Assembly (NCBI RefSeq): GCF_013408685.1
Contig: NZ_JACBZY010000001.1
Location: 3,162,001 to 3,226,000, forward strand
Direction of reading: 5' to 3'
DNA length: 64,000 nucleotides
Origin: Schumannella luteola
Lineage (GTDB): Bacteria > Actinomycetota > Actinomycetes > Actinomycetales > Microbacteriaceae
This document shows positions 1 to 64,000 of this stretch, one piece after another. The notes beneath the pieces were generated by a model that saw nothing but the letters and a program-made list of their open reading frames with translations, ran no database searches and had not been told where the DNA came from. Position numbers and translations under genes: made by a program. The first letter of the stretch is position 1, and every line of letters starts with the position of its first letter.

Positions 1-395
1 TTCGCCGGGATGATGTCGAGCCCGGGCGTGGAGGTCTCGACGATCGTCGAGAGCGTGTCCTTCTCCGAGCCGAGCAGCAGGTCGTAGATCGTCGGCAGGT
101 CGTGGGTGTTGATGCCGAGCCCGGCACTGAGGGCGCCCTGCGGGTCGAAGTCGATCGCGAGCACGCGGCGGCCGTACTGGGCCAGGCTCGCGCCGAGGTT
201 GATGGTGGTCGTCGTCTTGCCGACGCCGCCCTTCTGGTTGCAGAGGGCGATGATGCGCGCGGGGCCGTGGCCGCTCAGCGGAGCGGGCACCGGGAACTCG
301 CGCAGGGGCCGGCCGGTGGGGCCGAGTTTCGGCTCCGCGGTACCGGGAACATCCAGGCCGGGGAGCTCAGCGACGTCGTTCCGCTTGGCTGCCAT
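1..395 (-). CDS. parA: ParA/Soj-type ATPase, N-terminal part (cut by window start)
   Basis: ParA family ATPase for chromosome segregation or positioning; only the first 131 codons lie in the window. After a disordered N-terminus of about 45 residues comes the deviant Walker A motif KGGVGKTT (about residues 55-62) and the Walker B/switch region IDFDPQG (about 81-87), both diagnostic of the ParA/MinD superfamily. The ATG at 395 is preceded by TAGACT (408-403), which puts the predicted transcript start one base before the ATG, so the mRNA is probably leaderless. In related actinobacteria a parA of this type precedes scpA/scpB, which would lie outside the window. It could be an orphan ParA rather than the oriC-linked copy, since no parB is visible. 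Confidence 0.9.
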
Positions 396-405
396 GGCCG
401 CGAGT

Positions 406-1422
406 CTACGAGCGCTGCGGGGTCGGTCCGCGCTCCGCCGCACCCCCGTCGGCAGGGTCACTTCGACCTCTGGTTGAAGGTGAAGTGGCCGGATCGACAG
501 GGTCGTTCACGTCGTCGAGGGGTGCCGGATCCGGCGGCTGCGGCGGATACACCCAGGTCACGAGCGCGACCGAGATCATCATCAGCAGGAACCAGGAGAC
601 GATCTTCACCGGCGACACGAGATGCCAGCCGTCGACCTGGTCGGGGTAGGTCCACGCGCCCGCGCCGGTGCCGATGTTCTCGGCGAACCAGATGAACAGC
701 GCGACGAGCGCGAACGCCAGCAGCACCGGCATCCGGAACCGGCGCCGCCAGACGCGCACGTGCATCGTCGTGCGCAGGAACACCACGACGACCGCCGCCA
801 GCAGCACCCAGCGCAGGTCGACCATCCAGTGCTGGGTGAAGAAGTTCGCGTAGATGAGCGCGGCGATCACGCCGGCGAGCCAGCGCGGCGGATAGGCGGT
901 GAAGCGCAGGTCGAACAGGCGCACGACGCGCACCATGTACGACCCGACGGCCGCGTACATGAAGCCCGTGTAGAGCGGCACCGAGCCGAGGTGCAGCACG
1001 CCGTCGAGGTCGTACTCCCACGAGCCGACGCCGGTCTTGAACAGCTCCATGACGGTGCCCACGACGTGGAAGAGCACGATCACGCGCAGCTCGCGCAGCG
1101 TCTCGAGCCGGGCGGTGAGCATGAGCGCCTGGATGCCGACAGCGGCGATCGTGAGCGCGTCGCTGCGGGCGAGCGCGACGCCGTCGGGATAGGCGACGCG
1201 GGCCAGCACGATCACGGCGAGCATGAGCGCGCCGAACAGGCACGCCCAGGCCTGCTTCGCCCCGAAGACGAGGAACTCGAGCAGGGCGGCCCGCACACGA
1301 CCCGGGCGGCTCGCGGGGTCGACCCCGCCACGGTCGAGCAGGGCTCGGGCGCGATCGTCGAGCCACTGCTCGACCGAGGTGAAGCGAGCGCCGCTGAACG
1401 GTGCGCTGCCGGCCCGTGCCAT
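406..1422 (-). CDS. DUF817 family integral membrane protein
   Basis: Conserved polytopic membrane protein of the DUF817 family, function unknown. At least seven hydrophobic segments are spread over 338 residues, with family-typical stretches such as [19 protein letters not shown] and [18 protein letters not shown]. The C-terminal 45 residues are polar and disordered. The reading frame is open up to 1512, but the ATG at 1422 is preferred because AGGAGC sits 6 bases upstream and the extra N-terminal residues look like noise. It stands alone, transcribed away from the SatD-like gene and toward parA, whose -10 box overlaps the end of this gene. Confidence 0.85.
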
Positions 1423-1502
1423 GGTGCTCCTGTCGCCGACGGCCGCCGGCGGTGGATGCCGGAAGCTCGGAACGGTAGCCCCGCATCCTGTGAAGCCTCC
1501 GG

Positions 1503-1548
1503 CCTTGATCATGAACAGATCAAGGTTCTAGGCTTCATGGACGGGAGG
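1503..1548 (+). promoter_or_regulatory. Inverted-repeat operator, -10 box and RBS of the SatD-like gene
   Basis: A perfect 8-bp inverted repeat, CCTTGATC (1503-1510) and GATCAAGG (1518-1525) with a 7-base spacer, sits where the -35 region should be. It is followed by a TAGGCT -10 box (1529-1534) and the ribosome binding site GGGAGG (1543-1548) ahead of the ATG at 1554. This looks like a repressor-type operator, probably for the downstream HTH protein itself; that last step is inference. Confidence 0.55.
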
Positions 1549-1553
1549 TCAGC

Positions 1554-2255
1554 ATGTTCGTCATCACCGCCGACCAGGTCGGCAGCCGTCGCGGATCCGA
1601 CCTCGTGGCCGGGGCGCTCGACGACATCCAGGGCGCGCTCGGGCCCCGGCTCGCCCTGCCCGCCGACCGCACCGCCGGCGACGAGCTGCAGGTGGTCACC
1701 GCCGATGCCCGCGCCGCCCTCGACCTCGTGCTGCGGCTCAGTCGCGAGGGCCGTTGGAGCGTGGGGTGCGGCATCGGCGCCGTCGACGAGCTCGCCGACA
1801 GCACCCGCGCGAGCACCGGGCCCGCGTTCATCGCCGCCCGCGACGCCGTCGAGGCCGCGAAGAAGAGCCGCACCCGCCTCAGCGTGCGCGGCGGCGCCGA
1901 CGGACTCGGCGCGGCCGCGATCGAACCGCTCGCGGACCTGCTGCTGCTGCTGCGGGCCCGCCGCAGCGAACCGGGATGGGAGCTCGCCGATCTGCTCGCC
2001 GACGGGGCGACCCAGGCGGATGCGGCGCAGCAGCTCGGCATCACTCCGCAGGCAGCGAGCCAACGCGCCCGGGCCGCCGAGATCGCCGCCGAGGCCGCCG
2101 CGATTCCCGCGCTCGTGCGGCTGCTCGAGCTGGCCGACGCGCCGGCGGCCGGGGCCCCGGTGTCGGAGGCCGCCAGCACAGTGGAGTCGACCGGGAGAAC
2201 CGTCGGGACCTCGAGGTCCGCGAGATCCGCCCGAGCGAAGGGAGCGCGCCGATGA
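1554..2255 (+). CDS. SatD-like HTH protein
   Basis: SatD-family-like protein of 233 residues. The N-terminal half resembles the SatD domain (MFVITADQVGSRRGSD, then a GDELQ motif near residue 43). Residues about 150-175 form a helix-turn-helix (TQADAAQQLGITPQAASQRA). The last 35 residues are low complexity. Such proteins in actinobacteria are thought to be small regulators paired with a membrane protein, and here the stop overlaps the ATG of a membrane protein gene (ATGA). A GGGAGG RBS fixes the start and an inverted repeat overlaps the promoter. The biochemical role is unknown. Confidence 0.7.
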   Translation: MFVITADQVGSRRGSDLVAGALDDIQGALGPRLALPADRTAGDELQVVTADARAALDLVLRLSREGRWSVGCGIGAVDELADSTRASTGPAFIAARDAVEAAKKSRTRLSVRGGADGLGAAAIEPLADLLLLLRARRSEPGWELADLLADGATQADAAQQLGITPQAASQRARAAEIAAEAAAIPALVRLLELADAPAAGAPVSEAASTVESTGRTVGTSRSARSARAKGARR

Positions 2256-2935
2256 CCGCACTGCACGTCGTGCTGTGGATCCTGGCGATCCTCGTGATCG
2301 CCGGCGCGACCGTCGTCGCCGCCATCGGCGTGCGCCGCGACCGTCCGATCGCCGGACTGGTTCCGGTCGTGCCGATCGCGATCGGACTGCTGCTCGCTCT
2401 GCTCGGGGTGCGCATCCCCTCGCACTCCCCCGTTCTCGAAGCCCTGCTCGCGCTCGTGATCGCCGCCGCCGGCGTCGTCGCGGGCTCGCCGCTGACCATG
2501 CTGGTGCTGCGACGCACGGCGCCGGCGGCGGATGCCGGGCGCGGGTCGAGCGAGAACGCGGGCATCCGCGCCGACTCCGACCGCGCACGGCCCGCCGCGG
2601 CGGCGAGCTGGTCGCTCGGCGAGGAGGTGCCCGACGAGGCGCTGCGTTCGAGCGCCGGTTCCCCCGGTGCCGCGAGCACCGCACCGCGCGAGGTGCTGCG
2701 CGGCGGCGGCGTGATCGGCTACCTGGAGCGCTTCGCGATCATCGGCTCGGTCGCGCTCGGCCACATCGAGGTGCTCGCCGCGGTCATCGCGATCAAGGGC
2801 CTCGGTCGCTTCAACGACCTCGACAGCTCCGCCGCCCGCGAGCGCTTCATCATCGGCACGCTCGTGAGCATGATCTGGGCGGGCAGCTGCGCGGCGCTCA
2901 TCCTCGTGACGGGGCTGATCCCGAAGCTCGGCTGA
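2252..2935 (+). CDS. Membrane protein coupled to the SatD-like gene
   Basis: Predicted inner-membrane protein of 227 residues. Three hydrophobic segments lie in the first 90 residues, followed by a polar disordered linker of about 60 residues and a conserved C-terminal part (GYLERFAIIGSVALGHIEVL, then IKGLGRF and ERFIIGTLVSMIWAG) with two more hydrophobic segments. The start ATG overlaps the stop of the SatD-like gene by four bases, so the two are translationally coupled. I do not recognise an enzymatic motif. SatD-like proteins are often found next to membrane proteins with this C-terminal ERFIIGT-type segment, suggesting a sensor or target relationship, which is inference. Confidence 0.7.
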   Translation: MTALHVVLWILAILVIAGATVVAAIGVRRDRPIAGLVPVVPIAIGLLLALLGVRIPSHSPVLEALLALVIAAAGVVAGSPLTMLVLRRTAPAADAGRGSSENAGIRADSDRARPAAAASWSLGEEVPDEALRSSAGSPGAASTAPREVLRGGGVIGYLERFAIIGSVALGHIEVLAAVIAIKGLGRFNDLDSSAARERFIIGTLVSMIWAGSCAALILVTGLIPKLG

Positions 2936-3035
2936 GCCGGCCAACCGCTTCCTGGACTCACAGAACCTGAGCACCTCGCTCGGCTGATTCGACGCCCCAC
3001 CCCGTGCTCCTGGGCAGGGGAGAGCCTTTGCGGGG

Positions 3036-4148
3036 CTATCCGCCTAGCTGTTGCCCCAGCCGCTTCGCGATGCTCTCGATACGAAGCCGACCCGCCGCGA
3101 GGGTGGACGGCGTGCGCACGCCTAAACGGCCATGGAGCGCATCGATCGCATCGAAGGCGCCGCGCGCGTCCGCGTTGACGGCTCCAACAGCCGTCCGGAG
3201 CGACTGCCGCACATTCTCAAGCAGATCGGGCGGAAGAATCTCAGCATCAATGCCAGTCACACCGTAGAGGCCAGCAAAGACTCTCATCTGATCAATGGCG
3301 CTGCGATCGAGCCGGACGTCGTCGGGGAAGCTTGCCACCCACTCGCTCAAGATCTTGTCAATCCAGGTCTCGAGTTCCGCGGCTCCGTCTCTGACTCGCT
3401 CAGGCGTATCGACGGTGGACAGACGCACGCTGATCTTCCATCCCTCCGCGATCGCACTCTCCAGATCGGCGTACTGGGTAATTAACTCCGCGCCCACGAT
3501 CCAGGATAGAAACGCTGTTCTCCTCAGCGCGTCACCAAAGGTCGTTCTTGCGTCGAGGAATCGACGCTCCTCAACTTGCGCGACGAATGTCCGAACGAGG
3601 CGATCGAGATCGGCCCACGCATGGTCGAACAGCGACACCTGAGCACTGGGGATGTCGGCATACTCGCTGTAGCGCCGACAGAGCTGCACATCTCGCCTGA
3701 GCGCCTCACCGGCCAGTCGATACTGACCCGCAATGAGCTCAGCCATCTTCTCGCGACGCATATCCCCATTGACGGGATTGGCCAAGATTTCAGCCGAGCC
3801 AGTCACCGCCGAGCACTCTCCGTAGGGATTCATCGAGAAGAGCGCGACGTCGGCGCCGACCGCGTAGTCCAGGGCTTCCTGGGTGTATCCGCCCGTCGAG
3901 TAGAAGATCGCGATTCTGTGTTCGTGGGCGGCTCCGCGCAACTTCTGAATATCGGGTCGCCCGACTGGGTTCGCGTAGAACTTAACTTGGGCGACTGCAT
4001 CCGTTGCCCGGACGTCTAGACCTCCATCTGCACCTGATTCAGTTACCTGCGCATCGATGAAACCGATGCTCTGCATGTGGCGAGCCGCAGCGGCCTCGGC
4101 CGCGCGCCAATCGATCAGGAACTCACGTGAGGACAGCTCAGCGGTCAT
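3036..4148 (-). CDS. Mrr-type restriction endonuclease domain protein
   Basis: Solitary protein of 370 residues with an N-terminal Mrr_cat-like PD-(D/E)xK nuclease domain (about residues 10-110). Visible elements are an early helix with AAARHMQSIGF, the loop GADGGLDV with the likely metal-binding Asp45, then AQVKFY with the Q-x-K pair (Gln54, Lys56), and GRPDIQKLRGAA. The remaining 260 residues match no family I recognise. Mrr proteins are type IV enzymes cutting modified DNA, so a phage-defence role is likely but inferred. Base composition is clearly lower in GC than the neighbours (31 of 60 bases G/C at 3241-3300), suggesting recent acquisition. No methylase or partner gene is adjacent. Confidence 0.75.
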   Translation of the reverse strand: MTAELSSREFLIDWRAAEAAAARHMQSIGFIDAQVTESGADGGLDVRATDAVAQVKFYANPVGRPDIQKLRGAAHEHRIAIFYSTGGYTQEALDYAVGADVALFSMNPYGECSAVTGSAEILANPVNGDMRREKMAELIAGQYRLAGEALRRDVQLCRRYSEYADIPSAQVSLFDHAWADLDRLVRTFVAQVEERRFLDARTTFGDALRRTAFLSWIVGAELITQYADLESAIAEGWKISVRLSTVDTPERVRDGAAELETWIDKILSEWVASFPDDVRLDRSAIDQMRVFAGLYGVTGIDAEILPPDLLENVRQSLRTAVGAVNADARGAFDAIDALHGRLGVRTPSTLAAGRLRIESIAKRLGQQLGG

Positions 4149-4217
4149 GACTGGAGCGTATCTAAAAGTTGGGTTCCATAATCCACGCGACCGAGATCCT
4201 GGAGACAGGGCCGGTCC

Positions 4218-5102
4218 TCAGCCGCGCAGCAGCGGCAGCACCTCCTGGCCGAGCACGCGCACGAGCTCGCCGACGTTGTCGTCGCCGTCGTTCCGCGGAG
4301 CCTGCGCGATGATGCGCGTCGCCCCCGCGTCGGCGTAGGCGCGGAACCGTTCGGCGATCTGCTCGGGCGTGCCTGCCGCGTAGCCCTCGACGGGGTCGAA
4401 CCCCTCGGGGCGCCATGCCGCGGCATCGGCCGCCGCCCGCGCGATGCCGTCGTCACCGACCGCCGTGATGACGCCGACGCCGATCGGGCGCGGCTTCCCC
4501 GCCGTGCGCACCGCCAGCTCCGACATCGCGCGCACCTCCTCGACGGTCTGCGGCGCACCGAGCAGCACGCCGTCGCCGACCTCGGCGGCGAGCGCGAGCG
4601 ACTTCGGACCGCCGCCGCCCACGTGCAGCTCGAGCGGGGCGTCGAGCGGCCAGGTGAGCTTGATGCGGTCGAGCTTCACGTAGCGGCCCTCGACCGTGAC
4701 CTCCTCGCCCGCGAAGAGCCGACGCATCGCGTCCGCCGACTCGCGCAGCAGCGTGAGCGGCGAGGCGACGCGCACACCGGCCTGCCCCATCCACTCCTGC
4801 ACGCCGTGGCCGATGCCGGCGATGAAGCGCCCGGGGAACATCCGCTCGATCGTCGCCAGCTCCATCGCCGTGATCGCCGTGCTGCGCAGCGGCAGCGGAA
4901 GCAGGCCGATGCCGACGCGGATGCGCGACGTCGCGGCGAGCGCCGCCACCGCCGGCGCGATCCCGCTCTCGGCGAAGCAGTCCTCCCACACCCACAGTTC
5001 ATCGAGCCCCGCCTCCTCGACCGCGCGCGCGAGCGGCAGCAGCCGTTCGGGCGGCATGGTCGGGTCGAAAGTCATTCCGAGTCGGGGCAGCGCGGCGTCC
5101 AT
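4218..5102 (-). CDS. LLM class flavin/F420-dependent oxidoreductase
   Basis: Luciferase-like monooxygenase superfamily protein of 294 residues with a TIM-barrel pattern. It shows the N-terminal LARAVEEAGLDELWVWED segment, the RIRVGIGLLPLPLRS strand, GRFIAGIGHG and the HVGGGGPKSLALAAE region typical of F420- or FMN-using members. The substrate cannot be predicted. It stands alone between the Mrr gene and the divergent repeat protein. The start ATG at 5102 is assumed; an internal ATG at about residue 10 is also possible, because GGAGG lies too close to the first ATG to be a good RBS. Confidence 0.8.
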   Translation of the reverse strand: MDAALPRLGMTFDPTMPPERLLPLARAVEEAGLDELWVWEDCFAESGIAPAVAALAATSRIRVGIGLLPLPLRSTAITAMELATIERMFPGRFIAGIGHGVQEWMGQAGVRVASPLTLLRESADAMRRLFAGEEVTVEGRYVKLDRIKLTWPLDAPLELHVGGGGPKSLALAAEVGDGVLLGAPQTVEEVRAMSELAVRTAGKPRPIGVGVITAVGDDGIARAAADAAAWRPEGFDPVEGYAAGTPEQIAERFRAYADAGATRIIAQAPRNDGDDNVGELVRVLGQEVLPLLRG

Positions 5103-5211
5103 GCCTCCACCCTGACGTGCCCCGCCGACATCCGCGCGGATTCCGACGACTCGCGCAGGCCGTCCGCGCGATCCGCGCTGGGGTGTCTTGCGAGCGTGTC
5201 ACACTGCCGAT

Positions 5212-5997
5212 ATGCCCACCGTCGCTGAGATCGCCGCGGAAGCGACCGAGTCCACCGACTCCGAGAGACTTCGGGTTCTCGCCGACCACCGGTCGAAGTC
5301 CGTGCGCGTCGCCGTCGCCGAGAACGCGGCGACCGATGACGTCACCGTCGAGCTCCTGCTCCGGGACCCAGTCGAGCTGGTGCGTCTCGCCGGTGCCACC
5401 AACCTGGCAGGCAGACCCGCGCTGCAGGCCGTCGTGGCGCACTCGGACGAGAAATGGATGCGCGCGATCCTTGCGCACACCTTCGCCCGCGACGACGACC
5501 GCGGACTGCCCTATGACGTTCAGATCCTTCTGTCGGAAGACGACTTCTGGGAGACCCGACAGCGCATCGCCGAGACGACCGCCTACGCGGAGATCTTCGA
5601 GCAGCTGCTACTCGACGCCGATGCGCGCGTACGGGGGCGCTGTGCAGCGAATCCGCGGATCACTCTCGAGCAGATGGAGCGCCTGGTCAACGACCGGTCG
5701 TGGATCGTTCGCGCCTCAGCGGCCGGATCCGGGTGCCGCTATCCCGATGACGGCCAGCTTCTCCGACTGGCATCCGATCGCTCGGCGGGTGTGCGGTGGG
5801 CGGTCGTGTTCCGACCGGATCGTCCCAGGGCGGCGCTCGAGCTCATCGCAGAAGACACCGACGCCGACAACCGCGACCACGCTCGACGCGCACTTCGCGA
5901 CGAGCACGCGATCATGAGCGAGCAGGTCATCGAGTGGGCTCGTGAGGAACGACGGCGCGCGGACCGGATCGCGCCGTTCATCGGGGCGCCGCGTTAG
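5212..5997 (+). CDS. Leucine-rich-repeat-variant / HEAT-like repeat protein
   Basis: Protein of 261 residues made of irregular alpha-helical repeats of the variant leucine-rich (LRV/HEAT-like) type: SERLRVLADHRSKSVRVAVA, DPVELVRLAGATNL, DARVRGRCAANPRI and RSWIVRASAAGSG recur at intervals of about 25-45 residues. These folds mediate protein contacts; no catalytic motif is seen. The ATG at 5212 is preferred over an upstream TTG at 5188. Codon use matches the surrounding genome. Its stop abuts the end of the convergent glycosylase gene with no spacer. Confidence 0.65.
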   Translation: MPTVAEIAAEATESTDSERLRVLADHRSKSVRVAVAENAATDDVTVELLLRDPVELVRLAGATNLAGRPALQAVVAHSDEKWMRAILAHTFARDDDRGLPYDVQILLSEDDFWETRQRIAETTAYAEIFEQLLLDADARVRGRCAANPRITLEQMERLVNDRSWIVRASAAGSGCRYPDDGQLLRLASDRSAGVRWAVVFRPDRPRAALELIAEDTDADNRDHARRALRDEHAIMSEQVIEWAREERRRADRIAPFIGAPR

Positions 5998-6564
5998 TCA
6001 GCCGCGCTTCCTCGGAACCGAGCGGCGGTAGGGCGAGACCGTCGGGTCGCCGGCGATCGTGAAGCGCCAGGGGTAGGCGTCGGTGCCGCCCTCGCCCGAG
6101 ACCCCGGTGCGGGGTCCGGTGTGGATGCGCGACGCGGGCACGGGCGCAGACGGCAGCTCGAGCGCGAACGGCTCGCCGTCGAGGAGCACGCCGTCGTCGG
6201 CGAGGACGATGCCGAGGGCGATCGTGAGGCGGGCGGGGCCGCGGGCGAGGTCCGCATCCACTCGGCTCGTGGTGCGGCGCTCGCGCGCGGTGTCGAGTCC
6301 GTCGACGACCTCGCCGGCGCGCAGCAGCACGGCCGATGCTGCGCCAGGCGGCGAGCAGACGATGTTCGCGCAGGCGTGCATGCCGTAGGAGAAGTAGACG
6401 TAGAGGTGCCCGGGCTCGCCGAACATGGGGCGCGTGCGCGGCGTGGGGCCGCGGTGGGCGTGCGAGCCGGGATCCTCGCCGACACCGAGGTAGGCCTCGA
6501 CCTCGGTCAGGCGCACGCTCGCGCCGCGCCCGTGCAGCACGGCCCCGAGCAGGCGCGGCGCCAC
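5998..6564 (-). CDS. DNA-3-methyladenine glycosylase (AAG/MPG family)
   Basis: Base-excision repair glycosylase removing alkylated purines. Motifs include VRLTEVEAYLG, DPGSHAHRG and the PMFGEPGHLYVYFSYGMH core with the intercalating-Tyr region, then ARGPARLT and a C-terminal AGDPTVSPYRR. The first ATG/GTG/TTG is the GTG at 6564, but the frame continues upstream with family-like residues (DLLQLLRRPSVEVAPRLLG). No canonical start exists before the stop in front of it. A CTG at 6621, behind GAGGAT, would give the expected N-terminus, so the true start is probably upstream. It is the last gene of the unit that begins at argC. Confidence 0.85.
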   Translation of the reverse strand: MAPRLLGAVLHGRGASVRLTEVEAYLGVGEDPGSHAHRGPTPRTRPMFGEPGHLYVYFSYGMHACANIVCSPPGAASAVLLRAGEVVDGLDTARERRTTSRVDADLARGPARLTIALGIVLADDGVLLDGEPFALELPSAPVPASRIHTGPRTGVSGEGGTDAYPWRFTIAGDPTVSPYRRSVPRKRG

Positions 6565-6631
6565 CTCGACCGAGGGGCGCCGCAGCAGCTGAAGCAGATC
6601 GGCGTCCGGCGCGGAGCTCAGCGGAGCATCC

Positions 6632-11363
<4,732 letters not shown>

Positions 11364-11367
<4 letters not shown>

Positions 11368-12524
11368 GAGCTGTAGGCCGAGTTCTCGTGCACGTAGTCG
11401 TGCGTGAGGTCGTTCGTGTAGATCGTCGCCTCGGCCGCGCCGTAGTGCAGGTCGATCAGCACGTGCACGGCGCGCGAGCTCAGGTCGACCTCGTCGCGCG
11501 GGCGGTCGGGCCCGCCGGCAGAGCAGACGCGCACGCCGTTCATGCTCACGTCGACCGCGTAGGGGTCGAAGGGCGCCTGCGTCGTGCCGATCGCGGCGAG
11601 CACGCGACCCCAGTTGGGGTCGTTGCCGAACACGGCCGCCTTGAACAGGTTGTTGCGGGCGACCGAGCGGCCGACCTCGACCGCGTCGGTCTCGGTCTCG
11701 GCGCCGACGACCTCGATGGCGATGTCGTGGCTCGCGCCCTCCGCGTCGCCCTGCAGCTGCAGCGCGAGGTCGAGGCTGAGCTCGCGCAGCGCCTCGGCGA
11801 ACTCCGCCAGGTCGGGCGTGACGCCCGAGGCGCCGCTCGCGAGCAGCGTCACCTGGTCGTTCGTCGACATGCAGCCGTCGCTGTCGAGGCGGTCGAAGGT
11901 GACGCCCGTGGCGGAGCGGAGCGCCGCATCCAGCTGGGCGGAATCGAGTACGGCGTCGGTCGTGATCACGACGAGCATCGTCGCCAGACCCGGGGCGAGC
12001 ATGCCCGCGCCCTTCGCCATGCCGCCGAGGCTCCAGCCGGCGGCCGAGCGGTAGGCGGCGGTCTTGGCGTGGGTGTCGGTCGTGATGATCGCGGCGGCGG
12101 CGTCCGCTCCCGCCTCGTCGCTCGTGTCGAGCGCCTCGGCCGCGGCGGACACGCCTGCGAGCAGCTTGGCGCGGTCGAGCTGGTCGCCGATCAGGCCGGT
12201 CGAGCAGACGAGCACATCGCCCGCATCCACGCCGACTGCCGCGGCGACGCCCTCGGCCGTCGCGTGGGTGGTCTGGAAGCCCTCGGCGCCGGTGAAGCAG
12301 TTCGCCCCGCCGGAGTTGAGCACGATCGCCGAGACCTGGCCGTCGGCGATGACCTGGCGCGACCAGATGATGGGGTTCGCCTGCGCGCGGTTCGAGGTGA
12401 AGACGGCCGCGGCGGCGTTGAGCGGGCCGCGGTTCACGACGAGCGCGAGGTCCTGGTTGCCGTTCGACTTGAGCCCGGCGCGCACGCCGGCGGCCGCGAA
12501 TCCGGCGGGGGTGGTGACGGTCAC
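11364..12524 (-). CDS. argJ: Bifunctional glutamate N-acetyltransferase / ornithine acetyltransferase
   Basis: Transfers the acetyl group from acetylornithine back to glutamate; a precursor self-cleaves before the Thr of the ATML motif. [16 protein letters not shown] is present near residue 180 with that Thr. [14 protein letters not shown], near residue 70, forms part of the active site. Length is 386 residues. An argA homologue is not needed when ArgJ is bifunctional. The ATG at 12524 overlaps the argC stop. Confidence 0.95.
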
Positions 12525-13591
12525 GGGGCGACTCCGTTCACGGGAAGGCCGAGGGTCTCATCGAGCCCCAGGGCGAGGTTGGCCGACTGGATGGCGGCAC
12601 CGGCCGTGCCCTTGACGAGATTGTCGAGGGCGCTGACGACGACGACGCGGCCGGCCCGCTCGTCGACGGCGAGGCCGACGAGCACGGTGTTCGCGCCGGT
12701 CGTGTCGCCGGAGCGCGGGAACACGCCCTCGGGCAGCAGGTGGGCGAAGGGCTCGTCGGCGTAGGCGGCCTGCCACGCGGCGCGCACCTCGGCGGCGGTC
12801 ACGCCGGGCGCGAGCTTCGCGGTCGAGGTGGCGAGGATGCCGCGCGACATCGGCACGAGCACCGGCGTGAACGAGATGCTCACCCCGGTGCCGCCCGCGG
12901 CCGTGAGGTTCTGGATGATCTCGGGCACGTGGCGGTGCACGCCGCCGACGCCGTAGGCCGAGGCCGAGCCGGCGATCTCGCTCGCGAGCAGGTTCGTCTT
13001 CAGGCTCTTGCCGGCGCCCGAGGTGCCGACGCTGAGCACGCTGACCAGGTCGTCGGCCTGGATGACGCCGGCCGCGATCCCGGGCGCGAGCCCGAAGGTG
13101 ACGGCGCTGACGTTGCAGCCGGGCACGGCGATGCGCTTCGTCTGCGCCAGCTCGGCGCGCTGGGCGGCGGCGGTCGCGGTCGCCGGGGTGTCGGCGTCGG
13201 CGCGCGGCAGCTCCGGCATCCCGTAGGTCCAGGCGCCGTAGTACTCGCCGCCGTACCAGGTGGCCCAGGCCTCCGGGTCGGTCAGGCGGTGGTCGGCGCC
13301 GCAGTCGACGACGAGCACGTCATCCGGCAGCTCGGCCGTGATCGCGCCCGAGGCGCCGTGCGGCAGCGCGAGGAAGACCACGTCGTGGCCGACGAGCGAC
13401 GCGGCCTCGGTGGGCTTCAGCACCAGCTCGGCGTAGGTGAGCAGGTGCGGGTGCACGGCGGCGAGCTTCTCGCCCGCGTTGCTGTGCGCGGTCACCGTGG
13501 TGACCTGGAATTCGGGATGCGCGGCGAGGAGGCGAAGGAGCTCGCCCCCGGCGTAGCCGCTCGCGCCGGCGACGGCGACGGAGTAGGACAT
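12521..13591 (-). CDS. argC: N-acetyl-gamma-glutamyl-phosphate reductase
   Basis: NADPH-dependent reduction of N-acetylglutamyl phosphate. There is an N-terminal Rossmann motif ([16 protein letters not shown]), the catalytic Cys in [12 protein letters not shown] and the [17 protein letters not shown] segment. Length is 356 residues. It is the first structural gene of the arginine unit. TGAGG (13604-13600) lies 8 bases before the ATG at 13591 as the ribosome binding site, and an Arg-rich leader ORF precedes it. Confidence 0.95.
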
Positions 13592-13674
13592 GGCGGATAC
13601 CTCAGGATGTCAGCGACGGACGTGGATGCGGGGCGGCGACGTCAGCGCTGGTGAGGCTCGGCTCGTGGCCAGGC
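13592..13674 (-). promoter_or_regulatory. argC leader region between leader ORF and argC
   Basis: These 83 bases separate the leader ORF stop from argC. CCTCA (13656-13652) is complementary to the argC ribosome binding site TGAGG (13604-13600), so a structure hiding the site is possible. GGGGCG and CGTC near the end of the leader ORF can also pair with GACG and CGCCCC downstream. I see no T-tract, so a classical intrinsic terminator is not evident. The structural reading is by eye only. Confidence 0.35.
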
Positions 13675-13758
13675 TCAGCGGCGGGACGACGCCCCGGTTC
13701 GGCGCGTACGACGAAGACGTCGAGCAGCACGCTGCTGAGCTCCGGTCGTCAGGTCCAC
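13675..13758 (-). CDS. Putative Arg-rich leader peptide upstream of argC
   Basis: A 28-codon ORF starting at GTG 13758 and ending at TGA 13675. The peptide reads (M)DLTTGAQQRAARRLRR, then TRRTGASSRR: 9 of 27 residues are arginine, clustered in its second half. A TAGGGT -10 box (13770-13765) sits exactly 6 bases before the GTG, which would make a leaderless mRNA beginning at this codon. AGGG could alternatively serve as a weak RBS. Position, arginine content and the leaderless start together suggest an arginine-sensing attenuation peptide. No leader peptide of this kind is confirmed here, and arginine codons are common in high-GC DNA. Confidence 0.5.
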   Translation of the reverse strand: MDLTTGAQQRAARRLRRTRRTGASSRR

Positions 13759-13764
13759 GCGTCG

Positions 13765-13795
13765 ACCCTAGCGCGCCGCGCGACGGCCGACACAA
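13765..13795 (-). promoter_or_regulatory. Promoter of the arginine unit
   Basis: TAGGGT (13770-13765) is the -10 box and TTGTGT (about 13795-13790) a possible -35 with a 19-base spacer. The predicted start base is 13758, the first base of the leader ORF. I do not see an obvious ArgR (ARG) box. Confidence 0.5.
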
Positions 13796-13896
13796 TCGAG
13801 CCCGGCGCATCCGCCCCTGTCGCTCGGCGGAACGCCCGGTCTAGCCTGGCGGCACGAGGCCGTGGCGGCCGGCGCCCGGCGGATGCGGAGGTTCCC

Positions 13897-14466
13897 ATGT
13901 CGGACATCGATCAGCTGCTGAAGACCCTGCCCGTCGGCGACATCGCGCGCCAGGTCGGCGTCGACGAGGACACCGCCCAGGATGCGCTGCAGCAGATCCT
14001 GCCGGGACTCGTCGGCGGGTTGCAGGCGAACGTCGCCGACGGCGGCGAGGCCTCGCTCGAGAAGGCCCTCGGCTTCCACCAGGGTCGCTCGCTCTCGCTC
14101 GCCGATGTCGACGAGGCGGACGGCCAGAAGATCGTCAAGAACGTCTTCGGCGACAACGCCGCCCCGGTGGCATCGAAGCTCGCCGACTCGAGCGCGAAGT
14201 CGTCGGTCACGCAGGGGCTGATCGAGAAGATCCTGCCGATCGTCGCGCCGCTCGTGCTGGCCTGGCTCGCGAACCGCTTCTTCGGGCAGAAGGATGCGGG
14301 CGGCTCGGCGAGCGCGGCGCCGGCGTCGACGGGCGGCGGCCTGGGCGACATCCTCGGCGGACTGCTCGGCGGCGGATCGGGTTCCTCCGGCGGGTCGAGC
14401 TCGGGCGGCGGCATCGGCGACATCCTCGGCGGGCTCGGCGGGCTGCTCGGCGGCGGCAAGCGCTGA
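13897..14466 (+). CDS. DUF937 domain protein
   Basis: Protein of 189 residues. Residues about 1-130 form the alpha-helical DUF937 domain (ARQVGVDEDTAQDALQQILP, then VSKL-like segments and a hydrophobic stretch IVAPLVLAWLANRFF). The C-terminal 55 residues are Gly/Ser-rich repeats built around GDILGGLLGGG. The function is unknown. The ATG at 13897 follows GGAGG by 5 bases, and a TAGCCT -10 lies near 13842. It converges on pheT, with a shared terminator hairpin between them. Confidence 0.8.
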   Translation: MSDIDQLLKTLPVGDIARQVGVDEDTAQDALQQILPGLVGGLQANVADGGEASLEKALGFHQGRSLSLADVDEADGQKIVKNVFGDNAAPVASKLADSSAKSSVTQGLIEKILPIVAPLVLAWLANRFFGQKDAGGSASAAPASTGGGLGDILGGLLGGGSGSSGGSSSGGGIGDILGGLGGLLGGGKR

Positions 14467-14480
14467 CGGCGGCGCTGACG

Positions 14481-14520
14481 ACGAAGGCCCCGTGCGCGGA
14501 TGCGCCGGGGCCTTCGTTCT
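14481..14520. terminator. Bidirectional terminator between DUF937 gene and pheT
   Basis: A perfect 12-bp stem, ACGAAGGCCCCG (14481-14492) and CGGGGCCTTCGT (14506-14517), with a 13-base loop. The bases TCT follow on the plus side. It serves both convergent genes. Confidence 0.8.
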
Positions 14521-14537
14521 GTGCGTGATCGGCGCGC

Positions 14538-17033
14538 TCAGTCGCGCAGCGTCGCCCCGAGCCGCTCGGTCGCCAGCGCGACGCCGGCGAGCTTCGCCTC
14601 GGTCGCCTCGGCGGCGGTCAGCGTACGGTCGGCGGCGCGGAATCGCAGCGCGAGCGTGATCGACTTGCTGCCCTCGGGCACGCCCTGGCCGCGGTAGTCG
14701 TCGACGAGGCGCACGTGCTCGAGCAGCTCGCCCGCGCCCTCGGTGACCGCGGCCACCACGTCGGCGGCGGGCACGCCCGCGTCGACGACGAGCGAGAGGT
14801 CCTGCGTCGCCGCCGGCTGCGTGCGGATCGGGGTCGCCGAACGGTGCACGTCCGACAGCTCGATGAGCGCATCCACGTCGATCTCGGTGACCGCGACGAC
14901 GCGCGGCAGGTCGAGCTCGGCGGCGAGCGCCGGCAGCAGCTCGCCGGCGTGGCCGACGACCGTGCCCGCGACGCGCAGCTCGGCCGTGCGTCCCGGGTGC
15001 AGCGCGGGATGCGAGCCCTGCACGACCTCGAGCGCGGCGCCGGCCGACAGCGCGACCTGGCGTGCCGCATCCAGGGCGTCGCTGAGGCCCGACGCGACGG
15101 CGGCCTGGCCGGGCTGCTTGTCGACCGTGTCGCCGAGGGCGAGGTAGCCGACGCGCCAGCCCTGCGCGGGGATGGCGTCGTTCAGCTCGGCGAGCACCGC
15201 GTCGCTCGGGCGCGCGGCCCCGGCGGGGATGCCCTCGGTGCCGTAGGCGCGCCCGCTCTCGGGCAGGAAGACCGTGCCGACCTCGTAGATCGCGAGATCG
15301 GTGAGACCACGGCCGAGGTTGCGGCGTGCGACGTCGACGAGACCCGGCAGCAGGCTGCGGCGCAGCAGCGCCGCCTCGCCGTCGAGCGCGTTCGCGAGCT
15401 TCACGGCGGCGGCGGCGGGCGTGAAGGCGTCGATCTGCGCGCGCGAGTGGAAGGGGTAGGCCTGCACCTCGGTCGCTCCCGCGTCGGCGAGGCCCTGCGC
15501 GATGCCGCGGCGCAGACGCTGCGCGCGGGTGAGCCCGCGCCCGGGCGGGGCGACGGGCAGCACCGACGGGATCTCGCCGTAGCCGACGATGCGCGCGACC
15601 TCCTCGACGAGCGTCGGCCCGTCAGTGAGGTCGGGGCGCCAGGTCGGCGGGGTCACGGTCGCCGTGCTCGAGAGCGCGAGCTGGCCCTGCACCACGACGG
15701 TCGCGCCGATCAGCTCGAGCGTCGAGACGACCTGCTCAGCCGTGTAGTCGACGCCGACGATGCGCGCCGGCAGGTCGAGCGCGAACTCGATCGGACCCGG
15801 GACGATCGCCTCGCCCGCGTCCACGCCGAGCTCGTCGATCGTTCCGCCGGTCAGCTCGACCAGCAGCTGCGCCACGCGCGCCGCGGCGAGCGGGGTCACG
15901 CGCGGGTCGACGCCGCGCTCGAGGCGCTTCGCGGCCTCGCTCGGCAGCTTGTGGCGGCGGGCGGTGCGGGCGATCGAGATCGGATCCCAATTGATCGCCT
16001 CGATGAGCACGTCGGTCGTCGCATCCGAGATCTCGGTCGCAGCGCCGCCCATGACGCCGGCGAGCGCGACGGCGCCCGACTCGTCGGCCACGACGAGATC
16101 CTGCGGGTCGAGCTTGCGGGTCACGGCGTCGAGCGTCTCGAGGGTCTCCCCCGGCTGTGCGCGACGCAGCGTGATGCCGCCCGAGATCTTGCCGAGGTCG
16201 AAGCCGTGGATCGGCTGGCCCAGCTCGAGCATCACGTAGTTCGTCACGTCGACCGCGAGCGAGATCGAGCGGATGCCGGCGAGGCGCAGGCGGGAGCGCA
16301 TCCACGACGGCGTCGGACGGGTCGCGTCGATGCCCCGCACGACGCGGAACGCGATGACCGAGGCGCCCTGACGGCCGCGGATCGGCGCGCCGTCGTCGAG
16401 CGTCACCGGGAAGCCGTGCGCCGCCACCGGCTCGACCGCGTCGGCCGGGTCGCGGAAGCTCGCGCCGGTCGCGTGCGAGTACTCGCGGGCGACGCCGCGG
16501 ATCGAGAAGGCGTAGCCGCGGTCGGGCGTCACGTTAATCTCGACGGCCGCGTCGTCCAGGCCCAGCAGCGCGAGCGCATCCGTGCCCGGCTCCGGGTCGA
16601 GACCCAGCTCGACCAGACGCAGGATGCCGTCGTGCTCGTCGCCGAGTCCCAGCTCGCGGGTCGAGGCGATCATGCCGTCGGAGACGTGGCCGTAGGTCTT
16701 GCGGGCGGCGATGGGGAAGGGTCCCGGCAGCACGGCGCCCGGCAGGGTCACGACGACCTTGTCACCGACGCCGAAGTTGTGGGCGCCGCAGACGATGCCG
16801 CGCGGCTCGGCCTCGCCGACATCCACCTGGCACCAGTTGATCGTCTTGCCGTTCTTCTGCGGCTCTGGCTCAAGCGAGAGCACCTGGCCGACGACGACCG
16901 GACCGGTCACCTCGGCGGCGTGCACGTCCTCCTCCTCGAAGCCGACACTGACAAGCGCCGCGTGCACGTGCTCGAGCGTCGCGTCCTCGGGGAGCGCGAC
17001 CCAGTCGCGCAGCCAGCTCAGCGGAATACGCAT
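14538..17033 (-). CDS. pheT: Phenylalanine--tRNA ligase beta subunit
   Basis: Beta chain of the (alpha-beta)2 enzyme, 831 residues. It begins MRIPLSWLRDWV, followed by a tRNA-binding OB domain (VVGQVLSLEPEP, about 43-155), the B3/B4 editing domain (centre), B5, and a C-terminal FDX-ACB anticodon-binding domain (RTQPAATQDLSLVVD onward). The frame is open far upstream inside pheS. The ATG at 17033 is chosen because it overlaps the pheS stop (TGATG) and gives the expected N-terminus. Confidence 0.95.
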   Translation of the reverse strand: MRIPLSWLRDWVALPEDATLEHVHAALVSVGFEEEDVHAAEVTGPVVVGQVLSLEPEPQKNGKTINWCQVDVGEAEPRGIVCGAHNFGVGDKVVVTLPGAVLPGPFPIAARKTYGHVSDGMIASTRELGLGDEHDGILRLVELGLDPEPGTDALALLGLDDAAVEINVTPDRGYAFSIRGVAREYSHATGASFRDPADAVEPVAAHGFPVTLDDGAPIRGRQGASVIAFRVVRGIDATRPTPSWMRSRLRLAGIRSISLAVDVTNYVMLELGQPIHGFDLGKISGGITLRRAQPGETLETLDAVTRKLDPQDLVVADESGAVALAGVMGGAATEISDATTDVLIEAINWDPISIARTARRHKLPSEAAKRLERGVDPRVTPLAAARVAQLLVELTGGTIDELGVDAGEAIVPGPIEFALDLPARIVGVDYTAEQVVSTLELIGATVVVQGQLALSSTATVTPPTWRPDLTDGPTLVEEVARIVGYGEIPSVLPVAPPGRGLTRAQRLRRGIAQGLADAGATEVQAYPFHSRAQIDAFTPAAAAVKLANALDGEAALLRRSLLPGLVDVARRNLGRGLTDLAIYEVGTVFLPESGRAYGTEGIPAGAARPSDAVLAELNDAIPAQGWRVGYLALGDTVDKQPGQAAVASGLSDALDAARQVALSAGAALEVVQGSHPALHPGRTAELRVAGTVVGHAGELLPALAAELDLPRVVAVTEIDVDALIELSDVHRSATPIRTQPAATQDLSLVVDAGVPAADVVAAVTEGAGELLEHVRLVDDYRGQGVPEGSKSITLALRFRAADRTLTAAEATEAKLAGVALATERLGATLRD

Positions 17034-18073
17034 CAGACCACCATCCCGAACTGCTGCGAGAAGCGCACATCGCCCTCGACCATGTCGCGCATGTCGTTCA
17101 TGTCGTTGCGGAACTGCAGGGTGCGCTCGATGCCCATGCCGAAGGCGAAGCCCTGGTACTCCTCGGGATCGATGCCCGCCGCACGCAGCACGTTGCGGTT
17201 CACCATTCCGCAGCCGCCCCACTCGACCCAGCGCGCGCCGCCCTTGGCGTTCGGCTGCCAGACGTCCATCTCGGCGCTCGGCTCGGTGAAGGGGAAGAAG
17301 TTCGGGCGCAGACGGATCTGCGCGCCCTCGCCGAACATCGCGTGCGCAAGGTGCTCGAGTGTGCCGCGCAGGTGCGCCATCGTGAGGCCCTTGTCGATCG
17401 CGATGCCCTCGACCTGCTGGAAGACGGGGGTGTGCGTCGCGTCGAGCTCGTCGGTGCGGTAGACGCGGCCCGGGGCGACGACGTAGAGCGGCAGCTCGCG
17501 GCTCAGCAGCGAGCGGATCTGCACGGGGCTGGTGTGCGTGCGCAGCACCAGGTGGCGCTCGACCGGCTCGACGAAGAAGGTGTCCTGCATGGCGCGGGCC
17601 GGGTGGTCCTCGTCGAAGTTCAGCGAGTCGAAATTGAACCACTCGTGCTCGAGCTCTGGGCCCTCGCCGATCTCCCAGCCCATGCCGGTGAAGACGTCGG
17701 CGATGTCCTCCTGCAGCAGGCTGAGGGGATGACGGGCGCCGGCGCGGCGACGGCTCGCCACCGCCGTGACGTCGACGGCCTCGGCGGCGAGACGCTGCTG
17801 CTCCTCGGCGGCCAGCACGACCGACTCCTGCGCGGCGAGCGCCTGGTTGACGCGGGCGCGCGCCTGGCCGACGAGCTTGCCGGCAGCGGCCTTCTCGCTG
17901 CCCGGCAGGTCGCGGATCGCGCCGTTCAGTCGGGCGAGCGGCGAGTGCTCGGCGGTGTGCTCGGTGCGGGCGGAGCGGAGGGCGGTCGAGTCGCCGGCCG
18001 CGGAGATGGCCGCGAGCGCGGCATCCACCGCCTCGGCGACCGCCTGCTCGGTGATCTGGGGGGTGTCGGACAC
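17033..18073 (-). CDS. pheS: Phenylalanine--tRNA ligase alpha subunit
   Basis: Catalytic alpha chain, 346 residues. An N-terminal coiled-coil tRNA-binding arm (about 1-95) is followed by a class II core with PLSLLQEDI, the motif 2 region (VYRTDELDATHTPVFQQVEG) and motif 3 FGMGIERTLQFRND. The start is GTG 18073, two bases after the transcript start predicted from TAGACT (18087-18082). No T-box or leader peptide is present. Confidence 0.95.
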   Translation of the reverse strand: MSDTPQITEQAVAEAVDAALAAISAAGDSTALRSARTEHTAEHSPLARLNGAIRDLPGSEKAAAGKLVGQARARVNQALAAQESVVLAAEEQQRLAAEAVDVTAVASRRRAGARHPLSLLQEDIADVFTGMGWEIGEGPELEHEWFNFDSLNFDEDHPARAMQDTFFVEPVERHLVLRTHTSPVQIRSLLSRELPLYVVAPGRVYRTDELDATHTPVFQQVEGIAIDKGLTMAHLRGTLEHLAHAMFGEGAQIRLRPNFFPFTEPSAEMDVWQPNAKGGARWVEWGGCGMVNRNVLRAAGIDPEEYQGFAFGMGIERTLQFRNDMNDMRDMVEGDVRFSQQFGMVV

Positions 18074-18153
18074 GAGAATCGAGTCTAACGACGCGCGGCG
18101 GCCCGGCAGCCCGAGACGGGGGTCAGCCCGGGACGACGGTCAGCCAGGAACGA

Positions 18154-18188
18154 CGGAACCGCGGACCGGTGACCAATCCGCGGTTCCG
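18154..18188 (-). terminator. Terminator of the glutamate importer operon
   Basis: A perfect 12-bp stem, CGGAACCGCGGA (18154-18165) and TCCGCGGTTCCG (18177-18188), with an 11-base loop. It lies about 30 bases beyond the end of the last permease gene. Confidence 0.7.
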
Positions 18189-18216
18189 ACTCTCGTCGCC
18201 GAGTGCGGGCCGTGCC

Positions 18217-19122
18217 TCAGATCCCCGAGGCGCCGCCCTGCTCGCGCAGGGTCATGACCGAGGTGCCGGTGGGCACTGCGGTGGGCGGTCCTCCACGGCG
18301 GCGGCCGCCGCCCTTGCGGGACCCGCCGCGCAGTCGGATCTCGAGCAGCTTCGCGAATCCGGCGAGCACCAGACACAACGCGATGTAGATCGCACCCATG
18401 ACCATCGCCGAGGGGATGATGGGCGAGCCGTACTGCAGCTGCGTCCCGTAGAACTTCGCGAGGTAGAGCAGCTCCTGGTAGGTGACGATGAAGCCGAGCG
18501 CGGTGTCCTTCAGCACGACGACGAGCTGAGCGACGATGATCGGCAGCATCGCGCGGATGCCCTGCGGCAGAAGGATCATGCGCATGAGCTGGCCCTTGCG
18601 CAGGCCGATCGCCATGCCCGCCTCGCGCTGGCCCTTCGGCAGCGACTCGACGCCGGCGCGGAAGATCTCGGCGAAGACGGCGCCGTTGTACAGCGTGAGG
18701 CCCGCGACGACCGCGACGAACGGCGACAGCCGGATCCCGATCGTGGGCAGTCCGTAGTAGAAGAGCATCATCAGGATCAGCAGCGGGATCGCGCGGAACA
18801 GCTCGGTGACGACCATCACCGGAACCCGCAGCACCGCGTGATCGCTCAGCCGCCCCATCGCGAGCACGAAGCCGAGGACGATCGCCAGCACACCGCCGAC
18901 CGCGAAAGCGGCGAGAGTGCGGCCGAGCGCAGCGGCGATGTCGCCCCACACCGTCGCGTAGGCGAAGATCGACCACTTCTGCGCCGAGAACTGGCCCGTC
19001 GCCGCGAAGCGGTAGGCGATGAAGCCGACGATCACGACGACGACCACGACCGTGATGGCGCCGATGACGACCTGGCGACGACGGGCGCGGGGCCCCGGGG
19101 CGTCGAAGAGAACCGAGCTCAT
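18217..19122 (-). CDS. gluD: Glutamate-type ABC transporter permease (GluD-like)
   Basis: Inner-membrane permease of the His/Glu/Gln importer family (HisM type), 301 residues. The EAA loop is visible as AGVESLPKGQREAGMAIGLR, and several TM segments follow an N-terminal cytoplasmic stretch ending RARRRQ. A basic C-terminal tail of about 40 residues follows the last TM helix. The ATG at 19122 overlaps the gluC stop (ATGA). Substrate is assigned from the cluster pattern gluA-B-C-D of corynebacteria, so glutamate is likely but not proven. Confidence 0.85.
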   Translation of the reverse strand: MSSVLFDAPGPRARRRQVVIGAITVVVVVVIVGFIAYRFAATGQFSAQKWSIFAYATVWGDIAAALGRTLAAFAVGGVLAIVLGFVLAMGRLSDHAVLRVPVMVVTELFRAIPLLILMMLFYYGLPTIGIRLSPFVAVVAGLTLYNGAVFAEIFRAGVESLPKGQREAGMAIGLRKGQLMRMILLPQGIRAMLPIIVAQLVVVLKDTALGFIVTYQELLYLAKFYGTQLQYGSPIIPSAMVMGAIYIALCLVLAGFAKLLEIRLRGGSRKGGGRRRGGPPTAVPTGTSVMTLREQGGASGI

Positions 19123-19766
19123 CGGGCGAGCCTCCACTTCTGCTCGAGCGCGCGTTGCGCCCACGACAGCAAGGCGACGAGTGCGACGAAGATCGCGGCC
19201 ACCCAGAGCAGCACGATGAGCTGCGGCTCGCCGCGCTCCGACAGGTACGCGCGGATGGCGCCCGCGTCGAGCACCGAGAAGCCCGCCGCGATCGTCGTGT
19301 TCTTCAGCAGGGCGATGAACACGTTCATGAGCGGCGGGATGATGGCGCGGAACGCCTGCGGCAGCACGACCAGCGTCATCGACTGGCCGAAGGTGAGGCC
19401 GATCGCCCGCGAAGCCTCGGCCTGACCGAGCGGCACCGTGTTGATACCCGACCGCAGCGCCTCGGCGACGTAGGTGGCGGTGTAGACAGAGAGGGCGATG
19501 ATCGCGAGCACGATGTAGTCGGCGCGCGGCAGCCCGAGCTTGGGGTAGCCGAAGACGAAGAAAAAGAAGATCAGCGTCAGCGGGGTGTTGCGCACGATGT
19601 TCACGTACAGCGTGCCGAGCGCCCGCATCGGGGCCACGGGCGATACGCGGAAGGTGCCGACGATCGTGCCCAGCACGAGGGCGATGAGCCCGGATGCGAA
19701 GAACATGATCAGCGTGTTGCGGAACCCCGTCACGAAGATGTCGAGGTTGTCGAGCAGCACGTTCAC
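19119..19766 (-). CDS. gluC: Glutamate-type ABC transporter permease (GluC-like)
   Basis: Second permease, 215 residues, with the EAA loop RSGINTVPLGQAEASRAIGL and about five TM segments starting with NTLIMFFASGLIALVLG. The start is GTG 19766, with GGAG about 8 bases upstream. It is coupled to gluD by a four-base overlap and separated from gluB by 72 bases that hold a strong hairpin. Confidence 0.85.
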   Translation of the reverse strand: MNVLLDNLDIFVTGFRNTLIMFFASGLIALVLGTIVGTFRVSPVAPMRALGTLYVNIVRNTPLTLIFFFFVFGYPKLGLPRADYIVLAIIALSVYTATYVAEALRSGINTVPLGQAEASRAIGLTFGQSMTLVVLPQAFRAIIPPLMNVFIALLKNTTIAAGFSVLDAGAIRAYLSERGEPQLIVLLWVAAIFVALVALLSWAQRALEQKWRLAR

Positions 19767-19802
19767 GTGCGCGCTCCTTCCGGTCTGAGCGGATCGGGGA
19801 AC

Positions 19803-19828
19803 GGGGCGGCGCCGGATGGCGCCGCCCC
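19803..19828 (-). promoter_or_regulatory. Strong intercistronic hairpin between gluB and gluC
   Basis: A perfect 11-bp GC-only stem, GGGGCGGCGCC (19803-19813) and GGCGCCGCCCC (19818-19828), with a GGAT tetraloop, beginning about 11 bases beyond the gluB stop. There is no T-tract. It is likely to shield the gluB mRNA 3' end or partly terminate, giving more binding protein than permease. Confidence 0.6.
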
Positions 19829-19838
19829 GCGGGGTCGG

Positions 19839-20744
19839 CTACTGGTAGTCGTCGACCTCGGGCTGGTCGACCTTGGTGCCGGAGGCTCCCAGGGTCGCGT
19901 CGTAGATGCCCGTCCAGACCTTGCCGCCGTCGGTGAAGGTCTTGTTGATGAAGTGACGGAGCGCGGAGTCGCCCTTGGGCAGGCCAACGCCGTACTTCTC
20001 GGTACTGAACGGCTCGCCGACGACCTTCAGGTCATCGGGCTGCTGCGCGGCGTAGCCGATCAGGATCGCCTCGTCGGTGGTCACCGCGTCGACGCTCTTG
20101 TCCGCCAGGGCCGAGACGCACTGCGAATACGTGTCGAACTCCGTCGTCTTGGTGTCGGGGTAGTTCGCCTTGATGTTCTGGATCGGCGTCGAGCCCGTGG
20201 CCGAGCAGACGGTCTTGCCCGCGAGGTCCTTGTCGGACTTGATGTCGCTGTTGTCCTTCGCGACGAGCAGGCCCTGGCCGGTCACGAAGTACGGGCCGGC
20301 GAAGTCGATCTGCTGCTTGCGCGCATCCGTGATCGAGTAGGTGCCGACGTAGTAGTCGATGTCGCCGTTGACGATCGCCGACTCGCGGTTCGCGCTCGGG
20401 ATCGCCTTGAACTCGATCTGCTTCTCGCTGAAGCCGAGCGACGCGGCGACCCACTTGGCGATCTCGATGTCGAAGCCCGAGCGCTCGCCGGTCGCGGCGT
20501 CCAGGAAGCCGAGGTTCGGCTGGTCCTCCTTGACGCCGACCGTGATCTTGCCGGCGGCCTTCGCCTTGTCGTAGGTCGGGCTGCCGGTCAGGTCGACGTT
20601 CTTCGCGACCGTGTACAGGTCCTTCGGCGGCTCGGAGGCGCTGCCCCCGCCGGCCGAGGGCGGGGCGCCCTGGGCGCATCCCGCCAATGTCAGTGCCGCC
20701 GCGGCGGCCGTCGCGACGATCGCGACGCTCCACTTCTTGCGCAT
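19839..20744 (-). CDS. gluB: Glutamate-type ABC transporter substrate-binding lipoprotein
   Basis: Solute-binding protein family 3, 301 residues. It has a signal peptide with a lipobox LAGC (Cys23), a Gly/Ser-rich linker, then the family signature around GFDIEIAKWVAASLG and the later DAVTTDEAILIGYAAQ. Acts outside the membrane, tethered by lipid. The RBS AGGAGAGG is strong. It lies between the ATPase and permease genes, with hairpins on both sides. Confidence 0.9.
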   Translation of the reverse strand: MRKKWSVAIVATAAAAALTLAGCAQGAPPSAGGGSASEPPKDLYTVAKNVDLTGSPTYDKAKAAGKITVGVKEDQPNLGFLDAATGERSGFDIEIAKWVAASLGFSEKQIEFKAIPSANRESAIVNGDIDYYVGTYSITDARKQQIDFAGPYFVTGQGLLVAKDNSDIKSDKDLAGKTVCSATGSTPIQNIKANYPDTKTTEFDTYSQCVSALADKSVDAVTTDEAILIGYAAQQPDDLKVVGEPFSTEKYGVGLPKGDSALRHFINKTFTDGGKVWTGIYDATLGASGTKVDQPEVDDYQ

Positions 20745-20802
20745 GCTGTGTTCCTCTCCTCGGTGCGGACCGGGTCACGGTCCGGAGTCTCTGGTCGGGT
20801 TG

Positions 20803-20820
20803 CCGCCCCTGCTGGGGCGG
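20803..20820 (-). promoter_or_regulatory. Intercistronic hairpin between gluA and gluB
   Basis: CCGCCCC (20803-20809) and GGGGCGG (20814-20820) form a perfect 7-bp stem with a tetraloop in the 145-base gap between gluA and gluB. A second small stem, GGACC/GGTCC, lies near 20767-20782. It may act as a partial terminator or processing site. Confidence 0.45.
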
Positions 20821-20889
20821 GTGGTGCTGCCACGGCCTCCGTCGTCGGAGCCGGGGACGTCAGCGAGGCGGATGCGGTCCGCCCCGGAA

Positions 20890-21627
20890 TCAGTGGGTGA
20901 GGAGCTTCGAGAGGAAGTCCTTGGCGCGGTCGGACTCCGGGTTCGTGAAGAAGTCCTCGGGCTTGCGGTCTTCGACGATCTGACCGTCGGCCATGAACAC
21001 GACCCGGTCGGCGGCCTTGCGCGCGAAGCCCATCTCGTGGGTCACGACGATCATCGTCATGCCCTCCTTGGCGAGCTGCACCATGGTGTCGAGCACCTCG
21101 TTGATCATCTCCGGGTCGAGGGCCGAGGTCGGCTCGTCGAACAGGATGAGCTGCGGGTCCATCGCGAGAGCGCGGGCGATCGCGACACGCTGCTGCTGGC
21201 CGCCGGAGAGCTGCGAGGGCAGCTTCTTCGCCTGGTTGGCGACGCCGACGCGGTCGAGCAGCTCCATGGCGCGCTTCTCCGCCTCGGCCTTGCTCTTGCC
21301 GCGCACCTTGATCGGGCCGAGCGTGACGTTCTCGAGGATCGTCTTGTGCGCGAAGAGGTTGAACGACTGGAACACCATGCCCACGTCGGCTCGCAGCTTC
21401 GCGAGTGCGGCACCCTCGCTGGGAAGCGGGGTGCCGCCGATGGTGATCGTGCCGTCGTCGATCGTCTCGAGTCGGTTGATCGCGCGGCAGAGGGTCGACT
21501 TGCCCGATCCGGAGGGGCCGATCACGACGACGACCTCGCCCTTGGCGACCGTCGTCGAGATGTTCTTCAGAACGTGCAGATCGCCGTAGTGCTTGTTCAC
21601 AGAATCGAGGACGACCAGAGGTTCCAT
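20890..21627 (-). CDS. gluA: Glutamate-type ABC transporter ATP-binding protein
   Basis: Polar amino-acid ABC ATPase, 245 residues. Walker A GPSGSGKSTLCR, Q-loop VFQSFNLFAHKT, signature LSGGQQQRVAIARAL, Walker B LILFDEPTSAL and the switch His in VVTHEMGFA are all present. The ATG at 21627 has no clear Shine-Dalgarno, while an inverted repeat lies 18-33 bases upstream. It is first in the operon gluA-B-C-D. Confidence 0.92.
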   Translation of the reverse strand: MEPLVVLDSVNKHYGDLHVLKNISTTVAKGEVVVVIGPSGSGKSTLCRAINRLETIDDGTITIGGTPLPSEGAALAKLRADVGMVFQSFNLFAHKTILENVTLGPIKVRGKSKAEAEKRAMELLDRVGVANQAKKLPSQLSGGQQQRVAIARALAMDPQLILFDEPTSALDPEMINEVLDTMVQLAKEGMTMIVVTHEMGFARKAADRVVFMADGQIVEDRKPEDFFTNPESDRAKDFLSKLLTH

Positions 21628-21644
21628 CTAGACAGACAAGCAGA

Positions 21645-21660
21645 CCCCCGTATGCGGGGG
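21645..21660. promoter_or_regulatory. Palindrome upstream of gluA
   Basis: CCCCCG (21645-21650) and CGGGGG (21655-21660) flank TATG. It is placed in the 5' region of gluA and could be an operator or a leader hairpin. No regulator can be named. Confidence 0.35.
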
Positions 21661-21772
21661 CAATCCCCGGCGCACAACGTAATCAGGACGTAACGCAAAC
21701 GCGACATGTGTCGATGAGATCGGATGCCGCGCGCGGCATGTACCGGATCGCCAGCCGGCAGGAGCGGTCGGA

Positions 21773-22573
21773 CTACGCCCGAGCGCGCTGCGCGAAGGCG
21801 CTCTGGTACAGGCAGACCGAGGCCGCCGTCGCCAGGTTCATCGACTCGGCGTGACCGTAGATCGGCACCCGCACCGAGGCGTCGGCGAGGGCGACGTGCT
21901 CGTCGAGCAGGCCGCGGGCCTCGTTGCCGAAGAGCCAGGCGGTCGGCTGCGCGAGACGCTCCCCCAGCTCGGGCAGCTCTCCCCCGTCGATGTCGGCCGC
22001 GAGGATCGTCACGCCGGCGGCGCGCAGACGGTCGAGGGTCGGCTCGAGCTCGAGGTCCTGCACGATCGGCAGGTGGAACAGCGACCCGGTCGTCGAGCGC
22101 ACGACCTTCGGGTTGTACATGTCGACGCTGCGGCCCGTCAGCAGCACCGCATCCGCCCCGGCGGCGTCGGCGGCGCGGATGATCGTGCCCGCGTTGCCGG
22201 GATCGCGGATCTCCTCGAGCACGGCGACGAGACGCGGGCCGGCGGCGAGCACCGCATCCAGGTCGGAGCTGAGGTGACGCGCGGTCGCGACGACGCCCTG
22301 CGGAGTCACCGTGTCGGCCATCGCCTCGAGCACGTTGTCGCGCACGGGCTGCGCTTCGACGCCCTGGGCGGCCGCGAGCGCGATGAGATCGGCGAGGCGA
22401 TCCTGCACCGAGACGCTCACGTAGAGGTCGACGAGCAGCTCGGGGCGGTAGCGGAGCGCCTCGTCGACGGCCTGCGGGCCCTCGAGCAGGAAGAGGCCGG
22501 TGTCGGCCCGGGCTCCGCGCTTGGCGAGCTTCGCCACGGCGCGCACCCGCGGCGAACGCGGATTGTCGATCAC
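21773..22573 (-). CDS. TrmH/SpoU-family RNA 2'-O-methyltransferase
   Basis: SPOUT methyltransferase of 266 residues acting on rRNA or tRNA ribose. There is an N-terminal substrate-binding domain (about 1-95, FLLEGPQAVDEAL), then SpoU motif 1 RDPGNAGTIIRAADAAG and the C-terminal motif MNLATAASVCLYQ that builds the knotted SAM site. The frame is open to a GTG at 22594. The GTG at 22573 is preferred because TACGAT (22586-22581) predicts transcription one base before it and would overlap the upstream alternative. The exact target cannot be read from sequence. Confidence 0.85.
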   Translation of the reverse strand: MIDNPRSPRVRAVAKLAKRGARADTGLFLLEGPQAVDEALRYRPELLVDLYVSVSVQDRLADLIALAAAQGVEAQPVRDNVLEAMADTVTPQGVVATARHLSSDLDAVLAAGPRLVAVLEEIRDPGNAGTIIRAADAAGADAVLLTGRSVDMYNPKVVRSTTGSLFHLPIVQDLELEPTLDRLRAAGVTILAADIDGGELPELGERLAQPTAWLFGNEARGLLDEHVALADASVRVPIYGHAESMNLATAASVCLYQSAFAQRARA

Positions 22574-22612
22574 GGTCGGAATCGTAACGAACACCGGCGG
22601 CGGGAACGCGAA

Positions 22613-22644
22613 CGGCGCGCACCCCCCGAGAGGAATGCGCGCCG
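22613..22644 (-). terminator. Terminator after rplT
   Basis: A perfect 9-bp stem, CGGCGCGCA (22613-22621) and TGCGCGCCG (22636-22644), with a 14-base loop, about 55 bases beyond the rplT stop. Confidence 0.6.
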
Positions 22645-22698
22645 GTCGTGTGGTTCGCTGCGCGACCGTCAGACGGTCACGCGATGCCGAGCATCAGC

Positions 22699-23085
22699 TC
22701 AGGCGGCGTCGGCCTTGGCGTTGACGTCGGCCGGGAGCGCCTTCTTGGCGGTCTCGACGAGCGCCGCGAAGGTCGCCGCGTCGTTGACCGCGAGCTCCGC
22801 GAGGATGCGACGGTCGACCTCGACACCGGCGAGACCCAGACCCTGGATCAGACGGTTGTAGGTGAGGCCGTTCGCACGCGCCGCGGCGTTGATGCGCTGG
22901 ATCCAGAGGCGACGGAACTCGCCCTTCTTGGCGCGACGGTCGCGGTAGGCGTAGACGAGCGAGTGGGTGACCTGCTCCTTGGCCTTGCGGTAGAGGCGCG
23001 ACCGCTGACCGCGGTAGCCTTCCGCGCGCTCGAGGATGACCCGGCGCTTCTTGTGGGCGTTTACTGCGCGCTTGACACGTGCCAT
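22699..23085 (-). CDS. rplT: 50S ribosomal protein L20
   Basis: L20, 128 residues, recognised from [19 protein letters not shown] and the core [18 protein letters not shown]. It is an assembly protein for the large subunit and in several bacteria also a translational repressor of its own operon. Third gene of infC-rpmI-rplT; 29 bases separate it from rpmI. Confidence 0.97.
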
Positions 23086-23114
23086 TTCAGTTCGTCCTTA
23101 ATCCGTAGCCGGGC

Positions 23115-23301
23115 TTACTTGCCCAGAAGCTTCTTGATGCCCTTGGCGTCCTGCGGAGCGAGGACGACGTCGCGGTTGAGGCGACGGGTGAGCTTGCTCG
23201 ACTTGCGCTCGAGGTTGTGGCGCATGCCCGCGCCCTGCTTCACGACCTTGCCGGTGCCGGTGAGGCGGAACCGCTTCTTCGCACCCGAGTGCGTCTTCTG
23301 C

Positions 23302-23309
<8 letters not shown>
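23115..23309 (-). CDS. rpmI: 50S ribosomal protein L35
   Basis: L35, 64 residues, starting [18 protein letters not shown] and ending GIKKLLGK. The reading frame runs on upstream through infC, but the ATG at 23309 gives the exact family start. It overlaps the end of infC by 8 bases, so translation is coupled. Confidence 0.96.
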
Positions 23310-23943
<634 letters not shown>

Positions 23944-24173
23944 GCGGAACTCCTTCGACGTGATGCTGCGTGCTTCGCTCCGTCCAGGCGGACGGGGCTC
24001 ATCGAAAGGAGGAGACTGATCTCTTCATCGGTCGCGGGCGACCGCATCACCCTTGCGCTGCCGGACGGATCCGACGGAGTGAAAACGACCCGGCACCTCT
24101 GCAGAAGCGCGGTGCGGGTGGGAGTGGAACTCCTCTTTCGAACCGGGGAGACCCCGGAGCCTCGTCGATGATA
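23944..24173 (-). promoter_or_regulatory. Promoter and long structured leader of infC-rpmI-rplT
   Basis: TATCAT (24173-24168) is a good -10 box, placing the transcript start near 24161 and leaving an untranslated leader of about 218 bases. Hairpins visible in it are CCGGGG/CCCCGG (24143-24157), GGAGT/ACTCC (24121-24133) and CCGTCC/GGACGG (23980-23995), the last about 25 bases before the infC ribosome site. Such leaders usually bind L20 or another operon product. The specific RNA family was not identified. Confidence 0.55.
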
Positions 24174-24228
24174 GCAGGGTTCTGCTCCGCACGGGCGTCG
24201 GCGTCCGGTGCGGCGCCGCGCGAGCGAA

Positions 24229-24234
24229 TAGGCT
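24229..24234 (+). promoter_or_regulatory. -10 box of the DUF1844 gene (leaderless)
   Basis: TAGGCT lies exactly six bases before the GTG at 24241, so transcription is predicted to begin at the start codon. Confidence 0.6.
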
Positions 24235-24240
24235 CGGCGG

Positions 24241-24645
24241 GTGACCGACGCGCCCCACGCCCACGATGACCACTCCGTCGACCACGGCCCCGCGGAGACC
24301 AGCTTCTCCTATTCGGCCGACGACGAGATCCGCGACATCTCCGAGGTGCCGGCCGTCGAGCTGATCAACACGGTCGCCGTGCACCTCATGAGCGCCGCCG
24401 CCGTCAAGCTCGGCCTCGGCGATGGGCCGGATGCGACGCGCGAGCTCGATCTCGACGAGGCCCGCAAGCTCATCACCTCGCTCGCCGGGCTGATCACGGC
24501 CGCCGCCCCCGAGGTCTCCGACTCGCACGCGCGCCCGCTGCGCGACGGCCTCCGCTCGCTGCAGCTCGCCTTCCGTGAGGCGTCGCCGATCCCCGACCCG
24601 ATCGGCAAGGGGCCGGGCGAGAAGTGGACCGGCCCGGTCACCTGA
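24241..24645 (+). CDS. DUF1844 family protein
   Basis: Small cytoplasmic protein of 134 residues. The DUF1844 core runs from ISEVPAVELINTVAVHLMSA through DLDEARKLITSLAGLI. Function unknown; it is widely conserved beside infC in actinobacteria, transcribed divergently as here. The start is GTG 24241, predicted leaderless. The N-terminal 30 residues are His/Asp-rich and poorly conserved. Confidence 0.8.
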   Translation: MTDAPHAHDDHSVDHGPAETSFSYSADDEIRDISEVPAVELINTVAVHLMSAAAVKLGLGDGPDATRELDLDEARKLITSLAGLITAAAPEVSDSHARPLRDGLRSLQLAFREASPIPDPIGKGPGEKWTGPVT

Positions 24646-24661
24646 GCCCGGCGCGGATCGC

Positions 24662-25414
24662 CTAGCCGACCACGCGCACGGCGAGCGAATCCACCCGCTC
24701 GGCGAGCAGTGCGTCCGCGCTCCAGCGCGCTCCGAGCCGCTGCAGCACCGCGGCGCGCGCCGCGTCGTCGAGCTCGTCGGAGAGTGCGACGGCGACCAGC
24801 AGCTCCGGCCCGGTGAGTCGTGCATCCGCGTCACCCGGCAGCGCGCGGATGCCGAGCACCGCCAGCTCGCCCGCGGTCGCCGCCTCGAGTGCGGCCGAGA
24901 CCGCGGCATCCTCGTCAGCGGGGACGAAGCGAGCGTCGAGCGCGAGCGCCGCGAGGTGACTGCGGCGCAGCCCGAACTCGGTGGGCGTCGTCGGGTCGAG
25001 CACGACACGGTCGGTGCCCTCCCCCGCTGCGGCGATCGCGACCCGACGCGCCTCGACGGGAACAGGCCGCGCGACCGGGTTCCAGGCTTGCATCGCCGCG
25101 ACGCCCGTGAACGCGGGCAGCACGGGTGCGCCGTCGGGGCCGGCGACGGTCACGAGGGAGAGCTCCTGCGTCTTGTCGACGAGCTGGCCGTGCGCGCCGA
25201 TCCCCTCGTCGCCGCGCTCCACCAGCAGGGGCACGAGCAGGCGCACCGGTCGCAGCGCCTCGATGACCTCGGGCACGCCGACCTCCCGCGCACGGAAGCG
25301 CTGGATCGACTCGATCAGCCGCGGGTCGGCACTGCCGTCATCGCCCGCCGCCGGGTTCGGCTCGAACGACCTCCCCTCGAAGGGGACGCCCGCCGAATCC
25401 GCGTGCGGCGTCAT
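24662..25414 (-). CDS. SseB N-terminal domain protein
   Basis: Protein of 250 residues with an SseB-like region (VRLLVPLLVE, then KTQELSLVTVAGPDGAPVLP and the FTGVAAMQAW motif that typifies the domain). A second, degenerate half follows. The role in bacteria is unclear. It begins 4 bases after the priA stop and is probably co-transcribed with the histidine genes. Confidence 0.75.
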   Translation of the reverse strand: MTPHADSAGVPFEGRSFEPNPAAGDDGSADPRLIESIQRFRAREVGVPEVIEALRPVRLLVPLLVERGDEGIGAHGQLVDKTQELSLVTVAGPDGAPVLPAFTGVAAMQAWNPVARPVPVEARRVAIAAAGEGTDRVVLDPTTPTEFGLRRSHLAALALDARFVPADEDAAVSAALEAATAGELAVLGIRALPGDADARLTGPELLVAVALSDELDDAARAAVLQRLGARWSADALLAERVDSLAVRVVG

Positions 25415-25418
25415 CCGA

Positions 25419-26168
25419 TCAGATCCCGGCGACGTCGAGCGCCTCGGCCAGCGTGAAGGCGCCCGCGTAGAGCGCCTTGCCGACGATCGCGCCCTCGATG
25501 CCCGAGGGCACGAGCTCGCGCAGCGCCGCGATGTCGTCGAGGTTCGAGATGCCGCCGGAGGCGACCACCGGCTTGTCGGTGCGCTCGGCGACCTGCTGCA
25601 GCAGCTCGAGGTTCGGGCCGCGCAGCGTGCCGTCCTTCGTGACGTCGGTGACGACGTAGCGGGCGCAGCCGGCGTCTTCGAGGCGGTCGAGCACGGTCCA
25701 CAGGTCGCCGCCGTCGCGGGTCCAGCCGCGAGCGGCGAGGGTCGTGCCGCGCACGTCGAGGCCGACGGCGATCGCCTCGCCGTACTCGGCGATCACGTGG
25801 GCGGCCCACTCGGGGTTCTCGAGCGCGGCGGTGCCGAGGTTGATGCGCTTGGCCCCGGTCGCGAGCGCGGCCTCGAGACTCGCGTCGTCGCGGATGCCGC
25901 CCGACAGCTCGACGTTCAGCTCGCGCGGCACGCTCTTGATGACCCGCTTGATGACGGCGCGGTTGTCGCCGCGGCCGAAGGCGGCGTCCAGGTCGACCAG
26001 GTGGATCCACTCGGCGCCCTGTTCGACCCACACGCCGGCGGCCTCGACCGGGTCGCCGTAGTCGGTCTCGCTGCCGGCCTCGCCCTGGGTGAGGCGCACG
26101 GCCTTGCCGTCGGCGACGTCGACCGCCGGCAGGAGGGTGAGACGCGGGGCGGAGTTGAACTCGGTCAT
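25419..26168 (-). CDS. priA: Bifunctional HisA/TrpF isomerase PriA
   Basis: (Beta-alpha)8-barrel isomerase, 249 residues, starting [19 protein letters not shown] with the catalytic-type Asp, and with [11 protein letters not shown] and [14 protein letters not shown] as phosphate-binding loops. In actinobacteria lacking trpF this enzyme acts in both histidine (ProFAR isomerase) and tryptophan (PRA isomerase) synthesis. Dual function is inferred from the taxon, not demonstrated. It follows hisH by about 100 bases. Confidence 0.9.
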
Positions 26169-26267
26169 TGCGGGTGGATCCTCGGGATGTCGGTCGTGCG
26201 GTCGGTCAGGCGATGGTGCGGAGGCGAGAGCCGCGACGCCCCGGACGGACGGACGCGACCCTCGAAG

Positions 26268-26900
26268 TCAGAGTCGGTCGATCCAGTTGCGCAGCAGTCG
26301 GATGCCGGCCTCGCCCGATTTCTCGGGGTGGAACTGCGTCGCCGACAGCGGGCCGTTCTCGACGGCCGCGAGGAAGCGGCCGCCGTGGTCGGACCAGGTC
26401 AGCTTCGGGCTCGTGTGCTGCGGCGACTCGGGCAGATCCCAGCTGCGCGCGGCGTACGAGTGCACGAAATAGAAGCGCTCATCGGCGAGGCCGTCGAACA
26501 GCTGCGAACCGGCGTCCGGCGTCACGGTGTTCCAGCCCATGTGCGGCAGCACCGGGGCCTCGAGCTCGTCGACCGTTCCCGGCCACTCCCCCAGCCCCTC
26601 GGCCTCGACCCCGCGCTCGACACCCCGGTCGAACAGCACCTGCATGCCGACGCAGATGCCCAGCACCGGGCGGCCTCCGGCGAGGCGACGACCGATCAGC
26701 TCACCGCCGCGCACCTTCTGCAGCGCATCCATGACGGCCGAGAAGGCGCCGACGCCCGGCACGAGCAGGCCGTCGGCGTCGAGCACCTTCGTGCGGTCGG
26801 CGGTCAGCTCGACCTCGGCGCCGGCGGCCTCGAGCGCCTTGACGGCGGAGTGCACGTTGCCCGAGCCGTAGTCGAGCACGACGACCGACGGTCGGGTCAC
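26268..26900 (-). CDS. hisH: Imidazole glycerol phosphate synthase, glutaminase subunit
   Basis: Class I glutamine amidotransferase, 210 residues, providing ammonia to HisF. The nucleophile lies in [15 protein letters not shown]. The His and Glu of the triad are in the C-terminal segment [13 protein letters not shown]. The start is GTG 26900, overlapping the hisB stop (GTGA). hisF is not in this window. Confidence 0.95.
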
Positions 26901-27502
26901 AGGGCGCCCTTGGTCGAGGGGATGCCGTCGACGCGCGCGTCGGGCTCGACGGCCTTGCGGAAGGCGCGGGCGAAGGCCTTGAACTCGGCCTCGGCGATGT
27001 GGTGCGGGTCGCGACCGGCGAGCACGGTCAGGTGCACGCTGATGCCGGCGTGGAAGGTGATCGCCTCGAAGACGTGACGCACCATCGAGCCGGTGAAGTG
27101 CCCGCCGATGAGGTGCAGGGCGAAACCCTCGGGTTCGCCCGAGTGCACGAGGTAGGGGCGACCCGAGACATCGACGACGGCTCGCGCGAGCGCCTCGTCG
27201 AGCGGCACGTGGGCGTCGCCGAAGCGGCCGATGCCGTGCTTGTCGCCGAGCGCCTGACGGATCGCGGTGCCGAGCGTGATGCCCGTGTCCTCGACCGTGT
27301 GGTGCACGTCGATGTCGGTGTCGCCGGTGGCCTTGACCGTGAGGTCGACGAGCGAGTGCTTCGCGAAGGCGGTCAGCAGGTGATCGAAGAACGGCACGCT
27401 CGTCGAGATCTCCGACTTGCCGGTTCCGTCGAGGTCGAGTGAGAGCTCGATGCTCGACTCGCTGGTCGAGCGGGTCAGCTGCGCGGTGCGGCCTGCGGTC
27501 AT
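26897..27502 (-). CDS. hisB: Imidazoleglycerol-phosphate dehydratase
   Basis: Monofunctional HisB, 201 residues, with metal-ligand motifs [13 protein letters not shown] and [13 protein letters not shown]. The enzyme forms a 24-mer with manganese. The frame is open well upstream inside hisC; the ATG at 27502 overlaps the hisC stop (ATGA) and gives the normal N-terminus. Confidence 0.95.
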
Positions 27503-28614
27503 GCCTGCGATCCTACCGACGCGGCCGCGTGCGCCCCGCCCGGCCCGAGGGCCGCGAGCTGCTCGAGGAAGTACGTCGTCTCCTGCTCGGTGCCCGCCGT
27601 CACGCGGAGGGTGTTCGGGATGCCGACATCGCGGATCAGGATGTCCTTGGCGAACAGCGCCTCGAACGTCGCCTGCGGCTCGTCGACGCCGCCGAAGAAG
27701 ACGAAGTTCGCGCTCGACGGATAAGGACGGAAGCCGAGCCGCGGCAGTTCGGCCACGAGACGGTCGCGCTGCTCGGCGATGTCGTCGACCATCGCGAGCA
27801 TCGTCGGGGCGTGCTGGAGCGCCGCGACGGCGGCCGCCTGCGTCAGCGCCGAGAGGTGATACGGCAGGCGCACGAGACGCAGCGCATCGATCGCGGCCGG
27901 GTCGGCGGCGAGGTAGCCGACCCGCGCACCGGCGAAGGCGAAGGCCTTGCTCATCGTGCGCGAGACGAGCAGTCGCTCGCGACCCGGCAGCAGGCTCAGC
28001 GCGCTCGGCTGATCCTTCGGCATGAACTCGGCGTAGGCCTCGTCGACGAGCACGATCCCCGGGGTCGCGTCGTAGACGGCCTCGACGACATCCACCCCGA
28101 GCGGCGTGCCCGTCGGGTTGTTCGGCGCGCAGAGGAAGACGACGTCGGGACGGTGCTCGGCGACCTGCGCCGCCGCCGTCTCGGGCGTGAGCTCGAAGTC
28201 GTGGTCGCGCTGCCCGGCGATCCAGGTCGTGCCGGTACCGGAGGCGATGATCGAGTGCATCGAGTAGGTGGGCGGGAAGCCGAGCAGGCTGCGCCCGGGG
28301 CCGCCGAAGGCCTGCAGTACGTGCTGCAGCACCTCGTTCGAGCCGTTCGCGGCCCAGATGTTCTCGGGCGCGAGTCCGTGCCCGAGGTAGGCCGCGAGGT
28401 GCTCGCGCAGCTCGGTGAACTCGCGGTCGGGGTAGCGGTTGACGCCGAGCACGGCGCGGGCGACGGCCTCGACGACGTGCTGGGCGACCTCTTCGGGCAC
28501 CGGATGCGTGTTCTCGTTGACGTTGAGCTGGTAGCGCACGGGGGCCTGCGGCGCGCCGTAGGGCGCCTTGCCACGCAGGTCGTCTCGGATCGGGAGCTCG
28601 GAGAGCGATGTCAC
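27499..28614 (-). CDS. hisC: Histidinol-phosphate aminotransferase
   Basis: PLP-dependent class I/II aminotransferase, 371 residues. [13 protein letters not shown] is the N-terminal substrate region, NPTGTPLG precedes the PLP-ring Asp, and the Schiff-base Lys lies in [17 protein letters not shown]. The start is GTG 28614, placed exactly six bases after TAGACT (28626-28621), so the hisC-B-H-priA transcript is probably leaderless. No histidine leader peptide or T-box is seen ahead of it. Confidence 0.94.
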
Positions 28615-28623
28615 CGCACGAGT

Positions 28624-28974
28624 CTAGGGCGACGGCGCGGCGCCCTCCGGCGCGGTGACGGGGCGTGACGACGAGGTGGGCGACTCCGGGGCTGACCCGT
28701 CGATCGGCGACGCCGCAAGCAGCCGGAGGAAGTCGTGCACCTGCTCGGCCGGGATCTCGCACGGCTTGAGAAGCACGCCGGCGGCGGTGCGCCAGATGTT
28801 CGCGCTGAGGTAGCCGTGACCGCCGAGGCGCTCGGCGGTGAGCGTGGTCGCGCGACCGTCGGCGTGGTCGGCCCGCGTGACTCCCCAGGGTTCCCCGGCG
28901 ATCTCCCGACGCGACCAGCCGAGGGGAAGCGCGTCGATCGCGGCGAGCTCGCGCGCATCCAGGTCGTCGGTCAT
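28624..28974 (-). CDS. Conserved actinobacterial hypothetical protein
   Basis: Protein of 116 residues without a recognised domain. The N-terminal 90 residues look well conserved in type ([54 protein letters not shown]) and the tail is a disordered Pro/Ser/Ala stretch. TAATCT (28986-28981) lies six bases before the ATG, so the mRNA is predicted leaderless. It ends 10 bases before the hisC start, and its last codons contain the hisC promoter. Confidence 0.6.
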
Positions 28975-28992
28975 GTTCCGAGATTAAAGGGG

Positions 28993-29030
28993 CGGGCCCG
29001 CCGACCGTCGGGGGAACGGAGGCGGGCCCG
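28993..29030 (-). terminator. Terminator of the LysM gene
   Basis: A perfect 10-bp stem, CGGGCCCGCC (28993-29002) and GGCGGGCCCG (29021-29030). On the minus strand the stem is followed by CCCC and TTTAATCT; this T-rich stretch also contains the -10 of the next gene. Confidence 0.75.
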
Positions 29031-29104
29031 ATTCGGTCGACCGCGAGGGGGATGCGGCGACCGCGAGCGCCGGGCGAACCCGGCGGACGTGGAAGTGCGA
29101 ACGA

Positions 29105-29449
29105 TCAGCGGCTGTACTGCGTGGGGATCGCGAGCTGCTGGTTCGGCGTGATGCTGGCCGAGCCGAGCTGGTTGAGCTTGATGATCTCGGAGACGACGTC
29201 GCGCGGGTCGCTCTGCGGGGCGACGCGCTCGGCGATGCTCCAGAGGGTGTCGCCCGCCTGCACGCGGACGTGCTCGAAGGTCGTCGACGAGCTGGACGAG
29301 GTCGCGACCGCGTCGCCGCTGCCGACGACGAAGGCTCCGACGCCCAGGACGAGCGGGATCGCGATGAGGACCGAGAGCACGACCTGACCGCGGCGCGTGA
29401 TGCGCAGGCGCGGGGCCGCAGCCGTCGGGGCGAGGGAGATGGTGCTCAT
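29105..29449 (-). CDS. LysM protein, likely SOS-induced division inhibitor (YneA-like)
   Basis: Protein of 114 residues with an N-terminal TM segment (GQVVLSVLIAIPLVLGVGAF, about 22-41) and one LysM domain (about 58-110: VQAGDTLWSIAERVAPQSD then NQLGSASITPNQQLAIP). This architecture, its size and its divergent position next to lexA match YneA of Bacillus and the analogous SOS-induced genes beside lexA in corynebacteria and mycobacteria, which stop cell division after DNA damage. Two SOS boxes lie between it and lexA. The ATG at 29449 follows a perfect AGGAGG; an upstream frame extension is ignored. The function is inferred from context. Confidence 0.8.
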   Translation of the reverse strand: MSTISLAPTAAAPRLRITRRGQVVLSVLIAIPLVLGVGAFVVGSGDAVATSSSSSTTFEHVRVQAGDTLWSIAERVAPQSDPRDVVSEIIKLNQLGSASITPNQQLAIPTQYSR

Positions 29450-29753
29450 GGTGACCTCCTGAGTCTGGACAGCTTCGCGGCCGACGCTCGGCCGGGAGAG
29501 CCGGCTGCGAAGCTGTGTTCCGAACATATCTTCTATCGAACGTATGTTCAAGTGGATCGTCGGTTTCGGTCTGATAACAGGCGCGGATGCGACGACACGC
29601 TCGAACAGATGTTTGAGCAGACCTTTCGAACCGGATACAGTTCCGAATGTCTGGGAACAGCTTCCCGACGACCACCGACATCCGCCGGTACACGTCGTCG
29701 AGGGCCCTCAGAAGTCGGGTTTTCAGAACGTGACCAGCCAGAGAGGACCGCCC
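29450..29753. promoter_or_regulatory. Divergent LysM-lexA control region with SOS boxes
   Basis: This 304-base gap holds two LexA-type sites: TCGAACGTATGTTCAA (29536-29551) and TCGAACAGATGTTTGA (29601-29616), each one base off the palindrome TCGAAC-N4-GTTCGA. A weaker half-site cluster, CGAACATATCTTCT, lies at 29521. The first sits closer to the LysM gene and the second toward lexA, so both genes are probably repressed by LexA. No other gene is seen in the gap. Confidence 0.85.
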
Positions 29754-30431
29754 ATGAGCGACGCCACCGACCGAGGCGCCACCGGCGGCACCCGCCGGCG
29801 CAAGAGCCTGAGCGAGAAGCAGCTGGCGATCCTCGAGTTCATCTCCCAGCAGGTCGCCACGCGCGGCTACCCGCCGAGCATGCGCGAGATCGGCGACGCC
29901 GTCGGGCTCGCCTCGCTCTCGAGCGTGACCCACCAGCTCAACCAGCTCGAGCTGAGCGGCTACCTGCGCCGTGACCCCAACCGCCCGCGCGCGCTCGAGG
30001 TGCTCATCGACCTGCCGTCGACGTCGTCGGCCGTCGAGTCCGCTCCCTCCGTCGGCGACGCCGCGATGGTGCCGCTCGTCGGCCGCATCGCCGCCGGCAT
30101 CCCGATCACGGCCGACCAGCAGGTCGACGAGGTCTTCCCGCTCCCCCGCCAGCTCGTCGGCAAGGGCGAGCTCTTCATGCTCAAGGTCGTCGGCGAGTCG
30201 ATGATCGACGCGGCCATCTGCGACGGCGACTGGGTCGTCGTGCGCACGCAGAACACTGCCGAGAACGGCGAGATCGTCGCGGCGATGCTCGACGGCGAGG
30301 CGACCGTCAAGGTGTTCCGCCAGCGCGACGGCCACACCTGGCTGCTGCCGCGCAACTCCGCCTTCGAGCCGATCCTCGGCGACCAGGCCGAGGTGCTCGG
30401 CAAGGTCGTCGCCGTGCTGCGCGCGGTCTGA
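29754..30431 (+). CDS. lexA: SOS repressor LexA
   Basis: LexA, 225 residues. The winged-helix DNA-binding domain (about 20-80; [20 protein letters not shown]) is followed by the S24 peptidase domain with the self-cleavage bond Ala114-Gly115 (RIAAGIPI), catalytic Ser149 (GESMID) and Lys186 (TVKVF). The ATG at 29754 is preceded by GAGAGGA; the frame is open upstream, but that part overlaps the SOS boxes. Confidence 0.97.
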
Positions 30432-30510
30432 GCCCGCGAGCGAGGTACGGCGTCAGCACCGACGCGGTCACGCACCGCCACCGTCTCGAGGCGGAGACGC
30501 GCCTCCCCCG

Positions 30511-30528
30511 CTGGTACCACGGTGCCAG
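30511..30528. promoter_or_regulatory. Imperfect palindrome upstream of the ABC/two-component operon
   Basis: CTGGTACCACGGTGCCAG is symmetric at 14 of 18 positions and lies about 55 bases upstream of a possible TGACCG / TAGCGT promoter (30561-30589). It is a candidate site for the operon's own response regulator or another activator. Confidence 0.4.
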
Positions 30529-30633
30529 CCGGATCGCGCACGAACCCGCCCCACGGCGGATGACCGCGACTCATCTCTCTTCCTAGCGTTGATGACGCAG
30601 GGCACACGGCCCCGCTCACGACGAAGGGCAGAC

Positions 30634-31551
30634 ATGATCCAGGCTCGCGCGCTCACCAAGCGCTACGGGGCGAAGGTCGCGGTCGACGGCATCGACTTCA
30701 CCGTGCGTCCCGGTCAGGTGACCGGCTTCCTCGGCCCCAACGGCGCCGGCAAGTCGACCACCATGCGCATGATCGTCGGACTCGACCGTCCGACCTCCGG
30801 CGGCGTCACCGTCAACGGACGGCCCTACGCCGAGCACCGCGCTCCCCTGCGCGAGGTCGGCGTGCTGCTCGACGCGAAGGCCGTGCACACCGGCCGCAGC
30901 GCGTTCAAGCACCTGCAGTCGCTCGCGGCGACCCACGGCATCCCCACCGCCCGCGTGCACGAGGTCATCGCCCTCACCGGCCTCGACAGCGTCGCCCGCA
31001 AGCGCGTCGGCGGCTTCTCGCTCGGCATGGGCCAGCGCCTCGGCATCGCCGCCGCGCTGCTCGGCGACCCGGCGACGCTGATCCTCGACGAGCCGGTCAA
31101 CGGGCTCGACCCGGAGGGCGTCACCTGGGTGCGCCAGCTCGTGCGCGGCCTGGCCGCCGAAGGACGCACGGTGCTGCTCTCCTCGCATCTGATGAGCGAG
31201 ATGGCGCAGACCGCCGACCACATCATCGTGCTCGGGCGCGGGCAGGTGCTGGCGGATGCGCCGGTCGCCGAGATCATCGCCGGCGCCGGCGGAGCGACCG
31301 TGCGCGTGCGCACCCCGCAGCCGCAGCTGCTCGCCGAGGCGCTGCGCGGCGCGACCGTGACCCCGCTGCCGGACGGCGCGGTGAGCGTGCACGGCGCGAC
31401 AGCCGAGACCGTCGGCGAGGCCGCCGCCGCCCGCGGCGTCGTGCTGCACGAGCTCACGCCGATCGCGAGCTCGCTGGAGGAGGCGTACCTGGCGCTGACG
31501 GCCGACGAGGTCGAGTACCGCAGCGCCCAGCCCGAGGCGGTGCTGCGATGA
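30634..31551 (+). CDS. ABC transporter ATP-binding protein (exporter type)
   Basis: ATPase of 305 residues in the drug/bacitracin export group. Walker A LGPNGAGKST, signature FSLGMGQRLGIAAALL, Walker B LILDEPVNGLDPEG and switch LLSSHLMSEM are clear. A C-terminal domain of about 85 residues follows. The ATG at 30634 is behind GAAGGGC. The next gene, its permease, overlaps the stop by four bases. The substrate is unknown; peptide antibiotics are common for this layout. Confidence 0.9.
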   Translation: MIQARALTKRYGAKVAVDGIDFTVRPGQVTGFLGPNGAGKSTTMRMIVGLDRPTSGGVTVNGRPYAEHRAPLREVGVLLDAKAVHTGRSAFKHLQSLAATHGIPTARVHEVIALTGLDSVARKRVGGFSLGMGQRLGIAAALLGDPATLILDEPVNGLDPEGVTWVRQLVRGLAAEGRTVLLSSHLMSEMAQTADHIIVLGRGQVLADAPVAEIIAGAGGATVRVRTPQPQLLAEALRGATVTPLPDGAVSVHGATAETVGEAAAARGVVLHELTPIASSLEEAYLALTADEVEYRSAQPEAVLR

Positions 31552-32411
31552 CCGCCGCGACGCTCGCTCCGTCCGCCGGTGCGACGAACACGACCCGCCC
31601 GGGCGTGACCTTCGGCCGCGTGCTGCGCTCGGAGTGGATCAAGTTCACGAGCCTGCGCTCGACCTTCTGGACCAGCGCCATCATCCTCGTGCTCTGGATC
31701 GGCCTCGCGGCGATGCTCGCGGCGACCGCGCCGACCGAGCTCGCCCCCGGCGCCGACCCCGACGAGAACGGACGGTTCCTGCTCGGCACCGTCGTCACCA
31801 CCGGCGCCTCGATCGGCGTGCTGGTCGCGGCGATCCAGGGCGTGCTGATCATCTCGGGCGAGTACTCGACGGGCATGATCCGCTCGAGCCTCGCGGCCGT
31901 GCCGCGCCGTCTGCCGGTGCTCTTCGGCAAGGCGATCGTCGCCTTCGTCTGGATGTTCCTGCTCGGCGCCGTGGGCGTTCTCGGCTCGCTCGGCGTGGCG
32001 GCCGCGCTGTTCACCGCCCGCGACATCCCGCTCGTCATCGACGGCGACGTGCTGACCGCCTTCGCCGGCGCCGCTCTCTATCTGGGCCTCGTCGCCGTGT
32101 TCGGCCTCGGCATCGGCACGGCCGTGCGATCGTCGGCGGGTGGGATCGCGATCGCGCTGGGCGTGCTGCTCGTGCTGCCGACCCTGCTCATGGTGCTCAG
32201 CTCGTGGCTCGACTGGATCGGCGACGTGATGAAGTTCCTCATCTCGCAGGCCGGCTCGACCCTCGCCTCGGTTCCGGGGCCGTCGGCGATGGCCCTCGGT
32301 GGTGCGGCCGACGATGCTCTGACGCCGGCCGTCGCCGCGATCGTGGTGCTCGTCTGGGCGGTCGCCGCGCTCGTGCTCGGCGCGATCGCCCTGAAGCGGC
32401 GGGACGCCTGA
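31548..32411 (+). CDS. ABC-2 type transporter permease
   Basis: Membrane protein of 287 residues with about six hydrophobic segments (FWTSAIILVLWIGLAAMLAA, SIGVLVAAIQGVLIISGEY, and later ones). The motif GEYSTGMIRSSLAAVPRR marks the family of permeases paired with bacitracin-type ATPases. It overlaps the ATPase stop (ATGA) and its own stop overlaps the presumed CTG start of the kinase. Confidence 0.85.
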   Translation: MTAATLAPSAGATNTTRPGVTFGRVLRSEWIKFTSLRSTFWTSAIILVLWIGLAAMLAATAPTELAPGADPDENGRFLLGTVVTTGASIGVLVAAIQGVLIISGEYSTGMIRSSLAAVPRRLPVLFGKAIVAFVWMFLLGAVGVLGSLGVAAALFTARDIPLVIDGDVLTAFAGAALYLGLVAVFGLGIGTAVRSSAGGIAIALGVLLVLPTLLMVLSSWLDWIGDVMKFLISQAGSTLASVPGPSAMALGGAADDALTPAVAAIVVLVWAVAALVLGAIALKRRDA

Positions 32412-33757
32412 ACCGCGCGGCGAAGCGGCCGAGGTCCTCTGCGGATGCGGAGGGCCTCGGCCTTCCGCATCCCCCGGGCCGGATCCGCAGCTGGCTGCAA
32501 CGGCACGCGCGTGCCGTCGACGGCACGATCGCGGGCCTGTTCGCGGGGTTCGCCGTACTGACCGTCGTCGCGTCGGCGGTATTCAACGAGCGCACCCCGC
32601 TCTGGGATCTGCCGAACCCCGGATGGTGGACGATCCCGACACTGATCTGCATCGCCGCGTCGACGGTCGCGCTGCTGTTCCGGCGCAGCCGCCCTCTCTG
32701 GGGCGTCGTGCTCGCGGCCGCGCTCGTGCTGGTTCCGCTGCCGGTTCCGAGCCTCGCCGAGCCGACGTTGAGCATCTTCGCGCTGTACGCGGTCGGCGCC
32801 TACCGCGGAGGCCGCACCGCCTGGCTCTCCTTCACCCTCATCGCCGGCTGCTCGGCGCTGAGCACCGCCCTCGGGGCGGCCGTGCCCGGCGTGTGGTCGG
32901 TGATCGAGGGCGAGACCGGTCACGGCGTCGCCGCGCTGAGCTCGACGCTCGTCGTCTCGACGATCTTCCTGCTCTCCGCTCTGCTGCTCGGCATGAGCAT
33001 CGGCAACCGCCGCCGCTACCTCGACGCCCTCATCGACCGCGCCGGTCAGCTCGCGCGCGAACGCGACCAGCGTGCGGAGATCGCCGCGGCCGAGGAGCGG
33101 GGCCGCATCGCCGGCGAGATGCACGACGTGCTCGCGCACAGCATGTCGGTCATGATCGCGCTCTCGGAGGGCGCCGCCGCGACCGCCGCAACGCGGCCCG
33201 CCGATGCCGCGGCGACGATGAGCACGGTCGCCGAGACGGGACGCCGCAGCCTCGCCGAGCTGCGCCGGCTGCTCGGGGTGCTCGGCGAGCCCGGCCAGGC
33301 GGAGCGCCGCCCGCAGCCCGGCGCCGCGCAGCTCGGCGAACTGGTCGCCGGCTTCCGCACGGCTGGGCTGCGGGTCGAGCTGAGCTCCCGCGGCGAGCCG
33401 GGCGCGGATGCCGCACTCGGGCTCACGGTCTACCGGATCATGCAGGAGTCCCTCACGAACGCCCTCCGCTACGCCGACGGCGCTCCCGCGTCGGCCGACA
33501 TCGACTGGGGCGTCGAGCGCGTCGAGATCACCGTGCTCGATCGCGGGACGGGACGCCGCACCGCCCAGCAGGGCGCCGGCCGCGGCCTGCTCGGGATGCG
33601 GGAGCGCGTCGCGCTGTTCGGCGGCTCGGTCGAGACCGGGCCGGCCGAGGGCGGCGGCTGGCGGGTGCGCGCCGTGCTGCCCCGCGACGGCGGGCGCGAC
33701 GATGCGCCGCGCCGAGCACCTCATCCATCCACCGCTGCCGACAAGGAGACCCCGTGA
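32408..33757 (+). CDS. Sensor histidine kinase (NarL/DesK-type)
   Basis: Histidine kinase of about 449 residues. Roughly four to five TM segments occupy residues 40-200, then a HisKA_3 domain with the phospho-acceptor in GEMHDVLAHSMSVMI (His239 counted from the CTG) and an HATPase domain with the N-box QESLTNALRYAD and G-box GRGLLGMRER. No ATG, GTG or TTG precedes the first TM segment in frame; the CTG at 32408, overlapping the permease stop as CTGA, is the most economical start but unproven. A stretch of about 30 residues after GRDDAPRRAP precedes the stop. Confidence 0.85.
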   Translation: MNRAAKRPRSSADAEGLGLPHPPGRIRSWLQRHARAVDGTIAGLFAGFAVLTVVASAVFNERTPLWDLPNPGWWTIPTLICIAASTVALLFRRSRPLWGVVLAAALVLVPLPVPSLAEPTLSIFALYAVGAYRGGRTAWLSFTLIAGCSALSTALGAAVPGVWSVIEGETGHGVAALSSTLVVSTIFLLSALLLGMSIGNRRRYLDALIDRAGQLARERDQRAEIAAAEERGRIAGEMHDVLAHSMSVMIALSEGAAATAATRPADAAATMSTVAETGRRSLAELRRLLGVLGEPGQAERRPQPGAAQLGELVAGFRTAGLRVELSSRGEPGADAALGLTVYRIMQESLTNALRYADGAPASADIDWGVERVEITVLDRGTGRRTAQQGAGRGLLGMRERVALFGGSVETGPAEGGGWRVRAVLPRDGGRDDAPRRAPHPSTAADKETP

Positions 33758-34413
33758 CCGATCGCATCCGCGTGCTCATCGTCGACGATCAGGAGCTCGT
33801 GCGGCTCGGCTTCCGCATGGTGCTCGACGCCGAGGCCGACATCGAGGTCGTCGGCGAGGCCGGCGATGGCGCCGCCGCGGTCGCGGAGGTGCGCCGGCTC
33901 GAGCCCGATCTGGTGCTGATGGATGTGCGCATGCCCGAGATGGACGGCATCCGCGCGACCGAGCTCGTCGTCGCGCTGCGCCCCGACACCCGCGTGCTCG
34001 TGCTCACGACCTTCGACCGCGACGAGTACGCCTTCGGCGCGCTGCGCGCGGGCGCGAGCGGCTTCCTGCTCAAGGACGCGCGGCCGGCCGAGCTGGCCGA
34101 CGCGATCCGCGCCGTGCACCGCGGGGATGCCGTGGTCGCGCCGCGTGTGACCGCGCGCCTGATCGACCTGGCGGCCCCGGCGCTGGAGCCGACCGGACGC
34201 GACGACACCGTGCTCGCGGTGCTCACCGACCGCGAGCGCGAGGTGTTCCAGCTCATGGCCGAAGGCGCGACGAACGGCGAGATCGCCGGCCGCCTCTACC
34301 TCTCGGAGTCGACGGTGAAGACGCACGTCGGGCGGGTGCTGCGCGGGCTGGGCCTGCGCGACCGGGTGCAGGTGGTCATCCTCGCCTACGAGATCGGCGC
34401 GGTGAAGCCCTAG
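33754..34413 (+). CDS. LuxR/NarL-family response regulator
   Basis: Response regulator of 219 residues: receiver domain with acidic pocket Asp11-Asp12, phospho-acceptor Asp57 (LVLMDVRMPEMDG) and Lys107 (FLLKD), then a LuxR-type helix-turn-helix (LTDREREVFQLMAEGATNGE to STVKTHVGRVL). The start is GTG 33754, overlapping the kinase stop (GTGA), with AAGGAG upstream. It presumably controls the ABC operon. Its stop TAG overlaps the stop of the convergent LysR gene on a palindromic CTAG. Confidence 0.93.
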   Translation: MTDRIRVLIVDDQELVRLGFRMVLDAEADIEVVGEAGDGAAAVAEVRRLEPDLVLMDVRMPEMDGIRATELVVALRPDTRVLVLTTFDRDEYAFGALRAGASGFLLKDARPAELADAIRAVHRGDAVVAPRVTARLIDLAAPALEPTGRDDTVLAVLTDREREVFQLMAEGATNGEIAGRLYLSESTVKTHVGRVLRGLGLRDRVQVVILAYEIGAVKP

Positions 34414-35405
34414 TCGCGCTCGAGGTCGGCGTCGAAGCCCTGCTCGGCGTCCGAGCTCTGCTCGCCGTCGAGCAGCGAGATGCCGAACTCCGCGACGACG
34501 GAGCGCAGCTCCCCCAGGTAGCGCTGGGCCTGCTCGGTGAGCGGGATCGCCGAATGCTCGATCCATCCGATCTCGATGCGATCGTCGATGTCGAGCGGGA
34601 TCGCGACGATCTCGGGGTTCAGGTCGTCGCTGATGATGCCCGTCGAGATCGTGTAGCCGTCGAGTCCGATCATGAGATTGAAGATGGTCGCCCGATCGGA
34701 GACGCGGATCTCCTGCCGGCTCGAGAGGGTCGAGAGGATCTCCTCGGCGAGGTAGAAGGAGTTGTTCGCACCCTGATCGAAGGTCAGCCGTGGCAGGTCG
34801 GCCAGGTCGGCCAGGACGACCCGCTCGCGGGGGACGAGCGGATTCGTCCTCGCGACGAAGATGTGCGGTTCGGCGATGAAGAGCGGTCGGAACACCAGGC
34901 CCGAATCACGGAGCAGCTTGTCGATCACCTTGCGGTTGAAGTCGTTCCGGTAGAGGATCCCGACCTCGCTGCGCAGCGCACGGACGTCTTCGATGATGTC
35001 CCAGGTGCGGGTCTCGCGCAGTGAGAACTCGTACTCGTCGGCGTCGCTCGCGCGCACCATGCGCACGAAGGCGTCGACCGCGAACGAGTAGTGCTGCGTC
35101 GAGACCCCGAGCAGACGCCGCGACGGCGGACGGCCGAGGTAGCGGTGCTCGAGGAGGACCACCTGCTCGACGACCTGCCGGGCGTAGCCCAGGAACTCGG
35201 TTCCGTCGGCGGTGAGCGAGACGCCGCGGGCCGAGCGGGTGAGCAGGGTGCGCCCGACGCGCGCTTCGAGATCCTTCATCGCCGCCGACATGGTGGGCTG
35301 CGCCACGAACAGCTGGTCGGCGGCGGCGCTGATCGATCCTTCCGCGGCGACCTCGACGAAGTACTGGAGCTGCTGGAGGGAGATGCGGCTGGAGTCGCGT
35401 GCCAT
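34410..35405 (-). CDS. LysR-family regulator next to mesXD
   Basis: LysR-type regulator of 331 residues: N-terminal winged helix (LQQLQYFVEVAAEGSISAAA, then QPTMSAAMKDLEARVG) and a substrate-binding-like effector domain of about 230 residues. It is divergent from mesX-mesD, so it probably controls methionine synthesis; the effector is unknown. TAGAAT (35417-35412) is exactly six bases before the ATG at 35405, so it should be leaderless. A CTAT-N8-ATAG repeat overlaps that -10 box and would allow autoregulation. Confidence 0.85.
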   Translation of the reverse strand: MARDSSRISLQQLQYFVEVAAEGSISAAADQLFVAQPTMSAAMKDLEARVGRTLLTRSARGVSLTADGTEFLGYARQVVEQVVLLEHRYLGRPPSRRLLGVSTQHYSFAVDAFVRMVRASDADEYEFSLRETRTWDIIEDVRALRSEVGILYRNDFNRKVIDKLLRDSGLVFRPLFIAEPHIFVARTNPLVPRERVVLADLADLPRLTFDQGANNSFYLAEEILSTLSSRQEIRVSDRATIFNLMIGLDGYTISTGIISDDLNPEIVAIPLDIDDRIEIGWIEHSAIPLTEQAQRYLGELRSVVAEFGISLLDGEQSSDAEQGFDADLERD

Positions 35406-35411
35406 AGCGTC

Positions 35412-35430
35412 ATTCTATATTTCGGCATAG
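35412..35430. promoter_or_regulatory. LysR gene -10 box with overlapping operator
   Basis: CTATATTTCGGCATAG (35415-35430) has a 4-bp inverted repeat at its ends and is AT-rich against the local background, as LysR sites often are. It overlaps the leaderless -10 box of the LysR gene on the minus strand. mesX lies about 95 bases away on the other side. Confidence 0.5.
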
Positions 35431-35526
35431 TCACGACGAATTACCCGATATCCCCGGATCACGGGCACGATTCAGGTGGATCTCCTGCGCTGTCAGAAGA
35501 CCGACCGACCGAGGGATGTTTCTCCT

Positions 35527-36519
35527 GTGACTGACGAGTTCGACTACGCGATCACGACGACGCGCTTCGACGAGCACTACGAGCCCGCGGAGACGTCCCG
35601 CGTCACCACGAACTTCGCGAACCTCGCTCGCGGGGAGCACCGCCAGCAGAACCTCCGCAACGCCCTCGGCATGATCGACCGCCGCTTCAACGCCCTCGCC
35701 GACTGGGACAACCCGGCCGGCGATCGCTACACGGTCGAGCTCGAGATCGTCTCGGTCGGCCTGCGATTCGCCGACACGAGCGCGGAGGACGCGTTCCCAC
35801 TGATCGAGATCCTCGACGTGCAGATCCTCGACAGCGCGACCGGTGAGCGACGCCACGGCATCGTCGGCAACAACTTCTCGTCGTACGTGCGCGACTACGA
35901 CTTCAGCGTGCTCCTCCCCTCGCTCACGGCATCCGGGCCGGATGCGCCCCTGCCGGACGACTTCGGGGTGCTTCACGGCAAGCTGTTCGACCACTTCCTC
36001 GCCTCGCCCGCCTTCCGCGAGCGCTTCGCCGCTCCCCCGGTGATCTGCATCAGCGTCTCCACCAGCAAGACCTACCGCCGCACCGACAACATCCACCCCG
36101 TGCTCGGCGTCGAGTACCTCAACGACGACGTCTCGGTGACCGACCGGTACTTCGACAAGATGGGCCTGCGGGCGCGGTTCTTCATGCCGCCGGGGAGCGT
36201 GGCGCCGCTCGCGTTCTATCACCGCGGTGATCTGCTGAACGACTACTCGGATCTGCAGCTGATCGGCACGATCAGCACGATGGAGACCTTCCAGCGGATC
36301 TACCGGCCGGAGATCTACAACGCGAACTCCGCCGCCACCGCGATCTACCGCCCGAGCCTCGAGCTGCAGGACTACTCGCGAACCCAGGTCTCCTACGACC
36401 GGGAGGAGCGGAACCGGCTCGCCTCGACCCAGGGCAAGTACACCGAGGAGCACTTCATGACACCGCACCGAGACGCCCTCGAGCAGTGGGCGGCCGCCTA
36501 CCCGGCCCCGATCGCATGA
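35527..36519 (+). CDS. mesX: MesX (DUF1852), partner of methionine synthase MesD
   Basis: DUF1852 family protein of 330 residues, with conserved stretches TNFANLARGEHRQQNLRNAL, RFNALADWDNPAGDRYTVEL and KTYRRTDNIHPVLGVEYLND. Established work on folate-independent methionine synthases shows that MesD needs MesX and oxygen; the chemistry of MesX is unclear, although a putative oxygenase role has been proposed. The GTG at 35527 gives the family N-terminus; an earlier frame start at 35476 adds residues outside the family. The stop overlaps mesD by four bases, so the pair is coupled. Confidence 0.88.
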   Translation: MTDEFDYAITTTRFDEHYEPAETSRVTTNFANLARGEHRQQNLRNALGMIDRRFNALADWDNPAGDRYTVELEIVSVGLRFADTSAEDAFPLIEILDVQILDSATGERRHGIVGNNFSSYVRDYDFSVLLPSLTASGPDAPLPDDFGVLHGKLFDHFLASPAFRERFAAPPVICISVSTSKTYRRTDNIHPVLGVEYLNDDVSVTDRYFDKMGLRARFFMPPGSVAPLAFYHRGDLLNDYSDLQLIGTISTMETFQRIYRPEIYNANSAATAIYRPSLELQDYSRTQVSYDREERNRLASTQGKYTEEHFMTPHRDALEQWAAAYPAPIA

Positions 36520-37586
36520 CCAGCCGTCAGCCGAGCGACAGCTCCCGCCGCCTGCTTCCGACATCGACCGCGGGCAGTCTCCCCAAGCCCACCTGGCTCG
36601 CCGAGCCCGAGAAGCTGTGGTCGCCGTGGAAGCTGGACGGCGACGCACTGATCGAGGGCAAGCAGGATGCGCTGCGCATCTCCGCCCACGAGCAGGAGTC
36701 AGCCGGAATCGACATCCTCAGCGATGGCGAGCAGACCCGACAGCACTTCGTCACGACGTTCATCGAGCATCTCAGCGGCGTGGACTTCGAGAACCGCGAG
36801 ACCGTGCGCATCCGCGACCGCTACGACGCGAGCGTGCCGACGGTCGTCGGCGCGGTCGGCCGCGAGAAGCCGGTCTTCGTCGACGATGCGCGGTTCCTGC
36901 GGGCGCAGACCGACCGTCCGATCAAGTGGGCGCTTCCCGGGCCGATGACCATGATCGACACGCTCGCGGACCGGCACTACGGCAGCCGCGAGAAGCTGGC
37001 GTGGGAGTTCGCCGGGATCCTCAACGAGGAGGCGAAGGAGCTCGAGGCGGCCGGCGTCGACATCATCCAGTTCGACGAGCCCTCGTTCAACGTGTTCTTC
37101 GACGAGGTGCAGGACTGGGGTGTCGCCGCACTGGAGCGCGCCGCAGAAGGGCTGCAGGCCGAGACCGCCGTGCACATCTGCTACGGCTACGGCATCGCGG
37201 CGAACACCGACTGGAAGGCGACGCTCGGCGCGGAATGGCGCCAGTACGAGAAGACCTTCCCGATGATCCGGGAGTCGTCGATCGACATCGTCTCGCTCGA
37301 ATGCCAGCACTCGCACGTGCCGATGGATCTCATCGAGCTCATCCGCGGCAAGAAGGTCATGCTCGGGGCCATCGACGTGGCGAGCACGGCCGTCGAGTCG
37401 GCTGACGAGGTCGCCGATGTGCTCCGGAAGGCGCTCGAGTTCGTCGACCCCGAGCTGCTGATCCCCAGCACGAACTGCGGCATGGCTCCGCTGAGTCGGG
37501 AGGTCGCTCAGGGGAAGCTCGCCGCGCTCAGCGCCGGCGCGGACATCCTCCGTCGGGAGCTCGCCCCCGCGGTCGAGAGCGTCTGA
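36516..37586 (+). CDS. mesD: Folate-independent methionine synthase MesD
   Basis: Core methionine synthase of 356 residues related to the C-terminal catalytic half of MetE, without the N-terminal folate-binding half. The zinc ligands are visible as His220 and Cys222 (HICYGYG), Glu262 (SLECQHS) and Cys321 (STNCGMAPLSR). It begins with TSTAGSLPKPTWL and has PGPMTMIDTLADRHYG as an active-site loop. The methyl donor of this family is not settled. Its operon partner is mesX, and a LysR regulator is adjacent. Confidence 0.88.
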   Translation: MTSRQPSDSSRRLLPTSTAGSLPKPTWLAEPEKLWSPWKLDGDALIEGKQDALRISAHEQESAGIDILSDGEQTRQHFVTTFIEHLSGVDFENRETVRIRDRYDASVPTVVGAVGREKPVFVDDARFLRAQTDRPIKWALPGPMTMIDTLADRHYGSREKLAWEFAGILNEEAKELEAAGVDIIQFDEPSFNVFFDEVQDWGVAALERAAEGLQAETAVHICYGYGIAANTDWKATLGAEWRQYEKTFPMIRESSIDIVSLECQHSHVPMDLIELIRGKKVMLGAIDVASTAVESADEVADVLRKALEFVDPELLIPSTNCGMAPLSREVAQGKLAALSAGADILRRELAPAVESV

Positions 37587-37592
37587 CCGAGC

Positions 37593-37633
37593 GCGCGCGT
37601 CTCGGCCCGGTGTGATCGGGCCGAGACGCGCGC
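37593..37633. terminator. Strong terminator between mesD and hflX
   Basis: A perfect 17-bp stem (37593-37609 with 37617-37633) around a 7-base loop, GTGTGAT. There is no T-tract; it serves both convergent genes. Confidence 0.75.
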
Positions 37634-37657
37634 GGATCGGCGCGCGCCGCGCGGCGC

Positions 37658-39232
37658 TCAGACCTGCGCGAGCGGCTCCGCGAGCATCGACTCCAGCTGA
37701 CGCGCGACGGGCTCCATCGCGAGCAGCTTCACGCGCGTGCCCTCCTCGACGTACTCGGTGTCGAGGATGCGCGCGTTCGCGTGCGCGAACGACACCACCT
37801 CGCCGCGGTCGTAGGGCACGAGCAGCTCGAGCTCGACGTCGGGCTGCGGAAGCAGCTGCGCGATGCGCTCCTGCAGCTCCGCGACGCCCTCGCCGGTGCG
37901 GGCCGAGACGAAGATCGACTTCGGCTCCAGCCCACGCAGCACGATCCGCGCATCCTCGTCGATCAGGTCTGCCTTGTTGAAGACGACGATCTCGGGAAGG
38001 TCGCGTGCATCCACCTCGCCGATCACGTCGCGCACCGTCGTCAGCTGCGAGGCCGGATCGGGATGCGCGCCGTCGACGACGTGCACGATCACATCCGAGT
38101 CGCGCACCTCCTCGAGCGTCGAGCGGAACGCCTCGACCAGCTGGTGCGGCAGGTCGCGCACGAAGCCGACCGTGTCGGCGAGCGTGTAGAGACGGCCGTC
38201 GGGGGTGCGGGTCTTGCGCACGGTCGGGTCGAGGGTCGCGAACAGCGCGTTCTCGACGAGCACGCCGGCGCGGGTGATGCGGTTCAGCAGACTCGACTTG
38301 CCCGCGTTCGTGTACCCGGCGATCGCGACGCTCGGCACCGCGAAGCGGTCGCGGTTCGCGCGCTTCGCCTCGCGAGCGGGCGCGAAGCCGGCGATCTGCC
38401 GACGCAGCCGGGCCATGCGGGTGTGGATGCGGCGGCGGTCGAGCTCGATCTTCGTCTCACCCGGTCCGCGGCTTCCCATGCCGTTTCCCGCGCCCACCTG
38501 GCCACCGGCCTGGCGGGACATCGAGTCACCCCAACCGCGCAGACGGGGAAGCAGGTACTGCAGCTGCGCGAGCTCGACCTGCGCCTTGCCCTCGCGGCTC
38601 TTGGCGTGCTGGCTGAAGATGTCGAGGATGACGGCGGTGCGGTCGATGACCTTCACCTTCACCGCGTCCTCGAGAGCGCGGCGCTGGCTCGGGGCGAGCT
38701 CCGCATCCGCCACGACCGTGTCGGCGCCGAGCGACTGCACGATCGCGGCCAGCTCCTCGGCCTTGCCTCGGCCGATGTAGGTCGCGGGGTCGGGGTGCGG
38801 GCGGCGCTGCAGCAGGCCGTCGAGCACGACGGCGCCGGCGGTCTCGGCGAGCGAGGCGAGCTCGCGCAGCGAGACCTCGGCGGTCTCGAGGTTGCTGCCG
38901 GAGTAGACCCCGATCAGCACCACATTCTCGAGGCGCAGCTGGCGGTACTCGACCTCGGTGACGTCTTCGAGCTCGGTGGAGAGCCCGGCGACGCGGCGCA
39001 GCGAGGCGCGTTCCTCGCGGTCGAGCTGATCGCCGTCGCGATCGTCGTCGTAGTGGTCGTCGACCTGCAGGCTCACCGAGCGGGCGCCGAAGCGCGACAC
39101 GGTGGCGCGGCTCTCTTCATTGGCGAGCACGCGGTCGATGGCGGCGTCGGTGGTGGCGGAGTTCTTGATCGCGGAGTCCGACGGGCGCTCGATGGCGCCG
39201 TCGCCCCGATCCTGTTCGTCGTTCTCAGTCAT
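37658..39232 (-). CDS. hflX: GTPase HflX
   Basis: Ribosome-associated GTPase of 524 residues that can split stalled or stressed ribosomes. An N-terminal HflX domain (RRPHPDPATYIGRGKAEEL) and a helical linker precede the G domain: G1 GYTNAGKSS (about 305-313), G3 DTVGFVRDLP and G4 NKAD. The first 90 residues are a poorly conserved acidic extension. The ATG at 39232 is 4 bases after the start predicted from TAGGGT (39248-39243). Confidence 0.94.
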   Translation of the reverse strand: MTENDEQDRGDGAIERPSDSAIKNSATTDAAIDRVLANEESRATVSRFGARSVSLQVDDHYDDDRDGDQLDREERASLRRVAGLSTELEDVTEVEYRQLRLENVVLIGVYSGSNLETAEVSLRELASLAETAGAVVLDGLLQRRPHPDPATYIGRGKAEELAAIVQSLGADTVVADAELAPSQRRALEDAVKVKVIDRTAVILDIFSQHAKSREGKAQVELAQLQYLLPRLRGWGDSMSRQAGGQVGAGNGMGSRGPGETKIELDRRRIHTRMARLRRQIAGFAPAREAKRANRDRFAVPSVAIAGYTNAGKSSLLNRITRAGVLVENALFATLDPTVRKTRTPDGRLYTLADTVGFVRDLPHQLVEAFRSTLEEVRDSDVIVHVVDGAHPDPASQLTTVRDVIGEVDARDLPEIVVFNKADLIDEDARIVLRGLEPKSIFVSARTGEGVAELQERIAQLLPQPDVELELLVPYDRGEVVSFAHANARILDTEYVEEGTRVKLLAMEPVARQLESMLAEPLAQV

Positions 39233-39275
39233 GATTCGGTCAACCCTAGTTCCTCGGCTCCGGTAGGTTTCCAGC

Positions 39276-39914
39276 ATGTCCGGCGAGCACTACTTCTCCC
39301 CCCAGCCGGGAAGCGATTTCGTGCCCCGCACCATCCCCGTGACGCTGGCCGGTCGTCGCGTCGAGGTGACCACCGCCGGCGGCGTCTTCAGCCCCGACCG
39401 GATCGACTCCGGCACGGCGGTGCTGCTGGGTGCTGTGCCCGCTCCCCCTCCCGGCGGCAACCTGCTCGACCTGGGCTGCGGCTGGGGCCCGGTCGCACTG
39501 AGCCTCGCCCTCGAATCGCCCCGTGCGACCGTGTGGGCGGTCGACGTGAACCAGCGAGCGCTCGACCTGGTGCGACGCAATGCGGAGGCGCTCGGACTCG
39601 ACAATGTGAACGCCGTCACCCCGGATTCTGTTCCCGACGACATCGTCTTCCGCGCCATCTGGTCGAACCCGCCCATCCGCGTCGGCAAGAACGAGCTGCA
39701 CGAGCTGCTGCGACGCTGGATGCCGCGCCTCGACGTCGCGTCGGACGCGTGGCTCGTCGTCGCGAAGCAGCTCGGCGCCGACTCGCTGCAGCGCTGGCTG
39801 CAGGGCGAGCTCGGATCGGACACGACCGTCGTGCGCACCGCCACCAGCAAGGGGTATCGCGTGCTGCGCGTGCGCCGGCGGGCCGGCACGACGGATGTGC
39901 TCGCGCCGGAGTGA
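39276..39914 (+). CDS. Class I methyltransferase (RsmC-like)
   Basis: SAM-dependent methyltransferase of 212 residues. Motif I LLDLGCGWGPVALSL, a motif II-like AVDVNQRALDLVRRN and the catalytic-type SNPPIRVGK (motif IV NPP, typical for N2-guanine or N6-adenine RNA methylation) are present, and the family-wide TAGGVFSPDRIDSGT segment marks RsmC/RlmG-like single-domain proteins. TAGGTT (39264-39269) is six bases before the ATG, so it is predicted leaderless. It is divergent from hflX. Confidence 0.88.
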   Translation: MSGEHYFSPQPGSDFVPRTIPVTLAGRRVEVTTAGGVFSPDRIDSGTAVLLGAVPAPPPGGNLLDLGCGWGPVALSLALESPRATVWAVDVNQRALDLVRRNAEALGLDNVNAVTPDSVPDDIVFRAIWSNPPIRVGKNELHELLRRWMPRLDVASDAWLVVAKQLGADSLQRWLQGELGSDTTVVRTATSKGYRVLRVRRRAGTTDVLAPE

Positions 39915-39981
39915 GCTGACGCGCTGAGCGCCGACCCTCCCGATTCTTCGTCGCCGCTGTCGCCGCCGGCGTCGCGTGCGG

Positions 39982-40908
39982 TCAGCCGCGGGTGAAGCTG
40001 CCGGTGTAGACGAGCTCGGCCGGGCCGCTCAGCTCGACGCGGGTCGCATCCCCGTCGGCTCCGACGCGCACGCCGACCGTGCCGCCCGGAACATCCACGA
40101 GCCAACGGTCGATCGTGTCGCCAGCGAAGTGGCGCACCGCGAGCGCGGCCGCCGCGGCGCCGGTGCCGCACGACAGGGTCTCGCCGCTGCCGCGCTCGTG
40201 CACGCGCATCCGGATGCGGCCGGTGCCGTCCTGCACGAGCGGCTCGGCGGGCACGACGAACTCCACGTTCGCGCCGTGCGGCGGGATCGGACTCACCTGC
40301 GGGGCCCGGTGCAGGTCGAGGGCCTCCAGCTCGGACTCCTCGGCGAGCACGACGACGACGTGCGGGTTGCCGACGTCGATGCCGAGTCCGGGGCGGTCGA
40401 CGTCGAGGCCGTCGGCGGCGACCGTCGGCTCGCCCTCCTCGACCCGGAACACGCCCAGGTCGACGGCCCAGCCGTCCATCTCGCGACGCAGCCGGCGCAC
40501 GCCGCTGCGGGTGCCGATCGGGACCGTCTCGCCGACCGCGATGTCGGCGAGACCCGCGGTCACGAGGTACTCGCCGAAGACGCGGATGCCGTTGCCGCAC
40601 ATCTCGGCGATGCTGCCGTCGGCGTTGCGGTAGTCCATGAACCAGGTCGCGGTCGCGTCGTCGGCGAGCAGGGCCCGGCCCTCCTCGAGACGCTCGGAGC
40701 GGATCGCGCGGATGACGCCGTCGCCGCCGATGCCGAAGCGCCGATCGGCCAGAGCGGCCGCGTCGAAGGTCAGCTCGCCGTCGGGGTCGCTCAGCAGCAC
40801 GAAGTCGTTGCCGGTGCCGTGGCCCTTGGTGAACACGAGACCCGTCGCTCGCTCGTCGGCCGCCGACGAAGCGGTGGATGCGGTGGTTCCGAGGGGCGCG
40901 CTGCTCAC
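39982..40908 (-). CDS. dapF: Diaminopimelate epimerase
   Basis: Isomerises LL- to meso-diaminopimelate for lysine and peptidoglycan. The two catalytic cysteines are in [14 protein letters not shown] and [14 protein letters not shown]. Length is 308 residues with a Ser/Thr/Ala-rich N-terminus. The GTG at 40908 lies exactly six bases after TAGCCT (40920-40915), so the mRNA is predicted leaderless. Confidence 0.95.
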
Positions 40909-40954
40909 CCGCCCAGGCTACCGGCGCGCTCTGATGCCGGCCGCCCCGCGCCGT

Positions 40955-41040
40955 GTCGGAAACTCAGGCTGAGCGCGCGATCCCTACGGAGGCGGTCGTC
41001 GGTGACGGGCGGTGTCGGGATGTCCGCCTGAGTTTCCGAC
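40955..41040. repeat. 15-bp inverted repeat element in the dapF-miaA gap
   Basis: GTCGGAAACTCAGGC (40955-40969) is repeated inverted as GCCTGAGTTTCCGAC (41026-41040) with 56 bases between. The arms are perfect and AT-richer than the surroundings. The element resembles a small palindromic intergenic repeat; no second copy is seen in this window. It is too far from dapF (50 bases upstream of its start) to be its terminator, but it could terminate miaA, which ends at 41135. Confidence 0.6.
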
Positions 41041-41134
41041 GTGCGGTGCGGGCCCGGATCTCCGGGACGCTGGTGCTCGGAGCGGCGTCGGCTGCGCCGT
41101 TGCGGGCGGGCGGCAGTCGGCGAGGGCAGACGGG

Positions 41135-42100
41135 TCAGCGGCGCAGCAGCGCCGCCGCCGCGGCGACGCGGTCGGGAGCGAGCGCGTCGAGCCAGCGCGT
41201 GTCGGGGTAGCGGCGGAACCAGCTGACCTGGCGGCGCGCGTAGCGTCGGGTCAGCGCCGCCGCCTCGGCGATCGCCTCCGCCTCCGTCGCGGTGCCGTCG
41301 AGCTGGGCGAGCGCCTGGGCGTAGCCGATCGCACGGGCGGCGGTCGTGCCGAAGCCGGCCGGGCGCAGTGCGGCGACCTCGTCGACGAGGCCCGCTGACC
41401 ACATCCGCTCGACCCGTCGGTCGAGACGCTCAGTGAGCTGCGCGCGCTCGAGCTCGAGGCCGATCGTGATCGCGGGACGCCAGAGCGACTCCGACCCGGG
41501 CTGCCCGGTGCGGAAGGGCTTTCCGGTCAGCTCGATCACCTCGAGGGCGCGCACCAGTCGGCGGCCGTTGCTCGCGCCGATCTCCTGCGCCGAGGCGGGG
41601 TCGACCTCGAGCAGGCGTCGGTGCAGCAGCCCGGGGCCCTGCTCGTCGAGATCGCGTTCGAGCCGGTCGCGGATGCCGGGGTCGGTGCCCGGGAAGTCGT
41701 ACTCGTAGAGCACGCTCGAGACGTAGAGCCCGCTTCCGCCGACGAGGATCGGCACCGCGTCGCGGGCGCGGATGCCCTCGACCACGGCGCGCGCCTCGCG
41801 CTGGTACGCGGCGACGCTCGCCTCCTCGGTGGGGTCGAGTACGTCGAGCAGGTGATGGGACACTCCGCGTCGCTCGGCGGGCGCCAGCTTCGCCGTGCCG
41901 ATGTCCATGCCGCGGTAGAGCTGCATGGCGTCGGCGTTGACGATCTCAGCCGCGACCCCGTCGCGGGCGAGTGCCTCGGCGAGATCGAGTGACAGCTCGG
42001 ACTTGCCGGTCCCGGTCGCGCCGATGACGGCGACGATCGGCAGCCCGTCGCGCGGTGATGCCGACTCGACCGCGCGGCTCTCGTCCGCGGGATCGGTCAC
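41135..42100 (-). CDS. miaA: tRNA dimethylallyltransferase
   Basis: Adds the isopentenyl group to A37 of tRNAs reading UNN codons. P-loop [26 protein letters not shown] and [13 protein letters not shown] are visible, and [16 protein letters not shown] lies at the C-terminus. Length is 321 residues, GTG start. It begins 2 bases after the miaB stop, so the two steps of ms2i6A synthesis are co-expressed. Confidence 0.95.
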
Positions 42101-42102
42101 GG

Positions 42103-43638
42103 TCAGAGGCCGGGGCGCAGCGGGATGCCGTCGCGCAGCGACGGGAGCCCGAGGCTGACACCGCCGCCGACGGCCGGCGCGTGCGCGGGCACAGCGCAGC
42201 TCTCAGCCTGGTCGCGATCCCAGGCGTCGCCGGCACGGGTGCGACGCACGGGGATCGGTGCGCCGTCGACGGAGTCGGCGATGAGGTAGAACGGCGCCGC
42301 CCGGCTGACCACGACCGAGGCGATGTCGCCCGGACGCGGCTCCACGCTGCCCGGCGTCAGCTCGAAGTGCACCAGGCGACCGTCTTCGGCGCGACCCGAC
42401 AGACGGCTCGTCTCCGCGTCGCGGCGCCCCTCGGAGGGCGCGACCAGCACCTCGACGGGCGTGCCGATGAGCTTCTGGTTCTCCTCGTGCGAGATGCGCT
42501 CCTGCAGCTCGATCAGGCGCTCGTAGCGCTCCTGCACGACCGCCTTCGGCAGCTGATCGGGCATCGTCGCCGCGGGGGTGCCCGGGCGGATCGAGTACTG
42601 GAAGGTGAACGCCGACCCGAAGCGGGCCTGCTCGACGACGCGCATCGTCTCCTCGAAGTCCTCGTCGGTCTCGCCCGGGAAGCCGACGATGATGTCGGTG
42701 CTGATCGCGGCCTGCGGCATCTTGGCGCGCACGCGATCGAGGATGCCGAGGAAGCGCTCGGAGCGGTAGGAGCGGCGCATGGCCTTGAGGATGCGGTCGG
42801 AGCCGGACTGCAGCGGCATGTGCAGCTGCGGCATGACCGCCGGGGTCTCGGCCATCGCGTCGATCACGTCGTCGGTGAACGCCGCCGGGTGCGGGCTCGT
42901 GAAGCGAATGCGCTCGAGTCCCTTGATCGCACCCGCGGCGCGCAGCAGCTTGCCGAAGGCGAGGCGGTCGCCGAACTCGACGCCGTAGCTGTTGACGTTC
43001 TGCCCGAGGAGGGTGACCTCGATGGCGCCGTCGTCGACGAGCAGTCCGATCTCGCTGAGGATGTCGCCAGGCCGACGGTCGCGTTCCTTGCCGCGCAGGC
43101 TCGGCACGATGCAGAAGGTGCAGGTGTTGTTGCAGCCGACCGAGATGGAGACCCAGCCGCTCGCGGCGGACTCGCGACGCGTCGGCAGCGTCGAGGGGAA
43201 GACCTCGAGCGCTTCGAGGATCTCGAGCTGGGCGTCGCCGTTGTGCCGGGCGCGCTCCAGCAGGGTCGGCAGCGACCCCATGTTGTGCGTTCCGAAGACG
43301 ACGTCGACCCACGGGGCCTTGTCGAGGATGACGGACTTGTCCTTCTGGGCGAGGCAGCCGCCGACGGCGATCTGCATGCCCTCGTGGTCGCGCTTCGCCG
43401 CGGCGAGGTGGCCGAGCGTTCCATAGAGCTTGTTGTCGGCGTTCTCGCGCACGGCGCAGGTGTTGATGACCACGACATCCGCTTCGACGCCGTCCTCGGC
43501 GCGCTGATAGCCGGCGGCCTCGAGGGAGCCGCTGAGTCGCTCGGAGTCGTGCACGTTCATCTGGCAGCCGAAGGTGCGCACCTCGTAGGTGCGCCGACGG
43601 TCGGCCGTGGGCTCGGTGGTGGTGTCGAGCAGCGTCAT
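42103..43638 (-). CDS. miaB: tRNA-2-methylthio-N6-dimethylallyladenosine synthase
   Basis: Radical SAM methylthiotransferase, 511 residues, acting on MiaA-modified tRNA. The N-terminal UPF0004 domain has three cluster cysteines ([28 protein letters not shown]), then the radical SAM motif CNNTCTFC, and a C-terminal TRAM domain. The ATG at 43638 is 3 bases after the start predicted from TAGACT (43653-43648). The last 45 residues are an extension. Confidence 0.95.
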
Positions 43639-43676
43639 GGTGCGACGAGTCTAAGCCGCGTGACGGGCGCCGCCGC

Positions 43677-44819
<1,143 letters not shown>

Positions 44820-44955
44820 GCCCTGCGTCCTTCCGTCGTGCCGCCGTGACGCGGCTCAGATGTGGCTCCGGCCCGGGAGCGCGCTCGCGCGCCCGGGCAG
44901 GCTGTTCACTCGCGGATGGTCTCGAACTCCGTCTCGACCACCGCCTCGATCACGA

Positions 44956-46065
<1,110 letters not shown>

Positions 46066-46415
46066 GTGCCGGTTCTCCTTCTGCTGGGCGAGCGGTGCTC
46101 GCGGTCGGTGCGCCCGTCTTCTGTCGTCTCCGTCGGGCCGATGTAGCAAGGCCGTCTGCTTCCGACAGGGCTGTCGAGCCATCTGTCTTCGACGTGGTCG
46201 ACGCTAGGCCCGCCCACCGACATCCCGAGGGATCGACGGGCGGAACCAGCACAACTCGTCTTCGAAAGAGGCTGTGGAGGAATCGTAGCGAGAAGCGAAC
46301 AGATGTTCGAGTGATTCGAACGTCGGCGTGTCGCGGATCGAACGCGTTCGAAGCAGAACGGACGCCGCGGACAGCACCGCGGAGTGCCGAGAGGGGCCCG
46401 GAGAAGCCGCCGCGG
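46066..46415. promoter_or_regulatory. recA upstream control region with SOS box
   Basis: This 350-base gap between recA and the DUF3046 gene contains GCGAACAGATGTTCGA (46295-46310), one base off the LexA palindrome, and a separate perfect 14-bp palindrome TCGAACGCGTTCGA (46338-46351) with half-sites two bases closer than in a normal SOS box. The recA 5' leader is long (over 200 bases if transcription starts near the box). No other gene is supported. Confidence 0.8.
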
Positions 46416-46640
46416 TCAGTCGCGCGGGTCCGGCAGCCCGACGCCGTGCCAGCGCTCGCGCGGTACGTCCCGCGAGCGGCACAGCGCGAGCCAGACGTCA
46501 CGGGCGGGAATGCCGGCGGCGAGCGCCGCCTTCGGGGTGCGGTCGCCGAGCTCGCCCAGCTGCGAGTCCTCGATCAGCACCCGGCCGAAGGCCTCACCGA
46601 ACTCGTCGGCGACGGCACGCTGGAACTCGCTGACCTTCAC
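46416..46640 (-). CDS. DUF3046 protein
   Basis: Small cytoplasmic protein of 74 residues with the DUF3046 pattern VSEFQRAVADEFGEAF, then ALAAGIPARDVWLALCRSRD and PRERWHG. Function unknown; it commonly sits beside recA in actinobacteria. TAGCGT (46653-46648) predicts a transcript start one base before the GTG at 46640, so the longer frame to 46661 is rejected. Confidence 0.8.
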   Translation of the reverse strand: MKVSEFQRAVADEFGEAFGRVLIEDSQLGELGDRTPKAALAAGIPARDVWLALCRSRDVPRERWHGVGLPDPRD

Positions 46641-46696
46641 CCGCACCACGCTAGACGCCACGACCGACCGCCGCCGACCATGCGCCCCAGGACACG

Positions 46697-46732
46697 ACGA
46701 AGCCCCGGTCTTCGAGAGGACCGGGGCTTCGT
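46697..46732 (-). terminator. Terminator after clgR
   Basis: A perfect 14-bp stem, ACGAAGCCCCGGTC (46697-46710) and GACCGGGGCTTCGT (46719-46732), with an 8-base loop, 23 bases beyond the clgR stop. Confidence 0.8.
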
Positions 46733-46754
46733 GATGTCTGTCGTGGACGGCTGC

Positions 46755-47066
46755 TCAGCGCACCGCGAATCCGGCGTCGAACTCCGCGACCAGCTCGTCG
46801 GGGAGGGTGTCGGGCACGATCGGCGCCACGCCCTCGAGAACCGCCAGTCGATCGCCGACCTCGCGCATGATGCTCGAGATCGGGGTGTCGAGAGCCTCGG
46901 CCACGGAGGCGAGGATCTCGGAGCTGGCTTCCTTCTGCCCGCGCTCCACCTCGCTGAGGTAGCCGAGTGCGACGCTGGCCTTGCTGGCGACCTGGCGAAG
47001 GGTCATGGCCTTCTGCAGTCGCACGTCACGGAGGACATCGCCGATTTCCTGTCGAACCAGAACCAT
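46755..47066 (-). CDS. clgR: ClgR-type transcriptional activator
   Basis: XRE-family regulator of 103 residues with a helix-turn-helix at about 22-43 (TLRQVASKASVALGYLSEVE). In actinobacteria ClgR activates clpP, clpC and other proteolysis genes and is itself degraded by Clp. The call rests on size, motif and its place after pgsA and cinA. AAGGAGG is 8 bases before the ATG. The C-terminal 45 residues hold the variable tail. Confidence 0.85.
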   Translation of the reverse strand: MVLVRQEIGDVLRDVRLQKAMTLRQVASKASVALGYLSEVERGQKEASSEILASVAEALDTPISSIMREVGDRLAVLEGVAPIVPDTLPDELVAEFDAGFAVR

Positions 47067-47146
47067 GGTGATCCTCCTTCACTGTCTCGCCTCACCGGAG
47101 AGGCCAAGATAGCGCTCCCGATGCGAGAACTCTAACCAGCCCGGCC

Positions 47147-47152
47147 TGTCAA
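47147..47152 (-). promoter_or_regulatory. -35 element upstream of clgR
   Basis: TTGACA on the minus strand, 80 bases before clgR. The nearest -10-like TAGAGT is only 12 bases further, too close for normal spacing, which suggests that an activator is needed. ClgR autoregulation is known in relatives, but I could not match its box. Confidence 0.3.
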
Positions 47153-47263
47153 AGCCGTGTGAGGTCTTCGCTTGTAACGTGATCGAAACCGCCGCCATTC
47201 CCCAGACCCCAGTGCGCGGGTCAGGGGCGCCGATCGGGGGCTCGAGGGCCGCGCGGCGAGCCC

Positions 47264-47764
47264 TCAGCGCGAGGTGACGAGCACCTCGTCGAGCAGCGCG
47301 AGCACCGCATCCACCGCACCCCGACGGATCGCGGCACGGTCGCCGGAGAGCGCCAGCCGGCGCACCTCGATGCGCTCGTCGAGCGCGACCGCCACGAAGA
47401 CCGTGCCGACGCCGTGCCCGTCCTGCGGGTCGGGCCCGGCCACCCCGGTCGTGCCGAGGCCGACGCGAGCGGCGCGCCCGTCGACGGCCAACGCGGCGCG
47501 CACGCGCTGCGCGAGCTGCGCGGCGACCTCGGGATGCACGGCGCTCTCCCGGTCGAGGAGGTCGCCATCCACCCCCACCACGTCGCGCTTGAGCGGAGTC
47601 GCGTACGCGACCACTCCCCCGTGCAGCACGGCCGAGATGCCGGGCACCGAGACCAGTTCGGCGACGACGAGACCGCCGGTCAGCGATTCGGCGACAGCCG
47701 TCGTGAGCGAGCGCTCGAGGAGCTCGGCGCCCAGCTCGGCGACGCTGCGAGGGGATGCGGACAC
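47264..47764 (-). CDS. CinA C-terminal domain protein (nicotinamide-nucleotide amidase type)
   Basis: CinA-family amidase of 166 residues carrying only the PncC domain (AVAESLTGGLVVAELVSVPG; then GVVAYATPLKRDVVGV and GLGTTGVAGPDPQDGHGVGT). It deamidates nicotinamide mononucleotide in characterised members. The N-terminal MoaB-like half is absent, as is usual in this lineage. It lies 14 bases after pgsA, and its GTG start has no strong RBS. Confidence 0.85.
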   Translation of the reverse strand: MSASPRSVAELGAELLERSLTTAVAESLTGGLVVAELVSVPGISAVLHGGVVAYATPLKRDVVGVDGDLLDRESAVHPEVAAQLAQRVRAALAVDGRAARVGLGTTGVAGPDPQDGHGVGTVFVAVALDERIEVRRLALSGDRAAIRRGAVDAVLALLDEVLVTSR

Positions 47765-47778
47765 GGCGCGGAGGTCGG

Positions 47779-48504
47779 TCAGGCGCGCGAGGCGGGGTCG
47801 GCGGAAACCGCGCCATCCGCCGGCTTCGACCGACCGGAACGCGCCGCCGCGACGAGGTACTCGATGCCGCTGCCGACCGTGAGCAGCACAGCCAGCGTCA
47901 TGAGGCCCGTGTTGACCCAGTGCACCCAGTCGCCCAGCAGCGTCCAGAACGGCACCAGCGCGACGGTGACCGCCACGGCCTGCACGACGGTCTTGATCTT
48001 GCCCCAGATGGAGGCGGCGATCACCCGGTCGCGCAGCGCGATGAAGCGGAAGACGGTGATGCCGAACTCGCGCACGAGGATGACGACGGTCACCCAGACC
48101 GGCAGCTCGCCGAGGATCGAGAGGGCGACGAGCGCGCCGCCGACGAGGATCTTGTCGGCGATCGGATCGACCAGCTTGCCGAAGTCGGTCACGAGGTTCT
48201 GGCGGCGCGCGAGGAAGCCGTCGACCGAGTCAGTGAGGATCGCGACCAGGAAGAGCGCCGCGGCGACCCAGCGCAGCACGCCGTCGTGACCGCCGTCGCT
48301 CAGCAGGAGCCAGATGAACACCGGCGCGAGCAGGATGCGCACGACCGTGATGATGTTCGCCACGTTGCCGAGGCTGGCCTGGGTGTCGCCGTGCGAGGCG
48401 ACGCGGCCGCGCATCGGATTCGTGCGGGGGCCGGTCGCGGGCGATTCGGACCGGCGTGAGTCGCCCGATCCGGGCTTGCCCGACGGAGTCGAGGAGAGGG
48501 CCAT
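47779..48504 (-). CDS. pgsA: CDP-diacylglycerol--glycerol-3-phosphate 3-phosphatidyltransferase
   Basis: Membrane enzyme of phosphatidylglycerol synthesis, 241 residues. The CDP-alcohol phosphotransferase motif DG-x2-AR-x8-G-x3-D-x3-D is seen in SVDGFLARRQNLVTDFGKLV plus DPIAD. About five TM segments follow a disordered N-terminus of about 45 residues; an internal start near that point is possible. The RBS AGGGGG lies within the last codons of ftsK, whose stop is 3 bases away. Confidence 0.92.
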   Translation of the reverse strand: MALSSTPSGKPGSGDSRRSESPATGPRTNPMRGRVASHGDTQASLGNVANIITVVRILLAPVFIWLLLSDGGHDGVLRWVAAALFLVAILTDSVDGFLARRQNLVTDFGKLVDPIADKILVGGALVALSILGELPVWVTVVILVREFGITVFRFIALRDRVIAASIWGKIKTVVQAVAVTVALVPFWTLLGDWVHWVNTGLMTLAVLLTVGSGIEYLVAAARSGRSKPADGAVSADPASRA

Positions 48505-48507
48505 CGA

Positions 48508-51297
48508 TTACCCCCTGCCAGTCAGATTCCAGGCGTCCTCGTCATCCGAGTCGCCGTCGACCTCAGGATAGCCGCTGGTCATCGCGGCGACGGGATCGTC
48601 CAGAGGATCCCCGGCGGCGCTGCCACCGGTCGCGCCGCCGCCCGGACGCGGGGTCATCGGCGCATCCGAACCGCCTCCGCCGCCGGCTCCCGAGCCGCCG
48701 GGGCCAGGCTCGCCGCGCAGGCGCGCGAGCACTTCGGGCAGCTGGTCGGGCGTGACGAGCACGTCGCGGGCCTTCGAGCCCTCCGAAGGTCCGACGATCT
48801 CACGCGATTCGAGCAGGTCCATCAGGCGCCCCGCCTTGGCGAAGCCGACGCGCAGCTTGCGCTGCAGCATCGACGTCGAGCCGAACTGGGTGCTGATGAT
48901 CTGCTCCGCCGCCGCGAGCAGCAGCTCGAGGTCGTCGCCGATGTCGGCGTCGATCTCGCGCTTCTCGACCACGGCCGCGACATCCTCGCGGTAGTCGGGC
49001 TGGGCCTGCTTCTTGACGAACTCGACGACCTCGGCGATCTCCGACTCCTGCACCCAGGCGCCCTGAACGCGCACGGGCTTGCCCGCGCCCATCGGCAGGA
49101 AGAGCCCGTCGCCCTGGCCGATGAGCTTGTCGGCGCCGGGCTGGTCGAGGATGACCCGCGAGTCGGTCATGCTCGACACCGCGAAGGCGAGGCGCGACGG
49201 CACGTTGGCCTTGATCAGACCGGTGACGACATCCACCGACGGCCGCTGCGTCGCGAGCACGAGGTGGATGCCCGAGGCGCGCGCCAGCTGGGTGATGCGC
49301 ACGATCGACTCCTCGACGTCGCGCGGCGCGACCATCATCAGGTCGGCGAGCTCGTCGACCACGACGAGGAGGTAGGGGTAGGGCTGCAGCACGCGCTCGC
49401 TGCCCGGCGGCAGCTGGATCTCGTTGGCGAGCACGGCGCGGTTGAAGTCGTCGATGTGACGGAAGCCGAACGACGCGAGGTCGTCGTAGCGCATGTCCAT
49501 CTCCTTCACGACCCACTGCAGCGCCTCGGCGGCCTTCTTGGGGTTCGTGATGATGGGCGTGATGAGGTGCGGCACACCCTGGTAGATCGAGAGCTCGACG
49601 CGCTTCGGGTCGACGAGCACGAGGCGCACCTCGGCCGGCTTCGCCCGCATGAGCAGCGAGGTGATCATCGAGTTGATGAAACTCGACTTTCCCGAGCCGG
49701 TGGAGCCGGCGACGAGCAGGTGCGGCATCTTCGCGAGGTTCGCGACGACGAAGCCGCCCTCGACGTCTTTTCCGAGGCCGATCGACATCGGGTGCGAGCT
49801 CTTGCTCGCCGCGCCCGAGCGCAGCACGTCGCCGAGCGACACGATCTCGCGGTCGCGGTTGGGGATCTCGACGCCGATCGCGCTCTTGCCGGGGATCGGC
49901 GAGAGGATGTTGACCTCGTTCGAGGCGACCGCGTAGGCGATGTTCTTCGACAGGGCGGTGACCCGCTCCACCTTGACACCGTGGCCGACCTCGACCTCGT
50001 AGCGGGTGACGCTCGGGCCGCGCGTGAAGCCGGTGACCTTCGCGTCGACCTGGAACTGCGTCAGCACGCTCGTGATCGCCGCGATGATCTCGTCGTTCGC
50101 GGCGGTGCGCGCCTTCGGCGGCGTGCCCGCGGAGAGCGAGGACGCCGGGGGCAGCCGGTAGGGGCGCTTCGGCGCGGGCGCTCCGGGGCGCGCGGGCGCG
50201 GCGACAGCCGGGGCGACCTCGGGCTGCTCGCCCGTGTCGCCGTCGTCGCGGATGCCGACCGCGGCAGGGGTGACATCGCCGGTGAAGCGGTGCACCGCAT
50301 CCTCGGCCTTCGCCAGCTCGTCGAGCAGGTCGAGATCGATGCCGCCGTCATCGGCGGTCGGAGTGGGCTCGATGACGTCGGTCGCCGCGGTCTGCTCGAG
50401 CTCGTCGACGACCGGGGTGTCGAAGGCGTCGGGGTCCTTCTTCTTGCCGCGACGCCACCAGGGCATCGACGTCTCGTCGTCCATGTCGAGGCCGAGGTCG
50501 CTGAAGGCGTCCATCTCGCCGGTGCCGCTCGCGTCGTCGTCCTTCGCGGCCTCCTTCGCGGGCTTCTCGGCCAGCTGCTCGCCGAAGAGCCAGGCGTAGA
50601 GCTCGCGGAAGCGTCGGCCGATGCGGTTCGGCGGCGTCTTGGTCATGATGAACAGCGAGATCACGAGCAGGAAGCCGACGAGCGGCGCCGAATACCAGGG
50701 CGAGCCGAGCGAGGCGAGCGGCTGGGCGACGACCCAGCCGATGACGCCGCCGCCGATCGCGAGGCCCGGCATCCCCTCGGCCGGCTGCGGCAGCCCGCCG
50801 ACGAGGTGGCAGATGCCGCTGATGCTGACCAGGAAGAGCACGAGCCCGATGCCGATGCGGGTGTTGTCGTGCACGCTCGAGGGATGCCGGAACAGCCAGA
50901 CGGCGAACAGCAGCATGATCACCGGGAGCGCGAAGGCGACACGGCCGAAGAGCCCGCCGAAGGTGTACATCTCGATCGCCTGGGCGATCTCGTTGCGCTG
51001 CAGGAACCACTCCACCGCGGCGCCCGCGATCGCGAGCAGCAAGAGCAGGAACGGCACGCCGTCGCGACGCTCCTCCTTGGCGAGGCTCTCTTTGCCGAAC
51101 AGGCGCGCGGCGCCGCCGGCGACGTGCGCGAGCCCCAGCCAGGCGCGGGCGAGCAGACCCTGCTCTGCCGACTGCTTCTCGGGCTTCGGGACCGGGAGCT
51201 TCTTCGTCACCGCCTGGGTGCGCGAGCCTCCGCGCGCGCCGGAACCGCTCTTCGCGCCGGAGCGCGCGCGGGAACCCGACCGGGTGCTGGTGGCCAT
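48508..51297 (-). CDS. ftsK: DNA translocase FtsK/SpoIIIE
   Basis: Septal DNA pump, 929 residues. A basic, disordered N-terminus of about 60 residues leads into four TM helices (about 80-220), an acidic linker (about 240-380), the motor with Walker [13 protein letters not shown] near residue 535 and Walker [14 protein letters not shown], and the C-terminal gamma winged helix ([20 protein letters not shown]). A low-complexity Gly-rich tail ends the protein. It segregates chromosome termini by recognising short polar sequences. It heads the ftsK-pgsA-cinA group. Confidence 0.95.
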
Positions 51298-51417
51298 GGG
51301 GTCACGGTAGCCGCGAGCACCGACGCGGCAACGGAGGCGCGGCGGGGACGCGCCGTTCGACCATCACCGTCGCGGCGAGGATTCGCCGTTCGGCCGCGCC
51401 GGCCGGCGCACTCCCGC

Positions 51418-52656
51418 TCACAGGCGGATCGCGTCGATCGGCTTGACCCGCACCGCGACGAGCGCGGGCACGAGTCCGGCGAGCGCGCCGACCACCGTGG
51501 CCGACACCAGTCCGATGATCGCGGCCGAGATCGGGAACGGCGGCACGTCCTGCACGTCGGAGCTGATGAAGCCCGCGACCCACGGGTTCTTCAGCAGCGC
51601 GACGGCGAGCGCGACCCCGATGAGGCCGGCGACCATGGTCGCCACGACACTCTCCATCATCACCCCGAAGAACACCCGTCCGGCGGTCGCGCCGAAGCTG
51701 CGGCGGATGCCGATCTCTCGCACGCGGTACTTCACCGTGACGAGGGAGATGTTGACGAGCCCGAGCGCGCCGAGCAGCAGGACGAGTCCGGCGATGCCGC
51801 CGACGACGAGCTTCACGACGAGGAAGGGGTCCTCGCCGCCGAGCTGCGCGGCGTAGTCGTTGCGCGACGGGTTGACCTGCCAGCCCTCGCCGAGCGCGGA
51901 CGACATGGTCGCGGCGATGCGCGTCTGCAGTTCGTCGGCGACCGACGGCGGCACCCAGGCCTCGTAGCTCGGCGTCACGATCCATCCCTCGTTGCCCTGC
52001 TCGGGGTGAGTGAGGCCGACGCGCGCGTAGTCGTCGTAGAGCATGGTCATCGACAGGCAGTTGCCCTGACAGGTCTCGCCCGTGACGCCGACCACGACCG
52101 CCGTCGTCGGCGAGAGCCCGTCGAGCGGGAAGTTCGGATGCGTGCGCAGGTCGGGCTGCCCGAGCACGGTCCAGAGGTCGCGGCTGATGACGACAGCCGG
52201 GGCGAAGCGCTCGGAGTCGGCCTCGGTGAACCACCGTCCTTCGCGCACCGACAGCCGGTGCATGGTGACGTAGTCGGGGTCGATGCCCATCAGGTTGATG
52301 TCGACGGCGCCGGTCGGCAGCGAGACGGGCACGTAGTCGGAGATCACCCGGCTCGTCCACTCGATGTCGTAGCGCTGCGCGGCGGCATCGAAGGCCGAGG
52401 TCACGAGCGCGGGATCGGGCTTCTTCATCCCCGTCGTGTCGGTCGGCTGGAACGACAGCAGCGCAGGGCGGCCGCTGTAGCGCTCCTGCTGCTCGCGCTG
52501 TGACTGCTCGGCGACGGCGCCGAGGGCGGTGACGGCGGTGAGCGCGGCGACCGCGACGGCGACGCCGATCAGGCTGAGCATCACGCGCAGACGGCTGACG
52601 CGCAGCTCGCCCCAGGCCTCGACGAGTGCGGCGGCGATGGCGGTGAGGAAGCGCAT
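51418..52656 (-). CDS. MacB/FtsX-type ABC transporter permease
   Basis: Membrane protein of 412 residues: one TM segment near residue 27-50 (MLSLIGVAVAVAALTAVTAL), a large extracellular MacB_PCD domain of about 230 residues, and three C-terminal TM segments of the FtsX domain with VKYRVREIGIRRSFGATAG. The ATG at 52656 shares one base with the ATPase stop (TGATG). With the ATPase and adaptor it forms a three-part export system. Confidence 0.9.
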   Translation of the reverse strand: MRFLTAIAAALVEAWGELRVSRLRVMLSLIGVAVAVAALTAVTALGAVAEQSQREQQERYSGRPALLSFQPTDTTGMKKPDPALVTSAFDAAAQRYDIEWTSRVISDYVPVSLPTGAVDINLMGIDPDYVTMHRLSVREGRWFTEADSERFAPAVVISRDLWTVLGQPDLRTHPNFPLDGLSPTTAVVVGVTGETCQGNCLSMTMLYDDYARVGLTHPEQGNEGWIVTPSYEAWVPPSVADELQTRIAATMSSALGEGWQVNPSRNDYAAQLGGEDPFLVVKLVVGGIAGLVLLLGALGLVNISLVTVKYRVREIGIRRSFGATAGRVFFGVMMESVVATMVAGLIGVALAVALLKNPWVAGFISSDVQDVPPFPISAAIIGLVSATVVGALAGLVPALVAVRVKPIDAIRL

Positions 52657-53477
52657 CAGAGGGTCTCCGCCGTGGTCGGGTTCGGGATCGGCGCCGCCGG
52701 CGTCGCAGCTGTGGGCGCGGCGCCCAGTGGCGCGGCTGCGGGGCGCGCGGCGACCGGAGCCGCGGCGCCCGCGAGCACCGGCTCCCGCGGCTCCGCGGTC
52801 GAGGGCGTCAGCACGCCCTGGTCGAGGCGGTAGTGACGACGGGCGAGTGAGGCGACGTTGCGATCGTGGGTGATCGTGATCAGCGCGGCCCCCGAGTCCT
52901 CGGCGACCTGGTCGAGCAGCGCCATGACGCGCTCGCCGGTCTCGACGTCGAGGGCGCCGGTCGGCTCGTCGGCGAGGATCAGCCGCGGTCCGCGCACCAG
53001 GGCGCGGGCGATCGCGACGCGCTGCTGCTCGCCGCCCGACAGCTGCGTCGGCAGCGCGTCCAGCCGCGAGCCGAGTCCGACGCGGTCGAGCATGTCGGCT
53101 GCGAGCCGACGTCGGCGCCAGAACTGCTGCGGCGGCGCGTAGAGCAGCGGGGTCATCACGTTCTCGATCGCCGTGCGGCCGGCCAGCAGGTTGAACTGCT
53201 GGAAGATGAATCCGACATCCCGGCCGCGGCGGCGGTCGCGCTGGCCGGAGCGCATCCGCTCGAGCGGGATCTCGTCGAACACGAGGCGGCCCGAGCTCGG
53301 CTCGTCGAGCAGGCCGAGCAGGTTGAGCAGCGTCGACTTGCCGCTTCCTGAGCGGCCGACGATGCTGACGTGGTCGCCCACCTCGACCTCGAGGTCGATG
53401 CCGCGCAGGATGTGCAGCGGCTCGGCATCCGGCAGCTCGACCATGCGGGTCACCTGCTCCAGTCGCAGAAGAGCCAC
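52656..53477 (-). CDS. MacB/LolD-type ABC ATPase
   Basis: ATPase of 273 residues with Walker A GRSGSGKSTLLN, Q-loop FIFQQFNLLAGRT, signature LSGGEQQRVAIARALV, Walker B LILADEPTGALD and ITHDRNVA. The C-terminal 50 residues are Ala/Pro-rich and unusual for this small family. It lies 3 bases after the adaptor gene. Confidence 0.9.
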   Translation of the reverse strand: MALLRLEQVTRMVELPDAEPLHILRGIDLEVEVGDHVSIVGRSGSGKSTLLNLLGLLDEPSSGRLVFDEIPLERMRSGQRDRRRGRDVGFIFQQFNLLAGRTAIENVMTPLLYAPPQQFWRRRRLAADMLDRVGLGSRLDALPTQLSGGEQQRVAIARALVRGPRLILADEPTGALDVETGERVMALLDQVAEDSGAALITITHDRNVASLARRHYRLDQGVLTPSTAEPREPVLAGAAAPVAARPAAAPLGAAPTAATPAAPIPNPTTAETL

Positions 53478-53480
53478 GGC

Positions 53481-54458
53481 TCAGCCCTGCACGGCGCCGT
53501 CGACGGCGACCTTGGCCGGGGCGCCCGGCACGAACTGCAGGATCTCGTCGCCCTCGGCGAGGCCCTCGGTGATCTCGACGTCCTTGCCGTCGCTGAGGCC
53601 GAGCTTCACGTCCTTCTTCACGGGCTTGCCGCCCTTGGCGTCGGGCACGTAGACGACGCCGGTGCCCGCCGAGCCCTGCACGGCCGTCGCCGGCACGGTC
53701 AGCACGTCGGTCGCGACCCCGCCAGCGATCGACATCTTCGCGGCGAGCCCGGTGAAGACGGTCACCTCGGCCGGGACGGCGCAGCGCACCGTGGTGGTGG
53801 GCGTCGCGGACGCCGCCCCGTCTCCATCACCCGGCGCGCTCGCCGCGGCGCCGGCCCCGTTGAGCGGCGTCGTGATCGACAGCCCGGTGCAGGTGAAGGG
53901 AGCGGGACCGCCCGTGATCGTCACGGTCGCCTCGGTGGGCCGGTTCAGCAGGCGGTACTGGTCGGCGGCGGCGAGGCTGCCGGTGACCGAGAAGGTGGGC
54001 GGCGCGACCTGCCCGATGGCGTCGCCGACGGCGACCTGCTGGCCGACGATGATCGGCAGCGCGGACAGCACGCCGCCGGAGCCGGCCTTGACCGTGACCG
54101 TCTTCACGATCGGCTGACCCTCGGGCGAGATGGTCTCCGAGCGGATGACGGCCACCGGGGTGTCGGCCGCCACCGGGGCGCCCAGCGCCGCCGTGATCTT
54201 CGTCACCTCGCCGGCCAGCGTCGCCTTGACCGGGGCGGCCGGATCGGCGGAGACCGTCGCATCCAGCTTCACCTCGTTCGTGATCGTGCCCTTCGTGACC
54301 GACACGGTGGGGTCGACGATCTGGCCCGTCGGACGCGCGGAGTCCTTGCCGTCGTCGGAGAGTCCGTCGATGAAGGCGAGCTTGACGAGTGCGACCGCGA
54401 TCGCGGCGATGACGACGAGACGGAGGATCGGGAAGACCCATTTCCGTGCGATGCCCAT
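53481..54458 (-). CDS. HlyD-like membrane-fusion adaptor protein
   Basis: Adaptor of 325 residues with one N-terminal TM anchor (FPILRLVVIAAIAVALVKLA), then biotinyl-lipoyl-like and beta-barrel segments (VKATLAGEVTKITAALGAPV, KAGSGGVLSALPIIVGQQVA, and TVPATAVQGSAGTGVVYVPD). In Gram-positives such proteins work with a MacB-type pump, as the gene order adaptor-ATPase-permease suggests. TAGGGT about 35 bases upstream and CGGAGG before the ATG mark the promoter and RBS. The substrate is unknown. Confidence 0.85.
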   Translation of the reverse strand: MGIARKWVFPILRLVVIAAIAVALVKLAFIDGLSDDGKDSARPTGQIVDPTVSVTKGTITNEVKLDATVSADPAAPVKATLAGEVTKITAALGAPVAADTPVAVIRSETISPEGQPIVKTVTVKAGSGGVLSALPIIVGQQVAVGDAIGQVAPPTFSVTGSLAAADQYRLLNRPTEATVTITGGPAPFTCTGLSITTPLNGAGAAASAPGDGDGAASATPTTTVRCAVPAEVTVFTGLAAKMSIAGGVATDVLTVPATAVQGSAGTGVVYVPDAKGGKPVKKDVKLGLSDGKDVEITEGLAEGDEILQFVPGAPAKVAVDGAVQG

Positions 54459-54619
54459 GGGGACCTCCGGGTGTGACGAATGCTCTGTTCACCCTAGGTG
54501 CGCGCTGTGCGCAGAAGATCATCCAGGAGGACGAGATGACGCGCGTGTCGCTCCGCCCTGAGAGCGAGAAATGCGCAGCGGCGGGATCGAGCACCGACTG
54601 GCGCTGCCGCGCGGAGATG

Positions 54620-54657
54620 CGAACGCGGGCCCGCCCCGGAGGACGGACCCGCGTTCG
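54620..54657 (-). terminator. Terminator after rnj
   Basis: A 17-bp stem allowing G-U pairs (54620-54637 with 54641-54657), beginning about 28 bases beyond the RNase J stop. Confidence 0.65.
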
Positions 54658-54684
54658 ATGCGCGGCAGGCCGGGCGGTCGGCGC

Positions 54685-56364
54685 TCAGGCCTCGATGACG
54701 ACCGGCACGATCATCGGCCGGCGACGGTGCTGGGTGTTGACCCAGCGGCCGACCGTGCGGCGCACGACCTGCGCGAAGCCGTGCTGGTCGCGGGTGCCGT
54801 TCTGGGCGGCCTCGCTCAGCGCGGCCACGATCTTCGGCTTGACGTCGTCGAACACGGCCTCGTCCTCGGCGAAGCCGCGCGACTGGATCTCCGGCCCGAC
54901 GATGACGCGACCGGTCTGCTTGTCGACCGCGACGAAGATCGAGATGAAGCCCTCCTCGGCGAGGATGCGGCGGTCCTTGAGGTCAGCGTCGGTGATCTCG
55001 CCGACGGTCGAGCCGTCGACGTAGACGTAGCCGAGATCGAGCTGGCCGACGATGTTCGCCAGGCCGTCCTTGAGGTCGAGCACGATGCCGTTCTCGCCGA
55101 CGAAGGTGTTCAGCTCGGGCACGCCGGTCTCGACCGCGAGCGCGGCCGACGCCGTCAGGTGGCGGGCCTCGCCGTGCACCGGCAGCACGTTGCGCGGCTG
55201 CAGGATGTTGTAGCAGTAGAGCAGCTCACCCGCGGCGGCGTGACCCGAGACGTGCACCTTGGCGTTGCCCTTGTGCACGACCTTCGCGCCGAGCTTCGTG
55301 AGCCCGTTGATCACGCGGTAGACGGCGTTCTCGTTGCCGGGGATCAGACTCGAGGCCAGGATCACCGTGTCGCCCTCGCCGACCTCGATCTGGTGGTCGA
55401 GGTTCGCCATGCGCGCGAGCACGGCCATCGGCTCGCCCTGCGAACCCGTGCTCATGTAGACGACCTGGTCGTCGGGCAGCTTCATCGCCTTCTTGGCGTC
55501 GATGAGCACGCCATCCGGCACGCGCAGGTAGCCGAGGTCCGAGGCGATCCCCATGTTGCGGATCATCGAGCGGCCGATCAGCGCGACCTTGCGGCCGTTG
55601 TTCACCGCCGCATCCAGAACCTGCTGCACGCGGTGCACGTGGCTCGAGAAGCTCGCGACGATCACGCGGCGCCTGGCCTTCGCGATGACGTTCTCGAGCA
55701 CCGGGCCGATGTCGCGCTCGAGCGGCGTGAAGCCGGGCACGTCGGCGTTCGTCGAGTCGGGCAGGAAGAGGTCGACGCCCTCCTCGCCGAGCCGCGCGAA
55801 GGCGCGCAGATCGGTGATGCGCTCGTCGAGCGGCAGCTGATCCATCTTGAAGTCGCCCGTGTGCAGCACGAGGCCGGCGGGGGTGCGGATCGCGACCGCG
55901 AGCGCGTCGGGGATCGAGTGGTTGACGGCGACGAACTCGGTCTCGAAGGGCCCGAGCTTCTCGATCTGGCCCTCGTGCACGATGTGCGTGTAGGGCTTGA
56001 TGCGGTGCTCTTTGAGCTTCGCCTCGACGAGCGCGAGAGTCAGGTTCGAGCCGATCAGGGGGATGTCGGCGCGCAGACGCAGCAGGTACGGCACCGCGCC
56101 GATGTGGTCTTCGTGGCCGTGCGTCAGCACGACCGCGACGATGTCGTCGAGGCGGTCACGGATCGGCGCGAAGTCGGGCAGGATCAGGTCGACCCCGGGC
56201 TGGTGCTCTTCGGGGAAGAGCACGCCGCAGTCGACGATGAGGATCTTGCCGTCGAACTCGTAGGCCGTCATGTTGCGGCCGATCTCGCCGAGACCGCCGA
56301 TCGGGATGACGCGCAGGGTGCCCGGTTCGAGCGGAGCGGGCTGATAGATGTCGATGGCGGGCAT
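54685..56364 (-). CDS. rnj: Ribonuclease J
   Basis: Metallo-beta-lactamase/beta-CASP exo- and endoribonuclease, 559 residues. Zinc motif THGHEDHIGAVPYL, further ligands in HTGDFKMD and VSGHAAAGE, and the RNase J start IPIGGLGEIGRNMTAYE are visible; a C-terminal domain of about 100 residues follows. It takes part in mRNA decay and rRNA maturation. It follows dapA with a 40-base gap. Confidence 0.95.
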   Translation of the reverse strand: MPAIDIYQPAPLEPGTLRVIPIGGLGEIGRNMTAYEFDGKILIVDCGVLFPEEHQPGVDLILPDFAPIRDRLDDIVAVVLTHGHEDHIGAVPYLLRLRADIPLIGSNLTLALVEAKLKEHRIKPYTHIVHEGQIEKLGPFETEFVAVNHSIPDALAVAIRTPAGLVLHTGDFKMDQLPLDERITDLRAFARLGEEGVDLFLPDSTNADVPGFTPLERDIGPVLENVIAKARRRVIVASFSSHVHRVQQVLDAAVNNGRKVALIGRSMIRNMGIASDLGYLRVPDGVLIDAKKAMKLPDDQVVYMSTGSQGEPMAVLARMANLDHQIEVGEGDTVILASSLIPGNENAVYRVINGLTKLGAKVVHKGNAKVHVSGHAAAGELLYCYNILQPRNVLPVHGEARHLTASAALAVETGVPELNTFVGENGIVLDLKDGLANIVGQLDLGYVYVDGSTVGEITDADLKDRRILAEEGFISIFVAVDKQTGRVIVGPEIQSRGFAEDEAVFDDVKPKIVAALSEAAQNGTRDQHGFAQVVRRTVGRWVNTQHRRRPMIVPVVIEA

Positions 56365-56404
56365 TCTGTCCTTGTGGTCGTGGCCGGGGCGCCCGGCCGG
56401 TGTT

Positions 56405-57382
56405 CTAGCGCGTCGTGCCGGCGACCTTGGGCAGCGCGCCGCCGGCGGCGGCGTTGCGGTCGGGCCGGAAGTTCTTGAAGTCGACGCCGTCGATGGCGCC
56501 GACGAGGGCGAGCTCGTCCTCGATCTGAGCGGCCTCCCACTCCTCCGGCCCGACCAGCGGCAGGCGCACGCGGGGGCTGGAGATGCGGCCGAGGCCGTGC
56601 AGCACGTACTTCGCCGCGACGGTGCCGGGCACGTGGGTCATGATCGCGCGCACGAGCGGCTCGAGAGCCTGGTGCGCGGCGGTCGCGGTGGCGAGGTCGC
56701 TCGCGTTCACCGCGTCGATGATCGTGCGGTACGGCGCCGAGGCCACGTTCGCGGTGACGCCGATGAGGCCGGTCGCGCCGATCGACAGGTGCGGCAGCAC
56801 GTTGGCGTCGTCGCCCGAGAAGTAGAGCAGGTCGGTCTGGTTCAGCACGCGGCTGACCTGGCTGAAGTCGCCCTTCGCATCCTTGATCGCCCGCACGTTG
56901 GGGTGCTTGGCGATGCGCAGGATTGTCTCGTAGGCGATCGGCACGCCGGTGCGGCCGGGGATGTCGTAGAGGATGACCGGCAGGTCGGTCGAGTCGGCGA
57001 CCATGCGGAAATGCGTGAGGATGCCGGCCTGGGTCGGCTTGTTGTAGTACGGCGTGACGATCATGATGCCGTCGGCGCCGGCCTTCTCGCTGGCCTTGTA
57101 GAGCTCGATCGCGTGGGCCGTCTCGTTCGAGCCGCCGCCGGTGATGATCTTGGCGCGGCCGGCGCTGACGCTCTTCGCGACCTCGACGAGCTTCAGCTTC
57201 TCGGGGTCGGTGAGCGTGCTGGTCTCGCCGGTCGTGCCGGTGACGACGATGCCGTCGGCGCCGTCCTGGATGCAGCGGTCGATGTGCTTCTCGACGTCGT
57301 TCCAGTCCACTTCGCCGTCGGCGGTGAACGGGGTCACCAGCGCGACGAGGACCTGACCGAACGGGTTCTCAGAAGTCGACAC
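56405..57382 (-). CDS. dapA: 4-hydroxy-tetrahydrodipicolinate synthase
   Basis: First committed step of lysine/DAP synthesis from aspartate semialdehyde and pyruvate. (Beta-alpha)8 barrel, 325 residues, with GTTGETSTLT, the catalytic Tyr in DIPGRTGVPIAYE/TPYYNKPTQAG and the Schiff-base Lys in VRAIKDAKGD. The start is GTG 57382, one base after the start predicted from TAGCCT (57395-57390). It normally follows thyX directly; here a repeat-flanked gene lies between them. Confidence 0.95.
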   Translation of the reverse strand: MSTSENPFGQVLVALVTPFTADGEVDWNDVEKHIDRCIQDGADGIVVTGTTGETSTLTDPEKLKLVEVAKSVSAGRAKIITGGGSNETAHAIELYKASEKAGADGIMIVTPYYNKPTQAGILTHFRMVADSTDLPVILYDIPGRTGVPIAYETILRIAKHPNVRAIKDAKGDFSQVSRVLNQTDLLYFSGDDANVLPHLSIGATGLIGVTANVASAPYRTIIDAVNASDLATATAAHQALEPLVRAIMTHVPGTVAAKYVLHGLGRISSPRVRLPLVGPEEWEAAQIEDELALVGAIDGVDFKNFRPDRNAAAGGALPKVAGTTR

Positions 57383-57427
57383 GCCTCACAGGCTAGCGGA
57401 GCGCGGGGGTCGCGTTCTCGCGGTGAC

Positions 57428-57505
57428 GATCTCAAGGAGTTGCTGTCACTAGTGTGGCTGCTGTTGCTCACCAGCATCATGAGTCACAGCGACTCCTTGA
57501 GATGG
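57428..57505. repeat. Hairpin repeat, copy 1 (left of DUF559 gene)
   Basis: ATCTCAAGGAGTTGCTGTCAC (from 57429) is repeated inverted as GTGAC-like AGTCACAGCGACTCCTTGAG (from 57482) with only two mismatches, around a 30-base centre. The arm sequence CTCAAGGAGT(T/C)GCTGT is shared with copy 2 at 58523-58603. Confidence 0.75.
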
Positions 57506-57547
57506 TTCCGACGTCGTGAAGCGGAAGCGAGCTTCGGCATCCCGGCG

Positions 57548-58411
57548 TCAGATGCGGTGATCTCCGCGGGCGAGTGCAGCTCGGAGTGCGGCCTCGACCG
57601 AAGGCCAGTCATGCATGACCTGCCGGTAGGTGAAGCGCAGGATGCGATAGCCCGCCGCGATGAGTCGAGCGTCTCGATCGGCGTCGCGCTCCCGATCGTG
57701 GAACTCGCGGCTGTCGATCTCGACGACGAGCCGATCGCCGAGCACGGCATCCACTCGATCGGGACCGATCCAGACCTGCTGACGGATGCGGATCCCGAGC
57801 CGCGACGCCCTGCGGACGAAGAGCGTCTCGGTGCCGCTGCCGGCCAGCGGCGTCGCTGTCGAGAGCAGAGCTCGAAGATGGTCAGGCAGCTGTCGGGTGA
57901 CCGCACTCAGCTCGTGCTGACGCAGCACCCTGTTCGCGAGGGCCGACTCGACGACGACCAGCGCGACCTCCGGCGTCTGACACCGCGCGATGTCGACGAG
58001 CATCTGGACTCGCCCCGCCAGGAGGCGGCTTCCGGTTCCCTGCCGCAATGTGGCGTCAGCGGACCAGTGGACGACCGCCTCACCCGATGCGAGGCGTCGC
58101 ATGGCGTCGTGCGGAGATCGAAGCTGCGCCGCGCTGTTCGAGACTCCGACGTGCACGACGGACGGCGCCTCGGGAATCCAGAGCCGCCGGTGCGCGGCCG
58201 CCGAAAGGCAGGTCAGGCGGCCACCGACGCGCGCGGCCGCCATCAGCGGTCCCGGCATGGCCGGATCGGCGTACCAGCCTTTTCGCACATGGGTCAGGCC
58301 GCGATCGAGCACGAGCTGACGGATGCGCACGCGAGTCACTCCGAGTCCCAGCAGCTCCGCCGTGGAGATCAGGCCGCCTCGCTGTGCGATCTCACGCCGG
58401 ATCCGGTCCAC
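57548..58411 (-). CDS. AbiEi-like HTH plus DUF559 (Vsr-like nuclease) protein
   Basis: Protein of 287 residues. The N-terminus (about 1-60, ISTAELLGLGVTRVRIRQLV) resembles the AbiEi-type winged helix used by type IV antitoxins. The C-terminus (about 205-280) is a DUF559/Vsr-fold endonuclease-like domain with VDAVLGDRLVVEIDSREFH (Asp, then Glu-x-Asp as possible metal ligands) and AAGYRILRFTYRQVMHDW. No toxin gene is next to it. Such proteins are numerous in actinobacteria and of unknown role. Two hairpin repeats bracket it between dapA and thyX, which suggests an inserted cassette. Confidence 0.75.
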   Translation of the reverse strand: MDRIRREIAQRGGLISTAELLGLGVTRVRIRQLVLDRGLTHVRKGWYADPAMPGPLMAAARVGGRLTCLSAAAHRRLWIPEAPSVVHVGVSNSAAQLRSPHDAMRRLASGEAVVHWSADATLRQGTGSRLLAGRVQMLVDIARCQTPEVALVVVESALANRVLRQHELSAVTRQLPDHLRALLSTATPLAGSGTETLFVRRASRLGIRIRQQVWIGPDRVDAVLGDRLVVEIDSREFHDRERDADRDARLIAAGYRILRFTYRQVMHDWPSVEAALRAALARGDHRI

Positions 58412-58522
58412 CCATCGAGGCTGGCGCGCTTTCCCTCGTCACGGGGCGTCGATCGAGCCGACGGAGAAAACCCGACTCGCACGGCAGGTGTGGAGGAGAG
58501 CGGCTCGGCGGGGCGCGGACAG

Positions 58523-58603
58523 ACCATCTCAAGGAGTTGCTGTGACTGGTGAGGCGCGTGGTGCTCAGCAGTCTCTCGAGTTGCAGCAACTCCTTGAGAT
58601 GGT
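58523..58603. repeat. Hairpin repeat, copy 2 (right of DUF559 gene)
   Basis: Perfect 20-bp inverted repeat: ACCATCTCAAGGAGTTGCTG (58523-58542) with its complement at 58584-58603 and a 41-base centre. Arms match copy 1 closely while the centres differ, as in a family of small palindromic elements. Confidence 0.8.
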
Positions 58604-58665
58604 TCGGGCCGGGCGGCTCGGTCAGCCGATGGATCGGGATCTGCGGCGGACCGCGGGCGGGTCGG

Positions 58666-59448
58666 TCAGGGGGCGACGCGGCCGTTCGCCTGGAAGGCGG
58701 CGTGGGTGAGCGGCATGAGCGGCTTCCACAGCTCCTCCATCTGCTCGGCCGCCATCTCGATCTCGCGCTGCGGGAACGAGGGGAAGTGCGAGTCCTCGTG
58801 CTTGGTGCGCAGCGAGAGGAAGTTCATGAGCGAGCGCGCGTTGACGGTCACGTACATCGACGAGTAGATCGAGACCGGCAGCACGGCGCGGGCGACCTCG
58901 CGGGCGACCCCGGCGTCGAGCATGCGCAGGTAGCTCTCGTAGGCCTCCGTGGCGACGCGACGGCTCTCGGCGACGACCAGCTCGTGCTGCTCGGCCGTGC
59001 CCTCCTCGAAGACGTAGGCGCCGGGCTTGCCGACCTGCACGAGCCGACGCTCGGGGCCGGGCACGTAGAAGACGGGGCGCAGCTGGCGGTAGCGGCCCGA
59101 CTCCTCGTTGTACGAGGCGATGCGGTGGCGCATGAACTCGCGGAACACGAAGATCGGCGCCTGCACGTAGAAGGTGAGCGAGTTGTGCTCGAAGGGCGAG
59201 CCGTGGCGGTCGCGCATGAGGTAGTTGATGAGGCCGCGATCGCGGTCGGTGGCCTCGGTTCCGGCGGCGGCCGCATCCAGCGTCTTCTCGCCCTGCGTCG
59301 ACACCCGCGCGGCGAACAGCACGTCGGAGTCGCTCGCGCTCGAGCGCACCAGCTCGACCTTCACATCGGAGCGGAACACCGGCTCCGGGGCGGCTGCGGC
59401 AGCCGGATCGGGGGCGGACGAGGCGGCGGGGGCAGGAGCGTCGGACAC
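58666..59448 (-). CDS. thyX: Flavin-dependent thymidylate synthase
   Basis: FAD-dependent dTMP synthesis, 260 residues. The ThyX signature RHR-x7-S is present as RHRIASYNEESGRY, with NSLTFYVQAPIFVFREFM before it and ARAVLPVSIYSSMYVTVNAR after it. The frame opens at GTG 59457, but TAGGGT (59461-59456) overlaps that codon and predicts transcription one base before the GTG at 59448, which is taken as the start. The N-terminal 30 residues are Ala/Pro-rich. Confidence 0.94.
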   Translation of the reverse strand: MSDAPAPAASSAPDPAAAAAPEPVFRSDVKVELVRSSASDSDVLFAARVSTQGEKTLDAAAAGTEATDRDRGLINYLMRDRHGSPFEHNSLTFYVQAPIFVFREFMRHRIASYNEESGRYRQLRPVFYVPGPERRLVQVGKPGAYVFEEGTAEQHELVVAESRRVATEAYESYLRMLDAGVAREVARAVLPVSIYSSMYVTVNARSLMNFLSLRTKHEDSHFPSFPQREIEMAAEQMEELWKPLMPLTHAAFQANGRVAP

Positions 59449-59628
59449 GGCCTTCACCCTAGCGAGGACGACCGACGTCGTCCTCGCACCCGGGCGGCGT
59501 CAGCCCATCGAGTCGCCTCGCGCCGCCCGAATCAGGGAGTCGCGTGGATGACCGTCCTCGGGTCGGCGCCCGCGCGTAGTGTGATCGGCACCCCGCACTC
59601 CCCCGACGGCTTCAGCGAGGAGCACCCC

Positions 59629-60054
59629 ATGGCAGTGACCAGCGAGGCGACGACGCTCTGGTTCGGCGATCTGGCGAGCGGCTCGGGCACGACGAGTCTC
59701 GACTCCTCCGACGCCGGCGAGTTCCCGGTGACGTGGGCGGCGCGCGCCGAGGGCGTGGCCGGTCGCACCAACCCCGAGGAGCTGCTCGGCGCCGCGCACT
59801 CCGCCTGCTTCTCGATGGCGCTGTCGAACGCCCTCGGCCAGGCGGGCACGCCGCCGGAGAGCCTGCAGGTCACTGCCGCGGTCACCTTCGTGCCCGGCCA
59901 GGGCATCACGGGCAGCCATCTGCTCGTCAGCGCGAAGGTGCCGGGGCTCAGCGAGGCCGGCTTCGCCGCCGTCGCTGAGGAGGCGAAGCGGGGCTGTCCG
60001 GTCTCGCAGGCGCTCGCCGGCATCCCGATCACGCTCGAGGCGAGCCTCGCCTAG
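59629..60054 (+). CDS. OsmC/Ohr family peroxiredoxin-like protein
   Basis: OsmC-family thiol protein of 141 residues. The two reactive cysteines are in AAHSACFSMALSNAL and EAKRGCPVSQALAG, and EELLGAAHSACF is the usual entry to the first. It reduces organic hydroperoxides in characterised relatives. The ATG at 59629 follows GAGGAGC about 6 bases upstream; the long upstream frame is noise. A TAGTGT -10 lies near 59577. Confidence 0.88.
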   Translation: MAVTSEATTLWFGDLASGSGTTSLDSSDAGEFPVTWAARAEGVAGRTNPEELLGAAHSACFSMALSNALGQAGTPPESLQVTAAVTFVPGQGITGSHLLVSAKVPGLSEAGFAAVAEEAKRGCPVSQALAGIPITLEASLA

Positions 60055-60153
60055 TTGCGCGACCTCCGGAGCGCATCGCGCCCTCATCGCCGTCGACGTC
60101 CCGATCGTCGGCGACATCGCATCCCGTCCCTCCCCCGAAGCGAAAGACCCCGC

Positions 60154-61056
60154 ATGGCCCGCACACGTCGGGTGCTGATCTCCGGAGCCTCCGGACTCGT
60201 CGGCACCGCCCTCACGAAATCCCTCCGCTCCGCCGGCGACGAGGTGCGCCACCTCGTGCGCCGCGATCCGCGCAGCTCCGAGGAGGTGCGCTGGGATCCG
60301 GGCGCCGGGCGGCTCGACCCCGCCGAGCTGGAGGGGGTGGATGCGGTGGTCAACCTCTCCGGCGCCAGCGTCGGCCGCATCCCCTGGACCGCCGGCTACC
60401 GCGCCGAGCTGCGCGATTCGCGCCTCGACACGACCCGCACGATCGCCACCGCGATCGGTCGAGCGAAGGCGGCGCCGAAGACGCTGATCAACGCCTCGGC
60501 GGTCGGGATCTACGGCGACCGGCCCGGCGAGCGGCTCACCGAGGACTCGGCGCCGGGCAGCGGCTTCCTGCCCGAGCTCGTCGTCGACTGGGAGGCTGCG
60601 GCCCAGACGGCGTCAGACCGCACCCGCGTCGTGAGCATCCGCTCGGGTGTCGTCGTCGCGCACGGCGGAGGATTCGGTCCGGTGCGGCAGCTGACGCAGT
60701 TCGGCCTCGGCACGCGCTTCGGCTCGGGCGGGCAGTTCTGGCCGTGGATCTCGCTGTTCGACGAGGTCGCGGCGATCCGGCACCTGCTCGACTCGGAGCT
60801 GGCGGGTCCGGTCAACCTGGTCGGTCCGACTCCGGCGACGAGCGATCGGGTGACGAGGGTCTACGCGCGCGAGCTGCACCGGCCCCGGCTGCTGCCGGCG
60901 CCGGAGTTCGCGGTGAGGATGCTCGGCGAAGCCGGGCAGCGGCTGCTGCTCGACAGCGCCGAGGTGCTGCCGACGCGACTGCGCTCGGACGGCTTCCACT
61001 GGAAGCACAGCGAGATCGACGACGCGGTGGTCGCGGTCGTGCACGGGGAGGCGTAG
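60154..61056 (+). CDS. TIGR01777-type NAD-dependent epimerase
   Basis: Extended SDR fold protein of 300 residues. NAD motif RVLISGASGLVGTALTKSL, the SAVGIYGDRPGERLTE region with Tyr of the catalytic set, and VVDWEAAA typify the YfcH/TIGR01777 group, whose substrate is unknown. The C-terminal DUF1731 part is seen in RVTRVYARELHRPRLLPAPE. The ATG at 60154 is behind GAAAGACC. Confidence 0.85.
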   Translation: MARTRRVLISGASGLVGTALTKSLRSAGDEVRHLVRRDPRSSEEVRWDPGAGRLDPAELEGVDAVVNLSGASVGRIPWTAGYRAELRDSRLDTTRTIATAIGRAKAAPKTLINASAVGIYGDRPGERLTEDSAPGSGFLPELVVDWEAAAQTASDRTRVVSIRSGVVVAHGGGFGPVRQLTQFGLGTRFGSGGQFWPWISLFDEVAAIRHLLDSELAGPVNLVGPTPATSDRVTRVYARELHRPRLLPAPEFAVRMLGEAGQRLLLDSAEVLPTRLRSDGFHWKHSEIDDAVVAVVHGEA

Positions 61057-61095
61057 GACACCGCGGATGCAGCGCCCGACCGGCCCGACCGGTCG

Positions 61096-61638
61096 TCAGG
61101 CGCGGGAGAAGCGGATCGCCTGACGCGTCGCCCAGCGCGCGCGGCGGCGGTCGCCGCTCGCGTCGTAGACGAGTCCGAGACGGAACCAGGCGCGCCAGTC
61201 CTCGGGCGCGGCCTCGACCGCCTCGCGGTAGCGCGGGAACACGGCCTCGGCGGCGTCGCGGTCGACGCGGCCGCTGGCGTGCACCGGCAGCGGCTCGGCG
61301 GGCATGCCGTTCTCGGCCTCGAGCCGGGCCGCGAGCCGGTCGGCGCGCACGGCGAAGAGCAGCTCGGCTCCGAGCGCCCAGATGCCGAGCAGCGGCAGCA
61401 CGATCAGCGCGACGCCCAGGGCGATCGCGATGGGCACGCCGGTCGACAGCAGCAGGATCGCGTAGCCCAGCGCGAAGACCAGGTAGAGCAGCAGCAGCGC
61501 CGCCATGACGATGACCGCGGCGCGGGCGCGCAGCAGCGCGCCGCGGCGGCGCGGCAGCGCCCCGGCGCCGGCGGTGGATGCGGGCTGAGCCGATCGATCC
61601 TGCGCAGCCGGCTGGTCCTGCTCGGCCGACTCAGGCAT
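61096..61638 (-). CDS. Membrane protein with C-terminal TPR-like region
   Basis: Protein of 180 residues: a disordered N-terminus (1-35), two TM segments (AAVIVMAALLLLYLVFALGY, then VPIAIALGVALIVLPLLGIW), and a C-terminal cytoplasmic helical part with one or two tetratricopeptide-like units (FPRYREAVEAAPEDWRAWFR, then LGLVYDASGDRRRARWATRQ). Conserved among actinobacteria, function unknown. It overlaps the dapB stop by 8 bases, so it is probably co-transcribed. Confidence 0.7.
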   Translation of the reverse strand: MPESAEQDQPAAQDRSAQPASTAGAGALPRRRGALLRARAAVIVMAALLLLYLVFALGYAILLLSTGVPIAIALGVALIVLPLLGIWALGAELLFAVRADRLAARLEAENGMPAEPLPVHASGRVDRDAAEAVFPRYREAVEAAPEDWRAWFRLGLVYDASGDRRRARWATRQAIRFSRA

Positions 61639-62365
61639 CCAGGCCCAGGATCGCGTCGAGTCCGACGGTGAGCCCGCGCGCCTCGGGCAGTGCCCGCAGC
61701 GCCGCGAGGATGCCGGCCTCGTAGGAGCGCCCCGAGATCGTCTGGTGGGTGAGGCGCAGCACCTCGCCCTCGCCGCCGAAGACGACGTCCTGCTGGGCCA
61801 CGATGCCGGCCAGGCGCATCGAGTGCACGGGGATGCTCGCCACCTGCTGCCCGCGGGCGCGCTGGTCGACGTGCGGCGCCTCGACGGGGCCGAGCTCGGC
61901 GCGGGCGGCGGTGATGAGCTCGGCGGTTCGCGTCGCGGTTCCCGACGGCGAGTCGATCTTCGTCGCGGCGTGCGCCTCGATGATCTCGACCGAGTCGAAG
62001 TAGCGGCCCGCGATCGTCGCGAAGCGGGTGGCCAGCACCGATCCGATCGAGAAGTTCGGCACGACGATGACGCCCAGGTCGGGCAGCTCGGCGAGTCGGT
62101 GGCCGAGCTTCGCGAGACGCTCGGCGTTCCAGCCGGAGGTGCCGACGAGCACCGGCTTGCCGGCGGCGAGCGCCGCCTCGACGACCGTGGGCGATACGAC
62201 CGGGATGGTCATGTCGACGACGAGGTCGACGTCGGCGAGCGCCTCCAGCCCGTCTTTCGACGACAGTCGGGCCGCGACCTCGAAGCCCTCGGTGCGGTCG
62301 ATCAGATCGGCGGCGAGGCCACCCAGCTTTCCGGTGGCGCCGACGACGGCGACTCGTGAGGTCAT
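61631..62365 (-). CDS. dapB: 4-hydroxy-tetrahydrodipicolinate reductase
   Basis: Second DAP-pathway reductase, 244 residues. The NAD(P) motif VAVVGATGKLGG and the active-site segment EAHAATKIDSPSGTATR are present. The family usually has a His pair (E-x-H-H); here the first His and the Lys are kept but the second His is Ala. The ATG at 62365 is one base after the start predicted from TAGGCT (62378-62373). The frame upstream to 62425 is ignored. Confidence 0.93.
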   Translation of the reverse strand: MTSRVAVVGATGKLGGLAADLIDRTEGFEVAARLSSKDGLEALADVDLVVDMTIPVVSPTVVEAALAAGKPVLVGTSGWNAERLAKLGHRLAELPDLGVIVVPNFSIGSVLATRFATIAGRYFDSVEIIEAHAATKIDSPSGTATRTAELITAARAELGPVEAPHVDQRARGQQVASIPVHSMRLAGIVAQQDVVFGGEGEVLRLTHQTISGRSYEAGILAALRALPEARGLTVGLDAILGLDA

Positions 62366-62461
62366 GGCATCCAGCCTAGGCGAGCACGCAGTGCGCGACC
62401 GGCGAGCCCGATGCGGCGACGGCATCCGTGTTCGAGCCGGATCGGAGCGGGACGACCGCGC

Positions 62462-63235
62462 TCAGCGCGACGGCAGCGTGAGGATCTCGGCGCCCGATTC
62501 GGTGATCGCGATCGTGTGCTCGGTGTGGGCCGTGCGGCACCCGGTCGAGCTGCGCAGGGTCCAGCCGTCGGCATCTGTCACCAGCACGTCCGTGTCGGCC
62601 ATGACCCAGGGCTCGAGCGCGAGCAGGAGTCCGGGGCGCAGGCGGTAGCCGCGGCCGGGTCGGCCGTCGTTGGCGACGTGCGGGTCGCCGTGCATGGTCG
62701 AGCCGATGCCGTGCCCGCCGAACTCGAGGTTGATCGGGTAGCCCTCGGCGCCGAGCACCTGGCCGATCGCGTGCGAGAGGTCGCCCGTGCGCACGTCGGG
62801 GCCGGCGATCGCGATCGCGGCGGCGAGCGCGCGCTGGGTGACGTCGATGAGCGCGAGGTCCTCGGCGCGGGCCGACTCCCCCACGACGAAGCTGATCGCG
62901 GCGTCGGCGGCGATGCCGTCGAGCAGCACCGCGAGGTCGAGGGTGAGCAGGTCGCCGTCGACGAGGGCGTAGTCGTGCGGCATGCCGTGCAGCACGGCAT
63001 CGTTGACGGCGGTGCAGACGTAGTGACCGAAGGGGCCGTTGCCGAAGGAGGGCGCGTAGTCGACGTAGCAGGACTCGGCACCCGCGTCGATGATGAGTTG
63101 CCGCGTGATCTCGTCGAGCTCGAGCAGGTTCGTGCCGACGAGGCTCTTCGTTTTGAGGGTCTGCAGGATATCGCCGACGAGGGCGCCCGTCGCGCGCGCC
63201 TTGTCGACCTCGGCCGGGGTCAGGATCTCGATCAC
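62462..63235 (-). CDS. map: Methionine aminopeptidase type I
   Basis: Removes the initiator Met. Length is 257 residues with the five metal ligands: Asp and Asp in LLTLDLAVLLDGIAADAAIS, His in FGGHGIGSTMHGDPHV, Glu in LLALEPWVM and Glu in TAHTEHTIAIT. The GTG at 63235 lies exactly six bases after TATAGT (63247-63242), so the mRNA is leaderless. It faces the XRE gene across a 59-base operator region. Confidence 0.93.
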   Translation of the reverse strand: MIEILTPAEVDKARATGALVGDILQTLKTKSLVGTNLLELDEITRQLIIDAGAESCYVDYAPSFGNGPFGHYVCTAVNDAVLHGMPHDYALVDGDLLTLDLAVLLDGIAADAAISFVVGESARAEDLALIDVTQRALAAAIAIAGPDVRTGDLSHAIGQVLGAEGYPINLEFGGHGIGSTMHGDPHVANDGRPGRGYRLRPGLLLALEPWVMADTDVLVTDADGWTLRSSTGCRTAHTEHTIAITESGAEILTLPSR

Positions 63236-63241
63236 GGGATA

Positions 63242-63288
63242 ACTATACCGGTCATAAAGTACCGGCCAGACAATACCGGGACTATCAT
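63242..63288. promoter_or_regulatory. Divergent map/XRE promoter with three TACCGG direct repeats
   Basis: TACCGG occurs at 63246, 63260 and 63274, spaced exactly 14 bases. The first overlaps the map -10 box (63247-63242) and the third lies 3 bases before the XRE -10 box TATCAT (63283-63288). Both starts are leaderless. A protein binding these repeats would control both genes. Confidence 0.7.
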
Positions 63289-63294
63289 CGGGCC

Positions 63295-63588
63295 ATGGTC
63301 CGACTGCCGCTCACCCCCGCCGAACTCGAGCGCGGGGAGCGACTCGGGTCGCTGCTGCGCTCGGCCCGCGGCGATCGCTCGCCCCTCGCCGTGGCTCTCG
63401 ACGCCGGCATCTCGCCCGAGACGCTGCGCAAGATCGAGACCGGCCGCATCGCGACCCCCGCCTTCCCCACGATCGCCGCCCTCGCGGAGGTGCTCGGCCT
63501 CTCGCTCGACGCGGTGTGGGCCGAGGTCACGGCCGGCGAGCACCGCACCGCCGGGGCCCGAGTCGCCGCGCATCCCGTCGCGATCTGA
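63295..63588 (+). CDS. XRE-family HTH regulator
   Basis: Small regulator of 97 residues with an XRE helix-turn-helix (about 28-70: RGDRSPLAVALDAGISPETL, then RKIETGRIATPAFPTIAALA) and a short basic/Ala-rich tail. The ATG at 63295 is six bases after TATCAT. Divergent from map, with the TACCGG repeats between, it is the best candidate to bind them; that is inference. Confidence 0.82.
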   Translation: MVRLPLTPAELERGERLGSLLRSARGDRSPLAVALDAGISPETLRKIETGRIATPAFPTIAALAEVLGLSLDAVWAEVTAGEHRTAGARVAAHPVAI

Positions 63589-63593
63589 CGCGG

Positions 63594-63613
63594 CGCGCGG
63601 GGTGCCCCGCGCG
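63594..63613 (+). terminator. Terminator after the XRE gene
   Basis: CGCGCGGGG (63594-63602) and CCCCGCGCG (63605-63613) form an 8-9-bp stem followed by TTCT, 6 bases beyond the stop. Confidence 0.6.
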
Positions 63614-63616
63614 TTC

Positions 63617-63622
63617 TAGCCT
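63617..63622 (+). promoter_or_regulatory. -10 box of the GNAT gene (leaderless)
   Basis: TAGCCT is exactly six bases before the GTG at 63629. Confidence 0.6.
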
Positions 63623-63628
63623 GGGATC

Positions 63629-64000
63629 GTGACCGACTTCCGCGAGACCGCCGTCGACTCCCCCGACGCCCAGACGCTGCTCACCGAGTACTTCACCGGA
63701 CGCGAGAAGAGCTTCCCCTCAGCCCAGGGCACGTACCAGGTCAACCTGCCCGACCCGGCGGTGTTCCGCGGCGATCGCGGCCTGTTCCTCGTCGTGGCCG
63801 ACGGCGACGAGCTGCTGGGATGCGGCGGCATCCGTCGCATCGACGACGGCCCGCTCGGGGCGCGCTGGGAGATCAAGCACCTCTATGTGCGCGAGGCCGC
63901 GCGCGGTCGCCGGCTCGGTCGCGGCATCCTCGAGGAGCTCGAGCGCAGGGCGGCGGAGCACGGCGCCGCCGAGCTCGTGCTCGACACGAACGACAGCCTC
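63629..64000 (+). CDS. GNAT-family N-acetyltransferase, N-terminal part (cut by window end)
   Basis: GCN5-type acetyltransferase; 124 codons lie in the window. Motif B/A features are visible: LLGCGGIRRIDDG, WEIKHLYVREAARGRRLGRG with the acetyl-CoA pyrophosphate loop, then EELERRAAEHGAAELVLDTN. The C-terminus is outside. The substrate cannot be predicted. Confidence 0.85.
   Translation, partial: MTDFRETAVDSPDAQTLLTEYFTGREKSFPSAQGTYQVNLPDPAVFRGDRGLFLVVADGDELLGCGGIRRIDDGPLGARWEIKHLYVREAARGRRLGRGILEELERRAAEHGAAELVLDTNDSL

What the first reader, a model, noticed from the sequence alone, without database searches (positions are those of the whole stretch)
13592..13795. Arg-codon leader ORF, leaderless, directly upstream of the argCJBDFH unit
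The sequence shows a 27-residue ORF with nine Arg codons, six of them within 11 codons, whose GTG coincides with the predicted transcript start (TAGGGT six bases before). The region behind it contains a CCTCA complementary to the argC ribosome site and a possible GGGGCG/CGCCCC pairing. Ribosome-stalling leader peptides are established for leu, ilv, trp and cys genes in actinobacteria; arginine control is normally by ArgR, and I see no ARG box. The attenuation model is inference; high GC makes Arg codons frequent, so chance must be excluded.
Basis: partly seen in the sequence, partly recalled or inferred. Interest (0 to 1): 0.75.

Follow-up and report, generated by a model that had tools for sequence, protein, structure and literature searches.

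The report
Arginine-sensing leader peptide before argC
In the bacterial family Microbacteriaceae, where we found no arginine repressor, many species carry a tiny arginine-rich gene and a conserved RNA hairpin in front of the arginine-making genes, which very probably lets a stalled ribosome switch those genes on when arginine runs short.

Summary
A 27-codon ORF (GTG 13758 to TGA 13675, minus strand, 9 Arg) begins 6 nt after TAGGGT and precedes argC. The same layout (TANNNT, mostly N6-7, ATG/GTG, short Arg-rich ORF) precedes argC in 111 of 199 distinct Microbacteriaceae regions, against about 3 of 199 in controls and 0 of 43 argC regions from other families of the order. Two further elements carry the mechanism. 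One is a covarying hairpin GGCG...CGCC, found in 109 of 109 leaders examined, ending a median 40 nt before argC. The other is an in-frame CGA codon 8 nt before its 5' arm in 107 of 109, although CGA is only 3.3% of argC Arg codons. A covariance model built without the window's genus finds this site as the only significant hit in the genome. ArgR was found in 0 of 84 genomes of the group, but in 178 of 182 other genomes of the order. Best reading: Arg-codon attenuation, in which a ribosome stalled at CGA masks the 5' arm of one repressive hairpin. Whether the hairpin stops transcription or translation is unsettled; no experiment was available.

The parts
13765..13770 (-). -10 element TAGGGT of the predicted leaderless promoter
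   Evidence: Sequence. TANNNT then N6/N7 then ATG/GTG is conserved in the leaders of relatives and heads 16 long ORFs in this window. Transcript start not measured.
13675..13758 (-). leader ORF, 27 codons, 9 Arg, GTG start, TGA stop
   Evidence: identical in L002, one residue different in L003.
13699..13701 (-). conserved in-frame CGA (Arg) codon, proposed stall site, 8 nt before the 5' arm
   Evidence: CGA at this place in 107 of 109 leaders; window coordinate.
13685..13693 (-). 5' arm of the conserved hairpin (GGCGTCGTC), inside the last leader codons
   Evidence: covariation across 65 relatives.
13635..13643 (-). 3' arm of the conserved hairpin (GACGTCGCC), ending 43 nt before argC
   Evidence: Family median is 40 nt before argC.
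13604..13634 (-). stretch between hairpin and argC ribosome site (C-rich across the family)
   Evidence: Family composition C 44%, G 22%; function unknown.
13600..13603 (-). GAGG, probable Shine-Dalgarno of argC
   Evidence: Sequence. 108 of 111 leader-bearing regions have an SD-like core here.
12521..13591 (-). argC
   Evidence: Pfam semialdehyde dehydrogenase domains; family-wide matches.
11364..12524 (-). argJ
   Evidence: Pfam ArgJ, E 8.8e-124.
10429..11367 (-). argB (amino acid kinase family)
   Evidence: Pfam AA_kinase; the name rests on operon context.
9197..10432 (-). argD (class-III aminotransferase)
   Evidence: Pfam Aminotran_3; the name rests on operon context.
8265..9200 (-). argF (ornithine carbamoyltransferase family; start approximate)
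   Evidence: Pfam OTCace_N and OTCace.
6811..8298 (-). argH (argininosuccinate lyase)
   Evidence: Pfam Lyase_1 and ASL_C2.

Best explanation
The region is a ribosome-mediated arginine attenuator in front of argCJBDFH. A leaderless transcript starts at the GTG of a short Arg-rich ORF and is translated at once (inferred from the TANNNT-N6-GTG layout). When charged tRNA-Arg(ICG) is scarce, the ribosome halts at the Arg cluster, in particular at the fixed CGA codon (inferred). With CGA in the A site, its leading edge covers the GGCG 5' arm 8 nt downstream, so the hairpin cannot form and argC is expressed (inferred from spacing). When arginine is plentiful the ribosome passes, terminates and leaves; the hairpin forms and lowers expression of the operon, most likely by ending transcription before argC (least certain step). 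Shown here by sequence: the ORF, its Arg bias, the start layout, the CGA position, the covarying hairpin, and the absence of detectable ArgR. My odds: Arg-codon attenuation of any kind about 0.9; the single-hairpin masking model about 0.6; transcriptional rather than translational output about 0.55.
For: Family conservation 111 of 199 against controls of about 3 of 199 and 0.3%. Leaders of quite different sequence keep Arg (27% of residues), the start layout and the distance to argC (median 168 nt). Hairpin in 109 of 109 leaders examined, against 0.6% of Markov controls at score 20 or more, where 53% of real ones reach it. Covariation 92.0% paired against 82.1% shuffled, 63 double-change cells against 27.1, 0 of 500 shuffles as high. 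CGA at the fixed place in 107 of 109, against 3.3% of 1170 argC Arg codons; the remaining leader Arg codons are 684 of 749 CGC/CGT/CGA, against 63% in argC. One single tRNA-Arg(ACG) gene and no UCG-anticodon tRNA among 45 tRNA genes. No competing downstream hairpin: z 0.14 for the stretch after the 5' arm, against -2.27 for the hairpin. A model built without the genus finds this site alone in the genome, 43.9 bits E 4.7e-5, next 22.4 bits E 0.46. ArgR 0 of 84, against 178 of 182 non-family genomes of the order. ARG-box-like motif 25 of 43 outside, 0 of 199 inside the family.
Against: No transcript start, ribosome profile or reporter data. 88 of 199 family regions have no leader by the scan, and genomes of those lineages lack detectable ArgR too, so the leader is not a strict substitute. 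The hairpin lacks a U-run (T4+ within 15 nt in 2 of 109), so a standard intrinsic terminator is not met. In the window itself, masking the leader raises predicted argC AUG accessibility from 0.22 to 0.58-0.98, which would suit translational control. In Bacillus subtilis consecutive CGA codons were reported not to impede translation (PMC10454642, passages). The arms were searched with GGCG and CGCC fixed, so those four pairs and part of the hairpin's stability are built into the selection.
Confidence: 0.72

Rival explanations
1. Translational attenuation: the leader RNA folds over the argC start, and a stalled ribosome frees it, much as stated for cysteine genes in Mycobacterium smegmatis.
For: argC has an SD-like core in 108 of 111 leader-bearing regions, whereas 52 of 87 leaderless-type regions have TANNNT-N5-8-start and no such core. 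AUG accessibility rises on masking from 0.51 to 0.61 on average, and from 0.22 to 0.58 in the window. The hairpin keeps a steady distance to the start codon.
Against: SD accessibility does not change on masking (0.514 to 0.516; 19 up, 19 down of 109). The 3' arm ends about 40 nt before the ATG, and the CCTCA complement is not conserved.
Confidence: 0.3
2. Classical two-hairpin attenuation: stalling lets an antiterminator form in place of a downstream terminator.
For: Leader peptide and GC-rich hairpin as in the Mycobacterium tuberculosis ilvB1 attenuator (PMC13236596, passages).
Against: No second conserved helix: RNAalifold finds only the one, and the stretch after the 5' arm folds no better than chance (z 0.14, 0 of 109 below -1).
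Confidence: 0.1
3. Rho-dependent attenuation: the C-rich, G-poor stretch after the hairpin loads Rho once the leader ribosome has left.
For: Composition after the hairpin is C 44%, G 22%, against C 34%, G 35% in leader-less regions; no U-run.
Against: The stretch is only about 26 nt long, and freeing the C-rich 3' arm by stalling would be expected to help Rho, not hinder it. Not tested.
Confidence: 0.2
4. Chance or base-composition artefact: Arg codons are common in GC-rich DNA.
For: In the same scan, Ala-rich ORFs appear in 43 of 199 regions (many are the same ORFs), so composition contributes.
Against: Controls of 3 of 199, 2.85 of 199 and 7 of 2271; fixed CGA; covariation; genome-unique model hit.
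Confidence: 0.01
5. The ORF makes a functional small Arg-rich peptide and is not primarily a regulator in cis.
For: Some C-terminal residues recur (for example RRISATPxR in many leaders).
Against: The recurring residues coincide with the hairpin arm and the CGA codon. Length, N-terminus and stop position vary, and the stop has moved relative to the arm many times (leader types need 11 and 14 changes on the tree).
Confidence: 0.03

Closest known systems
Polycysteine leaderless short ORFs of mycobacteria (Canestrari et al. 2020; seen only as a citation and one sentence in PMC13236596; the paper is not held; details recalled)
   Same: Leaderless short ORF rich in the residue whose synthesis it precedes; stalling-based attenuation.
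   Different: Arginine, argC operon, different family; one covarying hairpin and a fixed CGA codon; no sequence relation tested.
ilvB1NC attenuator of Mycobacterium tuberculosis (PMC13236596, passages)
   Same: Leader ORF with regulatory codons in an actinobacterium; hairpin before the first gene.
   Different: That one has terminator and antiterminator, U-tract and BCAA codons; here one hairpin, no U-run, and an ORF predicted to start at the transcript's first base.
LEU element and trp/cys/ilv leaders of Actinobacteria (PMC1262725, parts 1 and 2 of 3 read)
   Same: Comparative evidence for leader peptides before amino-acid operons.
   Different: That study, which included Leifsonia xyli, states that no conserved RNA structures were seen upstream of arginine operons.
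ArgR/ARG-box repression
   Same: Same target operon.
   Different: A DNA-binding repressor; not detected in the family, and no ARG-box-like motif upstream of argC.
rbfL of Staphylococcus aureus (PMC13009471, passages)
   Same: Bacterial leader peptide sensing arginine through rare Arg codons.
   Different: SD-led, AGA/AGG codons, represses a biofilm regulator on arginine shortage; not arginine biosynthesis.
carA leader of Pseudomonas aeruginosa (PMC4997734, passages)
   Same: Leader peptide before an arginine- and pyrimidine-linked gene.
   Different: Attenuation there is by pyrimidines; different phylum and gene.

Membership tests
Ribosome-mediated amino-acid attenuator (broad kind) | Short ORF upstream of a biosynthetic operon, enriched in codons for the operon's product | tested here: met
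   111 of 199 regions; Arg 27% of residues.
Ribosome-mediated amino-acid attenuator (broad kind) | Conserved RNA structure whose formation depends on where the ribosome stands | tested here: inconclusive
   Structure and covariation are met; dependence on the ribosome is inferred from spacing only.
Ribosome-mediated amino-acid attenuator (broad kind) | Expression responds to the amino acid through leader translation | not testable with these tools
   Needs reporter or RNA work.
Classical transcription attenuator (trp type) | Mutually exclusive terminator and antiterminator helices | tested here: not met
   Only one conserved helix; no excess folding downstream.
Classical transcription attenuator (trp type) | U-run after the terminator hairpin | tested here: not met
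   T4+ within 15 nt in 2 of 109.
Leaderless short-ORF attenuator (polycysteine type) | ORF start at the transcript's first base | tested here: inconclusive
   TANNNT-N6/7-ATG/GTG layout; no 5' end measured.
Leaderless short-ORF attenuator (polycysteine type) | SD of the next gene released by stalling | tested here: not met
   Predicted SD accessibility unchanged on masking, 0.514 to 0.516; prediction only.
ArgR/ARG-box regulon | argR gene in the genome | tested here: not met
   PF02863 in 0 of 84 genomes, controls ring, and in 0 of 16 family genomes.
ArgR/ARG-box regulon | Operator at argC | tested here: not met
   Motif in 0 of 199 family regions, 25 of 43 outside.
Known Rfam RNA family | Match at gathering score | tested here: not met
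   0 matches in the window.

The most novel reading that the evidence does not exclude
After losing the ArgR repressor, Microbacteriaceae rebuilt arginine control as a one-hairpin, position-coded attenuator: a leaderless ORF places one CGA codon, read only by tRNA-Arg(ICG), at a fixed 8 nt from the hairpin's 5' arm, so that a ribosome starved for that one isoacceptor masks the arm exactly. In Curtobacterium, Frigoribacterium and Frondihabitans the same CGA-N5-GGCG element and hairpin sit in the last codons of pheT, so an essential synthetase gene's own 3' end would serve as the arginine sensor for the next operon.
Probability: 0.4. Interest if true: 0.88.

Novelty: new variant of a known kind. 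Interest (0 to 1): 0.8.

Why it matters
It offers an answer to how a large bacterial family may control arginine synthesis without the nearly universal ArgR repressor, and shows one regulatory logic (DNA operator) being exchanged for another (translated RNA leader) within one order. The fixed CGA-to-hairpin distance makes a sharp test of where a stalled ribosome must stand. None of the papers returned by my searches of the held library that I opened describes an arginine leader peptide for arginine biosynthesis in actinobacteria. One (PMC1262725) reports finding no such structure. The library lacks most subscription papers.

Tried and rejected
Chance origin was rejected by controls. CCTCA pairing with the argC ribosome site was rejected as a general mechanism: absent in 2 of 5 genus members, no SD accessibility change. 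A two-hairpin attenuator was looked for and not found. A leader at argG was looked for in 20 regions of the unlinked argG type, the window's own genome included: 0 of 20 (several start sites there were picked automatically and may be off). An outer helix between the Arg codons and the C-rich stretch seemed to pair in some sequences by eye but was not in the RNAalifold consensus and was dropped.

The idea that leaders arose by copying the end of pheT (similar ends in L063, L075, L218) was not settled. On the argC tree the pheT-borne form sits inside the leader-bearing family, which suits later capture as well. In other pheT ends with R-x-G-A, CGA is 12 of 68, so CGA alone is weak evidence there. 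Rfam gave 0 matches.

Rows dropped: L122 and L146 were left out by judgement (implausible ORF or distance) before the hairpin count. L013 was left out of the ArgR search as a copy of L004. 220 regions were reduced to 199 by identity of the last 200 nt upstream. Four of the 111 leaders (L024, L028, L096, L107) are the end of pheT. In L129 the script chose another arm; by eye CGA stands at the usual place before the TAGGCG arm. L069 has CGT. In the argC tree 138 rows were used, method quick, 41 of 134 inner branches open. The model used 65 of the 85 sequences listed, leaving out the window's genus and near-copies. Stability controls were first-order Markov samples, not exact shuffles.

Full report
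What is there. On the minus strand of the window a 27-codon ORF runs from GTG 13758 to TGA 13675 (MDLTTGAQQRAARRLRRTRRTGASSRR, nine Arg). It begins six bases after TAGGGT (13770-13765) and is followed by argC at 13591. Pfam supports argC, argJ, an amino acid kinase, a class-III aminotransferase, ornithine carbamoyltransferase and argininosuccinate lyase in that order, and a DUF937 gene and pheT upstream. In this window 19 of 59 TANNNT sites are followed at 6 or 7 nt by ATG or GTG. Sixteen head ORFs of 74 codons or more and two run off the ends, so the leaderless layout looks ordinary for genes of this genome; the 27-codon ORF is the only short one.

Is it more than chance. I collected 220 argC-upstream regions: the window's genus, 80 loci from genome contigs, and further family genomes. 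They reduce to 199 distinct ones. A scan for TANNNT, 5-9 nt, ATG/GTG and an ORF of 8-60 codons with at least 4 Arg and 13% Arg, 60-330 nt before argC, is met in 111 of 199, four of them being the end of pheT. Spacing is 6 in 84, 7 in 25 and 9 in 2. Starts are GTG in 58 and ATG in 53. The median distance to argC is 168 nt, and Arg makes up 27% of residues. Controls: reverse complements 3 of 199; Markov simulation 2.85 of 199 on average; random genomic windows 7 of 2271. With other residues the same scan gives Ala 43, Leu 21, Ser 15 and fewer for the rest, partly the same ORFs. Outside the family, 0 of 43 argC regions of the same order meet the scan (in three of them, L285, L291 and L296, the argC start is doubtful).

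The hairpin. Leaving out L122 and L146, a helix between GGCG at the leader's end and CGCC downstream was found in 109 of 109 leaders, with 6 to 15 pairs. Its 3' arm ends a median of 40 nt (10-90%: 37-45) before the argC start. A score of 20 or more is reached by 53% of real and 0.6% of simulated regions. Because GGCG and CGCC were required, those four pairs are not independent evidence. The upper pairs are: in a 65-sequence alignment without the window's genus, 92.0% of cells pair against 82.1% after shuffling, double changes are 63 against 27.1, and the covariation score is 0.269 against 0.109, none of 500 shuffles reaching these. A separate permutation gives 0.759 against 0.652 and 0.847 against 0.672 for the two stop-codon types. 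The hairpin averages -28 kcal/mol, z -2.27, with 102 of 109 below -1, again partly by selection. The stretch that would be left if the 5' arm were masked has z 0.14 and 0 of 109 below -1. So there is one conserved hairpin and no sign of a competing one.

The CGA codon. Eight nucleotides before the GGCG the leaders have an in-frame CGA in 107 of 109; the exceptions are L069 (CGT) and L129 (arm chosen differently by the script). CGA is 3.3% of 1170 Arg codons of argC in 79 of these loci. Elsewhere in the leaders, 684 of 749 Arg codons are CGC, CGT or CGA, against 63% in argC, and CGG falls from 30.5% to 8.5%. The genome has one tRNA-Arg each with anticodons ACG, CCG, TCT and CCT among its 45 tRNA matches, so CGC, CGT and CGA should be read by one single-copy tRNA (wobble rule as stated in PMC10454642, passages). 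With CGA in the A site a ribosome should cover about 13 nt from the codon's first base (recalled toeprint distance), that is, the GGCGA of the arm. That CGA slows translation is not certain: the same paper found consecutive CGA codons harmless in B. subtilis.

Model without the genus. A covariance model finds the window site at 43.9 bits, E 4.7e-5 in the whole genome. The next hits are 22.4 and 20.8 bits (E 0.46 and 0.90), with 150 of 19818 first-look candidates scored. Over 149 genomes of the order, 11 match at E 0.01: nine of the family, and two of another family (E 0.004 and 0.010) at places that are not their argC (compare). At least two family genomes (G414, G154) gave no match, and 118 genomes without a match are not listed, so I cannot give the family denominator.

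Regulator. The ArgR C-terminal domain was found in 0 of 84 genomes (5 of the window's genus, 79 reached through argC loci, most but not all titled as Microbacteriaceae, completeness of those 79 not told), while it rings in C. glutamicum and seven other controls. Order-wide it is found in 178 of 198 genomes; the 20 without it are all 16 family genomes plus four others, three of them of 0.8-1.1 Mb and one a fragmented genome. The motif TGTATRNTYATGC, which I take for the ARG box overlapping a leaderless argC start, occurs in 25 of 43 regions outside and 0 of 199 inside the family (the name ARG box is recalled).

What argues against a simple story. 88 of 199 regions lack the leader, and those lineages (among them Clavibacter, Rathayibacter, Subtercola, Herbiconiux) also lack detectable ArgR, so the leader is not the family's only solution. 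Of 87 leader-less regions examined, 52 have TANNNT-N5-8-start and no SD-like core, while 108 of 111 leader regions have such a core. argC thus tends to be leaderless where the leader is missing and SD-led where it is present. On the argC tree the leader-bearing and leader-less states need about nine changes (quick tree); leaders occur on deep branches, so I read an early origin with several losses.

Mechanism. The distances favour a single repressive hairpin whose 5' arm is masked by a ribosome stalled at CGA. Output remains open. There is no U-run (2 of 109), and the following stretch is C-rich (C 44%, G 22%), so a standard terminator is not met. Across the family masking does not change predicted SD accessibility (0.514 to 0.516), but AUG accessibility rises from 0.51 to 0.61, and in the window itself from 0.22 to 0.58-0.98, which keeps translational control alive.

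Relation to known systems. It works like the amino-acid leader attenuators of actinobacteria, nearest to the leaderless polycysteine ORFs of mycobacteria (known to me here only through PMC13236596, passages, and recall). Defining parts of the classical trp type (two exclusive helices, U-run) were tested and not met, so I file it as a new variant. PMC1262725 (parts 1 and 2 of 3 read) looked at Actinobacteria including Leifsonia xyli and reports no conserved RNA structure before arginine operons. My library searches listed no paper, among those I opened, that describes this element; that is not proof that none exists.

A side branch worth following. In 14 of 95 pheT ends found, CGA-N5-GGCG lies in the last codons. 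In four of the 13 a TANNNT-N6-GTG lies in frame inside pheT, and the same is seen in Frondihabitans L057. There the end of pheT itself may serve as the leader.

Noticed in passing
L022, L024, L027, L028, L037, L040, L047, L057, L071, L096, L107, L207, L212 (argC upstream regions): The CGA-N5-GGCG element and a stem lie at the 3' end of pheT, 55-75 nt before argC; in L024, L028, L057, L096 and L107 a TANNNT-N6-GTG start lies in frame inside pheT.
   Followed up: partly
L063:leader, L075, L218, compared with PheT C-termini: Some leader peptides resemble the PheT C-terminus at both ends (MDNYRETG...GERLRATLRS against DDYRGxG...ERFGATLRD), hinting that the leader was copied from, or fused with, the end of pheT.
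   Followed up: partly
43 argC upstream regions of other families, L223-L248 (part) and L280-L299: argC appears leaderless with TGTATAGTTATGCAC overlapping the start region, an ARG-box-like operator merged with the -10 and start codon.
   Followed up: partly
Family lineages without leader (Clavibacter, Rathayibacter, Subtercola, Herbiconiux and others): They lack both the leader and detectable ArgR; how arginine synthesis is controlled there is unexplained.
   Followed up: no
G000 argG, L300 (outside the window): argG is not in this operon in the window's genome but elsewhere on the chromosome, of a divergent type; no Arg leader was found upstream in 20 of 20 such regions examined.
   Followed up: partly
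window 13897-14466 (+): A DUF937 gene on the opposite strand separates pheT from the leader in this genome; its start is divergent from the leader promoter.
   Followed up: no
window, 19 sites: TANNNT-N6/7-ATG/GTG heads at least 16 long ORFs in 64 kb, so leaderless genes look common in this genome.
   Followed up: no
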